From Spirulina major PCC 6313 (GTDB lineage Bacteria; Cyanobacteriota; Cyanobacteriia; Cyanobacteriales; Spirulinaceae): 64,000 nt of DNA. The translations under genes were made by a program, and so were the position numbers. The stretch is taken from the NCBI RefSeq assembly GCF_001890765.1, contig NZ_KV878783.1, forward strand, positions 3,872,771-3,936,770, read 5' to 3'. How positions within the stretch are numbered: the first letter of the stretch is position 1; each line of letters opens with the position of its first letter. Below the pieces are notes generated by a model that worked only from the letters and a program-made list of their open reading frames with translations, was not told the origin of the DNA and did not search any database. Below, piece after piece: positions 1 through 64,000 of this stretch.

Positions 1-2
1 TG

Positions 3-1403
3 GCTTACCCCGCATTGCTCACCCTCCTATCCCGCACCCTGCGCCGGATTTTGAGTGCCCTAGAACAGCGATCGCTCGCCCCCGATCACACCTATGAGCA
101 ATGGCAATACAGCTTTTTTCGGCGGCGGCTGTTTCTGGTGTTCGCCATTTCCCTGACCATTCTGTTTTGCATGACCACGCCCCGATTGGTGCAGAACATG
201 ATTACCAGTCAGCCCCTCCCCGGCTGGTGGTTTACGGATCTTTGGGTTGAAATCAGCTTAATTACAAACCTCATTCTGCTGCGCTTGAGCCACCAAAATT
301 GGCAGATTAATCTCATTTTTCTGGGCTATTCTGGCTCGATTAACCTAGTGGAACAACTGGCCGAAGCGGCCATGGGGGGGCGGCAATTTGATATTTTAGA
401 TGACTTTTTTAACTGGGTGCTGGTCTTCTTTTTGCAATCCACCTTAATTCCGGTGCGATGGCAGTTGCATGGTTTATGTCATCTCCTCACCTATGGCCTG
501 TATTTTGCGATTAAATGTGCGTTTGCGATCGCCACCGGACGCATGGTGATGTGGTATCCGGAAGAGTGGACTTCGCCGCCGAGTTGGATTTTTACGCTGA
601 GTATGGTGTCCTTTGTGGCGACGCTGTCGGTGTATTTATTTGAACGCACGGCCAAAGCGGAATTTGCGGCCCAAACGGAAATTCGCCGCGCTTATCAAAA
701 ACTCACCATTGAACAGGAGCGATCGGAAGGATTACTGCGCAATATTTTGCCCGATCGCATCGCTTGCCGCCTCAAAAATGACCACCAAACGATCGCCGAT
801 ACCTTTTCTGATACGACGGTTCTATTTGCGGATATTGTGGGGTTTACGGAGCTATCGAGTCAGATTTCCGCCCATGATCTCGTTGAACTTTTGAACAGTA
901 TTTTTTCGCGATTTGATCAGCTTGCAGCCCACCATAATCTAGAAAAAATCAAAACCATTGGGGATGCCTATTTAGTCGTAGCCGGTTTACCCAATCCCCG
1001 CGAGGATCATAGTGACGTGATGGCAGAAATGGCCCTAGATATGCAGCGGGTTTTAGTGGAGTTGAATGGGGAAACGGGACGGGATTTAAGCCTGCGGATT
1101 GGGATTCATTCCGGGACGGTGGTGGCGGGGGTGATTGGCTTAACGAAGTTTGCCTATGATATTTGGGGGGATACGGTGAACACGGCGAGTCGGATGGAAT
1201 CCCATGGTGTGCCGGGAAAAATTCAAGTTTCGGAGGTGGTTTATCATCAGTTAGCGGCGCGTTACGATCTTGAGGCACGGGGGATGATCGCGATTAAAGG
1301 GAAAGGCGAGATGATGACGTATTTTTTACGATCGCGCCGCTACGAGTTGCCCCCCGCCGCCGCTCCCCAAATTGCCCCGCCCCAATCCCTACATCACGAT
1401 TGA
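3..1403 (+). CDS. Membrane-anchored class III adenylate cyclase (5' end may lie outside the window)
   Basis: Predicted to make cAMP from ATP at the membrane. The frame is open to the left edge, so the true start may lie before the window; the first possible start inside is TTG at 15, giving 462 residues (numbering used here). Residues ~37-210 hold about six hydrophobic segments, then a helical linker (~215-250) and the cyclase domain (~265-430). Metal ligands are D273 in FADIVGFTEL and D317 in KTIGDAYLVV. K313 and D382 (in YDIWGDTVNT) are the residues that select ATP in this family; guanylate cyclases usually have E and C there. R393 fits the transition-state arginine. Only three bases separate the stop from the next gene, which suggests a shared message. 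Adenylate specificity is inferred from these residues only. Confidence 0.9.
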   Translation, partial: AYPALLTLLSRTLRRILSALEQRSLAPDHTYEQWQYSFFRRRLFLVFAISLTILFCMTTPRLVQNMITSQPLPGWWFTDLWVEISLITNLILLRLSHQNWQINLIFLGYSGSINLVEQLAEAAMGGRQFDILDDFFNWVLVFFLQSTLIPVRWQLHGLCHLLTYGLYFAIKCAFAIATGRMVMWYPEEWTSPPSWIFTLSMVSFVATLSVYLFERTAKAEFAAQTEIRRAYQKLTIEQERSEGLLRNILPDRIACRLKNDHQTIADTFSDTTVLFADIVGFTELSSQISAHDLVELLNSIFSRFDQLAAHHNLEKIKTIGDAYLVVAGLPNPREDHSDVMAEMALDMQRVLVELNGETGRDLSLRIGIHSGTVVAGVIGLTKFAYDIWGDTVNTASRMESHGVPGKIQVSEVVYHQLAARYDLEARGMIAIKGKGEMMTYFLRSRRYELPPAAAPQIAPPQSLHHD

Positions 1404-1406
1404 ATC

Positions 1407-2300
1407 ATGAATTCTCTCTTGCAATTTCAACCGCCGGGCTTTGGCCCCCGCACGATCGTCACCTCCCTCGGTGCGATGACCTACTACACCCAAACCGGGG
1501 CCCCCTGGCCGCGAGACGGCCAGCGATCGCCCCTCCTGTTTCTCCATAGTTTCGGCGGGGGTGCGTCGGCCTATGAATGGTCGCAGGTATATAGCGCCCT
1601 GGCGATGGACTATGAAATCATCGCGCCGGATCTGATCGGCTGGGGGGCATCGAGTCGCCCGGAACGGTGCTACAGTCCGGCGGATTATGAGGGGATGATC
1701 CTCGCATTGATCGCGGCGGTGACGACCGAACCGATCGCGATCGCCGCCTCTTCGATCACCGGAGCTTTGGCGGTGCGGGTGGCAAATCAAGCCCCGGCAC
1801 AGGTGCGATCGCTGTTCCTTGTCTGCCCGTCGGGGTTTCGGGATTTTGCCGAGGCCAGCCCGCGCCGCCTGCCCGTGGAGGTGATCAACCTCCCCGGTCT
1901 TGACCAAGTGCTTTACACCCTCGGCGCGACGACGGAATGGGCGGTGCGCAATGCGTTGGAAAATTTTCTCTTTGCCGATCGCGATCGCATCACCCCGGAA
2001 ATGGTGGCCGCCTACCTCACCGCTGCGACTCAACCCCGCGCCGCTGTGGCCGCCCTCGCTTTTTTACGCGGCGATCTTTACTTCGATTTAGCCGCCGATA
2101 TCCCCGCCCTCACCGTCCCTACTACCTTTGTTTGGGGGGCGCGATCGCGCTTCAGCCCCGTCGCGATTGGTCGTCGTTTGGCCGCCTTGAATCCGGGGGC
2201 GATCGCCGCCCTGCACACCATCCCCAAGACTGGCGTGCTGCCCCACCTCGAACAGCCCAGCCTCGTCGCTGCCCTCCTCCGCTCCTGGCTCACCGCCTGA
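1407..2300 (+). CDS. Alpha/beta hydrolase fold protein
   Basis: A 297-residue soluble alpha/beta hydrolase of unknown substrate. The oxyanion-hole region is LLFLHSFGGG (~43-52). The second-strand region reads APDLIGWGAS, as in many cyanobacterial hydrolases. The nucleophile elbow is AASSITGA with S116 as likely nucleophile, so it is a variant of the usual GxSxG. H280 in LPHLEQP fits the catalytic histidine. The start ATG lies three bases after the cyclase stop with no clear Shine-Dalgarno of its own, so translation is probably coupled. It could be an esterase, lipase-like enzyme or haloalkane dehalogenase relative; the sequence does not decide this. Confidence 0.85.
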   Translation: MNSLLQFQPPGFGPRTIVTSLGAMTYYTQTGAPWPRDGQRSPLLFLHSFGGGASAYEWSQVYSALAMDYEIIAPDLIGWGASSRPERCYSPADYEGMILALIAAVTTEPIAIAASSITGALAVRVANQAPAQVRSLFLVCPSGFRDFAEASPRRLPVEVINLPGLDQVLYTLGATTEWAVRNALENFLFADRDRITPEMVAAYLTAATQPRAAVAALAFLRGDLYFDLAADIPALTVPTTFVWGARSRFSPVAIGRRLAALNPGAIAALHTIPKTGVLPHLEQPSLVAALLRSWLTA

Positions 2301-2424
2301 TCTTTCGATGATCCCCGCGTCGCTGAGGGGGGCGATCGTCCAAAACAACGACGACCGCCCCAAAGAGCGATCGCCAGAGTCACAAAAAAGCAAAGGATGA
2401 ATCTTAAACGGGGGGGATATCGCC

Positions 2425-2604
2425 TTAGCGATCGCAACCCGCACCGACGGCCTGACGAGATTTCAGGGTTTGCAACTGCTGGATGAGCATTTCCACTTCG
2501 GCTTCGAGATGGAGATACTTTAACTGTTGATCAGGATTGTAGGCTCGGACATTAGCCTTCACGGCATCACTATCAAGCTGGGGTAAAGAGGCAGGTTGCA
2601 TCAT
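2425..2604 (-). CDS. Small conserved cyanobacterial protein of unknown function (59 aa)
   Basis: A short minus-strand frame of 59 codons (MMQPASLPQLDSDAV at the start), stopping at TAA in the reverse complement of 2425-2427. The middle part, YLHLEAEVEMLIQQLQTL, is a leucine-rich helix likely to form a coiled coil. I recognise the pattern as resembling small conserved hypothetical proteins found across cyanobacteria, but know no function. A second ATG at 2601 is an alternative start. It is convergent with the hydrolase gene (125 bp apart) and divergent from the DUF3370 gene. No good Shine-Dalgarno is seen upstream. Confidence 0.6.
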   Translation of the reverse strand: MMQPASLPQLDSDAVKANVRAYNPDQQLKYLHLEAEVEMLIQQLQTLKSRQAVGAGCDR

Positions 2605-2985
2605 GTTTTAAAGTTAGTTATATATACTTACTCACACCATCATGGAATTGTAGCCTGAACTGTCTCATTCGTTGTAACAAATGTGGCGTTTTTAAAATTG
2701 GTTCTGAGGAACAGGCGTACAGGACGAAGTGCGATCGCGCCCTCTCCCCATCCCATCGAGATTTGAATTCCTGATCAAACACCCAACGAAAAAAAATCAC
2801 CCAGGCTGAAAGACAACGCGAGTCTTGTGGTATCTTCAGCACAGGCTACATCAGGTTACGATCGTTATCACCCTACTCTCCAAAACCGCCCTGAAACGCC
2901 GACCAACCGGGTGCAAACAGTTGGTGTTAGATTAATTTAAGCAAATTACCCACTGACATTGAACGCGAGGAGAAGCGATCCTTAA
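2605..2985. other. Intergenic region between divergent genes
   Basis: About 380 bp between the small minus-strand gene and the DUF3370 gene. It should hold the promoters of both. A GAGGAGA purine stretch near 2966-2973 is rather far (about 13 bases) from the ATG at 2986 but would also suit the ATG at 2998 poorly. A 74-codon minus-strand frame (2618-2842) has no recognisable composition or motif and was not accepted. No repeat or RNA gene is seen. Confidence 0.4.
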
Positions 2986-4416
2986 ATGCTGCCATTGATG
3001 TATCCTGTTTTGCTCGCTCAAGCGCCCGCTGCCTTCGTATCCCCTGCACCGCCCGCACAACGATACATAGTTGAACAGCAGGATGTTCGGCCCCTGCCGG
3101 GACAACTCGATAATATTCCGGTCTTCAATAGTAATAGCCCAGAAGTCATCGAAGGGGCGGGTATCCTCCTCTCCACCTTTCCCCGCAGCGGCACAACCCA
3201 CCCCCACGCCCACCTCAATCAAACCTTAGAGGGTCGTTTCGACTTTTTCTCCCACCACATTTCTCGGCCCGCAGGGGAAAAGCTCACCCTTTACCAAGGG
3301 GTGCTGGTTTACAATGCTTCGTCTCGTCCGGTCACGCTCCAGGTGCATCAAGCGGTGAGTTATCTTAACTCCCACGATGCCCCATTCATTGACTTGCCCG
3401 CCCAACTCGAAGACCCCTATGGCTCGATTTATTCTGGGCCCGGATCTCGCCTCGCGGGGGATGTGATTCGTGGTGTTAATCAACCCTATTTTCCTAGTCA
3501 ACTGGTGCTCCGGCCCCGGGAACTGCGGATGTTAGCGGTGATGCCGATTCCGGTGAGTAGTGCGCGATCGACCTTGATGCGGCTTGAAAGTAGTGGGCCG
3601 GTGTATATGGCAAATTTGGCACTCTACGAAATGCCCGAATATACGTCCGTGCTCGATCTAAACGATCCCACCAATGAAGAACCCGTCACGAAAGTCACCT
3701 ATAACCCACCCACAATGCGGGATTGGCAAAATCTCTTAACCCAGGGACGATTGGCTACACCGCGCGATCGCGCCCCGTCCAATTCGACGGAACGCTATAT
3801 CTATGGCCGTGTTGCCGGGATTTCTGTGGGATCAGAATGGAACGCCACCCTGACCGATCAACCCAATGGCAACACCTTAACCATCCCCCAACCGGGCGAA
3901 TCCTTTTCCTACCCCCTCAGTACCACCGACACCGGAACCCACGGCACGGATCAAATTCAAAGTGCGCCGATGCTCGTGCGCTACTCCGATACGGCCTTGC
4001 GGGCCCATGGCAATTATGCGGTGCATTACAACCTCAAATTGCCCCTTCATAACGATACGAACCGGACGCAAACGGTCTTTGTTACCGTCCAAACCCCATT
4101 AAAGAAAAGCCACCTCGACGATCGCCTTGTGTTTCTCAATCCCCCTGAAGATCGGATCTTTTTCCGGGGTTCCGTCCGTCTCCGGTATCGGGATGATTTC
4201 GGTCGGGATCAAGAACGCTATTTTCATTTGGTGCAGAGGCAGGGACAACGGGCGGAACCGTTGATTGAGGTGCGTTTACGGCCGGGCGATCGCCGCGATG
4301 TCCAAGTGGATTTCCTCTATCCTCCCGATGCTACGCCCCCCCAAGTGCTCACCGTCAGCACCCTAGGGCGACGAAATTTAGCCATCGAATCGCCCTCCCC
4401 TAACCCGCCGCAATAG
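2986..4416 (+). CDS. DUF3370 domain protein
   Basis: A 476-residue protein matching the cyanobacterial DUF3370 family, whose function is unknown. The N-terminus MLPLMYPVLLAQAPAAF is a short hydrophobic, secretion-like segment, so the protein is probably periplasmic or outer-surface. The family hallmark VRPLPGQLDNIPVFNSNSPE follows at ~35-54, then ILLSTFPRSGTTHPHAHLNQ. The rest is beta-rich and lacks obvious catalytic residues. ATG at 2986 is used; ATG at 2998 (M5) would shorten the leader. The GT4 gene follows 42 bp downstream on the same strand, which may indicate co-transcription in an envelope or polysaccharide context. Confidence 0.82.
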   Translation: MLPLMYPVLLAQAPAAFVSPAPPAQRYIVEQQDVRPLPGQLDNIPVFNSNSPEVIEGAGILLSTFPRSGTTHPHAHLNQTLEGRFDFFSHHISRPAGEKLTLYQGVLVYNASSRPVTLQVHQAVSYLNSHDAPFIDLPAQLEDPYGSIYSGPGSRLAGDVIRGVNQPYFPSQLVLRPRELRMLAVMPIPVSSARSTLMRLESSGPVYMANLALYEMPEYTSVLDLNDPTNEEPVTKVTYNPPTMRDWQNLLTQGRLATPRDRAPSNSTERYIYGRVAGISVGSEWNATLTDQPNGNTLTIPQPGESFSYPLSTTDTGTHGTDQIQSAPMLVRYSDTALRAHGNYAVHYNLKLPLHNDTNRTQTVFVTVQTPLKKSHLDDRLVFLNPPEDRIFFRGSVRLRYRDDFGRDQERYFHLVQRQGQRAEPLIEVRLRPGDRRDVQVDFLYPPDATPPQVLTVSTLGRRNLAIESPSPNPPQ

Positions 4417-4458
4417 CCGCGCCCTTTTCTCCCTCAATCTTGGCCGCTTGTTCTGCCC

Positions 4459-5589
4459 ATGCGACAGATTCACCTCTGGGTTCCGAATATTTTTGAGTTT
4501 CGGGGTGGGATTCAGGCCTATTCTGGGTTTTTGCTCCAGGGTCTCCAAACGCAGTATCCCACCCTCACGATCCGGGTGTTTTTGAAGCACGATCGCACTC
4601 CCCCCGCTGCGGCCGCCAAGACCCATTTTCAAGGTGCAGGATGGTGGCCCCTCTGGATGCGGACTTGGGTCTATGGGCTGCAATTGCTGTGGGGTTGTGT
4701 GCGGCATCGTCCCGATCTGATTATTGCGACCCATACGAATTTTGCGCCGCTGGGGGCGATGGTTCAGCGGTGGTTGGGGGTGCGGTTTTGGGCGGTGGCC
4801 CATGGGATTGAGGTGTGGGGCTTGGGGGAGGGGGTGCTGTTGCGGAGTTTGGCCCAAACGGAGCGGATTTTGGCGGTGAGTCACTATACCCGCGATCGCT
4901 TCCTCGCCGAACAACCCCACCTCGACCCGACGCGGATCACGGTGCTGCCGAACACATTCGACAGCGATCGCTTTTATCCCGCCCCCAAACCGCCCGCATT
5001 GCTGCACCAATATCGCCTGAAGCCAGAGCAGCCCGTGATCCTAACGGTGGCGCGATTGGATGCAACCCAGGCCTATAAAGGCTATGACCAGATTTTGCGG
5101 GCATTGCCTCAGGTGCGTTCAGTGATTCCGGCGGTGCGCTATGTGCTGGTGGGGAAGGGGAGCGATCGCGCCCGTGTGGAGGCGTTGATCGCACGGTTGG
5201 GGCTGGAGGAGGTGGTGATCTTGGCGGGGTTTGTGCCCGATTCGGCCTTGGTGGCCCATTATCACCTGTGCGATTTGTTTGCGATGCCCAGTCGGGGGGA
5301 GGGGTTTGGCATTGTCTATCTGGAGGCGATCGCCTGCGGAAAACCCACCCTAGGGGGCAATCAGGACGGGGCGATCGATGCGCTGAACGGGGGCGAGTTG
5401 GGGGTTTTGGTGAATCCCGATGATGTGGATGCGATCGCCCAAGCCATGATCCGCATCCTCACCCAGACCGAACCCCATCCCCTACTCTACAATTCCGCCG
5501 CCCTCCGCCAAGCCGTGATCAAAACCTACGGCTTTACAGCCTTTACCCACACGTTGACGGATCTGATCGAGGGGGCAGGGAGCGGATGA
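4459..5589 (+). CDS. Glycosyltransferase family 4 protein
   Basis: A 376-residue retaining GT4 with two Rossmann-like halves. The acceptor half starts at MRQIHLWVPNIFEFRGGIQA with the glycine-rich loop typical of GT4. HGIEVWG occurs at ~118. The donor half carries the E-x7-E motif in SRGEGFGIVYLEAIACGKP, followed by the loop GGNQDGAIDAL. It is expected to transfer an activated sugar to a lipid-linked or polysaccharide acceptor on the cytoplasmic side. Donor and acceptor are not decidable from sequence. It lies 42 bp after the DUF3370 gene, and its 3' side is the hairpin repeat array that separates it from convergent malic enzyme. Confidence 0.9.
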   Translation: MRQIHLWVPNIFEFRGGIQAYSGFLLQGLQTQYPTLTIRVFLKHDRTPPAAAAKTHFQGAGWWPLWMRTWVYGLQLLWGCVRHRPDLIIATHTNFAPLGAMVQRWLGVRFWAVAHGIEVWGLGEGVLLRSLAQTERILAVSHYTRDRFLAEQPHLDPTRITVLPNTFDSDRFYPAPKPPALLHQYRLKPEQPVILTVARLDATQAYKGYDQILRALPQVRSVIPAVRYVLVGKGSDRARVEALIARLGLEEVVILAGFVPDSALVAHYHLCDLFAMPSRGEGFGIVYLEAIACGKPTLGGNQDGAIDALNGGELGVLVNPDDVDAIAQAMIRILTQTEPHPLLYNSAALRQAVIKTYGFTAFTHTLTDLIEGAGSG

Positions 5590-5655
5590 CGGTTAAACAT
5601 TCAATCCAGTCTTGAGCGGATTCCAGGCAGGGTAACGCCTGCCAGTTTCAGACTC

Positions 5656-6120
5656 GCAGCGAGCTAGAAGGTTGCAGCGAGCTAGAAGGTTGCAGCGAGC
5701 TAGAAGCTCGCACTACAGAGGATTTTAGGTAGTAGTAGTGTGAGCCTCTGGCTCACTGCGGCCAAATCTAGAGCAGCGAGCGAGAAGCTCGCACTACAGA
5801 GGATTTTAGGTAGTAGTAGTGTGAGCCTCTGGCTCACTGCGGCCAAATCTAGAGCAGCGAGCGAGAAGCTCGCACTACAGAGGATTTTAGGTAGTAGTAG
5901 TGTGAGCCTCTGGCTCACTGCGGCCAAATCTAGAGCAGCGAGCTAGAAGGTTGCACTACAGAGGATTTTAGGTAGTAGTGTGAGCCTCTGGCTCACTGCG
6001 GCCAAATCTAGAGCAGCGAGCTAGAGGCTCACTGCGGTCAAATCTAGAGCAGCAAGCGAGAGGCTCACTGCGGCCAAATCTAGAGCAACGAGCGAGAGGC
6101 TCACTGCGGCCAAATCTAGA
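5656..6120. repeat. 81-bp hairpin tandem repeat array with truncated 36-bp units
   Basis: Two 18-bp partial units (from 5656) precede full units starting at 5692, 5773, 5854 (81 bp each) and 5935 (78 bp). Units of 36 bp follow at 6013, 6049 and 6085. Each full unit holds two perfect palindromes, GCGAGCGAGAAGCTCGC and GTGAGCCTCTGGCTCAC, joined by a linker with CTAC on one side and GTAGTAG on the other. The short units look like deletions that fuse the first half of hairpin 1 to the second half of hairpin 2. The array fills the gap between the convergent GT4 and malic enzyme genes. Because 81 is divisible by 3, open frames cross it on both strands; they are artefacts. Confidence 0.95.
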
Positions 6121-6143
6121 GCAGCCAGTTCCAGAGGGCGGGG

Positions 6144-7532
6144 CTATTCGCGGCTGACCCCATCTTCGCGGGCGGCTTGTTTGACCGAGGCGGCGACGGC
6201 AGGGGCAACCCGGTCATCAAAGACGGAGGGGATAATCTGTTCTGGGTTGAGGTCTTGGGGGGGAACGAGGGATGCGATCGCCGCCGCCGCCTCTAGACAC
6301 ATCCGGCTCGTAATTTCTCGCGCTCGGCAATCCAACGCCCCGCGAAAAATCCCCGGAAACGCCAAAACATTATTAATTTGGTTCGCGTAGTCGCTGCGCC
6401 CCGTCGCCATCACCGTCACCAGATCCCGCACCAACTCCGGCTGAATCTCCGGAATTGGGTTCGCCATCGCAAACACAATCGGGTCAGGATTCATTGTCTT
6501 CACCATTTCCGGCGTGAGCACCCCCGGCACACTCAAGCCAATAAACACATCCGCCCCCTGCATGGCATCGGCTAAGGTTCCCTTGGCCTCAACAGCGAAT
6601 TCTTTTTTTTCTGGGGTGAGGTCGCGATCGCGCGACAAAATGCCCTGTGAATCGCACATCCAGAGGGTTTTCGCCCCCGCTTGGCGAATCAGACGCGCCA
6701 CCGCAACCCCGGCCGCTCCCGCCCCATTGAAAATAATTTTCACCTGATCGATGGATTTATTCACCACCTTGAGGGCATTGTAGAGAGCCGCGAGGGTGAC
6801 GATCGCCGTGCCATGTTGGTCATCGTGGAACACGGGAATATCTAGTTCCGCCCGCAGCCGTCGTTCAATCTCAAAGCAGCGCGGCGAGCTAATATCTTCT
6901 AAATTGATCCCACCAAAGACCGGGGAAATGTGTTTCACCGTGGTGATAATTTCTTCCGTGTCTTGGGTCGCCAAACAGATCGGAAACGCATCCACGCCGC
7001 CAAATTCTTTAAAGAGCAGGGCTTTGCCTTCCATGACGGGTAACGCCCCTTCCGGGCCCAGATTTCCCAAACCCAACACGGCACTGCCATCACTGACGAT
7101 CGCCACCATGTTACTTTTCACCGTCAGGTTAAACACTTGGGACGGGTCATCGGCGATCGCTTTCGACACACGCCCCACACCAGGGGTATAAGCCATCGCC
7201 AAGGTCGCTTGTTCCTTCAGCCCGATCCGGCTTTCAACGCAAATTTTGCCCCCTTGGTGGAGTTCAAAGGTGCGATCGGATACCTTGAGCACCGTCACAT
7301 CGGGCAGGGCTTTAATCGCTGCCACTAAACAATCCGCATGATCCGTACTCGACGCATCCACAATAAATTCGCGCACCGATTGCGTCCGGCTTTGGGTGAT
7401 GAGGCGAATATGGCCAATATTGCCCCCACTGGTGGCGATCGCATTGGTCACGGCCGCCAGTTGGCCGGGTTGATTGAAGAGTTCCACCTGAATTGTCAGA
7501 CTAAAACTGGGATTGGGGGTCAGTTGAGTCAT
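6144..7532 (-). CDS. NAD(P)-dependent malic enzyme with N-terminal ACT domain
   Basis: Oxidative decarboxylation of malate to pyruvate. A longer frame starts at 7613, but ATG at 7532 (MTQLTPNPSF) gives 462 residues, close to the length I recall for cyanobacterial malic enzymes, with an AGG about nine bases upstream. Residues ~10-85 form an ACT-like domain (LTIQVELFNQPGQLAAV), usually a site of allosteric control. The catalytic part has YTPGVG, NLEDISSPRCFEIE and FHDDQHGTAI; the dinucleotide fold has GAGAAG. This is the short bacterial type without a phosphotransacetylase tail. It is followed by the repeat array and preceded by nurA on the same strand (93 bp). NAD versus NADP preference is not decided. 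Confidence 0.92.
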   Translation of the reverse strand: MTQLTPNPSFSLTIQVELFNQPGQLAAVTNAIATSGGNIGHIRLITQSRTQSVREFIVDASSTDHADCLVAAIKALPDVTVLKVSDRTFELHQGGKICVESRIGLKEQATLAMAYTPGVGRVSKAIADDPSQVFNLTVKSNMVAIVSDGSAVLGLGNLGPEGALPVMEGKALLFKEFGGVDAFPICLATQDTEEIITTVKHISPVFGGINLEDISSPRCFEIERRLRAELDIPVFHDDQHGTAIVTLAALYNALKVVNKSIDQVKIIFNGAGAAGVAVARLIRQAGAKTLWMCDSQGILSRDRDLTPEKKEFAVEAKGTLADAMQGADVFIGLSVPGVLTPEMVKTMNPDPIVFAMANPIPEIQPELVRDLVTVMATGRSDYANQINNVLAFPGIFRGALDCRAREITSRMCLEAAAAIASLVPPQDLNPEQIIPSVFDDRVAPAVAASVKQAAREDGVSRE

Positions 7533-7625
7533 AAATGTACCTGTCAGACAAAGGAAAGTAAGATTATCCCCCATCCCACCAGATTCCAGCCGATCACCAT
7601 AGACTTTTTTCACCTTCTCCAGCGG

Positions 7626-8819
7626 TCAGGCGATACTGCCGCGTTTGCGGGCTTCTTTGTAGGACGTGCCAACATTTTTTAAACCAGCCCGGAGCATTTG
7701 CTGTTCCAAGAGGGCGAAAAAGCGAGCGCGATCGCCCCCTCGCACCACCGCCATATTATGGGACTCCGCCAAGGCCACCGGGTAGCCGTAGCCCTTATGC
7801 ACCTGCGCCAACATCATCCCCAAAGCTTGGTCAAAGAGGGCGCGATCGTCCGCCACCCAGCGCGGCACTTCCACCCGCGCCACCTCTGCCCCCACATGGA
7901 CATAGCAAAAATAAATTTGCAAATGTTCCGGGTATTGGTCGAGGATTTTCGCCGAACTGCGCCAGAGGGTGCTACGCTGTCCCGGTTCGAGGAGCGTCGT
8001 CCAGAGGGTAGTATCGCGGATCGGGTCGATCACCTGACAGGGGAGGCGATCGCTCTCCTGGCTGCACTGCTTCACACAGTCCTGAGTATCAAACGGGCAC
8101 GCCGCCAACCGCAGCAAATTCGTCGCCTCCCCGCTTCGGGACGAACTGAGATACCCCATCAACGGAATCCGCGCCTGATAGAGGGTATCCCACGCCGCCA
8201 GCAGCGGCGGTAACAGTTGCTCCCGCGCCTCACTGGGCATCGCCTCCAAAAACCAATAGATCAACGACCCATCCACCATCGCCAAATTGGGGTCATGGTG
8301 CGCCCCCGGCGGGTTCACCCAGCGGCAGGCCATTTCCGCTAAGCGTTCCGCTTCGGCCACGGTGCGGCGATGGCCCATCCATTCTTCGGTGCGGATGCCC
8401 CATTGTCGCGACACATAGAGATCTTCGGCCTTGTAATACACTTCGGGGCTGTTGTCGAGGAGGGGGTGGAGGCTTTGGCCGTAGTGGAGCATGACGCGGC
8501 CAATGTTAACGAGGTAGCAGTAGGCGATCTCGTGGTGAGACGGGGCGATTTGGGAGCCGTCGGTGGCGAATACAGTGTGGCGGGGCGGCGGTGGGGGAAT
8601 CAGTTGCGCGGTGCTGAGGGGTTCGAGGGGGGTGGCGGTGGCGAAGAGGAGGCGATCGCGCCATTGCTCCTGACGGCGCAACCAATCCGCCTGCGCCCCC
8701 TCCACCCGTTGAAAGAGTTCAAGGGCCCGCGTCAGGCGAATTTGACTCGCCTTCGCCTCTTGGTTGAGGTGTTGACTAATCGCGGGCATTTTTCCCGCCA
8801 ACTTCGTGAGATCCAGCAT
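7626..8819 (-). CDS. nurA: NurA domain nuclease
   Basis: Matches cyanobacterial proteins annotated as DNA double-strand break repair nuclease NurA. Archaeal NurA is a 5'-3' exonuclease working with the HerA helicase in end resection; a HerA partner is not seen here. The start at 8819 (MLDLTKLAGK) is preferred over the longer frame from 8912, because GAGG lies nine bases before it. That gives 397 residues. The nuclease core begins with FATDGSQIAPSHH (~75-88), holding the conserved metal-binding aspartate. Further acidic sites include MVDGSLIYWFLE near the middle. The frame is co-directional with malic enzyme, 93 bp apart. Confidence 0.8.
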   Translation of the reverse strand: MLDLTKLAGKMPAISQHLNQEAKASQIRLTRALELFQRVEGAQADWLRRQEQWRDRLLFATATPLEPLSTAQLIPPPPPRHTVFATDGSQIAPSHHEIAYCYLVNIGRVMLHYGQSLHPLLDNSPEVYYKAEDLYVSRQWGIRTEEWMGHRRTVAEAERLAEMACRWVNPPGAHHDPNLAMVDGSLIYWFLEAMPSEAREQLLPPLLAAWDTLYQARIPLMGYLSSSRSGEATNLLRLAACPFDTQDCVKQCSQESDRLPCQVIDPIRDTTLWTTLLEPGQRSTLWRSSAKILDQYPEHLQIYFCYVHVGAEVARVEVPRWVADDRALFDQALGMMLAQVHKGYGYPVALAESHNMAVVRGGDRARFFALLEQQMLRAGLKNVGTSYKEARKRGSIA

Positions 8820-8946
8820 GGGCACATCCTCAAGGAGCCAACCGCCCCTATTGTAAGCACCGATGGAGTGAGCTTGCGTTGGACTGAGCAAAGCCAACGT
8901 CTCAGCCTCCACTCTTCCTCTAGGAGGACTCCCAACACATAATGAT

Positions 8947-9009
8947 CCAAAGCGGGCAGGATGCCCGCGCTACGGGAGTTAGAGGTAGTACAGGCATCTT
9001 GCCTGTCCC
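8947..9009. repeat. Two-hairpin dispersed repeat (variant stems)
   Basis: GCGGGCAGGATGCCCGC, then CTAC...GTAGTA, then ACAGGCATCTTGCCTGT. Hairpin order and linker match the 81-bp array at 5656-6120, but both stems have a different sequence that still pairs. It lies upstream of nurA. Confidence 0.8.
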
Positions 9010-9048
9010 TCACATTCAACGTGGATGATTTTTTTGCTTGCAACACTC

Positions 9049-9172
9049 TAGTGTCGTGACACGTTTTAATGAGTTTGTTACGGTGGATTGTTAAATCACA
9101 GTTATAGCCTATATTTTAGCCACTTAACGCCCCCTAGATAAAGCCTCATTTTAGCTTTGTCTGAGCACTAGT
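9049..9172. repeat. MITE-like element, CTAGTGTCGTGACAC family, copy 1
   Basis: Homologous in inverted orientation to the copy at 38799-38922: shared blocks include CTAGTGTCGTGACAC, GTTACGG.GGATTGT and ATTTTAGC near the far end, then CACTAG. Another end of the same family (CACTAGTGCCGCGACATGG) begins at about 9167 and overlaps it, so a second partial copy follows to ~9215. No coding capacity. It lies in the 480-bp gap between nurA and the histidine-kinase-like gene; the rest of that gap (9216-9305) shows nothing I can name. Confidence 0.7.
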
Positions 9173-9305
9173 GCCGCGACATGGCTTAATTAGTGATCAT
9201 CTTGTAATCGATGAAACCCTGATTCGGTGGGCAGTACCTACCCTAGGCGAGATTTTTCTGACCTCCTTTTTAGCCCTGTCAGTCTACTAGGATCTGGACT
9301 GGGTG

Positions 9306-11474
9306 TTATTGATAACTCTCCGTCTTAACGGAGTGGGGATTCTCGTTTCTAGAACCCGTGGGCAATCCAGGGGCAGTGGTGTGGGCGGTGTCATTCCCAT
9401 TCATTACCACGGGAACAGTGAGTTCAAAGTAAAATTGGTGGCTCTGTCCGGCGGTGGTGATCTGGAGTTGGCTGTCCATCAAGATCAGCAGTTGGCGGCT
9501 GATGATGAGACCAAGATCATTAGCGAGGAGGTCGGGGAGGCGATCGCGCATCGGCTCCGCTGAAACAACCATCGTTGGGTAGTGCTGCGGTTCCAGTTCA
9601 ATCCCCCGATCATCCAGGTGAAACCGGAGGGTAATCTGAGGGGTGGAATCTTGGGACTGTTCTCCACGCTGTCGCCAGTCTCGGCCCTCCAACCCCAGCA
9701 CCTCCGTCACCGAAAAATAGACAGTGCCACGGGTAATCACCTTCACCGCACTACTCACCACATTAACCAATACTTGCTGAAGTCGCCGTTCATCCACGGA
9801 AATGGCAATGGGCAAGGTGGCGGGCCCATAGGACACAAACTCTAACCCCTTGTGAGCCGTGTGCATCTGCAAGAGGGCGGAGAGTTCGCTTAAAAAAGAG
9901 GCTAGGTTTGTGGTGCGGGGTTCTAAGTCGAGTTGATGGGCGGTAATTTGAGCGAGATCCAGGGTGGTATTGATTAAGCCCAGGAGGTTAACGCCACAGT
10001 TGTAAATGGTTTGGAGGGTGTGTTGCTGTTGGGGCGAGAGGGTGGCATCCTGTTGCAAGGTTTGGGTATGGCTGAGGATAGCGTTGAGGGGAGTGCAAAA
10101 GTCATGGGTCATGCTGGCGAAAAATTCGCTTTTGGCCTGGCTGGCCTGTTCGGCGATTTCTTTGGCGGCGGCGAGTTCGGCGGTGCGCTCCGCCACCCGT
10201 TTTTCCAAGTTGAGGAACGAAATGCGCAATTGTTTCGCCATTTGGTTAAAGCTGGCGGCGAGGGTGCGAACTTCGCGGGTGGGGTAGTGGGGTGAAACGG
10301 TGGGGGTGAAATCGCCGCTGGCGAGGCGTTGGGCGGCGAGGTTGAGGTGAGCAATGGGGGCGGCAATGGTGCGAGCGGTGAGAATGCCGAGGAGGGCAGC
10401 GATCGCTAATGCAATTCCACAAAGCACAATGGTATTACGGGTGTTGGCATTGATTTGGGCCATAAAATCCGATTCCGGCATCACCACCACAATCAGCCAA
10501 TCGAGACTATCCCCCACAGCAATCGGCACAACCTGGACAAACTGCCGTTCGCCCGCCAAGTCATAGGTAAAGCGCAGCGGCGCGTTGAGGGTCAAGGTAC
10601 TACCCACCTGTCTGATTAATTCGTCGGTGGTCTTTTGAATACTGGGCTGGCTGCTGCGACGTGCCGCCAGTCGTTGCGATTCATCCTCTGGAGTTTGGGC
10701 CTCAATTAACGGTTTTTCCTCCGTTGATGAACCGATCAATGATCCGGACGATTGCTCCAGGATGAAGGTGGTGCCATGGGATGAACCGGGCACAGAGCGC
10801 AGAAAATCACTAATGCCCTTGAGCATATAGTCCACCCCCAGCACCCCTAAGGGACGACCTGCATTATCAAAAATGGGATGGGTGGCCGAGATTCCGAGCT
10901 TGCCATCAACGAAAAGATAAACCTCTTGCCAATCCGGTTGACGACGGGCGATCGCATCTTGATACCAATCCCGCTGCCGGGGATCATAATTAGGCTCACT
11001 TTTGAGAAACTCTGTCCGTTGCCCTTGACTATTCGTTTTCCAAATTTGAAAACTTCCCGGTTGGAAATTCGCGGTCATTTCTAACGTCAAGCCGTCCTGT
11101 TCTCGCCCTGCCCCCACATATCCCCCTTGCTCACTGCCGAAATAGATATATTGCACCGATTCATAAACCCTGATTTGTTGCCAAAAACGGCGGGCGAGTT
11201 CTTGAGGATTATCGGCTGTTAAGACATCTAATCGAAATGATTCGGCATTGAAGGCATTAATTTCAACGGGCTTTTCTAAATAGTTTTCAAGGTGTTGTTG
11301 GATGCGATCGCTCACTTCACCCTGAAGTTGTTCCGCTAGCTCATGAACTGCTTTTTCACCATTTCTTAAGGAAAACCATCCCGTCAAACCAACAGCGATT
11401 AAAATCTCGATTAAAAATGGAACAATCAATGAAAATCGGAGCGATAATCCTCGTGAGGGTAGTAGCTGGGGCAT
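9306..11474 (-). CDS. Cache-HAMP histidine kinase-like sensor with degenerate ATP-binding domain
   Basis: A 722-residue membrane sensor. TM1 is at ~13-35, an extracytoplasmic Cache-type sensing region at ~40-340 (with [15 protein letters not shown] and GVLGVDYML), TM2 at ~347-368, then HAMP (~369-421), a coiled linker and a dimerisation/phosphoacceptor helix with H457 in [15 protein letters not shown]. The catalytic domain (~555-700) has lost key ATP-site residues: the N-box asparagine is S575 in [10 protein letters not shown], the G1 DxGxG motif reads DDRGIELE, and G2 reads NDLGLIIS. It therefore may not phosphorylate itself and may act as a scaffold or be phosphorylated by a partner. No response regulator is adjacent. 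Confidence 0.85.
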
Positions 11475-11700
11475 GGTTTTAATCGTTAAATATCCGCAAT
11501 TTAGGCATCAATCTATCCCTCATCCTGAATGATTAAATTCAGTTGCACTGAAAACGTCTGCTGTTGGGGCTATTTTAGGATTATATTGTAGTGATTTTAG
11601 GACTATTCTGCGGTATGTTCAGAGTGAACAGAATCAATCTAACGGGAAGAATAGAACGATCCGCAAAAATACTTGCAGTTTACGGATAATGCTGATCCCC

Positions 11701-11832
11701 GGTGAACTGACAAAATTAGCCAGATCCCGGCAAGCCCTCACCCTAGGGGAGAGGGAACTGGAAAAATGGATCGGCTCCCCTTGCCCTCTGGGAGGTTGGG
11801 GGTGAGGGCGATCAACTTTTGTCAATCAACCA
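11701..11832. repeat. MITE-like element, GGTTGACTGACAAAATT family, copy 1
   Basis: Ends are imperfect inverted repeats: GGTGAACTGACAAAATTAGC on the left and the reverse complement of TTTTGTCAATCAACC on the right. The interior holds GCCCTCACCCT...GAGGGAACTGGAAAAATGGATCGG and GGGGGTGAGGGC. An inverted copy lies at 57247-57359 and a partial one at 29682-29730. It has no coding capacity. Confidence 0.75.
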
Positions 11833-11995
11833 GTGCTGATCCATCACGTGCAAATGTTGACCTAGTGGACAGTCAAATGTTTATTGACGGATAGCCAAAG
11901 TCCACAATTCTTGCCTGGAGGCTTTTGCAGAAATAATTTACCCGTCACTGTCTTTTTGACTCAGCACTAGCCTGCATTGGCTTTCCCGGATCAGG

Positions 11996-12178
11996 GCAGC
12001 GAGCTAGAAGCTCGCACTACAGAGGATGACAGCAATGGGAGGGTGAGCCTCTGGCTCACTCCTGCTATCGAGAATGCATAGGTGTGCTATCGTTTGGCTC
12101 CCCCGGATCAGGGCAGCGAGCTAGAAGCTCGCACGACACAAGCTCAACGCAATGGTAGTGTGAGCCTCCCGCTCACTG
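11996..12178. repeat. Two tandem copies of the two-hairpin repeat
   Basis: Copies at 11996-12060 and 12113-12178, each with GCGAGCTAGAAGCTCGC followed by a GTGAGCC...GGCTCAC or GTGAGCCTCCCGCTCAC hairpin. Both are preceded by CCCGGATCAGG, so the duplication unit (about 117 bp) includes flanking DNA. It lies downstream of opcA's stop, at the end of the pentose-phosphate operon. Confidence 0.85.
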
Positions 12179-12251
12179 ATCCAACATTTGACCCCAATCC
12201 TCTCATGTAGGGGATACACGATGGATTGAGGATCAGGAGTGCGATCGCGCC

Positions 12252-13640
12252 TTAATGTTCCGTTAAGTCATCCGGGGCCAACTGCAAAATCTTATGGGTC
12301 AGCAGCATACTCTCGTTGTAAAGCACCTCTTGCCCCCAGCGTTGCAACTGTTGGCCCAAAAGCTGCTCTGTCTTTTGATCGGTGAGAGACGACACTTGAT
12401 TAATCCGCAGGGATTGCGCACCGCCCCCAGCTTCCATCCGCATACAGCCCGTCGTTTCCGAACAAAGCACCGTCCCACAATCCGCCTTCGGGTTACTCGA
12501 AGCTAATTTGAGACTAATTAAATCCCCCGGAATCTCGCCCCAGTCCGCCGTTGGAATGCCGGCGAGTTCCACTTCAACGGTGCGGTTATGTTTCCCCGTC
12601 AGTTGAATCCGGCGAATATCATAATCACCGCCCTCGTAGTGGTAGCTCACCGGAGTCCATTGCAAGCGACTGGCCAACCACCCCAAAAACATTAACGCCT
12701 GGGAAGGATTGCCTTTTTCGTAGTCGATCACCACTTGATCCACTTCCCAAATATGGTTACGGCGTTCCGGGGGATCAAAGGCCTCGGCACTCAACTCTTG
12801 CCAAGGGGCTAACCGCCGCCAGTTCAGATCCGCAATCACCAAACGTTGATCAATGAGTTGCCCCAAGTTTTCTAAGTCCGCTTCCGGGTGACTGAAGCTG
12901 CTTGAATCCACAATTAAGCTGTCGCAGTCTTGGGTGAGACGTTCAAAGAGGTCAAAGTCTAGGTGTGGGGTCGCTTTCCACCAGATAAATTTCGGGAGGT
13001 CTTGGATCATCAACGCGGAGATCACACCGCCGATCCGTTCGAGGGCGTTGGCTGTACCGCGCAGGGTGATGTATTCGCAACAGACGAGGGTGCTGCCGCT
13101 GCGTTTTTGAATCGGGCAATAGGCGGAAACTTGGGCGGTGACCCCTTCATCCTCACCGACGGTGGGACAGAGGGTAATGATCCGGCAGGGGTTGGAGGCA
13201 GCGATCGCATCCGCAATCCCCACCCCCTCCAAATCCGGCGCATATTGGGCCGCCGTGCGCAAATTTTCCGGCGTTTGCTTATCACGAGCGATCAACTGAC
13301 TAAACTCCGCCTGGAGTCGCTTGACCAAGGCCTGATCTGCTTGGCCCGTCACCTCAAACCCATAGGACTTTTGCGCCGCTTTAATCGCCGCTTTCGTCCG
13401 CGCCCCATTAATCCCGTCAATGGGCCCCGTATAAAACCCCAATGCCGACAAATAATGCTGCGTCCCGTCCGGCTCATAGACCAGAAAACTAAACGTCGTC
13501 GCCCGTGTGGCCGCGACACCGTCCTCACCTGTGGCATAACTTTGCCAGATTTCCCGTAAGGATGCCTCAATTTCATCAATCGAGACATCTTTCGGAGCCT
13601 GAAGCGGAACTAACGGAGGGGAAGAGGTCTGCATAATCAT
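12252..13640 (-). CDS. opcA: OpcA, glucose-6-phosphate dehydrogenase assembly/activator protein
   Basis: OpcA is the cyanobacterial protein needed for assembly and full activity of glucose-6-phosphate dehydrogenase, and is a known target of thioredoxin control. This 462-residue protein starts VPLQAPKDVSIDEIEASLRE. Residues ~62-113 (LGFYTGPIDGINGARTKAAI) resemble a peptidoglycan-binding-1 type helical module. The OpcA core follows: ASNPCRIITLCP, LPKFIWWKATPHLDFDLFER and LVIADLNWRRLAPWQEL. Several cysteines (for example in CCEYITLRG, ADCGTVLCSETTGC) could serve redox control. It is the last gene of fbp-tal-zwf-opcA, 130 bp after zwf. ATG at 13634 is an alternative start. Confidence 0.95.
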   Translation of the reverse strand: MIMQTSSPPLVPLQAPKDVSIDEIEASLREIWQSYATGEDGVAATRATTFSFLVYEPDGTQHYLSALGFYTGPIDGINGARTKAAIKAAQKSYGFEVTGQADQALVKRLQAEFSQLIARDKQTPENLRTAAQYAPDLEGVGIADAIAASNPCRIITLCPTVGEDEGVTAQVSAYCPIQKRSGSTLVCCEYITLRGTANALERIGGVISALMIQDLPKFIWWKATPHLDFDLFERLTQDCDSLIVDSSSFSHPEADLENLGQLIDQRLVIADLNWRRLAPWQELSAEAFDPPERRNHIWEVDQVVIDYEKGNPSQALMFLGWLASRLQWTPVSYHYEGGDYDIRRIQLTGKHNRTVEVELAGIPTADWGEIPGDLISLKLASSNPKADCGTVLCSETTGCMRMEAGGGAQSLRINQVSSLTDQKTEQLLGQQLQRWGQEVLYNESMLLTHKILQLAPDDLTEH

Positions 13641-13770
13641 GATCCCTATCGGTTTTCAAACAGTGAATAGTGAACAAACAAGACAAAACAGAATTGGGTC
13701 GGGTGAACATTACCCACGAGAGCACAGGCCAAGAAATAACAGAAGGCGGGCCATTACCCACCAGAGTGAT

Positions 13771-15300
13771 TTACAACCTGCGCCAATGACGGCCATCCCG
13801 GTTCATCAACAATTCCGCTTCCGGCGGCTGCCAGGTTCCCGCCTCATATTGAGGAATCGTACTCGGATCGGCCGGTGCTTCCCACGCACTCAAGGCAGGC
13901 GTAACCACACGCCATGCTTCCTCGACTTCATCAGCGCGGGTAAACAGGGTTTGATCCCCCAACATCGCATCCAATAACAGGCGGTGATAGGCATCAGCGG
14001 TTTGCATCCCAAAGGACGAGCCATAGCTGAAATCCATATCCACCGTCCGCGTCCGCAAGTCCGGCCCCGGCATCTTCGCTTCAAACCGCAGCGCGATCCC
14101 CTCATTGGGTTGAATCCGCATCGCTAAGATATTTTGGTTCGCCTGTTGAGCAGCGGATTTAAAAATGAGCAACGGCACTTCTTTAAATTGGATCGCAATT
14201 TCCGTCACCTTCTTCGGCAATCGCTTCCCGGTGCGGAGGTAGAACGGCACCCCCTTCCACCGCCAATTGTCGATCATCAACTTCATGGCCACAAAGGTGG
14301 GATTCAGGGATTCGGGGTTGACGTTGGCTTCTTCGCGATAGCCCGGAATCGGTTGGCCCTTCATCCAACCGGCACTATATTGCCCGCGAATCGCCGATCG
14401 CTCCAAATTATGCACATCCGCCAAATGCATCGCCTGCAACACCTTCACCTTCTCGTTGCGGATTGCGTCCGCTTCGAGGGAGTTGGGCGGCTCCATGGCG
14501 GTAATCGCCAAAATTTGCATCAGGTGGTTTTGCACCATATCCCGCAACGCCCCGGAGGTTTCGTAATAGCCGGCCCGGTCTTCTACGCCCACGGTTTCCG
14601 CTACGGTGATTTGCACATGATCGACAAATTGCCGATTCCAGAGCGGCTCAAAAATGGCGTTGGCAAAGCGAAATACGAGGATATTCTGTACGGTTTCTTT
14701 GCCGAGGTAATGGTCAATCCGGTAGACCTGTTCTTCGCGGCAGACTTCTTGGACGACACGGTTAAGGGATTTGGCAGTGCCGAGATCTTTCCCAAAGGGT
14801 TTTTCAATCACGACGCGGGTTTTCACGGGGTCGCTAATCATCCCGGCGGCTCCGAGGTTGCGGAGACCGGGTTTAAAAAAGCCCGGTGAGACGGCAAGGT
14901 AAAAGACGCGATTGCCCCGTGTTTTCCGGGTTTCGTCGAGTTCAGCGAGGAAGGTTTTCAGTTTTTGGTAGCTGTCTTGCTGATCCATGTTGCCGGAGCA
15001 GTAGAAGAGGCCCTTGGCGAAGTCTTCCCAGGCTTCTTCACTGCCGATCCCAGTGCCGAATTGCTCAACGCCTTCGCGCATCTGTTCCCGAAAATAGTCA
15101 TGGCTCCATTCCCGGCGGGCAACGCCGACAATGGTCACTTCTGGGGGTAGTCGGCGTTCCTGCTTGAGTTGATAGAGGGCGGGAACGAGTTTGCGCTGGG
15201 TGAGATCGCCCGAAGCTCCGAAGATCGTGATGATTAAGGGTTCGGGGGTGCGTTCTTGTTGCAGTCCGATGCGCAGGGGATTGTCAAGTAATGTAACCAT
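13771..15300 (-). CDS. zwf: Glucose-6-phosphate 1-dehydrogenase
   Basis: First enzyme of the oxidative pentose phosphate pathway: glucose 6-phosphate plus NADP+ to 6-phosphogluconolactone plus NADPH, the main dark source of NADPH in cyanobacteria. The protein has 509 residues, a normal length. Dinucleotide binding is shown by [13 protein letters not shown] (G28-L38). EKPFG (166-170) and the signature RIDHYLGKE (194-202), with the substrate-binding lysine and catalytic histidine region, are intact. The start ATG at 15300 gives [12 protein letters not shown] as in other cyanobacterial Zwf. It lies 65 bp after tal and 130 bp before opcA on the same strand. Confidence 0.97.
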
Positions 15301-15365
15301 GCTGATTGGGATGGATGGGACGGGGGAGGGTGGGCGGGAGGAGACGAATCTCCCGCCGCGCCGGG

Positions 15366-16517
15366 TTAGGGGACGGGGGCAAGCTGATCAACTTTGGCAG
15401 CGAGGGAATCCATCAGGGATTCAAAGGGTTTGACGAATTTGTCGATGCCTTCGGCTAAGAGTTCGTCCATGACGGCATCAAGGTCGATCGCCACGTCGGG
15501 ATCGGCAAGGGTCGCGATCGCACCTTCGGCCGTGCTTAAGTCCGTTTCGATCCGGTTCGCCGGGTCGCAGTGGTCGGCGCAGGCTTCGATGGTGTTGGGG
15601 GGCAGGGTGTTGACGGTGTTGGGCCCGACGAGTTCATCCACGTACATCACATCGCTGTAGGTGGGGTTTTTGGTGCTGGTGCTGGCCCAAAGCAGGCGTT
15701 GCACAGTCGCGCCTTGCGCTACGAGGGCTTGCCAGCGATCGCTACTGAAAATCTCTTTGTATTTTTGATAGGCGATCTTGGCATTGGCGATCGCAATTTT
15801 GCCCTTCAATCCCTGCAATTTCGCTGCGGTGGCCTCATCCACCCCAGCGGCAAGTTTGGCATCAAGGCGATCGTCAATATTGCTATCGATCCGGCTGAGG
15901 AAGAAACTCGCCACAGACTTAATCGAGCCAATCTCGTGGCCCGCTGCGGCCCGCTGTTCAAGACCCGCAATATAAGCCCACGCCGTCTCAATGTAGCTCT
16001 GCACCGAAAAGAGCAGCGTCACATTGACACTGATCCCCGCTGCGATCGTCGCCGTCACGGCGGGCAACCCTTCCGGCGTGCCAGGGATTTTGATCATCAC
16101 ATTCTCGCGGCCGATCGCCTCGGCATAGCGCCGGGCCTCGCGGATGGTGGTGTCGGTATCTTTGGCGATCGTCGGCGGGACTTCAATACTCACATAGCCG
16201 TCTTGACCCTCCGTGGCATCATAGACCGGCTTGAAAATATCGCAGGCGGCTCGAATATCGTCAAACACAAGGGATTCATAAATCTCCGTGATTGATTTTC
16301 CGGCTTTGATCCCCGCCGCAATATCCGCGTCGTAGATTTTGTTGCCCGCGATCGCTTTTTCAAAAATAGCCGGATTAGAGGTAATCCCACAGATGCCCCG
16401 TGAGGCAATCAACTCCTTAAGCTGCCCGGATGCGATTAAATCTCGGCTGAGATTATCCATCCAGATACTTTGGCCATAGTCTTTAGCGATCGCCAAAATA
16501 GGGTTAGTAATGGTCAT
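15366..16517 (-). CDS. tal: Transaldolase
   Basis: Transfers a dihydroxyacetone unit from sedoheptulose 7-phosphate to glyceraldehyde 3-phosphate, linking the oxidative pentose phosphate pathway to glycolysis. ATG at 16517 ([10 protein letters not shown]) is chosen over 16538 because AGGAG sits about ten bases upstream of it; it gives 383 residues. [13 protein letters not shown] (~44-56) and the Schiff-base lysine K143 in [11 protein letters not shown] are intact, as is SVNVTLLFS. This is the longer transaldolase type. It lies between fbp (88 bp) and zwf (65 bp), as expected for the cyanobacterial OPP operon. Confidence 0.95.
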
Positions 16518-16605
16518 TGGGTCAATACTCCTGGTCATAACAATGCGACATCGATAGTTAAGATCTCTGCGATGGTGTCGAACAGAGAATCGTTAAACTC
16601 TGAAA

Positions 16606-17673
16606 TTACGGGCGATCGCGGTTCGCCCGATCTTGAATAAAAGATTCCACTAACTGCACATCCTCCTGGGAACCGATGATCAGCGGTGTGCGTTGATGTA
16701 ATTCACTGGGAACCACATCCATCAATGGGCCGAGTCCAGTGCTGGCTCGTCCCCCTGCCTGCTCAATCAAGTAGGCCAAGGGAGCCGATTCATACAGCAA
16801 GCGTAACTTACCATCCGGTTTGCTCCGTGTTCCCGGATACAGAAATACCCCCCCTTGCATTAAGATTCGGTGAATATCTCCCACCAACGCGCCACTGTAG
16901 CGAGCCGTGTATCCTTCATGGCGATGGACGTAGCGAATGTAATCCCGGAGGGAATCTTCCCAGGCCCAGAAATTCCCTTCATTGACGCTGTACACCGGGC
17001 CATGTTCGGGAATCTTGACATATTCCTCCGCGAGAATAAATTCGCCTAAACTGGGGTCGAGGAAGAACGAATGCACCCCATCGCCGACGGAATACACCAG
17101 CACCGTTGCCGGGCCGTAGAGCATATAGCCCGCTGCAATTTGCTTGTGGCCGTTTTGAAGTAGATCCGTGGCTTTGCCATCGAGGTCATCACCTTCCTGC
17201 TGCCGGATTGAGAAAATTGACCCAACATTGAGGTTAATGTCTACATTGGAGGAGCCATCAATGGGGTCGTAAAGTAGGGTGTAGCGACCAATGGGGCAGT
17301 TTTCCGGAATGTAGTAGGGGTCTTCCATTTCTTCCGAGGCGAGGCGACAGATCAGGCCACTCTGCTTGAACACGGAGATAAACACCTCATTGGCATACCA
17401 ATCCATCCGCTTGACGGATTCACCTTGGACATTCACATCACCGGTAAACCCCAAAGCATTAGCCATGAGTCCGGCCTGACTAAGCCGCCGGGAAATTAAT
17501 TTCGCGGCGAGGCCGAGGCGATTCATGATGGCACTGATGTCTTGGGCTTCGGGGGCCAGTAATGACGAGGCCTTGCCGGTTTTCATCAGTTGCTGAAGCA
17601 CATGGCGAGATAGGGTGGTACAGTCTCGATCGAGAGTCTGATGGGGGGATGTGGAACTTTCTGTTGCGACCAT
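16606..17673 (-). CDS. fbp: Class I fructose-1,6-bisphosphatase
   Basis: Hydrolyses fructose 1,6-bisphosphate to fructose 6-phosphate in the cytosol; as first gene of the OPP operon it is thought to return triose phosphates to hexose phosphate for Zwf. The protein has 355 residues. Metal and phosphate ligands are present: EE at 114-115 in LASEEMEDP, and the class I signature DPIDGSSN (136-143). Substrate-binding [11 protein letters not shown] and FLYPGT are also present. The class II bifunctional FBPase/SBPase is a different family. No gene lies within 500 bp upstream, so the operon promoter should lie in 17674-18020. Confidence 0.96.
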
Positions 17674-18022
17674 GGATGGCCCTCCGTTACAGCCTGAGGA
17701 TAGAAACAGTCCATCGGCCCGCCCTCAACTTAATGGGGGAGAGTTATGGCCTTCTACCTCATGTCCCATGATAGGAAGTCCCTCGGCGAACCCCCACAAG
17801 CTTCATACTCTTTCAAGAAAATTGATGAAGCGATCGCCGTTGTTTAAGGGTTGTCGTAAGAGTCGTGACCGTGTGGAAATCTGGGGATCAAGACGGGGGC
17901 CAGCCCGGTGCAGCGCATTATGCAGCAGGGATGGCGGTGTATTTTTTGGGGGATCTATCTCTGCGATCGCATCTCCTCATCCCGACGATCCATGAAATAC
18001 CCAGCGTCCCAAGGGGTTCAGG
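17674..18022. other. Presumed promoter region of the fbp-tal-zwf-opcA operon
   Basis: About 350 bp upstream of fbp with no credible gene. I could not assign a clear -10/-35 pair or an NtcA site by eye. The far end is bounded by the terminator at 18023-18060. Confidence 0.35.
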
Positions 18023-18060
18023 TTTCAAAAAAAAGGCCGCGATCGTGGCCTTTTTTTGAA
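18023..18060. terminator. Rho-independent terminator (A/T-flanked hairpin)
   Basis: AAAAAAAAGGCCGCGATCGTGGCCTTTTTTTG: a GGCC(G/A)CG-type stem built around a HIP1-like core, with A tract before and T tract after, so it can work in both directions. It lies downstream of the DUF4327 gene and shields the fbp operon promoter. Confidence 0.85.
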
Positions 18061-18179
18061 ATTAAATTGAATTAACTTGCCATGGGATCACATTCGATCA
18101 TTATGGTATTGATGCTTAATGCAGAGATACATTACCACTTCTTATCTATGCAATGGAGTGATCCCAGCATTACAACGCT

Positions 18180-18398
18180 TTAATCTTCATCCCAGGCTTC
18201 CACGAGGAGAATTTCACTGACGGGATCTTGCATCGAAAAGCCAAACTCAAGGAGTTCATGCTTCCAGAAGCTCCAATCGTCGCCGTAGAGGAACGCAATT
18301 TTCCAAATATTATCGCCCGGCTTGAGGATATTGGAATCCACCAATGAGCGCACTTTGCGTTGTAACTTCACCATCGGGTGAGCAACTTGTTGAGTCAT
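18180..18398 (-). CDS. DUF4327 family small protein
   Basis: A 72-residue protein starting MTQQVAHPMVKLQRKVRSLV. The pattern of a basic helix, then IWKIAFLYGDDWSFWKHELLEF and the acidic tail EAWDED, agrees with the cyanobacterial DUF4327 family, which has no known function. It is soluble and has no signal peptide. It stands alone: a terminator lies 120 bp downstream (18023-18060) and a MITE-like element upstream. Family assignment is from memory of the pattern and could be wrong. Confidence 0.75.
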   Translation of the reverse strand: MTQQVAHPMVKLQRKVRSLVDSNILKPGDNIWKIAFLYGDDWSFWKHELLEFGFSMQDPVSEILLVEAWDED

Positions 18399-18797
18399 AC
18401 GCTTTCTTTCAGTTTTATTGAGGTAGTGGTTTTAAATGTTGTCCTGTTGTCTCCCATGCTGACAATTTTCACGAGGGGGAGACCCTAAAGAAGTGAGGTT
18501 CACTGCATATTTATCTATCTTAAAGTGGTGCCAATGTGCAAGACCTGGGGGTGAAATGACGTAAATGTTTAGATTGTCTTAAGATTTGGGCGATCGCTCC
18601 CAGAGCAACATGACACGTTTTAATTAGTGGATTACGGCGGATTACTAGAGTGCAGTAATAGCGGGAGTTCAAGCCGCCTAACCTACCCTATCATTAAACA
18701 TTATTTTAGCTGTGCCGTAGCCCTACGATCAAGCCAAGCCCCACGTAGTAACTAGCGATCGCATCTCTAGACGTTCGATCAACCACCGGATGCGAGC
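18399..18797. other. Intergenic region with a MITE-like element
   Basis: About 400 bp between the antiporter gene and the DUF4327 gene. It contains copy 2 of the CTAGTGTCGTGACAC element (18607-18722). Nothing else recognisable is seen. Confidence 0.5.
18607..18722. repeat. MITE-like element, CTAGTGTCGTGACAC family, copy 2 (degraded ends)
   Basis: Shares ATGACACGTTTTAATTAGTG, GATTACGGCGGATT and ATTATTTTAGCTGTG with copy 1 (9049-9172), in the same order and strand. The outer CTAGTG is lost on the left side. Confidence 0.65.
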
Positions 18798-20390
18798 TTA
18801 GGCCTCATCCTCCGTCATTACCTTTTCAATCGCTTGATCCAACACGCTTTGAAGAACGGGAGACAGGTTGCGATTGAGGCGACCGGCGCGAATATATTCG
18901 GCGTAGGTGTCTGCTTCGATGTCCACGAGTTCTTCGCGGAGTTGCTCCATGGTGATGGCGAGGAGTTGGGGGTTTTGGGTTTGCAGTTTGGTGATCCCGT
19001 CTTCCACGTCCCGCAGTTGGCCGCGCACCAGTTGCTGTTGATAGCGGTAGAAGTCGGGGTCAATGTCGGGGGATTGTTCCACCTCAGCGAGGAAATTGAG
19101 AACGCGATTGAGGGCGGTACGGCGGGCGATCGCTTCGGAATAGGCCTGGCGTTGGGGTTGATCTCCCACTAGATCCAACCGTTTGAGAAAAACCTGTGTG
19201 GTCAGTCCCTGCACGAGGAGTGTGAACAGCACCACCCCAAAGACGGCATCGATAATTTCTTGGCGACCGTCGAGGATCGTGGGGACACTGAGGGCCAAGG
19301 CAATGGATACGCCGCCCCGCAGGCCGCCCCACCAGAGCACGGTAAATTCGCGCCAGTTGAAGGTGCTGCCCTTGAGGGCGTTGCTGAGGTAGCCGAGACC
19401 GAAAATGACCACGAAGCGCGTGCCGACGACGGTGAGGATGGCGATCGCAATCAGATCCAGATTCTTACTCAAACTGCCAAAGTTAATCTGATCGCCAATC
19501 AGCAAAAACACGATGGAATTGACAAAAAAGGCGAGAAACTCCCAAAATTCCGAGACAATCAAGCGCGTCCGGGGGTTCATGCCAATTCGAGAGCCAAAAT
19601 TCCCCAAAATTAGCCCCACCGTTACCACCCCAATCACCCCCGATCCCCCCAATTCCTCCACGAGGAGATAGGTTCCGTAGGCAGAAACGAGGGTTAAGGA
19701 TTGTTCGACAAGGGGAAAGTCAAACCGCTGCGTCAGGTAGGAAATGCCATAACCAATTAAACAGCCCAACCCCGCCCCAATCCCCACGAATGTGCCAAAC
19801 CGGGCCACCGTGACGGGAATCGAAAATTCTTCCACACCCAAGGGAATCCCCACCAACAGCAGGAATGCCACCACCGCCACGCCATCATTAAAAAGGCTTT
19901 CCCCTTCCATCACTGTGGTGAGGCGTTTCCCGGCTCCCAGTTCCCGAAAGAGGGCGACGACGGAGACGGGATCGGTGGCGGCGAGGCTCGCCCCCAGCAG
20001 CAGGGCGATGGGGAGGGAGAGGCCGGTAAATTGGCTAACGGGGAGGGCAACACCGAGGATTGAGATAATCACACCGGCGATCGCAAACAACCCCACCGGA
20101 ACCAAACTTTCTTGTAGATCCCGCCAGCGAATATTCCACGCCGCCTCAAACAACAGGGGCGGCAGAAATATTTCTAAAATCAATTCCGGCGACAGGTTCA
20201 CCAAGCGCACATTTACAAACGCCAACCCCAAGCCCACAATCACCAAGAGCAGGGTATAGGGAATGCGGCGAAACCAGCTAAAAATTCGAGACACCGTCGC
20301 CACACTGAGGGACACGGTGAGCACCACTAAAAATTGTTCTAGATTTTGCTTGATGACGGCATCGGCAGATGTGGCAGCCTCAAATTCCAT
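18798..20390 (-). CDS. CPA1-family Na+/H+ antiporter (NhaS1/NhaP type)
   Basis: Exchanges Na+ for H+ across the plasma membrane, for salt and pH homeostasis. The 530-residue protein has about 12 hydrophobic segments over residues ~15-420, then a soluble helical tail (~425-530) rich in acidic residues. The transport core includes IFLPPLLFEAAWNI, ATDPVSVVALFRELG with the conserved aspartate, and EGESLFNDGVAVV with the ND pair typical of CPA1. The length and tail resemble Synechocystis NhaS1 (SynNhaP), about 527 residues as I recall. The PfkB kinase gene upstream is 57 bp away on the same strand, so co-transcription is possible. Confidence 0.9.
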   Translation of the reverse strand: MEFEAATSADAVIKQNLEQFLVVLTVSLSVATVSRIFSWFRRIPYTLLLVIVGLGLAFVNVRLVNLSPELILEIFLPPLLFEAAWNIRWRDLQESLVPVGLFAIAGVIISILGVALPVSQFTGLSLPIALLLGASLAATDPVSVVALFRELGAGKRLTTVMEGESLFNDGVAVVAFLLLVGIPLGVEEFSIPVTVARFGTFVGIGAGLGCLIGYGISYLTQRFDFPLVEQSLTLVSAYGTYLLVEELGGSGVIGVVTVGLILGNFGSRIGMNPRTRLIVSEFWEFLAFFVNSIVFLLIGDQINFGSLSKNLDLIAIAILTVVGTRFVVIFGLGYLSNALKGSTFNWREFTVLWWGGLRGGVSIALALSVPTILDGRQEIIDAVFGVVLFTLLVQGLTTQVFLKRLDLVGDQPQRQAYSEAIARRTALNRVLNFLAEVEQSPDIDPDFYRYQQQLVRGQLRDVEDGITKLQTQNPQLLAITMEQLREELVDIEADTYAEYIRAGRLNRNLSPVLQSVLDQAIEKVMTEDEA

Positions 20391-20447
20391 AGGTTTTTCT
20401 AGGGGTGGGTGTTCTTGGGCGATCTTAACGGGTTTGGAGAAAGGCTG

Positions 20448-21428
20448 TTAAGCGATGAGGAGGGCGGGTAGTACCTCCGGAGCCAAGCGGGGGCCGTATT
20501 GGGTCACGACCTTGGCGGCGGCTTGGGAGGCGAGATGACCCGCAGCGGCGTAGTCCATGCCGTGGGTGATGCCGTAGAGGAAGGCCCCGGCGTAGGTGTC
20601 GCCCGCGCCGACGGTGTCGATCGCATCCACAACCACCGCCGGGATTTCGTGGAGGGTGTCGCCATCGAAAACAAGGGAGCCTTGGGGGCCTTGGGTGAGG
20701 GCGAAGGTTTGGGAAATGGTTTTGAGGTAAGCGATCGCATCCTCCAGACTCTCAGTTTGGGCCAGTTCCAACGCCTCGGATTCATTGGCAAACAAAAGAT
20801 CCACCCCAGAACCGATAATCTCCAACAGCCCCGGCCGGAAAAACTTCGCCATGTTCGGATCAGAGAGGGAAAAACTCGTTTTCGCCCCCGCCGTTTTCCC
20901 CAAAATCAACGCCGCCACCGCTGCCTCTTTACCCGTGGGAGAGGTGACTAAATAGCCTTCGGTGTAGATATATTTCGACTGATTCAAGGCCCGCTGATCA
21001 ATTTCGGTGGTGGAAATCGCCCCGGAAATACCGAGAAACGTATTCATGGTGCGATCGGCATCGGGCGTAACCAACACCAAACATTTCCCCGTGATCCCAT
21101 CACCCCGGTGTTGATGTTGCAAATTCGTATCTAGGCCACATTCGAGCAGATCCGCCATAAAAAAACCGCCCGTTTCATCGTTGGCCACCTTACAGGAATA
21201 AAACCCCTTCCCCCCCAATTGCGCCACGGTCACGAGGGTATTCGCCGACGATCCCCCGCTGGTTTTTTTCGGCTCTAAATTCTTGAGGGCGGCGGTAATT
21301 TCCCCCTGGCGTAATTCATCCACCAGGGTCATCACGCCTTTGTCTATGTTCAGGTCGGCGAGTTGCTCCGGTGTGACCTCATATTCCATATCCACCAGCG
21401 CATTCCCAATCCCATACACGTCATACAT
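20448..21428 (-). CDS. PfkB-family kinase, adenosine kinase-like
   Basis: A 326-residue ribokinase/PfkB-fold kinase. The N-terminus [17 protein letters not shown] and [12 protein letters not shown] (PfkB signature 1 region) match the cyanobacterial adenosine kinase-like group. The second signature, [19 protein letters not shown], carries the catalytic aspartate and anion hole GAGD. The likely reaction is phosphorylation of adenosine or another nucleoside or sugar; specificity cannot be fixed by eye. It lies 57 bp upstream of the antiporter gene. The 440 bp upstream contains structured palindromic DNA (21571-21673). Confidence 0.85.
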
Positions 21429-21570
21429 AATGCTGTCTTGCCATAATTATTTAACCGTTCTTCAGTTAATCATATTGATGGCGGTTTACAGCTTGTTCAC
21501 CCATTGCCCTCACCCCAAACCCTTCTCCCACGGGGCTATTATCCATAACCCAAGCAGTGGTTTCCCCCAG

Positions 21571-21673
21571 TCGGGGAGATGAAATCCCCGCCTCAGAGCG
21601 AAAACCCGTTTTAACGGTTTCCAGAGTAGGCTTCAGCCTACTTTCGCTCTGAGCCAAGACCTTCAGTTCTTGG
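21571..21673. repeat. Multi-hairpin palindromic element
   Basis: Four nested or adjacent hairpins: CGGGGAGATGAAATCCCCG (21572-21590); a 12-bp perfect outer stem CTCAGAGCGAAA/TTTCGCTCTGAG (21592-21603 with 21642-21653) enclosing CCGTTTTAACGG and AGTAGGCTTCAGCCTACT; then CCAAGACCTTCAGTTCTTGG (21654-21673). The layout suggests a folded RNA or a transposon end related to IS200/IS605. It lies upstream of the PfkB kinase gene. Confidence 0.7.
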
Positions 21674-21870
21674 CGGATCGGGGTTCGGCAGACTCATGCT
21701 CACTGATGGATCAGATCAGCAGTCGCACGGGGCGAGGGGCTTTTGATCTGTCTGTGATGATGTCTGAACAAGCTGTCAATTTAAACTCTCATGGCCTGGC
21801 TCTGCTGGGTCATGTTCACCAGGGAGGCTCTGCTTGCCTAACGAGCATGGGGTTTTTCGCTTGGAGCGCG
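21674..21870. other. Short intergenic stretch
   Basis: A plus-strand 104-codon frame (21670-21984) runs through here and into the 3' end of the Gfo/Idh gene. It has no recognisable features and was not accepted as a gene. Nothing else is seen. Confidence 0.4.
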
Positions 21871-22953
21871 TTAGGCGTTAGCGATCGCACTATTCGAGTT
21901 TTGCACCGCGCTTTGGCTGGGTTGCCAATCTTCGTTGTGCCACACTTGGCCATCAAGGGCCATCTTTTCGATCGCACTCGCTAAACGTAACGCTTTTAAA
22001 GCTTGTTCACCCCCCACCGAGGGTTTTTCGCCACCGCGCACACAGTTCACAAAATGTTCTAGCTCGGCGTGGAGGGGTTCAATATTGCTGGTGTAGACTT
22101 TTTCGATTAGGCCGTCCTGACGGTAGAGGACTTGGCCGTAGTCCGTCATGCAGTTGGCGGTAGTTTGGCGGTGGATGAGGATTTCGTTATTGAGAAAATC
22201 TGCTTCGGTGAGGGAATGTTTACAATGGGCGGCAATGCGGCGGATTTTGCGGTGGGTGACTTTGCTAGAGGTGAGGGTGGCGACGATGCCATTGGCAAAG
22301 CCGAGGGTGGCGGTGACGTAGTCGAGATAGCCGGAATCGGAGGCCCGGCTACCGCTGGCGGTGACTTTGACCACGGACGATTTCGCCAATTCCAGCATTA
22401 AATCAATGTCATGGATCATCAGATCCAAGACGACGGACACATCATTGGCGCGATCGGAATAGGGACTCATGCGATGGGCCTCGATCGCTAGTAATTCCTC
22501 TGTGGCCAGGACTTTGCTCAATTCTTGGAAGGCGGGGTTAAAGCGTTCAATGTGGCCGACTTGGAGAATGCAATGGGATTCGGCGGCGGCATTGACGAGG
22601 GATTCGGCTTCGGTAATACTGGCGGCGATCGGTTTTTCGATCAGGACGTGAACCCCAGCGCGGAGGCAATCCATACCGACCCGATGGTGCAGCCGGGTGG
22701 GGACGGCAACACAGACGGCATCCACGTGGGGAAAGAGGTCGTGATAGTTTTCAAAAAAACGGATGCGGTATTTGCTGGCAGTGTCGAGACCGCGCTCGAC
22801 GTTGAGGTCAGAGATGCCCATCAGTTCCACGTCTTTGAGCAAACTAAGGACGCGGGTATGATGTTGACCCATGTTGCCTACGCCAATAACGCCGATGCGG
22901 ATGGGTCGATGCAGAGGGCGCTGAGGGGTCACGGTGTGTTGTGCGTTGCTCAT
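21871..22953 (-). CDS. Gfo/Idh/MocA family oxidoreductase
   Basis: A 360-residue NAD(P)-dependent oxidoreductase of the glucose-fructose/inositol dehydrogenase family. The Rossmann fold opens with IRIGVIGVGNMGQHH (~18-32). The family lysine lies in HVLIEKPIAASITEAE (~105-120), and HIERFNPAF and VLDLMIHDIDLML hold further substrate-side residues. The usual substrate class is sugars or nucleotide sugars; the precise one is unknown. The gene stands alone: a 410-bp gap with hairpin repeats lies upstream. The last residues (NSNSAIANA) are low-complexity and probably unstructured. Confidence 0.88.
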   Translation of the reverse strand: MSNAQHTVTPQRPLHRPIRIGVIGVGNMGQHHTRVLSLLKDVELMGISDLNVERGLDTASKYRIRFFENYHDLFPHVDAVCVAVPTRLHHRVGMDCLRAGVHVLIEKPIAASITEAESLVNAAAESHCILQVGHIERFNPAFQELSKVLATEELLAIEAHRMSPYSDRANDVSVVLDLMIHDIDLMLELAKSSVVKVTASGSRASDSGYLDYVTATLGFANGIVATLTSSKVTHRKIRRIAAHCKHSLTEADFLNNEILIHRQTTANCMTDYGQVLYRQDGLIEKVYTSNIEPLHAELEHFVNCVRGGEKPSVGGEQALKALRLASAIEKMALDGQVWHNEDWQPSQSAVQNSNSAIANA

Positions 22954-23362
22954 GCTGGTTGTGCTCCTCTATGACTCTCTATCATGCGTCTGATCAGCGT
23001 TTTGACGGTTGCTTGGTTTCACCCAAATCGTATCACAGTCTTAAGGAGTGCAAAGAATCTTCACGGTTTTTGCTCGTATTCTTGACGCTTGGGGCGACCT
23101 TTGCCAGTCTGATTGGCTAAATCATCGCTGCATTATCAAAGGGGGAGGGGCGATCGCAGGTGTCAACCTGTGTCACTTTTTGAGTTGTCCCCTCCCGGTG
23201 GGCTACTCCGTCAGGGCAGCGAGCGAGAAGCTCGCACGACAGAAGCTCAACGCAATGGGAGTGCGAGCCTCTGGCTCGCTGCTTTCTCTCATGAACTGGC
23301 CAATCCATAGCGAGCGAGAAGCTCGCACGACAGAGGATTGACCGTAACTGAGATGTATTCCT
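22954..23362. other. Intergenic region with hairpin repeats
   Basis: About 410 bp between the Gfo/Idh gene start and the DUF2235 gene end. It carries two copies of the two-hairpin repeat (23216-23282 and a half copy at 23309-23340). Open frames crossing the repeats are not genes. Confidence 0.6.
23216..23340. repeat. Two-hairpin dispersed repeat, one full and one half copy
   Basis: Full copy 23216-23282: GCGAGCGAGAAGCTCGC, a linker, then GCGAGCCTCTGGCTCGC (stem bases G/C here where other copies have T/A). Half copy 23309-23340: AGCGAGCGAGAAGCTCGCAC followed by GACAGAGGATTG. It lies just 3' of the DUF2235 gene. Confidence 0.85.
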
Positions 23363-24430
23363 TTAGGATGCTGGGGGCTGGGGGCTTAACTCAGCTTGGA
23401 ATGCCTGTAAGTTGCGGGGTCTATACTGCTCCAAATTTCGCCAACGGGTGATCACACTGCTATGCAGTGCAGCCTGCGATCGCTTCACGGTTCGATAGTG
23501 GGGTGGAAAAAGTGACCAAAATCCCTGTGGTTTAAAGTCCCGATCGAGGGTTGGATTGACCTTTAGCTCGCCAATGCAGGTGAGATCAAAGTCTAATCCG
23601 AGGGCTTTCGCTTGTTCGATCATCCACAGGAGGGCGGCATTGGATAAGGGGGCATTGGCTTGGGTGCCGCCGCCAACGCAGCCATGATCGCCGGGGAACA
23701 AGACTTGATGGAGGGGGCGTGGATCTCCCTGCTGACGTTCCATGAGGGTGGCATCAAAGGTGGTGCGGTATTCATCGATGGCGATCGCATGGGCTGCATT
23801 TTCAATCTGTGCCCCTAGTTTTGTATCGTGAAAGCGATACTGCTCCCGATTCAAGAACCGATCGAGGGGCACACCATTGATTAAGTTGGGAACCCCCAAC
23901 GCGCCGACGGTATCCCAACAGCCCAGTAAGGTGATGGGGGTAGTCTGACTGTATTGGGTGCGAAATGCTTCGATGGCGGCATTGTGGCGGTGTGCTGAAC
24001 TGTCGTGGCGATCGCGACTCCGTTGGCGGTAAAGCTCGTAGGCCTGGGGCGCACGGCGAATGTTGTCGCGGGTGACGAGTCCCAAGAGGCTGATCATGCC
24101 CGCCAAACTCCGGACGGTGTAAGCACCACGACTAAACCCGAACAGATAAATTTCATCGCCGGGCACATAATTAAGGCTCAAAAACCGATAGCCATCCTGA
24201 ATATTGCAGTCAATCCCCTTGCCGGCAATGCCCCCAGTCCACTTTCGCACCTTGCTTTCTGTGCCAACGCCTTCGTCATAGAAAACAATTTGGGGAATGC
24301 CTTGGCTATCTAGGGGGGTAATGCCTTGGGCTATTTTGACAACGTTGGTGGGATAGGGGCTTTCGAGGCGTTGCCAGGTTCCATCACAACAGACAATGAG
24401 CCGTTTTTTAAACTGTGGGGTTGCGTCCAT
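23363..24430 (-). CDS. DUF2235 alpha/beta-hydrolase-like protein
   Basis: A 355-residue protein with the DUF2235 fold, also seen in Tle1-type phospholipase effectors of type VI secretion. The N-terminus RLIVCCDGTWQ is typical. The nucleophile motif is GFSRGAYT with S100. The acid side includes LLGCWDTVGALGVP, and HEVLFPGDHGCVGG-like sequence (LFPGDHGCVGGG) supplies the histidine. There is no signal peptide and no type VI genes are near, so a housekeeping hydrolase is at least as likely as a toxin. It is divergent from the recombinase gene (154 bp gap). Confidence 0.85.
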   Translation of the reverse strand: MDATPQFKKRLIVCCDGTWQRLESPYPTNVVKIAQGITPLDSQGIPQIVFYDEGVGTESKVRKWTGGIAGKGIDCNIQDGYRFLSLNYVPGDEIYLFGFSRGAYTVRSLAGMISLLGLVTRDNIRRAPQAYELYRQRSRDRHDSSAHRHNAAIEAFRTQYSQTTPITLLGCWDTVGALGVPNLINGVPLDRFLNREQYRFHDTKLGAQIENAAHAIAIDEYRTTFDATLMERQQGDPRPLHQVLFPGDHGCVGGGTQANAPLSNAALLWMIEQAKALGLDFDLTCIGELKVNPTLDRDFKPQGFWSLFPPHYRTVKRSQAALHSSVITRWRNLEQYRPRNLQAFQAELSPQPPAS

Positions 24431-24584
24431 GGGTCTAAATTTTTTGATCGTGTGTCTGGTACTACAGCCATATTCGTGCTTTTACTGTATCCGAGAATTT
24501 ATGCGGTTTTTGGGAATCCCGGCGGCGATCGCACCTTCCACCGCCCGGCTATACTGGTGAAGATCTTGCCCCCTCCCTATCCCT

Positions 24585-25577
24585 ATGGAATTGTCCACGG
24601 TATCAAGTCCTTTGGTGAGCCGCGATCGCCTCTTGGCGGCCTTCGGGGATTTTCTCAATCTGGATGTGGGAGCCGGGGATGCAGCCTTGGATACGGTGCA
24701 GACCTACCGCCGTCAGGTGCAGCAGTTTTTAGGATGGTGCGATCGCCACAACCTCGATCCGGGGCAACTGGTACAGGACGATATTAAACGCTATCGCTAT
24801 TGGCTGGTGCAAGATCAGCAATTCAAACCGGCCACAGTGGCGCTCAAACTCTCAGTGGTGCGGCGTTTTTACCAAGCAGCGGTGAATCGGGGCCTGGTTC
24901 CGTTTAACCCAGCCTTAGGAGTCCGTCCCCCCCGCGAAAAACGTGACCCCGCTGAACGGATTACCTTTCTTGAAACATCAGAAGTGGAGCGACTTTTGGC
25001 CGCTGTGCCCTGGCCCGATGCCGGGATTACCCCAACGGCGGAATTACAACGGTTGCGCGATCGCGCCCTGCTGGCGATCATGGCCCTCGAAGGCCCCCGC
25101 ACCGTCGAACTGCACCGCGCCAATGTGGTGAACGTCCTCCAACAGGGCCAAAACTACGGCATCCGCGTCGAAGGCAAACGCAATATTCGCATCGTCCCCC
25201 TCACCCCCGCTATTGCCCAGGTCTTAATGACGTATCTCGATATGCGGCGCGATCGCGGCGAACGCTTCACCACCCAAACCCCCCTCTTTATCGCCGTCGG
25301 CAATCGAGCCAAAGGAAAACGCCTCTCTCGGCGCGGTATCCGGCTGATCGTCGATCGCCACCTCACCGCCACCCACCTCAAGCACGCCGCCGGGCGCACC
25401 ATTTCCGCCCACAGTCTCCGCCACACCGCCGGAACCCTCGCCCTCCGCGCCGGGGCGGAACTGCGCCAAGTCCAAGACCTCCTCGGCCATGCCGATCCCC
25501 GCACCACTTGTATTTATGCCCATGTGGCCGATCGCTGGGAGAATAACCCAGCCCTGAAGTTGGGGATTGAGCTTTAA
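24585..25577 (+). CDS. Tyrosine recombinase / site-specific integrase
   Basis: A 330-residue lambda-integrase-type recombinase with N-terminal SAM-like core-binding domain (~15-105) and catalytic domain (~125-320). All six catalytic positions can be placed: R172 (EGPRTVEL), K198 (VEGKRN), H276 and R279 (SAHSLRHTAG), H302 (LLGHADPRTT) and Y311 (IYAHVAD). It looks like a chromosomal XerC/D-like enzyme rather than a phage integrase: no att duplication, tRNA or phage genes are next to it. Its substrate site is unknown. cobH follows 61 bp downstream. Confidence 0.9.
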   Translation: MELSTVSSPLVSRDRLLAAFGDFLNLDVGAGDAALDTVQTYRRQVQQFLGWCDRHNLDPGQLVQDDIKRYRYWLVQDQQFKPATVALKLSVVRRFYQAAVNRGLVPFNPALGVRPPREKRDPAERITFLETSEVERLLAAVPWPDAGITPTAELQRLRDRALLAIMALEGPRTVELHRANVVNVLQQGQNYGIRVEGKRNIRIVPLTPAIAQVLMTYLDMRRDRGERFTTQTPLFIAVGNRAKGKRLSRRGIRLIVDRHLTATHLKHAAGRTISAHSLRHTAGTLALRAGAELRQVQDLLGHADPRTTCIYAHVADRWENNPALKLGIEL

Positions 25578-25638
25578 CTCAGGGGCGATTCGTCCCAGAG
25601 GCTCCTAAAATGAAAAGAGTTTTTGGGTGAGGGCCAAG

Positions 25639-26256
25639 ATGATGGAATGGTCGATTGCGGATGTGCAGGGGTTAGCCATTGTGGATCGTGAGATCGGCTC
25701 GCACCGCTTTCGCCCCGCTGAATATGAACTCGTCCGGCGGGTGGTCTATCATACGGGGGATCTCGATTATGCCGGGCTATCGGGCTTTGCCGAAGGTGCG
25801 ATCGCATCGGGAGCCGCCGCCCTCGCTGCCCGCAGCGCCATTATTGTTGATGTGCCCATGGTCATGACCGGCATTCTCCCCACCATCCAAAGCACCTTTT
25901 GTAATCCCGTTTTCTGTGCCAGCGCCGTCCCCCCCGATGCCCAAGACCCGCGATCCCTCGTTGCCCAAGGCATGGTTTCCCTCGCCAACCAATACCCTGA
26001 AGCTATTTTCGTCGTCGGCCAAGACATTACCGCCCTCAATGTCTTAATTGAATTAATCGAAGCTGAAGACATTCAGCCCGCCCTCGTGGTGGGGGCGGCA
26101 GCGGGTTTCATGGATGCTGATGTGTCCAAAGAACGCCTCCAGGATTCCATGGTTGCCAATATTCGCGTTAGTAGCCGCAAGGGTGGCCCTGGGGTGGCGG
26201 TGGCGTTGGTGAATGGTTTGGTGGCGTTGGCGGCTCATGCGTATCTGCAAGAGTGA
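25639..26256 (+). CDS. cobH: Precorrin-8X methylmutase
   Basis: Moves a methyl group from C-11 to C-12 of precorrin-8X (or cobalt-precorrin-8) to give (cobyrinate) hydrogenobyrinate in corrin synthesis; also named CbiC. ATG at 25639 is chosen over GTG at 25627 because GAGGG lies six bases upstream; it gives 205 residues. The catalytic histidine fits H38 in RRVVYHTGDLDY. VDVPMVMTGI and VVGAAAGFMDADVSKERL are family features. No other corrin genes are in the window, as is common in cyanobacteria where they are scattered. Confidence 0.93.
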   Translation: MMEWSIADVQGLAIVDREIGSHRFRPAEYELVRRVVYHTGDLDYAGLSGFAEGAIASGAAALAARSAIIVDVPMVMTGILPTIQSTFCNPVFCASAVPPDAQDPRSLVAQGMVSLANQYPEAIFVVGQDITALNVLIELIEAEDIQPALVVGAAAGFMDADVSKERLQDSMVANIRVSSRKGGPGVAVALVNGLVALAAHAYLQE

Positions 26257-26324
26257 ACGCTTGGCAGCTTGGGCCACGGCAGGATAACCACCACACCCGC
26301 ATTCAGGCCCCAGTGTCCACCAGC

Positions 26325-26432
26325 ATTGATTTATGGCGATCCTAAATCAATCGGAGATTCTGATCTCCTCATCAACAAGGAGCTTCAGCCCCTTGCCTGT
26401 TCATGAATCAAATAGGATTGCCATAGATCAAT
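26325..26432. repeat. 108-bp element with 20-bp inverted repeat ends
   Basis: Left end ATTGATTTATGGCGATCCTA pairs with the right end, whose reverse complement is ATTGATCTATGGCAATCCTA (18 of 20 match). Inside are the small hairpins GGAGATTCTGATCTCC and AAGGAGCTTCAGCCCCTT. It lies between cobH and the convergent J-domain gene, whose stop codon falls in the right end. Confidence 0.8.
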
Positions 26433-27522
26433 AGAATTGTGATGGATCGATGATGATGCCCAGTTGCTCTTCCATGAGTTGGGCCATCATTTCTGGGGTG
26501 AGGGGGCCGTCCGCTGCTCTCGGCCCTTGGAGAAATCGTTTGATGGTTATTTTGCGATCGCGAAAATCCCGGACAAAATCCCGAACTATTGTTAAACCGT
26601 CGATCTCCGCCTCCGCCTCCTCGATCATCTGCTCAAACATATCAATGTGTTGCCGCTTCGCCTGACGGTAGACCGTCACCATTTCGCCTTCGTGGGTATG
26701 ATTGCGCAAATGCCGCAATTCCGCCTTAATCCCCTCGTATTGGTTCCGCAGGTTTTGATTTTCCTGGCGCAATTTTTCACAGGTGCGCTCCACATCATCC
26801 CCCTGTTCCACCGCTGTCACAGTGTCCTCAAAACTCTGCTGCTCCAATTCGAGCAGCCGCGCAAAATCTCCGTCCTGATAGGCGCGGTTGATTTCCTTCA
26901 TGATTTCGGTGTTTTGGCTGTGGGTGTCTTGATCGGTGGCGCGATCGGGGTGATATTTGGCGGCGAGGCGGAGAAAGGTTTGGCGCATTTCGCGCTGATT
27001 TTCGGGGGCGGCATCCCGTGCGGAGGGCGATCGCGCCCCGGTTTCGGCTCCCGATGGGTCAAACCCCTGGGAATCGTCGTCATCGTCAAACATTCCCTCA
27101 AAGTCCGCAAACGGATTACCAAATGGATCTGCATCGTCGTCCCCTTGGCCGGGAATCGCTCGCTCACTCAGCACCCCTTGCCATTGCAGCGATCGGTAGA
27201 GGCGTTGAATCTTAGTTAAGCTCTGTTTGCCAAATTTGCGCGTGGTGAACAGCTCCGTAAACAGGCTGTGAATCTCCTCGTCGAGGGCTTCCAGTTTTGC
27301 CCTCGGTTCGGCGGATCGCTCAAACATTTCGGTGATCAGCGATCGCATCTCGTTAATAAAATTATCCAGTTCGGTGCGCTTGCGGCGAATCTGCTTCAAC
27401 AGCCAAGCGCGATCGGCATTGAGGGCAGCCAACTGCTCATGAAACGACGACAGCGCAAGGGCTGGCCCGGAAGAAGATGATGTGGGGACTGATCTCTTGG
27501 TTTTCGCCTTGCGTCGTGCCAT
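26428..27522 (-). CDS. J-domain protein with coiled coils and acidic linker
   Basis: A 364-residue protein predicted to stimulate an Hsp70 (DnaK). Order: basic N-terminus, coiled coil (~25-85), helical segment, acidic low-complexity stretch (~126-155, with DDDDD), J domain (~172-220) with the essential HPD at 191-193 in LRLAAKYHPDRATD, then a long coiled coil (~220-320). It lacks the G/F region and zinc fingers of DnaJ, so it is a specialised co-chaperone. The C-terminal SQFY lies against the inverted-repeat element at 26325-26432, whose insertion may have set the present stop codon. It is divergent from cpcG. Confidence 0.85.
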   Translation of the reverse strand: MARRKAKTKRSVPTSSSSGPALALSSFHEQLAALNADRAWLLKQIRRKRTELDNFINEMRSLITEMFERSAEPRAKLEALDEEIHSLFTELFTTRKFGKQSLTKIQRLYRSLQWQGVLSERAIPGQGDDDADPFGNPFADFEGMFDDDDDSQGFDPSGAETGARSPSARDAAPENQREMRQTFLRLAAKYHPDRATDQDTHSQNTEIMKEINRAYQDGDFARLLELEQQSFEDTVTAVEQGDDVERTCEKLRQENQNLRNQYEGIKAELRHLRNHTHEGEMVTVYRQAKRQHIDMFEQMIEEAEAEIDGLTIVRDFVRDFRDRKITIKRFLQGPRAADGPLTPEMMAQLMEEQLGIIIDPSQFY

Positions 27523-27899
27523 GGCTCACGCTCCCTAAACTATTTTGCATTAATCCACAGCCTAGCGAATTTTGACACCCTGCAAAATCCCCCTCACGCT
27601 CTGGTTGGCTCACCCCTTGACCCCGTTATTCCTGAGACCGCCCTGAACGCCTTGGGACTCCAGCTACGGCAGAAACGCTGAAGCATAGAACCTGTTTGAA
27701 TCTGAATATTGCTTTACAAAAATTAATTTTTTGCCCCTGAAACTGTTACAAACTTTCGGGTTCCATCCCTTGTGCGATCGCACCCCAAGTCGCTCCGAAA
27801 ATCCAGCAAACCCAAGCAGGGTCATACACCCCAATCCCACACCCTGCCGCATTTTGTAAGAATTAATAAGATTTTTCGACGCTCCGTTCCCCCCTCCTT
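27523..27899. other. Divergent promoter region of the J-domain gene and cpcG
   Basis: About 380 bp. A TTTGTAAG half-site (27853-27860) resembles the HLR1-like element downstream. A 62-codon minus-strand frame (27664-27852) is not convincing. No repeat is seen. Confidence 0.4.
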
Positions 27900-27905
27900 T
27901 ATGAT
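27900..27905 (+). promoter_or_regulatory. Candidate -10 box of cpcG
   Basis: TATGAT about 47 bp before the start codon of cpcG. A -35 match is weak (TTCGAC at 27875-27880, spacing 19). This is a prediction from position and sequence only. Confidence 0.4.
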
Positions 27906-27916
27906 AGGGGTTAAAC

Positions 27917-27934
27917 TTTGTAAAAAATTGTAAG
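27917..27934. promoter_or_regulatory. HLR1-like (RpaB-type) direct repeat in the cpcG leader
   Basis: TTTGTAAA, two bases, ATTGTAAG. In reverse complement this fits the HLR1 consensus (two (G/T)TTACA(T/A)(T/A) boxes separated by 2 bases) with one mismatch. RpaB binds HLR1 upstream of high-light and photosynthesis genes. Its place downstream of the candidate -10 would suit repression. Confidence 0.5.
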
Positions 27935-27951
27935 AAAACGGAGGTTTTACA

Positions 27952-28731
27952 TTGGCTATTCCTCTCCTAAACTATGCGCCGAACAGTCAAAACAGCCGCG
28001 TAGCTGGATACGAAGTGGGCACCGACGAACAACCCGTGATTTTCTCCACGGATCGTGTGATGTCTAGCGAAGATATGGGCAACGTCATTGAGGCGGCCTA
28101 TCGGCAACTGTACTTCCATGCCTTCAAGGCAGATCGCGAAGCGGTGCTGGAATCCCAACTGCGCAACGGCAACATCAGCGTGCGTCAGTTTGTGCGGGGC
28201 CTGGTGCTGTCTGATCGGTACAAACGGAGCTTCTACGACCTCAACAACAACTATCGGTTCGTTGAGCAAACCGTCCAACGGGTTTTAGGTCGTGATGTCT
28301 ACAGTGAGCGGGAAAAAATCGCCTGGTCGATTACCGTTGCCACCAAAGGGATCGAAGGCTTCATTGATGAATTAATCAATTCCGATGAATATCTCGAAAA
28401 CTTCGGCGATACCATCGTTCCCTACCAACGTCGCCGCTCCTTGCCGAGCCGTGACCAAGGGGAAATGCCCTTTAACCTCAAGTCGCCGCGTTACGACGCT
28501 TACTACCGCTCGATCTTTGGGTTCCCTCAAATCGTGTGGCAAAATTCCGTGCGTCGCTTTGTGCCCCAAGAGAAGCAAGCCAAGGCGGGCGATCCGTCCA
28601 ACTTCTTGGCTGCGGCTCGGAGCCTCAGTAGTGCCAAAGGGGTCAACACCCCCCGCGTGTCCACCTCAACGGTGAGCATGAGTTCTGTGCCCTATCGGAA
28701 GCTGAATGTTTCCATTGGCCCGGAATCCTAG
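27952..28731 (+). CDS. cpcG: Phycobilisome rod-core linker polypeptide CpcG
   Basis: Links phycocyanin rods to the allophycocyanin core of the phycobilisome on the thylakoid surface. The start is TTG at 27952: GGAGG lies seven bases before it, and the protein then begins [14 protein letters not shown] as CpcG proteins do. The 259-residue chain has the linker domain at ~15-150 ([36 protein letters not shown]). The C-terminus lacks a hydrophobic segment, so it is the classical CpcG (CpcG1) rather than the membrane-associated CpcL type. It has its own terminator (28769-28838) and an HLR1-like site upstream, so it is monocistronic and probably light-regulated. Confidence 0.95.
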
Positions 28732-28768
28732 TGCTTCAGTGAACTGATTTAACGTGGATTTCACGCAC

Positions 28769-28838
28769 AGGAAGTCCTAAGGTAACAAGGGTGTTGGGCG
28801 ATCGCTCACAAATTTTGTTAGCTTGGGGCTTCCTTTTT
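28769..28838 (+). terminator. Terminator of cpcG
   Basis: AGGAAGTCCTAAGGTAACA pairs with TGTTAGCTTGGGGCTTCCT (15 or more of 19 positions), followed by TTTTT. The loop contains a HIP1 site. Confidence 0.75.
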
Positions 28839-28877
28839 AATGTCTAGATCTCACGATCGGTCAAGGAACGTCAAACC

Positions 28878-29666
28878 ATGCCCCTGATGCGCTATTGGAC
28901 TGTATTACGACTGTTTTGGAGCACAGCGATCGCGGCGGAATTGGAATACCGGATCAATTTTGCGATCGCCTTCCTCAGCAGTTCCCTCAACCTCACCGGC
29001 AGCCTCTTCGGCCTCTTCCTCTTCTATCGCACCGGCTACGAATTCGAGGGCTGGACCTGGCCCGAAGCGATGATCGTCCTCGGCGTGTTCACCCTCCTCC
29101 AAGGCTTTGCCGCCACCTGCCTCGTGCCCAACCTGAATCGCATTGTCGATCAGGTGCAAGAAGGAACCCTCGATTTTGTCTTGCTCAAACCGATTAGCAG
29201 TCAATTTTGGCTCTCAACCCGGACGGTGTCCCCCTGGGGCGTGCCGGATCTCATTTTCGGCGGTGCGATTATTCTCTACGGCGGCTCACAACTGCACCTG
29301 CATTGGTTCGACTATGGCGCGGGCGTGCTCCCCCTGCTCTGTGGGGCGATGATTCTCTATAGTTTGTGGTTCATGCTCGGTGCGATGAGCATTTGGTTTG
29401 TGAAAATCTACAACGTCACAGAGGTGCTGCGGGGTCTGCTCGAAGCGGGGCGGTTTCCGATGGTGGCCTATCCCGCGACCTATCGCCTGCTCTTTACCTT
29501 TGTGATCCCGGTGGCGTTTTTAACGACGATTCCTGCTGAGGTGATTTTAGGACGGGGTGAACCGATCTGGCTCTGGGGATCGGCGGGGTTAGCGATCGCC
29601 CTCCTCGCCATTGCCCACCAATTTTGGCAATTCGCCCTCCGCTTCTACACCAGCGCCTCCAGCTAA
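28878..29666 (+). CDS. ABC-2 family transporter permease
   Basis: A 262-residue inner-membrane protein with six hydrophobic segments, of the ABC-2 (DUF990-like) permease type. Landmarks are ELEYRINFAIAFLSSSLNL near the N-terminus, and LNRIVDQVQEGTLDFVLLKP (~95-115), the motif region of this family. A separate ATP-binding subunit is needed but none is adjacent; cyanobacteria often encode the parts at separate loci. The substrate is unknown. It follows the cpcG terminator by 40 bp and must have its own promoter within or after it. Downstream is the mobile-element island. Confidence 0.87.
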   Translation: MPLMRYWTVLRLFWSTAIAAELEYRINFAIAFLSSSLNLTGSLFGLFLFYRTGYEFEGWTWPEAMIVLGVFTLLQGFAATCLVPNLNRIVDQVQEGTLDFVLLKPISSQFWLSTRTVSPWGVPDLIFGGAIILYGGSQLHLHWFDYGAGVLPLLCGAMILYSLWFMLGAMSIWFVKIYNVTEVLRGLLEAGRFPMVAYPATYRLLFTFVIPVAFLTTIPAEVILGRGEPIWLWGSAGLAIALLAIAHQFWQFALRFYTSASS

Positions 29667-29681
29667 ACCCATTGCTCACCC

Positions 29682-29730
29682 TGGTTGACTGACAAAATTA
29701 ACCAGATCCCGGAAAGCCCTCACCCTCAGA
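29682..29730. repeat. MITE-like element, GGTTGACTGACAAAATT family, partial copy
   Basis: GGTTGACTGACAAAATTAAC and CAGATCCCGGAAAGCCCTCACCCT match the left end of the copy at 11701-11832; the right part is missing. It lies just 3' of the permease gene, at the edge of the IS island. Confidence 0.7.
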
Positions 29731-29828
29731 TGTTGGCGACAGGGGCGATTGATCTCGCTTTGAGAAGCATGGCAGATGGCTTATATTAAGTAATAATACT
29801 CATGCAAGTCACGAGTCTTAAATCATTC

Positions 29829-30730
29829 GGTAGTGCGTCAAAATGATGTGGGTTTGGTAAAGTAGAGGAATCGTTACCACTGCACTAAAACTATGGAATG
29901 TCGGCTCTGCGGTCATCCCAAAACCCACAAACACGGCAAAATGCCCAATGGTCATCAACGCTACTTCTGCCCTCACTGCCAGCAAACCTTTGCCGAGAGT
30001 TTTGACACCCTCTACTACTATCGCCATGTTACTCCGGAGCAGATTGAGCAAGTACTTCAAGCCCACAGTGAAGGCACTAGCTTGCGAGGAGTCAGCCGCA
30101 TCAGCGGATTAGCCTATAACACCGTGGTCAGTATTATTCGTGCCGCCAGTGCTAAAGCTTTGCTGGTTCATAACGACCAAGTGCAGGGCGTGGAAACGGA
30201 GGACGTGAGTGCTGATGAGATGTGGTCATTCGTGAAAAAAAAACAAACAATGCTTGCCCGAAGAAGTTGAAGTAGGCGATTGCTGGATTGCGATGAGTTT
30301 GGCAGATTCGAGCGGGTTAATCTTGACAGCACGAGTGGGGAAACACACCGATGAACTGATTGAAGAACTGGTGGTGAGCACGGAGGGAAAGACCCATTGC
30401 CAGCAATGGAATAGTGACAACTGGGGAGGATATGAGCGGGTACTGCCGCTGGAAATTGAGCACTACATTGGCAAAGACCAAACGCAACGGTTGGAGCGTA
30501 CCAATGGAATTATCAGGCAGCAGACGGGTAGGTGGCATCGACGACAGAACAAGTTTGGCAAACTGTGGCAGCAGACAAAGGTGACGGTGCGTTTAGTGGT
30601 GAGTTATTTCAACTGGATCTGGCAGCACAGTCGCTACAAGAGCACGGCGGCACAACGAGCAGGATTGACTGACCATCGCTGGAGTTGGCAGGATATCCTC
30701 TCCTTCCCCACAATAATCTAATGCACTACC
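29829..30730 (+). mobile_element. IS1-family insertion sequence, about 902 bp
   Basis: Terminal inverted repeats GGTAGTGCGTC (29829) and GATTAGTGC-type right end: the reverse complement of TAATGCACTACC (30719-30730) is GGTAGTGCATTA. It encloses an IS1-type transposase split by a frameshift. Flanking sequences (AATCATTC and GGACAATC) show no exact target duplication, suggesting a rearrangement or deletion after insertion. Confidence 0.8.
29893..30721 (+). pseudogene. IS1-family transposase, split by a frameshift in an A9 run
   Basis: Two frames, 29893-30270 and 30254-30721, together encode one IS1-type DDE transposase of about 275 residues. The first has a zinc-finger-like N-terminus (CRLCGHPKTH, CPHCQQTF) and a helix-turn-helix (GTSLRGVSRISGLAYNTV). 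The second has EVGDCWIAMSLADSSGLI, a DNWGGYERVLP region and ERTNGIIRQQTGRWHRRQ. The frames meet at nine A (30234-30242, within GTGAAAAAAAAAC). Deleting one A joins them in frame (+1 shift). This may be programmed slippage, as poly-A runs allow, or an inactivating mutation. Canonical IS1 uses a -1 shift, so a simple IS1 mechanism does not fit. Confidence 0.8.
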
Positions 30731-31761
30731 GGACAATCAATGCCGCAGGGCGTATCTACAACCATTGTGTTGCCCTCCACAAACGGTACTACCGAATGTG
30801 GGGCAAGCACTTGAACTGTGCCCGACTACAAAAACACATCGCCAAGCTCCGTAAACGGAACCCCTGGTGGTTGCAAGTGGGTTCTCAAGCCGTACAGGAT
30901 ATCTGCCAACGGATTGAGAAAGCCTATCAACTCTTCTTCAAGCACAACAAAAAAGGCGTTCACCCGCCAAACTTTAAGAAGACCCGAAAGTACAAATCCT
31001 TCACCCTCAAGCAAGCTGGGTACAAATTCCTCGGTGGCAACCGGGTCAGGATTGGCAACAAAGTCTATCAATATTGGCACTCTCGTCCCATTGAGGGCAA
31101 GGTCAAGACCGTGACGATTAAACGAACTCCCTTGGGAGAACTGTTCATGATTGTCACGGTAGATACCCTGTCAGAACCCCAAGTCAAAACCGAGACAGGT
31201 AACATTGCTGGTTTTGATTTTGGACTCAAGACGTTTCTGACCTGTTCGGAGGGGTTCAATCTTGATGCACCCTTGTTCTTCAAGCAGTCACTCAATGCAG
31301 TTCGCAAAGCGAGTCGAGAGTTGTCCCGTAAGCAAAAGGGTTCAGCGAATCGAGAACGTGCCCGATTGAACTTAGCCCGCAAGCATGAAGATATTGCCCA
31401 TCGACGGCGGGACTGGTTTTGGAAGTTGGCTCACCGCCTGACGAATCAGTTTGATGTGCTGTGTTTTGAAACCTTGAACCTCAAGGCGATGCAGCGGCTC
31501 TGGGGGCGTAAGGTGAGTGATTTGGCGTTTCGGGAGTTTCTGCAAATCCTGGAGTGGGTGGCGACGAAGAAGGGGAAGCGGGTGGTCTATGTTGACCGCT
31601 GGTTCCCTTCGAGCAAGACCTGTTCAAGTTGTGGTCATATTTTGGAGCATCTGGATTTAGAGACTCGCCATTGGCGGTGTCCCAGTTGCTCGGCAGAGAA
31701 TGACCGGGATGAGAATGCGGCGATGAATATTAAAGTGGCTGGGGCTTCAGCCATTGGGTGA
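30721..31761 (+). CDS. tnpB: TnpB-family RNA-guided nuclease, 5' end replaced by IS1-type DNA
   Basis: TnpB proteins are RuvC nucleases guided by a transposon-end RNA. The core here is intact: RuvC aspartate in IAGFDFGLKTF, glutamate in LCFETLNLKA, final aspartate in NDRDENAAMN, and a zinc ribbon CSSC...CPSC. The usual first ~20 residues (a LKF.LY strand) are missing. Homologous sequence starts at RTINAAGRIYNHC, immediately after the IS1-type right end. ATG at 30721 overlaps the transposase stop (TAATG), which could give a chimeric protein of 346 residues by coupled translation. TTG at 30685 is another possible start. Activity is uncertain because the N-terminal strand belongs to the wedge domain. 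Confidence 0.8.
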   Translation: MHYRTINAAGRIYNHCVALHKRYYRMWGKHLNCARLQKHIAKLRKRNPWWLQVGSQAVQDICQRIEKAYQLFFKHNKKGVHPPNFKKTRKYKSFTLKQAGYKFLGGNRVRIGNKVYQYWHSRPIEGKVKTVTIKRTPLGELFMIVTVDTLSEPQVKTETGNIAGFDFGLKTFLTCSEGFNLDAPLFFKQSLNAVRKASRELSRKQKGSANRERARLNLARKHEDIAHRRRDWFWKLAHRLTNQFDVLCFETLNLKAMQRLWGRKVSDLAFREFLQILEWVATKKGKRVVYVDRWFPSSKTCSSCGHILEHLDLETRHWRCPSCSAENDRDENAAMNIKVAGASAIG

Positions 31762-31835
31762 GGTGATGTCAGACAGGCGTTGCCTGCTATTGCTGTTTGA
31801 TCCCAGAATCCCCCGTTTTCTAAACGGGGGAGTAA
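31762..31835 (+). ncRNA. Possible omega/reRNA region and right end of the tnpB element
   Basis: In TnpB systems the guide RNA overlaps the 3' end of tnpB and extends across the right end of the element. Here GACAGGCGTTGCCTG (31772-31786) and the 9-bp-stem hairpin CCCCCGTTTTCTAAACGGGGG (31810-31830) follow tnpB, then AGTAA. The RNA itself is inferred, not seen. Confidence 0.4.
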
Positions 31836-31839
31836 GTCA

Positions 31840-32403
31840 ACCAAAGCCCTGCGTCTCTCCGTCACCCCAACGCAATTTGTAGCTCTGGCCGCCAGCAATC
31901 GAGAGTTACAACTGGAGAGAAGCGCCACCGGAGAATTAATCGTGAATCCACCCACAGGCTGGAGAACCGGACAACAACATTGGAGGATTGCCGGAGAATT
32001 GTATCTCTGGTGGCGAAATTGTGGTGAACCCGGTCAAGCGTTTGACTCTTCAAGTGGATTTATCTTGCCCAATGGTGCGATTCGCTCGCCTGATGCGTCT
32101 TGGATCTGTCAAGAGCGCTGGGATGCCCTGACTGAGGCCCCGCTCCAGACGTTTCCACAGATTTGCCCGGATTTTGTGGTGGAATTCCGATCCGCTTCCG
32201 ATCCGCTGAAGGAATTGCAAGCCAAAATGCACGAGTATCTAGACAATGGTGCAGCGTTGGGTTGGCTGATTGATCCACAGACTAGAACTGTGGCACTGTA
32301 CCGAGCGGGTGCAGACGTTGATGTTTTGGTGAATCCGCTGACGTTATCAGGTGAGCCAGTCTTACCAGGCTTTCACTTGGATTTAAACCGAGTTTGGGCT
32401 TAA
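31840..32403 (+). pseudogene. Uma2 family (DUF820) endonuclease-like protein, start removed by the tnpB element
   Basis: The frame reads TKALRLSVTPTQFVALAASN immediately after the element's right end and continues to 32403, about 187 codons. The fold signatures of the Uma2/PD-(D/E)XK-like family are present: AIRSPDASWI, CPDFVVEFRSASDPL, MHEYLDNGAALGWLIDPQTR. No ATG, GTG or TTG occurs in frame between 31801 and 31942. The first in-frame start (GTG at 31942) would lose the N-terminal ~34 residues. The IS200/IS605-type insertion thus appears to have cut off the start and the promoter. Function in cyanobacteria is unknown; such genes are present in many copies. Confidence 0.8.
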
Positions 32404-32412
32404 GGGGGCGGG

Positions 32413-32820
32413 CTACAGGGGGGCGATCGCCTCTTCTTCCTCCTGCCCCTGACAGTCGGCACAAAGTCCGAAAAATTCCAGAGTGTGATAGTACACCTTG
32501 AATTGGTGGGAGGCTTGTAATTGGTGTTCGAGTTCATGCACCGGGCATTCTGCAATGGGAATCGAGCGGCCACAATTGAGACAGGTGAGATGGTGCTGAT
32601 CCTGTTGGACGGGGCTATAGAGGGATTCGCCATTGGTGAGGGTGCGCACTTTCACCAAGCCGTCGAGCTTAAGGCCTTCGAGGGCGCGGTATACCGTCGC
32701 GAGTCCCATATTTTGCTGGGTTTGGCGCAGTTCAAGATAGAGGTCTTGGGCGGAAATGGCGTGGTGGAGGGTTTTAAGGAGACGGAGAATTTTTTCTTGG
32801 GAGCGGGTGCGGGTCTTCAT
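32413..32820 (-). CDS. zur: Fur-family regulator, Zur (FurB) type
   Basis: A 135-residue DNA-binding repressor of the Fur family. The winged helix spans ~1-70 (RTRSQEKILRLLKT, ISAQDLYLELRQ, MGLATVYRALEGLK). The dimerisation domain has the structural zinc cysteines C80/C83 (LTCLNCGRSIPI) and C120/C123 (FGLCADCQ). The stretch ECPVHELEHQLQ and YYHTLEFFGLC resembles cyanobacterial FurB/Zur more than FurA or PerR, so zinc-responsive control of metal uptake is likely. It is convergent with the Uma2 remnant and divergent from purS (116 bp). Confidence 0.82.
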   Translation of the reverse strand: MKTRTRSQEKILRLLKTLHHAISAQDLYLELRQTQQNMGLATVYRALEGLKLDGLVKVRTLTNGESLYSPVQQDQHHLTCLNCGRSIPIAECPVHELEHQLQASHQFKVYYHTLEFFGLCADCQGQEEEEAIAPL

Positions 32821-32936
32821 TCGCTGCGGTTCAGCTTGCGCGGATGCCCTTTAGTATACGAGAAAGCTGAATCCCTCGGAGCGAATCTTCCCGTACCCGA
32901 ATAGAATGGGGGATGTGCTGTTTTGGTGGGAGTTCC

Positions 32937-33200
32937 ATGGCTCATTTTCAAGCTCGAATCTATGTCACCCTACGCCCTTCGGTGCTTGATCCGGCGGGAG
33001 TGGCGGTCTGTTCTGGACTGCATCAACTGGGGTATGAGGCGGTGGAGTCGGTACGGATTGGTAAATATATTGAAGTGGCCCTCGATGCGGTGGATCAAGG
33101 GGAAGCGTCCCAGCAGTTAGATCAAATGTGCGATCGCCTTTTGGCCAACCCGGTGATTGAAAACTATCGGTTTGAACTCAACGAACTCGCGTCAACCTAG
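32937..33200 (+). CDS. purS: Phosphoribosylformylglycinamidine synthase subunit PurS
   Basis: Small subunit of the three-part FGAM synthase (PurS, PurQ, PurL), bridging PurL and PurQ in step 4 of purine synthesis. ATG at 32937 (MAHFQARIYV) with GGTGGGAG just upstream is preferred over the ATG at 32913, and gives 87 residues, the usual length. The PurS pattern is clear: YVTLRPSVLDPAGVAVCSGL, ESVRIGKYIEVAL and NPVIENYRFEL. purQ follows 48 bp downstream; purL is not in the window. Confidence 0.95.
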   Translation: MAHFQARIYVTLRPSVLDPAGVAVCSGLHQLGYEAVESVRIGKYIEVALDAVDQGEASQQLDQMCDRLLANPVIENYRFELNELAST

Positions 33201-33248
33201 GCCGCCTCACTCGTTTAGATTCCGCTTTTGTAGGTTGAAACAAAAATC

Positions 33249-33932
33249 ATGAAATTTGGCATTGTTGTGTTTCCGGGTTCTAACTGCGATCGCGATGTGG
33301 CCTATGTCACTCGTGATGTCATCGGCCAACCGACGCGGATGATTTGGCATCAAGACACGGATTTGAGTGATCTCGATGTGGTGATCGTGCCGGGGGGGTT
33401 TAGCTACGGGGATTACCTCCGCTGTGGAGCGATCGCTCGTTTTTCGCCGGTGATGAATAGCGTCATCAACCATGCCCAACAGGGTAAATGGGTACTGGGC
33501 ATCTGTAACGGCTTCCAAATTTTGACCGAAGTGGGCTTGCTGCCCGGTGCGCTGACGCGGAATCGGGATTTGCATTTTATTTGCGATCGCGTCCCCCTCA
33601 AAATCACCCCCCATCGCACCCCCTGGACTAGTCAATATGACCCCGACCAAGTAATCACCCTCCCCATCGCCCACGGGGAAGGCCGCTACCACGCCGACCC
33701 CGACACCCTCAAAGCCCTCGAAGACCACAACCAAATCCTGTTCCGCTACTGTGATCACGAGGGCGCGATCGACGACACCACCAACCCCAACGGCTCCGCC
33801 GGCAACATCGCCGGCATCACCAACCCCCAAGGCAACATCCTCGGCATGATGCCCCACCCCGAACGCGCCGCCGATCCAATCCTCAACGCCACCGACGGCC
33901 TGGGTTTATTTAAAAGTCTTCTCGCGGCCTAG
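33249..33932 (+). CDS. purQ: Phosphoribosylformylglycinamidine synthase subunit PurQ
   Basis: Glutamine amidotransferase subunit that supplies ammonia to PurL. The 227-residue protein is a class I GATase: nucleophile C86 in [12 protein letters not shown], with the histidine-glutamate pair in [11 protein letters not shown] near the C-terminus. Other PurQ marks are [31 protein letters not shown] and [13 protein letters not shown]. It is co-directional with purS (48 bp), and convergent with the GGDEF/EAL gene (62 bp). Confidence 0.97.
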
Positions 33933-33994
33933 TCTAAAGCTTAATGGGACGGTGCGTTACGCGGCGATCGCCCTCGGTGACGTTGGCTTGGGGG

Positions 33995-36900
33995 TTAAAG
34001 ATTTTTCTGTAAAAAGGTTTCGGCATCGGGGGCGGGCATGGGGCGGGCGAAATAATAGCCCTGGCCGAAGTCACAGCCCCAGCGTTTGAGATAGGCCACC
34101 TGCATCGGGGCATCGATCCCTTCCGCCACCACATCCATGCCTAGGATATGGGCGAGGTTGATGATCGCTTGGACAATTTCGGAGTCTTCACCGTCGGCTT
34201 TGATCCGCATCACAAAGGAGCGGTCAATTTTGAGGGTATTGACGGGAAATTGATCGAGATAACTCAAAGACGAGTACCCCGTGCCAAAGTCATCAATGCC
34301 GAGGAGGATTTGGCGCGATCGCAACTTCATCAGCACCTCTTTCGCTTCTGTGGCATTGTCCATCAGCATACTTTCGGTGATTTCGAGCTTGAGGTGCTTG
34401 CTCGCCAACCCTGTTTTTTCGAGGATATAGTCAATCATATCGACGAGGTCGAGTTCTCCCATCTGCCGCCCGGACAGGTTGACATTCATCACTAAATTTT
34501 TGGCGGCGGGGTAGTATTGCTGCCATTGGGCGAGTTGGCTGGTGGCGGCTTGGAGCATCCACCAACCCATGGGAATGATCAGTCCCGTTTCCTCGGCAAT
34601 GGGGATGAAGTGGATGGGGGACACCAGGCCTTTGTCGGGATGCTGCCACCGGATCAAGGCTTCAAAACCGCTGATTTTACCAGAATGCAGGTTCATGATC
34701 GGTTGATAATACGCGACAAATTCCTGGCGTTCGACGGCGCGGCGCAGGTCGGTTTCCAGCTCCAAGCGGGCGAGGGCGCGTTGGTGCATGGCGGTGTGGA
34801 AGACGGCGTAGCGTCCCTTGCCGAGGGCTTTGGCGCGATACATGGCGGTGTCGGCATCCCGCAGCAGGTCTTCGGGGTAGTTGTAATGGATGCTGTCTTT
34901 GGGGGTGTCGGGCAGTTGGCTGAAGGCGATGCCGATGCTGGTTTCGGCGAATACGTCGTAGCCTTGGATGTGGAAGGAGGTGCGCAGGGCGGAATGGATG
35001 CGATCGGCGATGGTGAGGGCTTCTTGGCGATCGCTGATTTCTTCGAGCAAGATCGTGAATTCATCACCCCCAAGCCGGGCGAGGGTATCACTGGGGCGCA
35101 GATAATCTTCGAGCCGGCGGGCGATCGCAATCAACAGATCATCCCCCACCGTATGCCCTAAGCTATCGTTCACCACCTTAAAGGAATCAATATCCAAGAA
35201 CAGCACCGCAAACAAATAGCCGCCCCGCCGTCGTGCCCGCCGAATCGTATGCCAGAGCCGATCCATAAAGAGGGCGCGGTTCGGGAGTTCCGTTAACGAA
35301 TCATAAAACGCATTGCGCCGCAGTTGCGCCTCGGCCATGCGTCGCTCGGTGATGTCGCTACTGATGCCATCAATGCGCACCGGTTGCTCCTGCTCGTCGT
35401 ACACCAGCCGACTCCGACACAGCAGCCACCGCAGTTCTCCATTGGGGCGCACAATCCGATATTCACATTCACCAACCCCCGTAGATCTGAGGAGATGGAG
35501 GTGCTGGGTGAAGCGGGTTTGATCTTCGCCGTGGATCAGGCTCAACCAAAGGCGCGGCGTGGAAAAGAGTTCGGGGAGCGATCGCCCAAACACCACCGCC
35601 GCCGCTGGGTTGAAATAAATCGGGGCAAAGGTGTGGGGTTCTGCCGACCACACCACATCTTCAATGGAGCCGAGAATCCCCTCAAGGCGTTTTTCACTGG
35701 CGAGCAGGGCTTCTTCGGCCCATTTGCGATCGCTAATATCCACCACCTGCCCCACCTCATGGCTCGGTTGCCCCTCATCGTCATAGACCATCACCACCCG
35801 CACCAGGGTATGCACCACCATATTCTGCTGCGAAATAAACCGTTTCTCGATCTGAAACTGATCGATTTCCCCTAAGAGCAATTGTTGGTTAATCGCCAAA
35901 TCCGCCGCATGATCATCGGGGTGAGTCAGTTCACTGAGATGCAGTTGTTGTAACTGGTCAGCACTGTAGCCCAGCACCGCACAGAGCGCCGGATTGACCT
36001 GCTGGAAACGGCCATCCATACCACAGAGGAAAATCCCGATCGGTGCGAGTTCAAACAACAGCCGAAACTGTTCTTCACTTTGGCGCAGGGCGATTTCCGC
36101 CTGGTATTGTTCCGTAATATCGGTAATCGACAGCACCGCAGCGGTAATGTTGCCGTGGGCATCCCGCAGGGGCGCACCGTTAATCGAGAGATATTGGCGA
36201 TCGCCCCGCTCCGTCACCACCGTATGGTGCAGATCAAACACCGGATGCCCCTCCGTCAAAATCGGCGTTACCGGCAGCGCATACCGTTCAATAATCAACC
36301 GATTCCCAGGACGGTCATGGGGATCGGCGCTGCGCCCATCTGGGGTGGACGTTTCAGGAATTTCTGGGGTGGAATCCAACCCCAGAATCGCCTCCGCCCG
36401 TTCATTGGCAAAGGTTAATTCTCCTGCCTTATTGAGCACAATAATCGCCGCAATACTGGTTTGGAGAATGCCATTCAGTAAATCCCGTTCATTGCGCAGG
36501 GTTTCCTCGAATTGTTTGCGCTCGGTAATATCAGTTTGAACTTCAATAAAGTGGGTGAGGGCATTATGTTGATCGTGAACCGGCGCGAGGTTTAATTCCA
36601 TCCAAAACGGCGTACCATCTTTGCGATAGTAGCGGAGTGTGCCGTGGAAGCCATAGCCTTGGAACCGAGCCAGAGTGATCGCTTGGAGGGTTTGGGGGGT
36701 CGTGCCACTGCCGTAGAGGAGGCTAACACTTTGACCGACCACTTCATCGGCTTGATAGCCGGTGATTTGCTCAAAGCCACTGTTGGCGTAGAGAATCGGT
36801 TGACCGGGGGCGATCGCATCACTAATCACAATGCTGTTTTGGCTCGAATCAATCGCCCGCTTCATCAGGTTTAATTGTTCCGCCTGGCGATCGCGCTTAA

Positions 36901-38125
36901 TCGCCGTCGTCAAAATATGGCTCACCGCCTGGAGAAACTGAGCATCATCCTCATCAAACTCCCGGAAGCGATCCGTATAAATCCCCAACACCCCATAGGG
37001 CGACCCTTCCCCATCAATCACCACCGACACACTACTAATCACCCGATGATTATGGAGCAGCGGCGCTCCCCGAAACCGTGACTCCACCCGTAGATCCTTC
37101 ACAATCACCGGCTCGCCCCGTTCCAGGGTGTAACCCGATTGCGACGCGGTCGAAGCAGACACCGTGAGTTGACCAATGAGATTTTTTTTCCACCCCACCC
37201 CCGTTTGTAACAGCAAGGCATGGCCATTGGCCAAATATTCAAAAATCGCGCAATATTTAACACGCAACGTCCGCGACACCAGCCGCACGGTCTCCTGCAT
37301 CAAGCTGGCCAAATTCGGGGTCGTGAGTCCCAGTTGACCCAGTTCGGCCAAGGTGGACTGTTGGCGGAGGCGGAGTTTGAGTTGGATTTCGCTACGGTAT
37401 TGGGTCGTGATGTCTTCCGTGAGCACCATCACCCAATTGGGGGGAATAAAAAGGTAGCGGAGTTGGAGATGGATATCGAGGCTGGCAAAATGAAACGATC
37501 GCGTCGTCGGGGTTTTCGTCAGCAAGCATTCCGCCAAATCCTGATGAACAAACAGATAGTCCGAGAGGATCTCTGTGGCTCGCTTTCCCATATTGTTAAG
37601 CACCTCCCCGTCGGTGAACGCGATCGCCGCCTCATTACACCCGACAAACAGAAAATCATCCCCCGTATAGCGCCAAGTACAAACCGGAATTGGGAGCTTT
37701 TCATACTGCCGCCGAAACTGGATTTCCCGCTCTTGCACTTCTTGGAGCAATGCCGCATAGGCCGTCACTTCCGCCGTGAGTTCGGCGCGGAGATCCTGCG
37801 AGTCCTGTTGGACTGTTTGGAGGGATTGATCGCGGATCTGTTGATGGTGTTCGAGTTCTGTCCATTGTTGCCACCAATGCCGAGCGATCGCCCCCATCCC
37901 CACCCAGAAGACCGCACTGAAACTCACCACCCCCCGCACCGGCAGCGGCATTGGCTCCAGCCAGACCATCCCACAGCCCACCAACGTCACACCCACACCC
38001 AGCCACCACAGCCCCATCACCCCACGGCTCAGGAGAGCAGAGGAGTGCGACACTGGCAAATCCGCAGGAGCGAGAGTAGACGGTAAACGTGGTTGTGAGG
38101 ATGATGTCTGTTTCATGGTGCGCAT
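33995..38125 (-). CDS. Multi-PAS/GAF GGDEF-EAL cyclic-di-GMP signalling protein
   Basis: A membrane-linked sensor of about 1376 residues (from ATG 38125; ATG 38116 is also possible, while the frame extends to 38251). Order: two hydrophobic segments (~35-80), coiled linker, degenerate PAS (~135-245), GAF (~260-415), then about four PAS/PAC modules (~430-955), GGDEF (~960-1115) and EAL (~1130-1370). GGDEF is intact (ARLGGDEFTIL), as are EAL features: GFEALIRW, ITESML, DDFGTGYSSL and KIDRSFV. Both synthesis and breakdown of c-di-GMP are thus possible. The signals sensed are unknown; the GAF does not show an obvious chromophore cysteine to my eye. It is convergent with purQ. Confidence 0.92.
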   Translation of the reverse strand: MRTMKQTSSSQPRLPSTLAPADLPVSHSSALLSRGVMGLWWLGVGVTLVGCGMVWLEPMPLPVRGVVSFSAVFWVGMGAIARHWWQQWTELEHHQQIRDQSLQTVQQDSQDLRAELTAEVTAYAALLQEVQEREIQFRRQYEKLPIPVCTWRYTGDDFLFVGCNEAAIAFTDGEVLNNMGKRATEILSDYLFVHQDLAECLLTKTPTTRSFHFASLDIHLQLRYLFIPPNWVMVLTEDITTQYRSEIQLKLRLRQQSTLAELGQLGLTTPNLASLMQETVRLVSRTLRVKYCAIFEYLANGHALLLQTGVGWKKNLIGQLTVSASTASQSGYTLERGEPVIVKDLRVESRFRGAPLLHNHRVISSVSVVIDGEGSPYGVLGIYTDRFREFDEDDAQFLQAVSHILTTAIKRDRQAEQLNLMKRAIDSSQNSIVISDAIAPGQPILYANSGFEQITGYQADEVVGQSVSLLYGSGTTPQTLQAITLARFQGYGFHGTLRYYRKDGTPFWMELNLAPVHDQHNALTHFIEVQTDITERKQFEETLRNERDLLNGILQTSIAAIIVLNKAGELTFANERAEAILGLDSTPEIPETSTPDGRSADPHDRPGNRLIIERYALPVTPILTEGHPVFDLHHTVVTERGDRQYLSINGAPLRDAHGNITAAVLSITDITEQYQAEIALRQSEEQFRLLFELAPIGIFLCGMDGRFQQVNPALCAVLGYSADQLQQLHLSELTHPDDHAADLAINQQLLLGEIDQFQIEKRFISQQNMVVHTLVRVVMVYDDEGQPSHEVGQVVDISDRKWAEEALLASEKRLEGILGSIEDVVWSAEPHTFAPIYFNPAAAVVFGRSLPELFSTPRLWLSLIHGEDQTRFTQHLHLLRSTGVGECEYRIVRPNGELRWLLCRSRLVYDEQEQPVRIDGISSDITERRMAEAQLRRNAFYDSLTELPNRALFMDRLWHTIRRARRRGGYLFAVLFLDIDSFKVVNDSLGHTVGDDLLIAIARRLEDYLRPSDTLARLGGDEFTILLEEISDRQEALTIADRIHSALRTSFHIQGYDVFAETSIGIAFSQLPDTPKDSIHYNYPEDLLRDADTAMYRAKALGKGRYAVFHTAMHQRALARLELETDLRRAVERQEFVAYYQPIMNLHSGKISGFEALIRWQHPDKGLVSPIHFIPIAEETGLIIPMGWWMLQAATSQLAQWQQYYPAAKNLVMNVNLSGRQMGELDLVDMIDYILEKTGLASKHLKLEITESMLMDNATEAKEVLMKLRSRQILLGIDDFGTGYSSLSYLDQFPVNTLKIDRSFVMRIKADGEDSEIVQAIINLAHILGMDVVAEGIDAPMQVAYLKRWGCDFGQGYYFARPMPAPDAETFLQKNL

Positions 38126-38468
38126 CCCAGGGGCAGTCAGCAAACGCAAAACAATACATTTGTTTTTTCTAATGGACACTGTGACTGTTGATATCGAGAG
38201 TCTTTCGCGGTGCTGCCTACCCTTGATTGTGAAGTAAGGCATTCTGCCCACAGTAAGGTGAAATCCTGCCTTTGATTGAAATGCTGCGTGCTGGGCTACG
38301 GCTGTTCCACCTGATGACAGTGCCAGTGGAGGCGTGCATTGACGGCGATCGCACCCTTCACCATAACTGTTTAATGATTCCCCATACGTCCTACCCTCTA
38401 GTTTCCTACACTCCCCACCTCCATGCCATTAAATTAAATTAACGAAGATTCTTTTGTACAGATAACCC

Positions 38469-38795
38469 ATGGTTTTTCGACGGACTGTTCGCAACGCCCA
38501 TCGTACCCTTGCCCCGATTATCCTAATTCCCTTCCTGATCACCGCCATCAGCGGTATTTGCTACCGCCTCGGCAAAAGTTGGTTTGGCCTCTCCCGTGAC
38601 CAAGTCCATTTTCTGATGGTGATTCATGAAGGCGAATACCTCGGCAAATTTTTAGAGCCTATCTATGTGCTCCTCAACGGCATGGGTCTGTTATTCATGG
38701 TTGGCACTGGCATCGTCATGGTGTGGTCAAGCCTCAAACCCAAATCTCCCCAAACCCTCACCCCCCCGGCTGATCCCGAACCCCGTGAAGATTGA
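38469..38795 (+). CDS. Small PepSY-associated membrane protein
   Basis: A 108-residue protein with two or three transmembrane helices (~14-33, ~60-85) and a proline-rich cytoplasmic tail. RNAHRTLAPIILIPFLITAISG resembles the first helix of PepSY-TM proteins, and GLSRDQVHFLMVIHEGEYLG the following loop. It is close in length to small cyanobacterial PepSY-domain proteins of unknown function. It stands alone; a MITE-like element begins four bases after the stop codon. Confidence 0.75.
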   Translation: MVFRRTVRNAHRTLAPIILIPFLITAISGICYRLGKSWFGLSRDQVHFLMVIHEGEYLGKFLEPIYVLLNGMGLLFMVGTGIVMVWSSLKPKSPQTLTPPADPEPRED

Positions 38796-38798
38796 CCC

Positions 38799-38922
38799 CT
38801 AGTGTAGTGACATGGCTAAAATAGTACATTAGGACAGAGTGGGTTGGGTGGCTAAAATTTAGACTATCAAGGTATCTGACAATCTGCCGTAACTCACTGA
38901 TTAACGTGTGTCGTGATACTAG
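38799..38922. repeat. MITE-like element, CTAGTGTCGTGACAC family, copy 3
   Basis: Most complete copy: ends CTAGTGTAGTGACATGGC and, in reverse complement, CTAGTATCACGACACACG. The orientation is opposite to copies 1 and 2. It starts four bases after the PepSY-type gene's stop. A CTAG at both ends could mark a TA-type target site. Confidence 0.75.
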
Positions 38923-38978
38923 GAGAATTTTTACGCCAACAGATTAATACCAGTAGCACGATCCAGCGGCAACCGGAG

Positions 38979-39020
38979 CAGATGGGGGCGCAACCTGGGC
39001 CAAAACTGCGCCCCCATCTG
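38979..39020. terminator. Strong hairpin 3' of glpK
   Basis: CAGATGGGGGCGCA and TGCGCCCCCATCTG form a 14-bp perfect stem with a 14-base loop. TTTTAGTTTT follows on the plus strand; the minus-strand side lacks a clear U tract. It lies two bases after the glpK stop and probably terminates from both sides. Confidence 0.75.
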
Positions 39021-39022
39021 TT

Positions 39023-40519
39023 TTAGTTTTCGATCCAGTTTTTCGCCCGACTGACGGCCTTTTGCCATTGGGCAAAATTGGCCTGGGCTTCGGCTTGACC
39101 TTCGCCCGGTTCAAACACTTGCTCCACTTGCCGTTTGCTGAGGAGTTCGTCGTAATCACCCCAAAACCCCACCGCCAAACCGGCCCCAAAGGCTGCCCCT
39201 TGAGCCGTTGCATCGAGGATAACCGGTCGCTCGACGGGGATACCGAGGACATCGGCTTGGAACTGCATCAGCCAGTCATTTTGGGATGCGCCGCCGTCTA
39301 CTTTCAGTTGGGAAATGGGTTCGTTCGCGTCTTGGTTCATTGCATCGACCACTTCTTTCACTTGGTAGGCGATCGCCTCTAGCACCGCCCGCACCATGTG
39401 GGCCTGCTGGACTCCGCCCGTAATCCCTTGGAACGAGGCCCGCGCATTCATATCCCAATGGGGCGCACCCAACCCACTCAAAGCCGGCACAAAAAACACC
39501 CCGTCCGTATTGGGCACAGACCGCACGATCGCATCCGTTTCCTGCGCAGACTTAATCAGTTTCAACCCGTCCCGCAGCCATTGAATACAAGCCCCGGCGG
39601 TGAACATCGCCCCTTCGAGGGCGTAGTTTGTCTGTTCAGGTGTAGTCCAAGCCACCGTAGACAGGAGTTGATGGCGCGATCGCGCCAACTCCGTCCCCAT
39701 CTGCGCCACCAAAAAACACCCCGTTCCATAGGTGCATTTCAACAACCCCGGCGTATTGCACCCATGGGCAAACAGCGCCGCCTGCTGATCCCCAAAAATC
39801 GCCGCGATGGGAACCGCTGCCCCCAACAACGCCGGATCACTGTGCCCAAACTCCCCCATACTCGGCTGAATCGTCGGCATCCAGTGGGGCGCAACATCAA
39901 ACAGCGCCAGCAAATCCGCATCCCATTCCCCCCGCGCCAAATTCATCAACATCGTGCGGCTAGCGTTGCTGTGATCCGTGGCGTGGACTTTATGTCCGGT
40001 CAAATTCCACAAAATCCAAGTATCAATCGTCCCTGCGAGAATATTTTCCGGCTTCACATCGGGGCGATTGTCCTTGACCCAATGGTGCAGCCACGCCAGT
40101 TTCGTCGCGGAAAAATAGGCATCCACCACAAGGCCCGTGCGCTCTTCGATGAGACTCGCTTGCCCCGATGCTTTTAATTGTTGACAATGGGAGGTGGTGC
40201 GGCGGTCTTGCCAGACGATCGCCCGATGCAGGGGTTTTCCCGTCGTCTTATCCCACAGCAAACAGGTTTCCCGCTGCACCGTCAGCCCCATCGCGGCAAT
40301 CTGGGAGGCAGACACATCCTGTTCCGCCAAAACCCGCTTCATCAAAATTTGGGTATCGCGCCAGATCTCTTCGGCATCATGTTCTAACCAGCCCGGTTGG
40401 GGATAATGTTGAGTAAATTCTTTATAGGTTTGGCCTGCGATCGCCCCCTCATGATTAAACAAAATCGCCCGATTCCCCGTCGTTCCTAAATCAATCGCGA
40501 GGACATAATCATGTGTCAT
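39023..40519 (-). CDS. glpK: Glycerol kinase
   Basis: Phosphorylates glycerol to glycerol 3-phosphate, for lipid synthesis or glycerol use. ATG at 40519 (MTHDYVLAIDLGTTGNRAIL) is preferred over the longer frame from 40597 and gives 498 residues, the usual FGGY length. The phosphate-1 loop DLGTTGNRA differs slightly from the common DQGTTSSRA. VWQDRRT, IDTWILWNLTG, YGTGCFLV and VDGGASQNDWLMQFQAD mark sugar and ATP sites. The hairpin at 38979-39020 ends the transcript. No glycerol transport gene is adjacent. Confidence 0.95.
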   Translation of the reverse strand: MTHDYVLAIDLGTTGNRAILFNHEGAIAGQTYKEFTQHYPQPGWLEHDAEEIWRDTQILMKRVLAEQDVSASQIAAMGLTVQRETCLLWDKTTGKPLHRAIVWQDRRTTSHCQQLKASGQASLIEERTGLVVDAYFSATKLAWLHHWVKDNRPDVKPENILAGTIDTWILWNLTGHKVHATDHSNASRTMLMNLARGEWDADLLALFDVAPHWMPTIQPSMGEFGHSDPALLGAAVPIAAIFGDQQAALFAHGCNTPGLLKCTYGTGCFLVAQMGTELARSRHQLLSTVAWTTPEQTNYALEGAMFTAGACIQWLRDGLKLIKSAQETDAIVRSVPNTDGVFFVPALSGLGAPHWDMNARASFQGITGGVQQAHMVRAVLEAIAYQVKEVVDAMNQDANEPISQLKVDGGASQNDWLMQFQADVLGIPVERPVILDATAQGAAFGAGLAVGFWGDYDELLSKRQVEQVFEPGEGQAEAQANFAQWQKAVSRAKNWIEN

Positions 40520-40677
40520 AGTCTTAGTTCCAGTCACAGCTAACCCCCCAAGGGGCTGTGTGCCGAATGTATCAAATCCTCTCCCCCTCTGGGTCATTGC
40601 CGTGTGATTTTGTTGGAAAAATTTTCCAAAGCGAGAGTGATTCTGTTTACAATCAAGGCGATTTCCGATCGGACAGT

Positions 40678-40947
40678 ATGGCCAAAAAACAAAAATTTCC
40701 TCATCTTTTAGGCTCCAAATGGACGGCCAAACAGAAAACCTTTGGCTGGCGACATTTCCAAGTCCAGAACCGCAAAACCGAAGGAAAATGGGTTTTTGCT
40801 GAACTGGTGTCCTCCTGCGATCCTACGGTGCGGTTTTGGATTAATGCCAAACAGTTGAAGGACGATCGCAGTTGGACAGCGGGCTGGACTCCCCTCAATC
40901 AACTCCAAGATCTCAACCAACCAGACCCGGATTGGATCGAATCGTGA
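40678..40947 (+). CDS. TIGR02450-type Trp-rich small protein
   Basis: An 89-residue basic protein starting MAKKQKFPHLLGSKWTAKQ, with tryptophans spread through it (SKWTA, FGWRHFQV, GKWVFAELV, RFWINAKQL, SWTAGWTPL). This agrees with the TIGR02450 Trp-rich family of cyanobacteria and some proteobacteria; function unknown. The frame runs upstream to 40558, but ATG at 40678 gives the family-like N-terminus. The GT4 gene follows 58 bp downstream on the same strand. Confidence 0.85.
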   Translation: MAKKQKFPHLLGSKWTAKQKTFGWRHFQVQNRKTEGKWVFAELVSSCDPTVRFWINAKQLKDDRSWTAGWTPLNQLQDLNQPDPDWIES

Positions 40948-41005
40948 GACAGTTTAACGTGAAGGTGTGGGGCGAAATGATGGCGGGAGTGGTGAGAGGG
41001 AAACG

Positions 41006-42178
41006 ATGACGATCGCATCCCTGTTTTATCTATCGGCGGGGACAATGCCGTCGCCCGTGGCGAACGAGATCCAAGCGGTGAAGATGGCCCAGGCCTTCGC
41101 GCCCATGGTGAAGCGGTTTGAATTGATTGTCAGCGGCAATCTGCGATCGTGCCTCGGCCTAGAGCGAGAGTTCACCGCCCGGTTTAACCAGTGGTATGGG
41201 GTACGAGTGCCGTTTACTGTGACGCGGATTCCGTCGCTCACCTGGCGCACGCCGTTTCCGTTCCCCGAAGGTTCCTATTCACCGCGTAAATATCTCCGCT
41301 GGGCGATCGCCTATTGTCAGCGTCAACAGCCCACGGTGGTCTATACCCGAACGCCCTATCTCGTTACGCCCTTGCTTGCCGCCGGATTACCCGTTGTCCT
41401 CGAATTTCACGAACCGATCACGCCGCAGATCCTCGCCTCCCCTCTCCTCCAACACCCAAACCTAATCGCCATCGTCACCCTGGCCGACGAGTTGCGATCG
41501 CACTACATCCAGCAAGGTTGCGATCCGGCCAAGATTTGCATTGCCCCCAGTGCCGTAGATCTTGCCCCCTTCATCCCTGCACAACCCCAAGCCATCGCCC
41601 GCCAAGCTCTCAACCTCGCAACGAATCAACCCATCGCCCTCTACGCCGGCAACCTCTACGACTACAAAGGCATCCCGACGATTTTGCAGGCGGCAACCCA
41701 GTTGCCCCACTGTCAATTCGTTCTCGTTGGGGGTCAAACCAAAGATGTGGAGCGGGTGCGATCGCAAGCCCTCCGCCTCGGTCTGCACAACCTCCAAATC
41801 ACCGGCTACAAAACCCAAGCGGAACTCCCCCCCTATCTGTTTGCGGCGGATCTGCTCCTCTTGCCCACCAGCCAACAGTGGAAGCTAGCCAGCACCACCT
41901 CCCCCCTGAAACTCTTTGAATACATGGCAGCGCAACGCCCCATTATTGCCTCAGATTTGCCCAATATTGCCACGGTGTTACGCGATCGCCACAATGGCCG
42001 CCTGATTCCCCCCGATGATCCCGATGCCATGGCCGACGCGATCCGGGCTTTGTTGGCTGATCCTGTCGCTGGGGACGCGATCGCCGCCCAAGCCTGGCAA
42101 GATGTGCAACACCACACCTGGACGCAACGCGCCGCAACAATTTTGCAATTTATCAGCGCACGCCTGTCGCAGTCGTGA
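41006..42178 (+). CDS. Glycosyltransferase family 4 protein
   Basis: A 390-residue GT4 enzyme. ATG at 41006 (MTIASLFYLSAG) is used because AGGG lies six bases upstream; the frame is open from 40967. The N-terminal half has the acceptor region (AGTMPSPVANEIQAVKMAQA). The C-terminal donor domain has IALYAGNLYDYKGIPTILQA, LLLPTSQQWKLASTTSPLKL and FEYMAAQRPIIASDLPN, where the first glutamate position of the E-x7-E motif is changed but EYMA is kept. Donor and acceptor are unknown. Its stop is two bases from the stop of the convergent glycosidase gene. Confidence 0.88.
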   Translation: MTIASLFYLSAGTMPSPVANEIQAVKMAQAFAPMVKRFELIVSGNLRSCLGLEREFTARFNQWYGVRVPFTVTRIPSLTWRTPFPFPEGSYSPRKYLRWAIAYCQRQQPTVVYTRTPYLVTPLLAAGLPVVLEFHEPITPQILASPLLQHPNLIAIVTLADELRSHYIQQGCDPAKICIAPSAVDLAPFIPAQPQAIARQALNLATNQPIALYAGNLYDYKGIPTILQAATQLPHCQFVLVGGQTKDVERVRSQALRLGLHNLQITGYKTQAELPPYLFAADLLLLPTSQQWKLASTTSPLKLFEYMAAQRPIIASDLPNIATVLRDRHNGRLIPPDDPDAMADAIRALLADPVAGDAIAAQAWQDVQHHTWTQRAATILQFISARLSQS

Positions 42179-42180
42179 CG

Positions 42181-44859
42181 TTAAAGCGAGTTATATTCCC
42201 CGGTTTGTTGGATTAATTTGGCAATTAAGCCCGTCCACCCCGTTTGATGACTGGCCCCAATTCCAGCGCCATTATCACCATGGAAATATTCAAAAAAGAG
42301 GATCAAATTATGCCAGTGGGGATCGGTTTGGAATTTTTTCGTGCCGCCGTAGATGGCGCGGTGGCCGGTGGCATCGTTGCGGAAGAGTTTGATCAGACGC
42401 TGGGATAGTTCTTGAGAGACCTCCCACAGGTTGAGCCAACGCCCTGAACCGGTGGGACATTCGACCTTGAACGCATCGCCGAGGTAGTGGTGGAACTGTT
42501 GCAGGGACTCGATCAGGAGATAGTTAACAGGCATCCACACCGGGCCGCGCCAGTTGGAATTCCCCCCAAACAGGCCGCTGCTGGATTCGGCGGGTTCGTA
42601 ATCGACGCGGTGTTCCTGGCCATCAACGCTGAAAAGGTAGGGGTGTGCGTGGTGATGGCGGGAGAGGGCACGGATACCGTAGTCGCTGAGGAATTCGGTT
42701 TCGTCGAGGAGTTTTTGGAGGATGCGGCGCAGTTTGTCGGTGGGTTCGAGGCGATCGCGCGTTACATAACACAACGCCAACATCCGCCGTGCCCCCTGGC
42801 CCTTGCTTTCCATGCAGGCGACGTTGCGCTTCAGGGTGGGGCGATGGTGGACGAACCATTCTAAGCGGGCTTTGAAGTTGGGCAGTTGATCCAGTAATTC
42901 GGGTTCGAGGGTGGTGACGGCAAAGAGGGGAATCAGGCCGACGAGCGATCGCACTTTCAACCGCATCGATTCACCGTTGGGCAGGTTCAACACATCATAG
43001 AAAAAGCCATCCTCGTCATCCCATAATGAGGTGCGATCGCCCCCCAAATGATTCAGCGCATCGGCGATGTAGATAAAATGCTCAAAAAACTTCGTCGCCA
43101 TGTCCTCGTAGACGGGATTCTCCCGCGCCAATTCCAGAGAGATGGTGAGCATATTGAGGCAATACATCGCCATCCAGCTTGTACTGTCGGCCTGTTCAAG
43201 ATAGCCCCCGGTGGGCAACGGCGCACTGCGATCAAACACGCCGATATTGTCCAAACCGAGAAAGCCTCCTTCAAAAATATTGTTGCCGCTGCGGTCTTTC
43301 CGATTCACCCACCAGGTGAAGTTCAGCAGTAATTTTTGAAAAATACGTTCGAGGAAGGCGCGATCGCCTGTCCCCTTCTGCTTGCGTTCCATTTGATAAA
43401 CGCGCCAGGTGGCCCAGGCATGGACGGGGGGATTTACATCACTAAAATTCCACTCGTAGGCGGGGATTTGACCGTTGGGGTGCATATACCATTCACGGGT
43501 CATCAGATCCAGTTGCGCCTTGGCAAAGTCCGGGTCAACGAGGGCGAGGGGCAGACAGTGAAACGCCAAATCCCAGGCGGCAAACCAGGGATATTCCCAG
43601 GTGTCCGGCATCGAGATGATCTCGTTGCTGTCGAGGTGGGGCCATTTGTGGTTACGACCCTGGGCACGTTCGGGGGCGGGGGGAGTGCGATCGCCTTGGA
43701 GCCAGCGGCTGACATCGTAACGATAATATTGTTTACTCCAAAGCATCCCGGCGAAGGCTTGGCGTTGGATGTTGCGATCGTCGTTGCTGAGGGCCTTGGG
43801 CATCAGGTCGTAATAGAACTGATCCGCCTCGCGCTTGCGATCGCCCAAAATCCGATCAAACTCACTCCCCAAGGGATCACCCGCCTCAGTCCAATCGGGC
43901 CGGAGCCGCAATTTCACCACCTGCTGTTGGCCCGCGCCAAGCTCAAGGCAATACTGGGCGGCGGCTTTTGTGCCAATCTGGTCAGGATTCACCGCATCCG
44001 CTTGGCCCTGAATCACCGCATCGTGAATCCCATCTTTACAATAGGGCCCGGTGTTGGGGGTCTCAAACAGCCGCTCAAAATTCGTCTCATTTTCGGTAAA
44101 TAACAGCGGCGGCTGATCCTGGCAGTAAAGCCAATAGTTGCCGAGGTCGGGGTGTTGGGCTGCGATCGCGCTGGGCTGCTCAGTAGTCCCGCCCATGGCT
44201 TTTAACTGGGGTTTGTGTTGCTCCTCTGACCAAGACCAAGTATTACGAAACCACAGGGTTGGCAAAAGGTGCAGCGTCGCGGGTTCTGGGCCGCGATTGC
44301 TGACCGTGATTTGAATCAAAATATCGTCTACATAGGCTTTGGCGTATTCCACCTGCACATCGAAATAGCGGTTTTGGTCAAAAATGCCCGTGTCGATTAA
44401 TTCATATTCGAGACCATCTCGACCGCGATCGCGATTTTCCTGCACCAGATCGCTGTAGGGAAATTCAAGCTGCGGATATTTGTAGAGAAATTTTAAATAG
44501 GAATGAGTGGGGGTGCTGTCGAGGTAAAAGTAATATTCTTTAACGTCTTCGCCGTGGTTGCCCTCGGTTCCCGTCAGGCCAAAGAGGCGTTCTTTGAGGA
44601 TTGGGTCGCGCCCATTCCACAGGGCTACGGCAAAACAAAGCCGCTGTTGATCGTCACAGATGCCACCGAGGCCGTCCTCGCCCCAACGGTAGGCCCGCGA
44701 TCGCGCCTGCTCATGGCTGAAATAGTCCCAGGCCGCCCCATCATGGCTATAATCCTCGCGCACCGTGCCCCATTGCCGCTCACTCAGATACGGTCCCCAG
44801 GCTTTCCAGGGAATGGTAGCGGATTGAGTGGCCCGAAGCCGTGCAAGTTCAGGATTCAT
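42181..44859 (-). CDS. GH63-like glucosidase / MGH1-type glycoside hydrolase
   Basis: An 892-residue protein with a beta-rich N-terminal part and a C-terminal (alpha/alpha)6 barrel (~340-890), as in GH63 relatives. Typical stretches are [55 protein letters not shown] and HRAIYGG. GH63 relatives in bacteria include enzymes acting on glucosylglycerate, mannosylglycerate or alpha-glucans, so a role in compatible-solute or glucan breakdown is possible but not shown. There is no signal peptide, so it is cytoplasmic. It lies 145 bp after the GOGAT gene, separated from it by a perfect hairpin. Confidence 0.85.
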
Positions 44860-44956
44860 GGTTTTTTGTACAGTGAAAGAACAGGAAATAGAGCCGTGGC
44901 GGCGTTATGTGCCTGTTTTTACCATAGCCTTTGAGGGATGGGCGATCGCAACAATC

Positions 44957-44985
44957 CTCGTGTCATGGCTCTGCCATGACACGAG
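44957..44985. other. Perfect 13-bp hairpin between GOGAT and the glycosidase gene
   Basis: CTCGTGTCATGGC, loop TCT, GCCATGACACGAG. There is no T tract on either side, so it is not a classic intrinsic terminator. It may protect the 3' end of the upstream mRNA or reduce read-through. Confidence 0.7.
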
Positions 44986-45004
44986 AGGATGAGAGGATGA
45001 GGGC

Positions 45005-48000
45005 TTACACCGAGGCGAGATCCGGTGTTGCCGTTGCCGAGGCTTCCGGGCTATCGGCTTCCGAGGGGGGAACCACTTGCCAGAATTGCGGTAGGTAGGT
45101 GGCCCAATCGGCGAGGATTTGCTTCGCTTTCGGGCTATTCGTCCGTTCCGCGTGGGCGGTGATCATCGCCTTGAGTTGGGCTTCGCCGGCGGCGGTGCTG
45201 ACCCGTTGGATTGTGACAATTTCCGGATTCACTTTGGCGGCAAACGTGCCCGCTTCATCGAGGAAATAGCCCAAGCCGCCGGTCATCCCCGCGCCCACAT
45301 TCCGACCCACAGACCCCAAGACGACAAGGACACCACCGGTCATGTATTCGCAGCAGTGATCCCCCGCACCTTCGATCACGGCTTGGCCTTTGGAGTTGCG
45401 GACTGCGAACCGTTCCCCGGCGCGACCGTTGATGTAGACCGTGCCGCCCGTTGCACCATAGAGGCAGGTGTTCCCAATGATCGCGTTTTGGGCGGGGTCG
45501 TAGGTGGCCGCAGCGGGGGGCGTGATCACGATTTCGCCGCCGTTCATGCCTTTGCCGACATAGTCGTTGGCTTCACCGATCAGCCGTAGGGTCATGCCGG
45601 GGAGGTTGAACGCGCCGAAACTTTGGCCCGCCGATCCGGTCAAGGTGAGATGAATCTGACCCTTGAAGCCATCATTGCCGTACCGTTTCGCCAGTTGCCC
45701 CGCGATGCGAGCGCCGACGGTGCGATCGGTGTTGACGATCGCAATGGTTTTCTCCACTGTGCCATGATTGGCGATCGCCTCCTGTACCGCTGGATCGGCC
45801 AAGAGGTGATCCTCTAAAACATCACCATTGCTATGGACATCATCATGCTTGAGCCAATCGCGATTTTGGGACACGGGCGGCAAGGTGAGGCAGGCCATGG
45901 TTAACCCTGCGGTTTTCGGGGAAGTCGCCGCCGTCCGTTGTACCAACAGATCCGATCGCCCGATCAATTCCTCCAGGCTGGTATAACCCAAGCGGGCGAG
46001 AATTTGCTGCACTTCAGCGGCGATGAAGTAGAAGAAATTCACCACATTGTCCGGTGTACCGGGGAAGCGTTTGCGGAGGCGTTCCTGTTGGGTGGCGACC
46101 CCAACGGGGCATTGGTTCGTGTGGCAAACCCGCGCCATAATGCAGCCTTCGGCGATCATCGCCACGGAACCAAAGCCGTATTCTTCGGCCCCCATCAACG
46201 CGGCCACCACCACATCAAACCCGGTTTTAATGCCGCCATCGACTCGTAACAGGACGCGATCGCGCAGTTGATTTTCCATCAAAGAGCGATGCACTTCCGT
46301 GAGACCCAATTCCCACGGCGCACCCGCATGTTTGATTGAACTGAGGGGAGATGCGCCCGTGCCGCCGTCGTGGCCGGAAATTTGGATCACGTCGGCGTTG
46401 GCTTTGGCCACCCCGGCGGCGATCGTGCCGATGCCGATTTCCGCCACCAGTTTCACGGATACCTTGGCGGTGGGGTGAATTTGGTGGAGGTCGAAGATCA
46501 ATTGGGCCAGGTCTTCAATTGAATAAATATCATGGTGGGGCGGCGGTGAAATCAAGGGCACACCGGGCTTGGAGCGGCGCAGCATGGCAATATATTCGCT
46601 CACCTTCGGGCCGGGCAGTTGACCCCCTTCACCGGGTTTTGCCCCTTGGGCCACTTTGATTTCCAGTTGTTGACCGCTCATCAAATATTCCGGTGTGACC
46701 CCGAAGCGACCCGACGCGATCTGTTTAATCGCGGAGTTGGCGCGATCGCCCTTTTTCAACCCGTTTAAATGGCTGAAGGCCTCGGAGTTCCCCGCTGCAT
46801 CCACATCATCAATGGTGATGAACCGCAGCGGATCTTCGCCCCCTTCGCCAGAGTTGGATTTACCACCGATTCGGTTCATGGCGATCGCGAGGGTTTCGTG
46901 GGCCTCCCGCGACAGGGAACCGAGGGACATTGCCCCGGTACAGAAGCGGGTGACGATGGATTCAATCGACTCCACCGCTTCGAGGTCGATGGCAGGGCGA
47001 TCGCTTTTGAATTCGAGCAAGTCGCGCAGGGCGGTCACGGGCCGCTCTTCGAGTTGCTGCATGTAGGTGGTGTAGTGATCGTAGCTACTATCAATCAAGC
47101 CTTTGGCCGCGTTGCCCTCGGCGGCCATGGTGTTAAAACTGCGTACCGCCTGATGCAGTGCCTTCGCCATTTGGGGCGAGTTCATGTGATATTCACCGCC
47201 CGGCTTGAAGTTGACAAACCCGTAATTTTCCAGCTTTTTACCCTGCAATTCCGGGAAGGCGCGACTGTGGAAGGCGATCGCTTCTTGGGCCAAGTCCGTC
47301 AGATTCATGCCGCCGAGTCGTGAGGTCGTCCCCGTGAAGGCCAGATCAATCACTTCCGCCCCTAAGCCGATCGCCTCGAAAATCTGCGCCCCATGATAGG
47401 AAGCCAACAGCGAGATCCCCATTTTGGACAGGATTTTGAGAATCCCCGCTTCTAAGGATTTGCGATAGTTGGTTTGGGCCGTTTCTAGGTCAATTTTGGG
47501 CAGTTTGCCTTTGTCCATCATGGTTTGGGTTTTGGGGTCGTGCCACCAACTGCGCACCGTTGCCAAGGCGAGATAGGGACAAGCCGCCGACGCACCAAAG
47601 CCCACCAAGCAGGCGAAATGGTGCGTGCTCCAACATTGGGCCGTATCGACGATCAGCGAGACTTTCAACCGTTGGCCGGTGTGGATCAGGTGTTGATGAA
47701 CCGCACCCACGGCCAGGAGGGGCGGAATATAGGTTGTCGTTGCACTGATAGCGTGATCGGTGGCGGTGCGATCGGTGGCGGTGCGATCGGTGGCGGTGCG
47801 ATGGGTGGCGGTGCGGTCGGTGGCGGTGCAGTCGGTGGCGGTGCGATCGCTCAAAATCAAAATCGCGCAACCATCCCGTACCGCTGCTTCAGCTTGCTCA
47901 CACAGGTGATGGATTGCCCGTTTGAGTGCATCAGGGCCAGCGGTAATCCTGTACAGGGTTGAAAGCTCCGTAACCGCCAACTCAGAGTCCCGAATCGCCT

Positions 48001-49753
48001 GCAACTCACCATTATTGAGCACCGGACTTTTAATCTTGAGCACCACATTATCCTTCGGCTCCGTTTCGAGGAGATTCCCCCGTTCGCCGAGGAACATATT
48101 CAATGACATCACCAAACTCTCCCGCAACGGATCGATGGGCGGGTTCGTCACCTGGGCAAAACGTTGTTTGAAATAGTCATAAAGCAAGCGCGGCTTGCTC
48201 GACAACGCCGCCAAGGGAATATCATCGCCCATACAGAAGGTCGGCTCCTTCCCCTGTTGCGCCATCGCAAGCACCACCATGTCCACATCCTCAGCGGTAT
48301 AACCAAAAGCGGTTTGCTGCTGGAGCAGATCCGGGCCGGTCAAGGCGGGTTCTTGGCTAAAGTCGGCGCGGGGGATTTGGGTGCGGTGCTTTTGCATCCA
48401 TTGACCGTAGGGGTGGAGGTGGGCAATCCGCTGTTTAATGTCCCAGTTGTGGAGAATTTCGTGGGTTTCGAGATCCACCGCGATCATCTGACCGGGGCCA
48501 AGGCGGCCTTTTTCGACGATATCCGCGTCGGGTAAATCGACGACCCCGGCTTCGGAGGCGACAACAATATAGCTATCTTTGGTGATGCTGTAACGGGCGG
48601 GGCGGAGGCCGTTGCGATCGAGGGTTGCGCCGACGGTTTTACCATCGCTGAACACCAAGAGCGCGGGGCCGTCCCAGGGTTCTTGGATGCTGCTGTAGTA
48701 GTTATAAAAGTCGGTGATTTCCGGGTAGGCTTCGAGTTCCGGTTGATTTTTATAGGCTTCGGGAACCAGAATCATCGCCGCTTCAAAGGGGGTGCGGCCC
48801 GTGCGCACGAGTAATTCCATCACACTGTCGAGGTTGGAGGAATCACTGTTGGCGGGGTTGACGATGGGGGTGAGTCCGGCGAGGTCTTCGTGATGCCAGC
48901 CTGCGGATTCGAGGCTGCTTTCGCGGGTGCTCATCCAGTTGATGTTGCCGAGGAGGGTGTTGATTTCGCCGTTGTGACCGAGGATGCGCATCGGTTGGGC
49001 CAGGAGCCATTTGGGCATCGTGTTGGTGCTGAAGCGGCGATGGTAGACGGCGAATTTACTTTTATAGAGGGGATTGACCAAATCTTGGTAGAACTGGCCG
49101 AGGACTTCGGCGCGTACCATGCCTTTGTAGACAATGGTGCGGCAGGACCAGGAGCAGACATAGAAATCATCGGCGAGTTCTTTGCCGACACGACTACGGG
49201 CGACATAGAGGCGGCGATCGAGTTCGTCGCCGCTGAGGTCTTTGCCGGTGACCATGATTTGCTCGATGCGGGGCAGGTTAGCGCGGGCTTGGCGACCAAG
49301 GACTTCGGGGTGGGTGGGGACGACGCGCCAACCGAGGACGGTGAGGCCTTCGGAGGTGGCGATCGCTTCGACAAAGGAGCGGCGATTATTCGCTGACACA
49401 TCATCTAAGGGGAGAAAGATCATCCCTACACCGAGTTTTTCCGGGTCGGGCATGGTGATGTGGTGCTCCTCAAACCAGGCTTGGAACAGTTCCCACGGAA
49501 TCCCCGTCATCACCCCCGATCCGTCGCCGGAATCATAGTCAGCACTACAGCCCCCGCGATGTTCAAGACACCCCAACGCAATTAAAGACTGTTCAATCAG
49601 GCGATGTTCAGCAGCATCGCGGGTATTGGCGATAAATCCGACCCCGCAGGCATCGCGCTCGTTGACAAGCCAGGGTTGACCGGGATAGGGATGATGGGGA
49701 TCTGTGGTAGAAACGGGAGATAGATTACAGTTCGGCTGCATCGAGTGATCCAT
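45005..49753 (-). CDS. glsF: Glutamate synthase large subunit, ferredoxin-dependent type
   Basis: Makes two glutamates from glutamine and 2-oxoglutarate, the second step of the GS-GOGAT cycle. The 1582-residue chain has an N-terminal amidotransferase whose catalytic cysteine is C36 in [11 protein letters not shown], after a 35-residue propeptide. The FMN domain includes [20 protein letters not shown], the 3Fe-4S cysteines lie in [17 protein letters not shown], and the C-terminal beta-helix has [21 protein letters not shown]. The overall sequence resembles Synechocystis Fd-GOGAT as I recall it, and no gltD is adjacent. Residues 638-667 are a TATDR-type repeat encoded by six 15-bp units. It replaces a loop of about 11 residues in the usual enzyme, giving a net gain of about 26. 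Confidence 0.93.
47755..47844. repeat. Six 15-bp tandem repeats inside the GOGAT gene
   Basis: Unit GATCGGTGGCGGTGC, six copies (three identical, then three with one or two changes), 90 bp. It keeps frame and encodes TATDR-like pentapeptides. The unit overlaps a HIP1 half-site (GCGATCG), and a full GCGATCGC follows the last unit. Confidence 0.95.
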
Positions 49754-50018
49754 GGGTGACTACAGTGAAAAATAATGATGATTGTTCTGGGACTGGGGGT
49801 AATCCAATTGAATCACCGGCCCTGTCCAGATAGACGGTTAAGCCGCTCCGAATTAACTTAGATGGAATGGGGGTCTACCCCAAAGACGATCTATAACAGA
49901 AAACAATGGGGCTGCGAATGGACTGGTAAGTCTCCAGTCAACACAGATAGCGATCGCAATTACATCGTTTCTTAACGATGGCTTGACAATTATTATAGGC
50001 AACTCGTTCCTTGGCAAG

Positions 50019-51224
50019 ATGGATCAACAGACACAACATCGTCGGGTTAACGCCATAAAAGGCATTGGGTATCAAATCAGTTGCAGTGCTGCCCTCCTGC
50101 TGCTCGGCTTGGGGACTCGTTCCCTACCCGCTGCTGCTGAGGCGATCGCATCCTCTCCCCCGCTGCAATTGGCCCAAGTCGATCACGCTACCTTTCAACC
50201 GGAAGACACCCGCTGGGAACAGGGGATTCGCTGGGAAAAACGCTATGTGGTGTTAGGGGGCGATCGCTTTCCCGTCTTCTCCCTCGAATTCGCCGCCAAC
50301 AACCCCCGCGTTGCCCTCCGCCCGATCTGGAGCAACCCCTACACCATGGAAGGCACCAGCTCCATCGTCGAGATCGGCCGCCAGTGGGGAGCCTTTGCCG
50401 CGATCAACGCCGGATTTTTTAACCGTAACAACCGCCTCCCCCTCGGAGCCGTGCGCCGCGATGGCCGGTGGTTTTCCGGCCCGATTTTGAACCGGGGTGC
50501 GATCGGCTGGAACGACCAAGGCAACATCAAAATCGGTCGCCTCACCCTCCAAGAAACCCTCACCACCAACACCGGCCAACGGTTCTTCATCTCCCACCTC
50601 AACAGCGGCTACGTCCAAGCCGGCATCGCCCGCTACACCCTCGACTGGGGCCAAAGCTACCGCCCGATCACCAACAACGAAATCATCATCTACGTCGAAA
50701 ACAACCAAGTCACCGAACATTACGCCGGCGGCACAGCGGGTCAAACCCCCTTTCCCCTCCCCCAAAACGGTTACATCCTTGTGATCCGGGCTGGCAGTAT
50801 CTCCCGCGATCAACTGCCCCCAGGCACCACCGTCACCCTCACCAGCACCACCAACCCCAGCGATTTCGGCAACTACCCCCATATTGTCGGAGCGGGCCCC
50901 CTCCTGATCGAAGGCGGGCGCGTCGTGTTGAACCCCGAAGCCGAAAAATTCAGCACCGCCTTTGCCCAACAATCCGCCTCCCGCAGCCTGATCGGAACCA
51001 CCTCACGGGGGACGATCATGCTCGCCGTTGTTCACAATCGCCAGCGGGGCCGGGGGCCGTCCCTGCGCGAATTGGCCGCCCTGGCCCAACGCATGGGCAT
51101 GACCGCTGCCCTCAACCTCGACGGTGGCAGTTCTTCATCTCTCTACCTTGGCGGGCATTTGGTGGATCGTCCCCCCGCTGGTGCGGCACGGGTTCACAAT
51201 GGGATTGGCGTGTATCTTCCCTAG
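50019..51224 (+). CDS. Phosphodiester glycosidase (NAGPA) domain protein, exported
   Basis: A 401-residue protein from ATG 50019 (MDQQTQHRRV); the frame starts with TTG at 49983, less likely. A hydrophobic signal segment (SAALLLLGLGTRSLPAAAEA, ~24-43) points to export. The NAGPA (DUF2233-like) domain shows FAAINAGFFNRNN (~125-137), LPLGAVRRDGRW, and near the C-terminus GMTAALNLDGGSSSSLYL. In the human homologue this fold removes GlcNAc from a phosphodiester. Bacterial members are linked to cell-envelope sugars; the substrate here is unknown. It is divergent from the GOGAT gene. Confidence 0.87.
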   Translation: MDQQTQHRRVNAIKGIGYQISCSAALLLLGLGTRSLPAAAEAIASSPPLQLAQVDHATFQPEDTRWEQGIRWEKRYVVLGGDRFPVFSLEFAANNPRVALRPIWSNPYTMEGTSSIVEIGRQWGAFAAINAGFFNRNNRLPLGAVRRDGRWFSGPILNRGAIGWNDQGNIKIGRLTLQETLTTNTGQRFFISHLNSGYVQAGIARYTLDWGQSYRPITNNEIIIYVENNQVTEHYAGGTAGQTPFPLPQNGYILVIRAGSISRDQLPPGTTVTLTSTTNPSDFGNYPHIVGAGPLLIEGGRVVLNPEAEKFSTAFAQQSASRSLIGTTSRGTIMLAVVHNRQRGRGPSLRELAALAQRMGMTAALNLDGGSSSSLYLGGHLVDRPPAGAARVHNGIGVYLP

Positions 51225-51446
51225 GCGGATGAGGTCTCGTGCGATCGCGACGCTGAATGTGAGCAATTGGTGAAAAAAAGCCCCCCGTTTCGTAAAGACT
51301 TGTTAGGGTTTGGGCCGGATTTTAAAAATCATCCCAGTATCCCAAAAGTCATTTGCTAAGGTGAAGTGAAATATGTGGCTTGTTCACAAGACTCTCGATC
51401 CGCATCCCTTTAACCGTCCAATAGTTTAATTTTTCGTGAGGCAGTT

Positions 51447-51845
51447 ATGGTTCAGCTTCAAGATGCCAACGTGACCGTTCCATCCACCGCACCGGCTGCG
51501 CGGGATGATTCTCCCCAACGTCCGTGGGGAACATTTACCGTACTCGAAGAAGGCTCTCGCTACAAAATTAAGCGGATTGAAGTGAAGCCGGGACATCGCT
51601 TGAGCCTACAAATGCACCATCACCGCAGTGAGCATTGGATTGTGGTGTCGGGGACTGCCAAGGTGACCTGTGGGGATCAGGTGACGATTTTGGGCAGTAA
51701 TCAATCGACCTATGTGCCCCAATGCACACCCCACCGTCTCGAAAACCCAGGGGTGATTAATCTGGTGATTATTGAGGTGCAAAATGGGGAATATCTCGGC
51801 GAAGATGATATTATTCGCTTCCAAGATGATTACAAACGGAGTTAA
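51447..51845 (+). CDS. Mannose-6-phosphate isomerase type II-like cupin
   Basis: A 132-residue single cupin domain that matches the C-terminal (isomerase) part of bifunctional ManC/phosphomannose isomerase type II enzymes. Marks: RPWGTFTVLEEGSRYKIKRI, metal-ligand region LSLQMHHHRSEHWIVVSGTA, and STYVPQCTPHRLENPG. As a stand-alone domain it may interconvert mannose 6-phosphate and fructose 6-phosphate, or be a relative without that activity. It is nine bases upstream of the HesB/IscA-like gene, so the two are likely co-transcribed. Confidence 0.9.
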   Translation: MVQLQDANVTVPSTAPAARDDSPQRPWGTFTVLEEGSRYKIKRIEVKPGHRLSLQMHHHRSEHWIVVSGTAKVTCGDQVTILGSNQSTYVPQCTPHRLENPGVINLVIIEVQNGEYLGEDDIIRFQDDYKRS

Positions 51846-51854
51846 GTCCCGCCG

Positions 51855-52202
51855 ATGATTACCTTGACCGCAGCGGCTGCCCAGGAAGTCCGCCGCCTGC
51901 AAATGTCCCATAATCAAGCCAATAGTACGTTACGGCTCACGGTGCAACCGGGGGGCTGTGCGGATTTTGTCTATGGGTTGGAGTTGGTGGCTACGCCGAT
52001 TCAAGGGGATCATTACTGTGTCAGTGCAGGCATTGCCATGACGGTGGCGGGAGAGAATGTCGCGATGGTGTCGGGGTTATGTTTGGACTATACGGAAGAC
52101 TTGATGGGGGGTGGGTTTCGCTTTGATAACCCCCAGGCGGTGCGCACCTGTAGTTGTGGGCATTCCTTTGCGATCGCGCCTGACCTTGGATCTGGCATTT
52201 AA
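51855..52202 (+). CDS. HesB/IscA-type iron-sulfur cluster carrier
   Basis: A 115-residue A-type carrier that binds and passes on Fe-S clusters. The three family cysteines are C35 (QPGGCADFVY), C99 and C101 (RTCSCGHSF). MITLTAAAAQEVRRL is the usual start. The position before rpsL is common in cyanobacteria. It is nine bases after the cupin gene, 107 bp before rpsL. Confidence 0.9.
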   Translation: MITLTAAAAQEVRRLQMSHNQANSTLRLTVQPGGCADFVYGLELVATPIQGDHYCVSAGIAMTVAGENVAMVSGLCLDYTEDLMGGGFRFDNPQAVRTCSCGHSFAIAPDLGSGI

Positions 52203-52309
52203 CGCCCCCGGAATCCCGTCAGTCGCTTGACACAGTTTTGCGGATTTGGATATGATGGGAGACTGTCACGTCAACATCAAGAACCATCACGAGGCAGAAC
52301 GTGTAACCT

Positions 52310-52684
52310 ATGCCAACCATCCAGCAACTGATCCGCACGGAACGCTCCGTTGCGAAAAAGAAAACCAAGTCCCCCGCCCTGAAAGAATGTCCACAGCGGC
52401 GCGGTGTCTGCACACGGGTTTACACCACCACGCCGAAGAAACCGAATTCGGCGCTGCGCAAAGTCGCACGGGTGCGGCTCACCTCTGGGTTTGAAGTCAC
52501 GGCTTACATTCCCGGTATTGGCCACAATCTCCAAGAACACTCCGTTGTGCTCATTCGCGGTGGACGGGTCAAAGACCTCCCCGGTGTTCGCTACCATATT
52601 GTGCGCGGTACATTGGATGCAACGGGGGTTAAAGACCGTCGCCAAAGCCGTTCCAAATATGGCACCAAGCGACCCAAAGCCTAA
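52310..52684 (+). CDS. rpsL: 30S ribosomal protein S12
   Basis: S12 sits at the decoding centre of the small subunit. The 124-residue protein starts [20 protein letters not shown] and keeps the decoding loops [17 protein letters not shown] and [16 protein letters not shown]; the lysines linked to streptomycin sensitivity (K in PKKPN) are wild-type. It is the first gene of the str cluster rpsL-rpsG-fusA-tuf. Confidence 0.98.
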
Positions 52685-52771
52685 TTCCGGGTCGGTGTTG
52701 TTGCCCCATGGGGCGATCGCGCCACCCGCTCATCCCTGCAATACTTTAGACCTGCACTATCAGAATTCACT

Positions 52772-53242
52772 ATGTCTCGTCGTAGAGTCGTCAAAAAACG
52801 TCCCGTCCCCCCCGATTCTGTCCATAACAGCCGCCTCGTCAGCATGACCGCTCGGCGGCTGATGCGTCACGGCAAAGAATCCCTGGCCTATCGACTGATT
52901 TACGATGCCTTCGCGATCATCAGCGAACGCACCGGCAGCGATCCCCTCGAAGTCTTCGAGCAAGCGATTCGTAATATTACCCCCCTCGTCGAAGTGAAAG
53001 CACGCCGGGTTGGGGGTGCTACCTATCAAGTGCCGATGGAAGTGCGCCCTAACCGAGGCATCACCCTCGCACTCCGCTGGCTCGCCACCTACTCCCGCTC
53101 TCGTTCGGGTCGCACCATGGCTAGCAAGCTGGCGAATGAAATCATGGATGCTGCCAATGAAACCGGTGGCGCGATTCGCAAGCGCGAAGAAACCCACCGA
53201 ATGGCGGAGGCCAACAAAGCCTTTGCCCACTATCGCTACTAA
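52772..53242 (+). CDS. rpsG: 30S ribosomal protein S7
   Basis: S7 nucleates assembly of the small-subunit head and lines the E site. 156 residues, starting [35 protein letters not shown] and [20 protein letters not shown] are diagnostic. It lies 87 bp after rpsL and 147 bp before fusA. Confidence 0.98.
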
Positions 53243-53389
53243 AGCCCCGTTTGGGAAAGAGATTCTTCTCACGCCCTCTTTCCCGGATTGCGGTGTAGCG
53301 ATCGCCATTCAGGCATTCAGGCTACTTTATTAGTTAGTACTCAGTTACATTCACCCATTGACTGGGTGTAACCGTTCAGGAGGTCTATT

Positions 53390-55471
53390 GTGGGACGAGC
53401 TATCCCGCTAGAGAAAGTTCGTAATATTGGCATTGCCGCGCATATTGATGCGGGCAAAACCACCACGACCGAGCGCATTCTATTCTATTCCGGTATCGTC
53501 CATAAGATCGGCGAAGTTCACGATGGCAACGCTGTCACCGACTGGATGGAGCAAGAACGCGAGCGGGGGATTACCATTACCGCTGCGGCGATCAGCACCG
53601 ACTGGAAAGAGCATCACATCAACATTATTGACACCCCCGGCCACGTGGATTTCACCATTGAGGTGGAACGCTCGATGCGGGTTTTAGATGGGGTGATTGC
53701 TGTTTTTTGTTCCGTGGGAGGCGTGCAGCCGCAATCGGAAACCGTTTGGCGACAAGCGGATCGCTACAACGTACCCCGGATCGTCTTTGTGAATAAGATG
53801 GATCGCACCGGCGCGAATTTCTTCAAAGTCTATGAGCAGGTGTGCGATCGCCTCCGCGCCCTCGCCATCCCGATTCAAATTCCCATCGGCAGCGAAAACG
53901 ACTTTCGCGGCATCGTTGATCTGGTCAAAATGCGGGCCAAACTCTACACCAACGACCTCGGCACCGAAATCGAAGATGTAGACATTCCCGCCGAAGTCGC
54001 CGCCCTGGCCCAAGAGTACCGCAGCAAACTCCTCGAAGCCGTTGCCGAAACCGACGAAGTTCTCCTCGAAAAATACCTCGAAACCGAAACCCTCAGCGAA
54101 GCCGAAATTCAGCAGGCCCTCCGTCAAGGAACCCTCACCGGTACGATTGTCCCGATGCTCTGCGGCTCGGCGTTTAAAAATAAAGGCGTGCAACTGCTCC
54201 TCGATGCCGTTGTGGACTATCTCCCCGCTCCCACCGAAGTCCCCGCCATTAAAGGGCTGCTTCCCGATGGCACAGACGGCGATCGCCCCGCCGACGACAA
54301 AACCCCCCTCGCCGCCCTCGCCTTTAAAGTCGCCGCCGACCCCTTCGGCCGCTTAACCTTCCTACGCATCTACTCCGGAGTCCTCGCCAAAGGCAGCTAC
54401 GTCTACAACTCCACCAAAGACAAAAAAGAACGAGTCTCGCGGCTGATTATCCTCAAATCCAACGATCGCATCGAAGTAGACGAACTCCGCGCCGGTGATC
54501 TTGGAGCAGCGATCGGCCTCAAAGACACCATCACCGGGGATACCCTCTGTGACGATGCCCAGCCCATCATTCTGGAATCCCTCTTCATCCCAGAACCGGT
54601 CATTTCCGTCGCCGTCGAACCCCAGACAAAGCAGGACATGGAAAAGCTTTCCAAGGCATTGCAAGCCCTTTCCGATGAAGATCCCACCTTTCGGGTCAGC
54701 ATTGATCCCGAAACCAATCAAACCGTGATTGCGGGGATGGGTGAGCTGCACTTGGAAATTCTTGTAGACCGCATGTTGCGGGAATACAAGGTGGAAGCGA
54801 ATGTCGGTCAACCCCAAGTGGCTTACCGGGAAACCATTCGCCAAGCAGCCCGTGGCCAAGAGGGCAAATTCATCCGACAAAGCGGCGGCAAAGGTCAGTA
54901 TGGCCACGTCGTGATCGACCTCGAACCCGCCGAAGAAGGCAAAGGCTTTGAATTTGTCTCCAAAATTGTCGGAGGAACCATTCCCCGTGAATACATTGCC
55001 TCAGTGGAGCAAGGGATCAAAGAATCCTGCGAAACTGGTATCTTGGCCGGGTATCCCCTCATTGATGTCAAAGTCACCCTTGTAGATGGTTCATATCACG
55101 ACGTGGATTCATCGGAAATGGCCTTCAAAATTGCCGGGTCAATGGGGATGAGGACAGCGGTTAACAACGCCAAGCCCGTCCTCCTTGAACCCATGATGAA
55201 GGTCGAAGTCGAAGTCCCCGAAAACTTTTTGGGGGATGTGATGGGTGACCTCAACGCTCGCCGGGGTCAGATTGAGGGGATGAATGCTGACACGGGCATC
55301 GCCAAAGTTCTCGCCAAAGTTCCCCTTGCGGAAATGTTTGGCTATGCCACAGATATTCGCTCCAAAACCCAAGGACGCGGCATCTTTTCGATGGAGTTCA
55401 GCCACTACAGTGAGGTTCCCAACCATGTGGCTGAAGCCATCATCGCTAAAAACAGGGGAACCATTTCATGA
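53390..55471 (+). CDS. fusA: Elongation factor G
   Basis: GTPase that drives translocation and, with RRF, ribosome recycling. The 693-residue protein starts at GTG 53390, six bases after AGGAGG. G1 is [16 protein letters not shown]3 is DTPGH, and G4 is NKMDR. Domains II-V follow, with [14 protein letters not shown] and [20 protein letters not shown] near the end. It is third in the str cluster; tuf starts 106 bp downstream. Confidence 0.98.
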
Positions 55472-55577
55472 TGGATACAGGCTAGGGCCGAGGATGGCCA
55501 GACAAGAGGTCACGATCGGCCCTAAAATGTGAAATCAGCTCAGGAACGCAAACTTAGAGATAAGGAACGACTAATCA

Positions 55578-56807
55578 ATGGCACGCGCAAAATTTGAACG
55601 CACAAAAGACCACGTTAACATCGGCACGATTGGCCACGTTGACCACGGTAAAACCACATTAACCGCTGCAATCACGATGGCATTAGCCGCAACGGGTAAA
55701 GCCAAAGCCCGAAACTACGCCGATATCGACGCAGCACCGGAAGAAAAAGCACGGGGGATTACGATCAATACCGCCCACGTGGAATATGAGACGGACAATC
55801 GTCACTACGCCCACGTGGACTGTCCTGGACACGCTGACTATGTAAAAAACATGATCACCGGGGCGGCTCAAATGGACGGGGCTGTGTTGGTGGTGTCCGC
55901 TGCCGATGGCCCGATGCCCCAAACCCGTGAGCATATTTTGCTGGCGAAGCAAGTGGGGGTTCCTAACTTGGTGGTGTTCTTGAATAAGAAGGACATGGTG
56001 GATGACGAAGAACTGCTGGAGCTGGTTGAACTCGAAGTGCGTGAACTGCTCAGCGACTACGACTTTGACGGTGACAATATTCCCATCGTCGCCGGTTCTG
56101 CGCTGAAAGCAGTCGAAGCGTTGACAGCAAACACCAAAATTGCCAAGGGTGAAGATGAGTGGGTGGATCAAATTTTGGCGTTGATGGATGAAGTGGATAG
56201 CTATATCCCTTCACCGGAACGGGAAATTGATAAGCCTTTCTTGATGGCGATTGAAGACGTTTTCTCGATCACCGGTCGTGGGACGGTTGCCACGGGTCGG
56301 ATTGAACGCGGTAAGGTGAAAGTGGGTGAAACCATTGAAATTATCGGGATTCGCGAAACCCGTAGCGCCACGGTGACGGGTGTGGAAATGTTCCAAAAAA
56401 CCTTGGATGAAGGGATGGCTGGGGACAACGTGGGCATTCTGCTTCGGGGTATCCAGAAAGAAGATATTGAGCGCGGTATGGTGTTGGCGAAGCCCAGCAG
56501 CATTACGCCCCACACCAAGTTTGAAGGTGAGGTGTATGTGCTCAAGAAAGAAGAAGGGGGTCGTCACACGCCTTTCTTCTCTGGCTACCGTCCTCAGTTC
56601 TATGTGCGGACGACCGATGTGACCGGAACCATTGATGCGTTTACCGCAGATGATGGTAGCGAAGCTGAAATGGTGATGCCGGGCGATCGCATCAAAATGA
56701 CCGTGACCTTGATTAACGCCGTTGCCGTTGAACAAGGGATGCGCTTCGCGATTCGTGAAGGTGGCCGTACCATCGGTGCGGGTGTGGTGTCCAAAATCCT
56801 TGAGTAA
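55578..56807 (+). CDS. tuf: Elongation factor Tu
   Basis: Delivers aminoacyl-tRNA to the ribosomal A site. 409 residues; [15 protein letters not shown] (P loop), [12 protein letters not shown] (G3) and [14 protein letters not shown] (G4) are intact. Domain 2 includes [14 protein letters not shown]; domain 3 includes [20 protein letters not shown] lies before the ATG. It is followed after 15 bp by a strong terminator, so rpsJ is separated from it. Confidence 0.98.
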
Positions 56808-56822
56808 TCTCGGACGATAATG

Positions 56823-56859
56823 AAAAAGAGCAGAAAAGCTGAACTTTTCTGCTCTTTTT
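56823..56859 (+). terminator. Strong intrinsic terminator after tuf
   Basis: AAAAAGAGCAGAAAAG, loop, CTTTTCTGCTCTTTTT: stem of about 14 bp with flanking A and T tracts. It lies between tuf and rpsJ. Confidence 0.9.
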
Positions 56860-56901
56860 GCCCCCTGATTCTATTCTTTTCCTGAACCTTGAAAACTGAA
56901 C

Positions 56902-57219
56902 ATGGCTACTATCCAACAGCAAAAAATCCGCATCCGCCTCAAAGCCTTTGACCGCCGCCTCCTCGATACCTCCTGCGAAAAGATCGTGGATACGGCGAAT
57001 CGCACCAACGCCGCTGCGATCGGCCCGATTCCCCTGCCCACCAAGCGTCGGATCTATTGTTTGTTGCGATCGCCCCACGTGGATAAGGATTCCCGTGAGC
57101 ATTTTGAAACCCGTACCCATCGCCGCATTATTGATATCTATCAACCCTCATCGAAGACGATTGATGCTTTGATGAAGCTGGATCTACCGGCTGGGGTTGA
57201 TATTGAAGTGAAGCTTTAA
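56902..57219 (+). CDS. rpsJ: 30S ribosomal protein S10
   Basis: S10 is part of the small-subunit head and, in other bacteria, of NusB-S10 antitermination complexes. 105 residues, starting [40 protein letters not shown] and [17 protein letters not shown] are diagnostic. In cyanobacteria rpsJ follows tuf; here a terminator stands between them, so it needs its own promoter in the 40 bp gap or depends on read-through. Confidence 0.98.
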
Positions 57220-57246
57220 GCGCTCATTCAAAACCGCCAAATCCCT

Positions 57247-57359
57247 GGTTGACGGACTGGATAGCCCTCACCCCCAACCTCCCAGAGGGCGAGGGGAGCC
57301 GATTCATTTTTCCAGTTCCCTCTCCCCTACTGGGGTCTGGCTAATTTTGTCAGTCAACC
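57247..57359. repeat. MITE-like element, GGTTGACTGACAAAATT family, inverted copy
   Basis: GGTTGACGGACTGGATAGCC on the left; the right end in reverse complement reads GGTTGACTGACAAAATTAGC. The interior matches the copy at 11701-11832 in the opposite orientation (GGGGAGCCGATTCATTTTTC). It lies between rpsJ and its terminator. Confidence 0.8.
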
Positions 57360-57380
57360 CGGTCAAATCCTAACGATGAC

Positions 57381-57412
57381 AAAAAACAAGAGAGTTGCTC
57401 TCTTGTTTTTTC
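57381..57412 (+). terminator. Intrinsic terminator downstream of rpsJ
   Basis: AAAAAACAAGAGAGTTGCTCTCTTGTTTTTT: a stem of about 13 bp (A/T-rich base) with T tract. The MITE-like copy (57247-57359) stands between the rpsJ stop and this terminator. Confidence 0.88.
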
Positions 57413-57527
57413 TGTTCAGAAGATATCCAGGGGCGATCGCCCCCTATGCCCCGCCCTCGGAACCAAGGGGAAATTCTCTAGAATCGGGCTACACTCGTAG
57501 GAGATAGAGTGTTGATGGAGAGGTGAG

Positions 57528-58490
57528 ATGGTTAATCAGGTTAATCAACTGTGGCGAGGTGCGATCGCCAGCCTTGCGATCGGGGCAAGCATCAGCAGCA
57601 TCGCCCCCGTTGCCCATGCCGCCAACCCCTCCCACCTTCAGCAACTGCTCGAAACCAACGAATGCCGCAACTGTGACCTCAGCGAGGCTGACCTCAGCGG
57701 CGTTGACCTCCAACGCGCCAAACTCAGCGGCTCCAACCTGATCGAAGCCAACCTCAGCGGGGCAGATCTGCGCTATGCCGACCTCACCGGGGCTAACCTT
57801 ACCCTGGCCAGCCTTGACAATGCTGATCTTGAATTTGCCGTTCTCGACCGCGCCACCCTCTACCGCGCCAGCCTCGACGCGGCCGACTTGGGCGATGCCA
57901 GCCTCGTCCGTACCACCCTCACCCATGCCAGTTTGATCAATGCCAATCTCCAAGGCAGCACCCTGACCACCGCCGACCTTAGCGAGGCCAATCTTGAGGC
58001 CGCCAACCTCAGCCGCGCCACCTTGATCGAAAGCAACCTACGCCAAAGCAACCTCAGCAATGCGGATCTCTCCCGCAGCCGCCTCAACCAAGCCAACCTT
58101 AGCCTTGCCAACCTCAGCAATGCAGATCTGTCCCGCGCCACCCTGAGTTATGCTGACCTGACCCGTGCGGTGTTGCTCAATGCTGACCTCAGCAATGCCA
58201 ATTTAGGCGGGGCGATTCTGCGGGATGCCCAGATGAGCAGCGCCATTTTGCAACAGGCCAACCTGCGCCAGGCGAATCTCCGCAATGTTAATCTGCGCTA
58301 TGGGGATTTGCGACGGGCGGATCTGAGCTATGGGGATTTGCGAAATGCTAACCTATTTGAAGCGGATCTCGAAAATGCCGACCTGACGGCGGTGGAACTG
58401 GGAACCGTGATCCTGTGTCGAGCGACGTTACCCGATGCGTCTTTGTCTGATCAAGGCTGTCGGCGACGGGGCGAACTGGAAAATCAGTAG
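57528..58490 (+). CDS. Secreted pentapeptide-repeat protein
   Basis: A 320-residue protein with a signal peptide (basic N-terminus, hydrophobic LAIGASISSIAPVAHA, cleavage expected near residue 32) followed by a short region with two cysteines (ECRNCDLSEADLSG). About 50 A(D/N)Lxx pentapeptides follow to ~305, which should fold as a right-handed quadrilateral beta-helix. The C-terminal part has single cysteines (ILCRATL, DQGCRRRGE). Periplasmic or lumenal pentapeptide proteins are common in cyanobacteria; their role is unknown. It is followed by the DUF1232 gene 18 bp later. Confidence 0.92.
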   Translation: MVNQVNQLWRGAIASLAIGASISSIAPVAHAANPSHLQQLLETNECRNCDLSEADLSGVDLQRAKLSGSNLIEANLSGADLRYADLTGANLTLASLDNADLEFAVLDRATLYRASLDAADLGDASLVRTTLTHASLINANLQGSTLTTADLSEANLEAANLSRATLIESNLRQSNLSNADLSRSRLNQANLSLANLSNADLSRATLSYADLTRAVLLNADLSNANLGGAILRDAQMSSAILQQANLRQANLRNVNLRYGDLRRADLSYGDLRNANLFEADLENADLTAVELGTVILCRATLPDASLSDQGCRRRGELENQ

Positions 58491-58508
58491 ATTGTGTTGG
58501 GGGATTTT

Positions 58509-59234
58509 ATGTTTGCAACCTTACGCCAAACGCTGCGCGATCGCACCGCCAAACTCACCCAACGTTTCCGATCCAATTCTGACCCCACCCCACCCGAAGC
58601 ACCTGTAACTCTCACCACAGAGCCATCCTCTCCGGCTCACCCTGCGGCTTTGACCCTCAAAAAACCCTGGCACGCGCTCCGCTCCCGTTGGCAAACCTGG
58701 CGTAATTCAGAAGCAAAGGGATCAGACACCACCTTAGACGATCAATTGGATCAAATTGATCAACAGTTGGAACAGGGCAAAACCGCCAAAATTAAACGCA
58801 TTTTCCATGACTACATCCGCAAGGCTAAACCGGAAGATGTGGAGCGGATTAACGAAAATATTGGGTCAATGCAGCGCGGCCCGGTGAAGGAAATTTGGTC
58901 AAAGGTGGAGGTGTTGGTGCAGTTGGTGCGCGACCCCGAAGCGGCGTGGAAATCGAAAGCGTTGGCGATCGCATCTCTCATCTATTTAATTTCTCCCATT
59001 GACGCGATTCCTGATGTGATTCCCATTGGCGGCCTCGTGGATGACGTGGCGTTGATTGTCGTGGTGGTAAGCACCTTAGCGGGTGAAGTGGAAACCTATC
59101 TGGTTCGCCAAGCGGAACAAAAAGCCGAAATCGAAATTCGCAAATATAACAACATTGTCCGCATCGCCCTCACCGGCAGCATTTTCGCCGCCCTGATTAC
59201 CATTGCCGTTAACTACAGCCTCAAACACCTCTAA
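58509..59234 (+). CDS. DUF1232 (YkvA-type) membrane protein
   Basis: A 241-residue protein (ATG 58509, with GGGGG upstream; GTG at 58494 is the other option). The N-terminal ~80 residues are basic and low-complexity (Pro/Thr-rich). The DUF1232 core is at ~160-195, with LIYLISPIDAIPDVIPIGGL and DDVALIVVVV, and a C-terminal transmembrane helix (~215-235) ends in NYSLKHL. The function of DUF1232 is unknown. It lies 18 bp after the pentapeptide gene and 12 bp before a small membrane protein gene. Confidence 0.88.
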   Translation: MFATLRQTLRDRTAKLTQRFRSNSDPTPPEAPVTLTTEPSSPAHPAALTLKKPWHALRSRWQTWRNSEAKGSDTTLDDQLDQIDQQLEQGKTAKIKRIFHDYIRKAKPEDVERINENIGSMQRGPVKEIWSKVEVLVQLVRDPEAAWKSKALAIASLIYLISPIDAIPDVIPIGGLVDDVALIVVVVSTLAGEVETYLVRQAEQKAEIEIRKYNNIVRIALTGSIFAALITIAVNYSLKHL

Positions 59235-59246
59235 GCCCTAATCCCT

Positions 59247-59495
59247 ATGCACCCTTACCTGATTTATCGCACCACGTTACTGATTATTTCGGTGTTCGGC
59301 GTGGTTAATTTAAGCCGTCAAATCCAACGCCAGCGCGATCGCTACCAAAACCTTCCCCCCGGTATTCAAACCTATTTAAAGGAAAAAGGCTCAACCATTT
59401 TTAGCAAACACATCAGCCAACAACGGAGCGCGATCGCCCTCAATGTGTTTCTCCTCATCCTCTTAATTGGCCTCAACGTTTTAAGCTGGGCTTAA
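59247..59495 (+). CDS. Small two-helix membrane protein, unknown
   Basis: 82 residues with hydrophobic segments at ~7-22 and ~62-80, joined by a basic, Gln-rich loop (SRQIQRQRDRYQNLPPGIQ). Not recognised. It is 12 bp after the DUF1232 gene on the same strand, so the two are probably made together. It is convergent with guaD. Confidence 0.7.
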   Translation: MHPYLIYRTTLLIISVFGVVNLSRQIQRQRDRYQNLPPGIQTYLKEKGSTIFSKHISQQRSAIALNVFLLILLIGLNVLSWA

Positions 59496-59513
59496 GCCCT
59501 GATTGATCAAGAC

Positions 59514-60845
59514 CTAGTCCGGCAGGATCACGCGATCGCCCAAAATATGGGTGGCGTGGATGGCGCGATCGTCCCCAAGCATGATCAGGGAGAAGACTTG
59601 ATCGGCGATCGCCTCTAATTCCGTGGGGATGGTTTCGGGGTTGCGGAATTGAAGGAGAGGGGTGGCGCGGCGATCGAGGACAATGAAGTCGGCTTCCTTA
59701 CCGGGGTTGAAATTGCCGAGGATGGGGTCAAGGTTGAGGGCATGAGCGCCGCCGAGGGTGGCGAGGTAGAGGGCTTGGAAGGGGGAAAGGGTTTGGCGAC
59801 GCAGTTGGGCGACTTTGTAGGCTTCGTTGGCGGTTTGGAGAAGCGAGAAGCTCGTACCTGCGCCGATATCTGTGCCGAGGCCGAGTTTCACGGGGCGATC
59901 GCGGTGTTTTGCCTGTTCGAGTTTAAACAGACCGCTACCGAGGAACAGGTTTGAGGTGGGACAAAAGGCGATCGCGGCTTCTGTCACTGACAGGCGGGCG
60001 AATTCTGCCGGGGTGAGTTGCACCCCATGGGCAAAAATGGAGCGATTCCCCACTAAACCAGCGCGATCGTACACATCTAAATAGCCGTCATGGTCGGGGA
60101 AGAGGTCTTGCACCCAGGCCACTTCGTCGGTGTTTTCGGAGAGGTGGGTATGGAGGTAGACTTCGGGAAATTCGGCGAGGAGTTGGGCGGCGACCTGTAG
60201 CTGTTCTGGGGAGGAGGTGGCGGCAAAGCGGGGGGTGACGGCGTAGAGGAGGCGATCGCGCCCATGCCATTTTTCGATCAGGGCTTTGCTCTCGTGGTAG
60301 GCCTGCTCTGGGGTGTCGCGCAAATTCTCCGGGGCATGGCGATCCATCAGGACTTTACCGGAAATCATCCGCAGGCGGCGGGCTTGGGCAGCGGTGAAAA
60401 AGGCCTCGACGGATTCCGGGTGAACGGTGGCGAAAACGAGGGCGGTGGTTGTCCCATGGCGCAGCAGTTCGGTTAAGAAGCGATCGGCCACCTCAGCGGC
60501 ATAGGCGGGATCTTTAAATTGGGCTTCGGTGGGGAAGGTGTAGGTGTTGAGCCAGGTGAGGAGTTGTTCCCCGTAGGCGGCGATCATTTCCATTTGGGGG
60601 AAATGGATGTGGGTATCAATCAGGCCGGGGACGATCAGATAATTGCGGTAGTCGGTGATTGGGAGGTCGGGATCTTGGGCGATGATGTCGGCATAGGGGG
60701 CGATCGCTTGAATCCTGCCCGCTGCAATCACCAAAACCCCATCGGGGATGTAGCGCACCGACTCCGCGACTTCGTGATAAAAGGGATCAGCAATCAGATC
60801 GAGGAGCGCCCCCCGGATACCCTGGGGTTGAGTTGCGTTGGTCAT
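59514..60845 (-). CDS. guaD: Guanine deaminase
   Basis: Converts guanine to xanthine with release of ammonia, in purine salvage and nitrogen recovery. The 443-residue amidohydrolase has the zinc-binding PGLIDTHIHFPQ (~73-84), LYAVTPRFAATSS (~205-217), YLHTHLSEN with the next histidine, HGVQLTP, and GLGTDIGAGTSFS, which holds the last metal aspartate. The GuaD-type motifs separate it from cytosine and adenosine deaminases. It is convergent with the small membrane protein gene and divergent from the EVE gene (101 bp). Confidence 0.93.
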   Translation of the reverse strand: MTNATQPQGIRGALLDLIADPFYHEVAESVRYIPDGVLVIAAGRIQAIAPYADIIAQDPDLPITDYRNYLIVPGLIDTHIHFPQMEMIAAYGEQLLTWLNTYTFPTEAQFKDPAYAAEVADRFLTELLRHGTTTALVFATVHPESVEAFFTAAQARRLRMISGKVLMDRHAPENLRDTPEQAYHESKALIEKWHGRDRLLYAVTPRFAATSSPEQLQVAAQLLAEFPEVYLHTHLSENTDEVAWVQDLFPDHDGYLDVYDRAGLVGNRSIFAHGVQLTPAEFARLSVTEAAIAFCPTSNLFLGSGLFKLEQAKHRDRPVKLGLGTDIGAGTSFSLLQTANEAYKVAQLRRQTLSPFQALYLATLGGAHALNLDPILGNFNPGKEADFIVLDRRATPLLQFRNPETIPTELEAIADQVFSLIMLGDDRAIHATHILGDRVILPD

Positions 60846-60946
60846 ATCCTAAGCCTGTCAGTTTCTCAAATTCTCAGAAATTATAAAGGCGATCGCCCCC
60901 TGGCCTGTGGGACAATGAACCCGAATTTTGACGCGGGGACGGAACA

Positions 60947-61414
60947 ATGGCGGATTGGCTCGTGAAATCAGAACCCACGGTGTACAGTATTGATGACTTA
61001 GCCCGCGATCGCATTGAGCTTTGGGACGGCGTGCGTAACTATCAAGCGCGGAACTATTTGCAGCAAATGCAGGTGGGCGATCGCGTCTTCGTTTACCATT
61101 CCAACGCCAAACCCCCCGGCCTCGCGGGTCTGGCCGAAGTGGTGGAAACCAACGTGGTCGATCCCACCCAGTTTGACCCCACCAGCCCCGATTACGACCC
61201 TAAAGCCACCCCCGACAAACCCCGTTGGTATACCGTCAAACTGGGATATGTGGCGACGTTTGCGAATCTCGTTCCCCTTGACATCTTAAAAGCTACATTT
61301 ACCCCGGATGAATTCGTCTTGGTGCGGCGGGGAAATCGCCTGTCGGTGTTGCCGATTGAGGAGGCGATCGCCTCCCGTCTCCTCGCCTTAACAACCCTAC
61401 GCAAGGAAACTTAA
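60947..61414 (+). CDS. EVE domain protein
   Basis: A 155-residue single EVE (PUA/YTH-like) domain. It starts MADWLVKSEPTVYSIDDLAR. The aromatic cage region is seen in LWDGVRNYQARNYLQQMQVG and VFVYHSNAKPPGLAGLAEVV, then KPRWYTVKLGY. EVE domains bind modified bases in DNA or RNA, and in some bacteria sit in defence systems. This one is the common stand-alone type, so a housekeeping role is likely. It lies 68 bp before the unknown gene cluster. Confidence 0.9.
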   Translation: MADWLVKSEPTVYSIDDLARDRIELWDGVRNYQARNYLQQMQVGDRVFVYHSNAKPPGLAGLAEVVETNVVDPTQFDPTSPDYDPKATPDKPRWYTVKLGYVATFANLVPLDILKATFTPDEFVLVRRGNRLSVLPIEEAIASRLLALTTLRKET

Positions 61415-61482
61415 TGCCCTAGACTATCCCCCCAAAGCCCCCGTGCTATAGTTTTAGGCGTGACTCGTTGGGGAAACTCTAC

Positions 61483-61872
61483 ATGGCAGCCAGTGATGAA
61501 TTTCGGCAGTATCTTAAAGAGGGAAAAGTCGTCGATGCGCTGACCCTTGCCCTCGGTGAAGCCATTGAATTAGAAATTACCACCTGGGTATCCACCGATG
61601 ACAGTGCCGTGCTGGGGGAACCCTCTCCCGGTGCGAGAATGCGGACGCGGATGAACTTGGTGGATGGGGATATCAATAACGAAGTGGGCAGCCAATTTAT
61701 CGGCAGCGGCCCCTACACGGAACTGCGCGACTTTCACCTCCAGCAAGTTCAAGAAGGGCGCGACATTATCAAGCAAAACCTGGAAAGTTTGCAGCAAATG
61801 TTTGTCCTCTTGGCGCGTACCGTTGATCGGTTGCCCAAGAACACCCGCAATCCATCCCTACCGCCTCAGTAA
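61483..61872 (+). CDS. Unknown protein, first of two tandem paralogues
   Basis: A 129-residue soluble protein (ATG 61483, MAASDEFRQYL; TTG at 61468 is less likely). Not recognised as a named family. It is clearly related to the first ~120 residues of the next gene: shared EAIELEITTWV-type (A.EL.ITT.V), MRTRMNLVDGDINNEVG (TR..LV.GDI.N.VG) and YTELRDFHLQQVQEGRDII (ELR.FHL.QV..G..I). Predicted mostly alpha-helical, no membrane segment or signal peptide. The next gene starts 45 bp later. Function not known. Confidence 0.85.
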   Translation: MAASDEFRQYLKEGKVVDALTLALGEAIELEITTWVSTDDSAVLGEPSPGARMRTRMNLVDGDINNEVGSQFIGSGPYTELRDFHLQQVQEGRDIIKQNLESLQQMFVLLARTVDRLPKNTRNPSLPPQ

Positions 61873-61917
61873 CCATGCTGGTGAGGCATGATCGACAGTT
61901 CAAGCAGAGGACGGAAC

Positions 61918-63375
61918 ATGGTCGAATCAGAACAGCAAGATCGGGAAACCTTTCAGCAGGTGCTCAAAGCTGGGCGACTCCAAGAGGCGTTTTTGATCGC
62001 CATGGGCCAAGCGGTGGAGTTGAACATCACCACGGAAGTAATTCCGGCGATCGCTAGTGCTGAGGCGTTGGTGCATGGGTCGGCTCCGGGGTTGTCGGGC
62101 GATCGCCTCCATACCCGGATTGATCTGGTGCAGGGGGATATTGAAAATCAGGTGGGCGATCGCTTCCTCACTGACCAGGACTATCACGAACTGCGACAAT
62201 TTCACCTCGACCAAGTCGCCACCGGCAGCCGTCTCATTCAAAATAACGTGGAAAACTTGAACCGTCTTTTCACCGTCCTCGGCAACATTTTCAACCCCCC
62301 ACCCCCCGATCCGGCTCCCACCCTCACCCCCCTCGATTCCCCCGACCTCGACCCCTTCACCCATCCCGACCCTGACCCCTACGGTGATGATCCCCTCGCG
62401 GCTCCCCTCGATGACAACGACCTCACCGCCGACCTCTGGGCCGATCATCCCGATCCCCAGTGGGATGATCCACCCATCCCCCCCCTCGCTGATCCACCAC
62501 TGCCGGACTTGGGGGGCGATCGCGACCCCTTTAGCACCGCCGATGACCTTTGGAATGCCCCATCCTTAAGCTTTCCCACTGACATCACCGCTGCCGCTCC
62601 CCTAAACCTTGCCAGCGAACCCGCCTTGATCACGCCTCGCTCTGCACCAGAACCGCCGCCCCTCGACCCCTTCGCCCCGGATCTGCCCAGCCAAACCGAT
62701 CCCGAAGCCCTCGTTTTCCCGGATCTTGACGCTATTTTTAGTGAAACTCCGGTGGCTCCCCTCGAAGTCATCGCCGATGACCCCGACACCGATGCCTTTT
62801 TAACTGAATTTGCCAACGAGGGCGAACAGTTGCGGCCGTTCCCCTCCGATTCCGCTCCAGAGGTTACCCCCTTAGCGCCGCCACCGGCTGACCCTGAATC
62901 CCTGCGGATTGAAGATTGGGATGCGTCCTATCTGTATCTGGATGAAGCCGTGTTGCCCCTGACGGATGTTCCCCAGGATGCGATCGCGCCCCATCCCCCC
63001 ACCCCATCTCCGGCTGCGGTCAGGTTTACCGATGGGTTGAATCCCGACGATGACGAAGAGGATTGGGGCGAATTTGTGGAGTTTGTCGAAGATACCGGTG
63101 CAGAACCGGAATTGCGGAATCCCACCCTCGATCCATTTCCGAACGCGACGGATTATACTTCGGTGGTCGAAGAAGATTGGGAAGATTATCGGACTGAGGC
63201 GGTGTCTCCGCTCCCGCCGGCTGATGGGGCGAGGGATGATCCCGCTCCGGTAGAACCGTGGGGGGACAATGCCGATGATCCAGAGTTTTCAGCAACGGAA
63301 CAGGTCTGGGCTGTTGATGATGATCAGGGTGCAGGGCTAGAAACCTGGCAACCGGATGATGAGCCTGAACCTTAA
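61918..63375 (+). CDS. Unknown protein, second paralogue with a long acidic proline-rich tail
   Basis: 486 residues from ATG 61918 (MVESEQQDRETF), with AGAGG upstream; ATG at 61888 is an alternative. Residues ~5-120 repeat the fold of the preceding protein (QAVELNITTEV, LHTRIDLVQGDIENQVGD, YHELRQFHLDQVATGSRLI). The remaining ~360 residues are low-complexity, rich in D, P, E and A with many DP and PL steps, and are probably disordered and strongly acidic. No membrane segment is present. The third gene starts 16 bp downstream. It is probably a scaffold or interaction tail attached to the shared domain. Confidence 0.85.
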   Translation: MVESEQQDRETFQQVLKAGRLQEAFLIAMGQAVELNITTEVIPAIASAEALVHGSAPGLSGDRLHTRIDLVQGDIENQVGDRFLTDQDYHELRQFHLDQVATGSRLIQNNVENLNRLFTVLGNIFNPPPPDPAPTLTPLDSPDLDPFTHPDPDPYGDDPLAAPLDDNDLTADLWADHPDPQWDDPPIPPLADPPLPDLGGDRDPFSTADDLWNAPSLSFPTDITAAAPLNLASEPALITPRSAPEPPPLDPFAPDLPSQTDPEALVFPDLDAIFSETPVAPLEVIADDPDTDAFLTEFANEGEQLRPFPSDSAPEVTPLAPPPADPESLRIEDWDASYLYLDEAVLPLTDVPQDAIAPHPPTPSPAAVRFTDGLNPDDDEEDWGEFVEFVEDTGAEPELRNPTLDPFPNATDYTSVVEEDWEDYRTEAVSPLPPADGARDDPAPVEPWGDNADDPEFSATEQVWAVDDDQGAGLETWQPDDEPEP

Positions 63376-63391
63376 CGTTAAGGAGAAAAAA

Positions 63392-64000
63392 ATGACGAAT
63401 CCGAATGGTGCTCCTCTAGACCGACGGCGATCGCGACGGGCCAACCTGACCACGCCTCCCCTTACCCCAACGCCCACTGTGACTGCAAAACAACCCGCCG
63501 ATCAAGGTCAGAACATTCTCAAGGACTTTGCGCGATCGCTCAGTGAAGTTCTCATTGATATCACGGCCTTAGAAGTGAATACGATGGTGGTGGAGCGGAT
63601 CACCGGGGATAAGTTCATACCCTGGGAAATCTATCGCGATCTCTACCGCATTGATGAAAGTTGGCTCTATCGAGACGAACTGCACGAGAGCCTCCGGGGC
63701 CGTTATGTGGAATTGCGGCGCAGCCTGGAAATGGAATATGTCCTGCTGATGTGCGATCCGGAATCGGAAATGTTTGACCCCTCCACCCAGGAACAAACCG
63801 CAGTCCAGCAGGAACGGTTACGGATTTTGAGTGACCCCAATGCCCCCATTGATGCGCTCCATTCCCAACTGCCCAACCCCTTAAAACCCCACGATCCTAA
63901 CGAGATGCACCGGGTTCAATCCCTGCTCAATAATCCGAAATTTTCGCGATCGCTCCGCAAAATGAGCGAACTCAAAGCCGGTCTCGACAACCGCAACCGC
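63392..64000 (+). CDS. Unknown protein, third gene of the cluster (runs off the right edge)
   Basis: An open frame of 203 codons to the end of the window, starting at ATG 63392 with AAGGAG eight bases upstream. It begins MTNPNGAPLDRRRSRRANLT, a basic, Pro/Thr-rich head. From about residue 47 it is helical and charged (ILKDFARSLSEVLIDITALE, LRGRYVELRRSLEMEYVLLM). No known domain is recognised. The 16-bp gap to the previous gene indicates an operon. The C-terminus lies outside the window. Confidence 0.85.
   Translation, partial: MTNPNGAPLDRRRSRRANLTTPPLTPTPTVTAKQPADQGQNILKDFARSLSEVLIDITALEVNTMVVERITGDKFIPWEIYRDLYRIDESWLYRDELHESLRGRYVELRRSLEMEYVLLMCDPESEMFDPSTQEQTAVQQERLRILSDPNAPIDALHSQLPNPLKPHDPNEMHRVQSLLNNPKFSRSLRKMSELKAGLDNRNR

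Follow-up and report, generated by a model that had tools for sequence, protein, structure and literature searches.

A conserved four-gene unit of cyanobacteria that appears to hold four divergent copies of one unannotated domain, one of them with a motif-bearing acidic tail

Proteins of the YbaB/EbfC family have the secondary-structure order alpha-beta-beta-beta-alpha, and YbaB forms dimers. Eps15 and other eukaryotic endocytic adaptors carry disordered tails with DPF/DPW motifs, and to our knowledge arrays of short linear motifs are rarely described in bacteria, well known as they are in eukaryotes. Two papers describe YbaB as a nucleoid protein (PMC8581549, PMC9610160). EbsA is described as a cyanobacterial-specific pilus/secretion component that is annotated as hypothetical, acts in a multi-protein complex and has widespread homologues with 44-52% identity (PMC8092324). 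In the cyanobacterial locus described here, a single domain seems to have multiplied so as to fill four positional roles, and one of the copies bears an array of short linear motifs.

Locus layout, conserved gene order and neighbours

The source locus comprises four co-directional genes, A, B, C and D, which form an operon-like set on the plus strand with gaps of 45 bp between A and B and 16 bp between B and C (Table 1). The original prediction had described a three-gene operon with tandem paralogues, an acidic tail and a basic head; all of these elements are present in the sequence and the gene order is conserved, the number of genes being four, as D follows C. The full length of C and gene D had been overlooked because the window (the whole stretch of 64,000 nucleotides analysed) stops at position 64000, inside C. 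The third gene indeed starts 16 bp after B, at 63392, with a basic head (RRRSRR near the start, pI 11.8 for the first 38 residues). A promoter and terminator scan was uninformative (0 promoter-like sites with 2.4 expected, and five terminator-like sites, all on the minus strand, with 5.7 expected). Further upstream, the window holds genes for a pentapeptide-repeat protein in which a signal peptide is apparent by eye (57528-58490) and for a DUF1232 protein (PF06803, 58494-59234), the N-terminal half of which is by eye long and charged. Downstream, a minus-strand gene (65060-67330, L002:9060-11330) codes for a ParA-type ATPase with a weakly HSDR_N_2-like N-terminus (E 3e-4, under Pfam's cut-off) and adjoins a gene for a protein with a C-terminal helix-hairpin-helix (PF12836) and an N-terminus that is ParB-like by eye only; this pair converges on the operon.

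Table 1. Positions of the features of the locus.
Feature	Position	Strand	Description
EVE-domain gene	60947-61414		68 bp upstream of A; PF01878, E 1.1e-47
Gene A	61483-61872	+	ORF of 129 aa; stand-alone alpha-beta-beta-beta-alpha domain, without tail
Gene B, whole	61918-63375	+	ATG at 61918; in-frame alternative start at 61888
Gene B, head	61918-62304	+	second domain copy, ~120 aa; by identity to A and A/B profile
Gene B, acidic tail	62305-63375	+	356 residues plus stop; start set by profile envelope; pI 4.05
DPF motif 1, B tail	62350-62358	+	
DPF motif 2, B tail	62524-62532	+	
DPF motif 3, B tail	62665-62673	+	
EDW motif 1, B tail	62911-62919	+	
EDW motif 2, B tail	63058-63066	+	EEDWGEFV
DPF motif 4, B tail	63130-63138	+	
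EDW motif 3, B tail	63172-63180	+	EEDWEDY
Gene C	63392-64297	+	301 aa; ATG at 63392; in-window portion 63392-64000; strands 1 and 2 separated by a helical insert of ~160 residues
Gene D	64297-65007	+	236 aa; ATGA overlap with C stop; beyond the window (L002:8297-9007)

To assess conservation, 119 loci were examined, of which 106 were distinct after duplicate removal. The order A/B-(B)-C-D, which the original prediction had expected to hold in other genomes, was found in 85 of the 106 (41 with two A/B genes and 44 with one), and no mixed-strand arrangement was seen among the 106. The other loci, some of them cut by contig ends, showed C-D (7), AB-AB (5), AB-AB-C (4), AB-C (2), C (2) or AB (1); for five of the seven C-D loci, which lack an adjoining A/B, the contig extends beyond 1.2 kb to either side. 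Since the loci had been fetched for holding C or A/B, gene presence is not independent evidence, whereas order and co-orientation are. In a draw of 291 genomes from the phylum, 26 contained C, and every one of these also gave D and A/B matches; seven further genomes had A/B without C or D (33 with A/B in all). The count for D falls to 24 when the hits of two genomes (G025 and G051), which sit on other contigs and are broken by 5 and 7 stops, are left out. Within the order, C was present in 33 of 60 genomes drawn, the source genome included. A scan of bacterial and archaeal genomes gave 107 loci, and all 80 listed had cyanobacterial titles, including Nostoc, Moorena, Symploca and Spirulina.

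The neighbours of the operon vary by lineage, with an EVE-domain gene in the source genome, maf and psbP in many others, and ackA and ftsH in Nostocales. Of the 82 distinct loci whose upstream gene could be read, 28 have a co-directional maf-like gene, called by sequence motif and checked with Pfam in one locus, immediately before the operon (e.g. L076, L112, L140, L143 and L149), with psbP preceding it in some. A psbP cluster flanks 28 of the 108 loci counted with duplicates. This context, the cyanobacterial titles of the listed loci and the hydrophobic segments usual in D (see below) speak for an accessory or assembly factor, which would act as a transient chaperone for an envelope or thylakoid machine encoded elsewhere (secretion, pilus or photosystem). 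We consider such a role unlikely, given that neighbours differ between lineages and that the patchy presence within the order does not suggest a core photosynthetic role.

Searches of Pfam, NCBIfam, PADLOC, PHROGs and PDB sequences gave no credible match for the four proteins, so that the set is still unassigned, as it had been called from the outset. The best stray matches were Htr2 for A (E 0.0043), RPN13_C for the in-window part of C (E 0.033) and phrog_21680, of unknown function, over 22 residues of C (E 0.003); when relatives were scanned singly, the matches listed included DUF6611 (E 0.0015) for one of 54 D proteins, Peptidase_S49 (best E 0.0029) for 10 of 83 A/B proteins and HAUS2 (E 0.0027) for one of 56 C proteins, and the stray Pfam matches differed from family to family. 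A defence function found no support, with 0 PADLOC families for A, B, C and D at E values up to 1, and tblastn at E 1e-3 returned nothing for C against plasmids and nothing for A against phages. A literature search, outside which lay supplements and most subscription journals, found none of the Anabaena PCC 7120 tags alr2558-alr2560 in text; these tags were inferred from the gene order next to all2563 (talB) and all2564 (pyk1), with all2561 presumably being ackA. Over alr2556-alr2561 there was a match for alr2556 only, and queries on psbP/maf/operon and on DPF/disordered in cyanobacteria returned no matching paper.

An apparently shared domain and its weak resemblance to YbaB/EbfC

A and the head of B were 42% identical over 111 residues (E 8e-25 in a single comparison), as tandem paralogues would be. 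An AlphaFold (AF2) model of A, built from 83 sequences (pLDDT 79.9, pTM 0.64), contained H16-26, E29-35, E52-58, E64-68 and H79-116, and a model of a C orthologue (L060), built from 56 sequences (pLDDT 87.8, pTM 0.72), contained H17-35, E38-45, the helical insert, E207-215, E220-224 and H234-279. The order of elements is thus identical in the two models, alpha-beta-beta-beta-alpha, and the C insert falls between strands 1 and 2. In profile comparisons with hhalign, A/B matched C with Prob 75.6 (P 2.4e-5, 93 columns) once the insert was removed, compared with Prob 17 for uncut C, against which smaller alignments of A and of A/B had given 8.2 and 3.7. When the same length was cut out at other places, 13 positions gave Prob 26-40 and a fourteenth, a single residue off the true cut, 71; eight reversed controls did not exceed 4.8. 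Models and profiles together argue strongly that A/B and C have one domain in common.

C matched D with Prob 83.5 uncut and 88.1 with the insert removed; the match between A/B and D was weak (Prob 17.8), and an earlier, smaller A-D alignment had given Prob 69. All families have a near-invariant glycine in a DGD turn (124/130 A/B, 95/96 C and 88/89 D) and a near-invariant histidine in the helix that follows (129/130 A/B, 96/96 C and 87/89 D), identical sequences having been collapsed and close relatives kept for these counts. The two residues are 23 residues apart in A/B and in C and 24 in D, and a further copy of the DGDI motif is present in the C-terminal half of C. Because of the C-D profile match, the smaller A-D alignment and the Gly/His motif, D also appears to share the domain, by profile and motif only. 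The operon would thus appear to hold four divergent copies of an alpha-beta-beta-beta-alpha domain with a long C-terminal helix.

The near-invariant histidine and glycine, at nearly equal spacing in A/B, C and D, could be read as a catalytic or ligand site in all subunits of an enzyme or ligand sensor, and the eight leading VIA matches for A include RNase PH/exosome-subunit chains (6d6q_D, Z 6.2; 9g8n_G, Z 5.0; 1r6l, Z 4.6). We think this very improbable: no other polar position listed reaches 90% in all three families, a lone histidine at the start of a long helix may just as well be structural, and the enzyme matches are all weak (Z < 8), with none recurring at the top for both A and C.

Foldseek found no significant match for the A and C models. 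The top row for A was the YbaB/EbfC structure 1pug (E 0.44), and no YbaB was present among the 50 matches listed for C. In VIA searches, where all matches had Z < 8 and so fell short of the tool's own mark for a trustworthy match, the first three rows for C were the YbaB-family structures 3f42, 1ybx and 1pug (Z 6.7, 5.8 and 5.6; rmsd 5.1-6.6 A; 85-93 residues aligned), unrelated chains tying with YbaB at Z 5.6 and below. For A, an exosome subunit came first (Z 6.2), and four of the six leading rows were YbaB (Z 4.6-5.1, rmsd 6.1-7.7 A). When A/B, C (with and without insert) and D were aligned by hhalign with 16 cyanobacterial YbaB sequences, recovered from 29 fetched loci, Prob was at most 2.8, on which ground we rejected membership of YbaB/EbfC (PF02575). 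This family was not among the best 25 of the 32-43 Pfam families listed for the relatives (sets A4-A6), and the source genome encodes a canonical YbaB at another site. With weak structural scores, no sequence relation and the genome's own YbaB, we take YbaB/EbfC as a lead to a possible resemblance of fold, not as a family to which the set belongs.

This possible resemblance raises the prospect of a nucleic-acid-binding complex, in which a distant YbaB/EbfC-like fold would form a DNA- or RNA-binding assembly and the acidic tail would mimic nucleic acid or auto-inhibit. For it speak the leading or near-leading YbaB rows for A and C, the common alpha-beta-beta-beta-alpha order, the basic D (pI 10.1) and the ability of acidic tails to act as DNA mimics. 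Such a complex nevertheless seems improbable to us, considering the low Z and high rmsd values, the unrelated chains that tie for C, the exosome subunit that leads for A, the lack of any sequence relation to YbaB and the canonical YbaB elsewhere in the genome; moreover, A (pI 4.7) and the B head (pI 4.6) are acidic, and what the tails hold in excess is specific Trp/Phe motifs as well as charge.

The acidic tail of B and its apparent separability from C and D

The tail of the second gene was described correctly from the start: it has 356 residues, is acidic, proline-rich and apparently disordered, and contains four DPF and three EDW motifs. The A/B protein set was reduced from 171 to 166 after C proteins and truncated domains had been dropped, and 144 of these were distinct. 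Tails of at least 60 aa were found in 63 of the 144, ranging from 71 to 1806 aa; the longest belongs to a B protein of 1931 aa (L056:1832-7627). Among the 53 tails left after removal of near-duplicates, D+E averaged 28% and K+R 3.5%, and all 53 were net negative. EDW occurred 92 times compared with 9.6 expected from shuffled tails (in 36 of the 53), DWG 48 times compared with 1.8 (in 28) and DPF 65 times compared with 8.4 (in 26); the word counts are unbiased and the shuffling controls composition, not descent, so that common ancestry may account for part of the EDW/DPF excess.

A tail of at least 60 aa was confined to the second gene in 49 of 50 tandem pairs (the exception, L057, has 53). On an unrooted tree of the 144 heads, built on few columns and with unsure deep forks, 'first' genes required 2 label changes compared with 41.6 in shuffles (0 of 500 as low), 'second' genes 8 and 'single' genes 10. 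These counts suggest that the A type is old and close to a single group and that the tail-bearing genes are broader, a set from which the A type may have arisen.

The tail was also found apart from C and D, and these apart from the tail. In one family (f14), four loci of six such genomes were read (L140-L143); each pairs A with a B whose tail is acidic, C and D are not alongside, and these genomes gave no C or D match. The gene immediately upstream is maf in three of the loci, preceded by psbP in two, and L141 has a different neighbour. The Nostocales loci read had a single tail-less A/B protein followed by C and D, and three distinct Nostoc loci (L130, L133 and L134) had C-D only. D was longer in tail-less loci (305-343 aa, one of 381; Nostocales L104-L139 and L145 of another family) than in tail-bearing loci (206-290 aa), from which three loci with partial domain envelopes (L101, L120 and L124) were left out. 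In a Spirulina MAG (L061:1865-3909, A 87% identical), B is missing and C follows A after 6 bp, which could be a real loss or an artefact of MAG assembly. The tail thus looks like an optional module, with domain assembly and recruiting arm separable, and recruitment by B would not be essential to the family, as the tail is absent in the Nostocales loci.

This separate occurrence argues against a tail that exists to bind the basic head of C, as the original prediction had supposed of an acidic-basic pair. The head of C is weakly positive and variable: among the 89 heads long enough to score, the median net charge was +2, with 58 above zero, 34 at +3 or more and 31 at or below zero, and nine of 98 C proteins had almost no head. 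The tail occurs without C/D in the f14 loci, and C/D occur beside tail-less A/B in Nostoc. The pairing was therefore rejected. At least one hydrophobic 19-mer was found in 86 of 92 D proteins, 8 of 142 A/B proteins and 0 of 100 C proteins. The D of the source genome has a weakly hydrophobic segment with no 19-mer above the threshold (best 1.30), which makes membrane tethering least certain in this genome.

A putative recruiting assembly compared with known systems

From the observed gene order, domain, insert, tail and motifs we infer that the four genes probably build one assembly that recruits other proteins. The specific form that we tentatively favour, at somewhat less than even chances, is one hetero-oligomeric scaffold of four domain copies, usually tethered to the membrane by D, with the B arm recruiting clients. 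By analogy with YbaB dimers, A, B and C would associate through the shared domain; D would usually tether the assembly through the hydrophobic segments after its domain; the helical insert of C may supply a further binding surface; and the disordered acidic tail of B would serve as a flexible recruitment arm, the acidic-Trp motifs around EDW(G/D/E) and the DPF(A) motifs of which would bind one or more putative clients with high avidity. The scaffold is proposed because of the order conserved in 85 of 106 loci, the co-occurrence of C and D, the shared domain, the tail motifs, the near-restriction of the tail to the second gene in tandem pairs and the hydrophobic 19-mers of D. Against it count the weak A/B-D profile match, the models, which are of single chains only, and the C-D loci without A/B (7/106). 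A further step, a membrane-tethered four-subunit adaptor platform whose disordered EDW/DPF arm recruits clients multivalently, perhaps as a condensate, would be a bacterial parallel to eukaryotic adaptor tails and is a good deal more doubtful.

We describe here a domain family that lacks annotation and a conserved unit of four genes that, in the 80 named loci listed, is confined to cyanobacteria; the EDW/DPF motifs offer concrete bait peptides for finding the putative client. No known family or system that was tested fits the set, and the function proposed for it is a putative one. It resembles YbaB/EbfC in the order of helix, three strands and long helix and in the leading or near-leading, weak structural match obtained for A and C, which were modelled separately; it differs in its tandem divergent paralogues, the helical insert, the hydrophobic segments of one member and the acidic, motif-bearing tail. 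With EbsA, compared by description only, it shares the annotation as hypothetical, the restriction to cyanobacteria and a multi-protein complex, which in the present case is a proposed one; EbsA homologues are described as widespread, whereas the present set has a patchy distribution and is built as a unit of four genes. The B tail, long, acidic and apparently disordered with repeated DPF and acidic-Trp motifs, resembles the tails of endocytic adaptors by analogy, not homology, as the B protein is bacterial and its folded domain is different.
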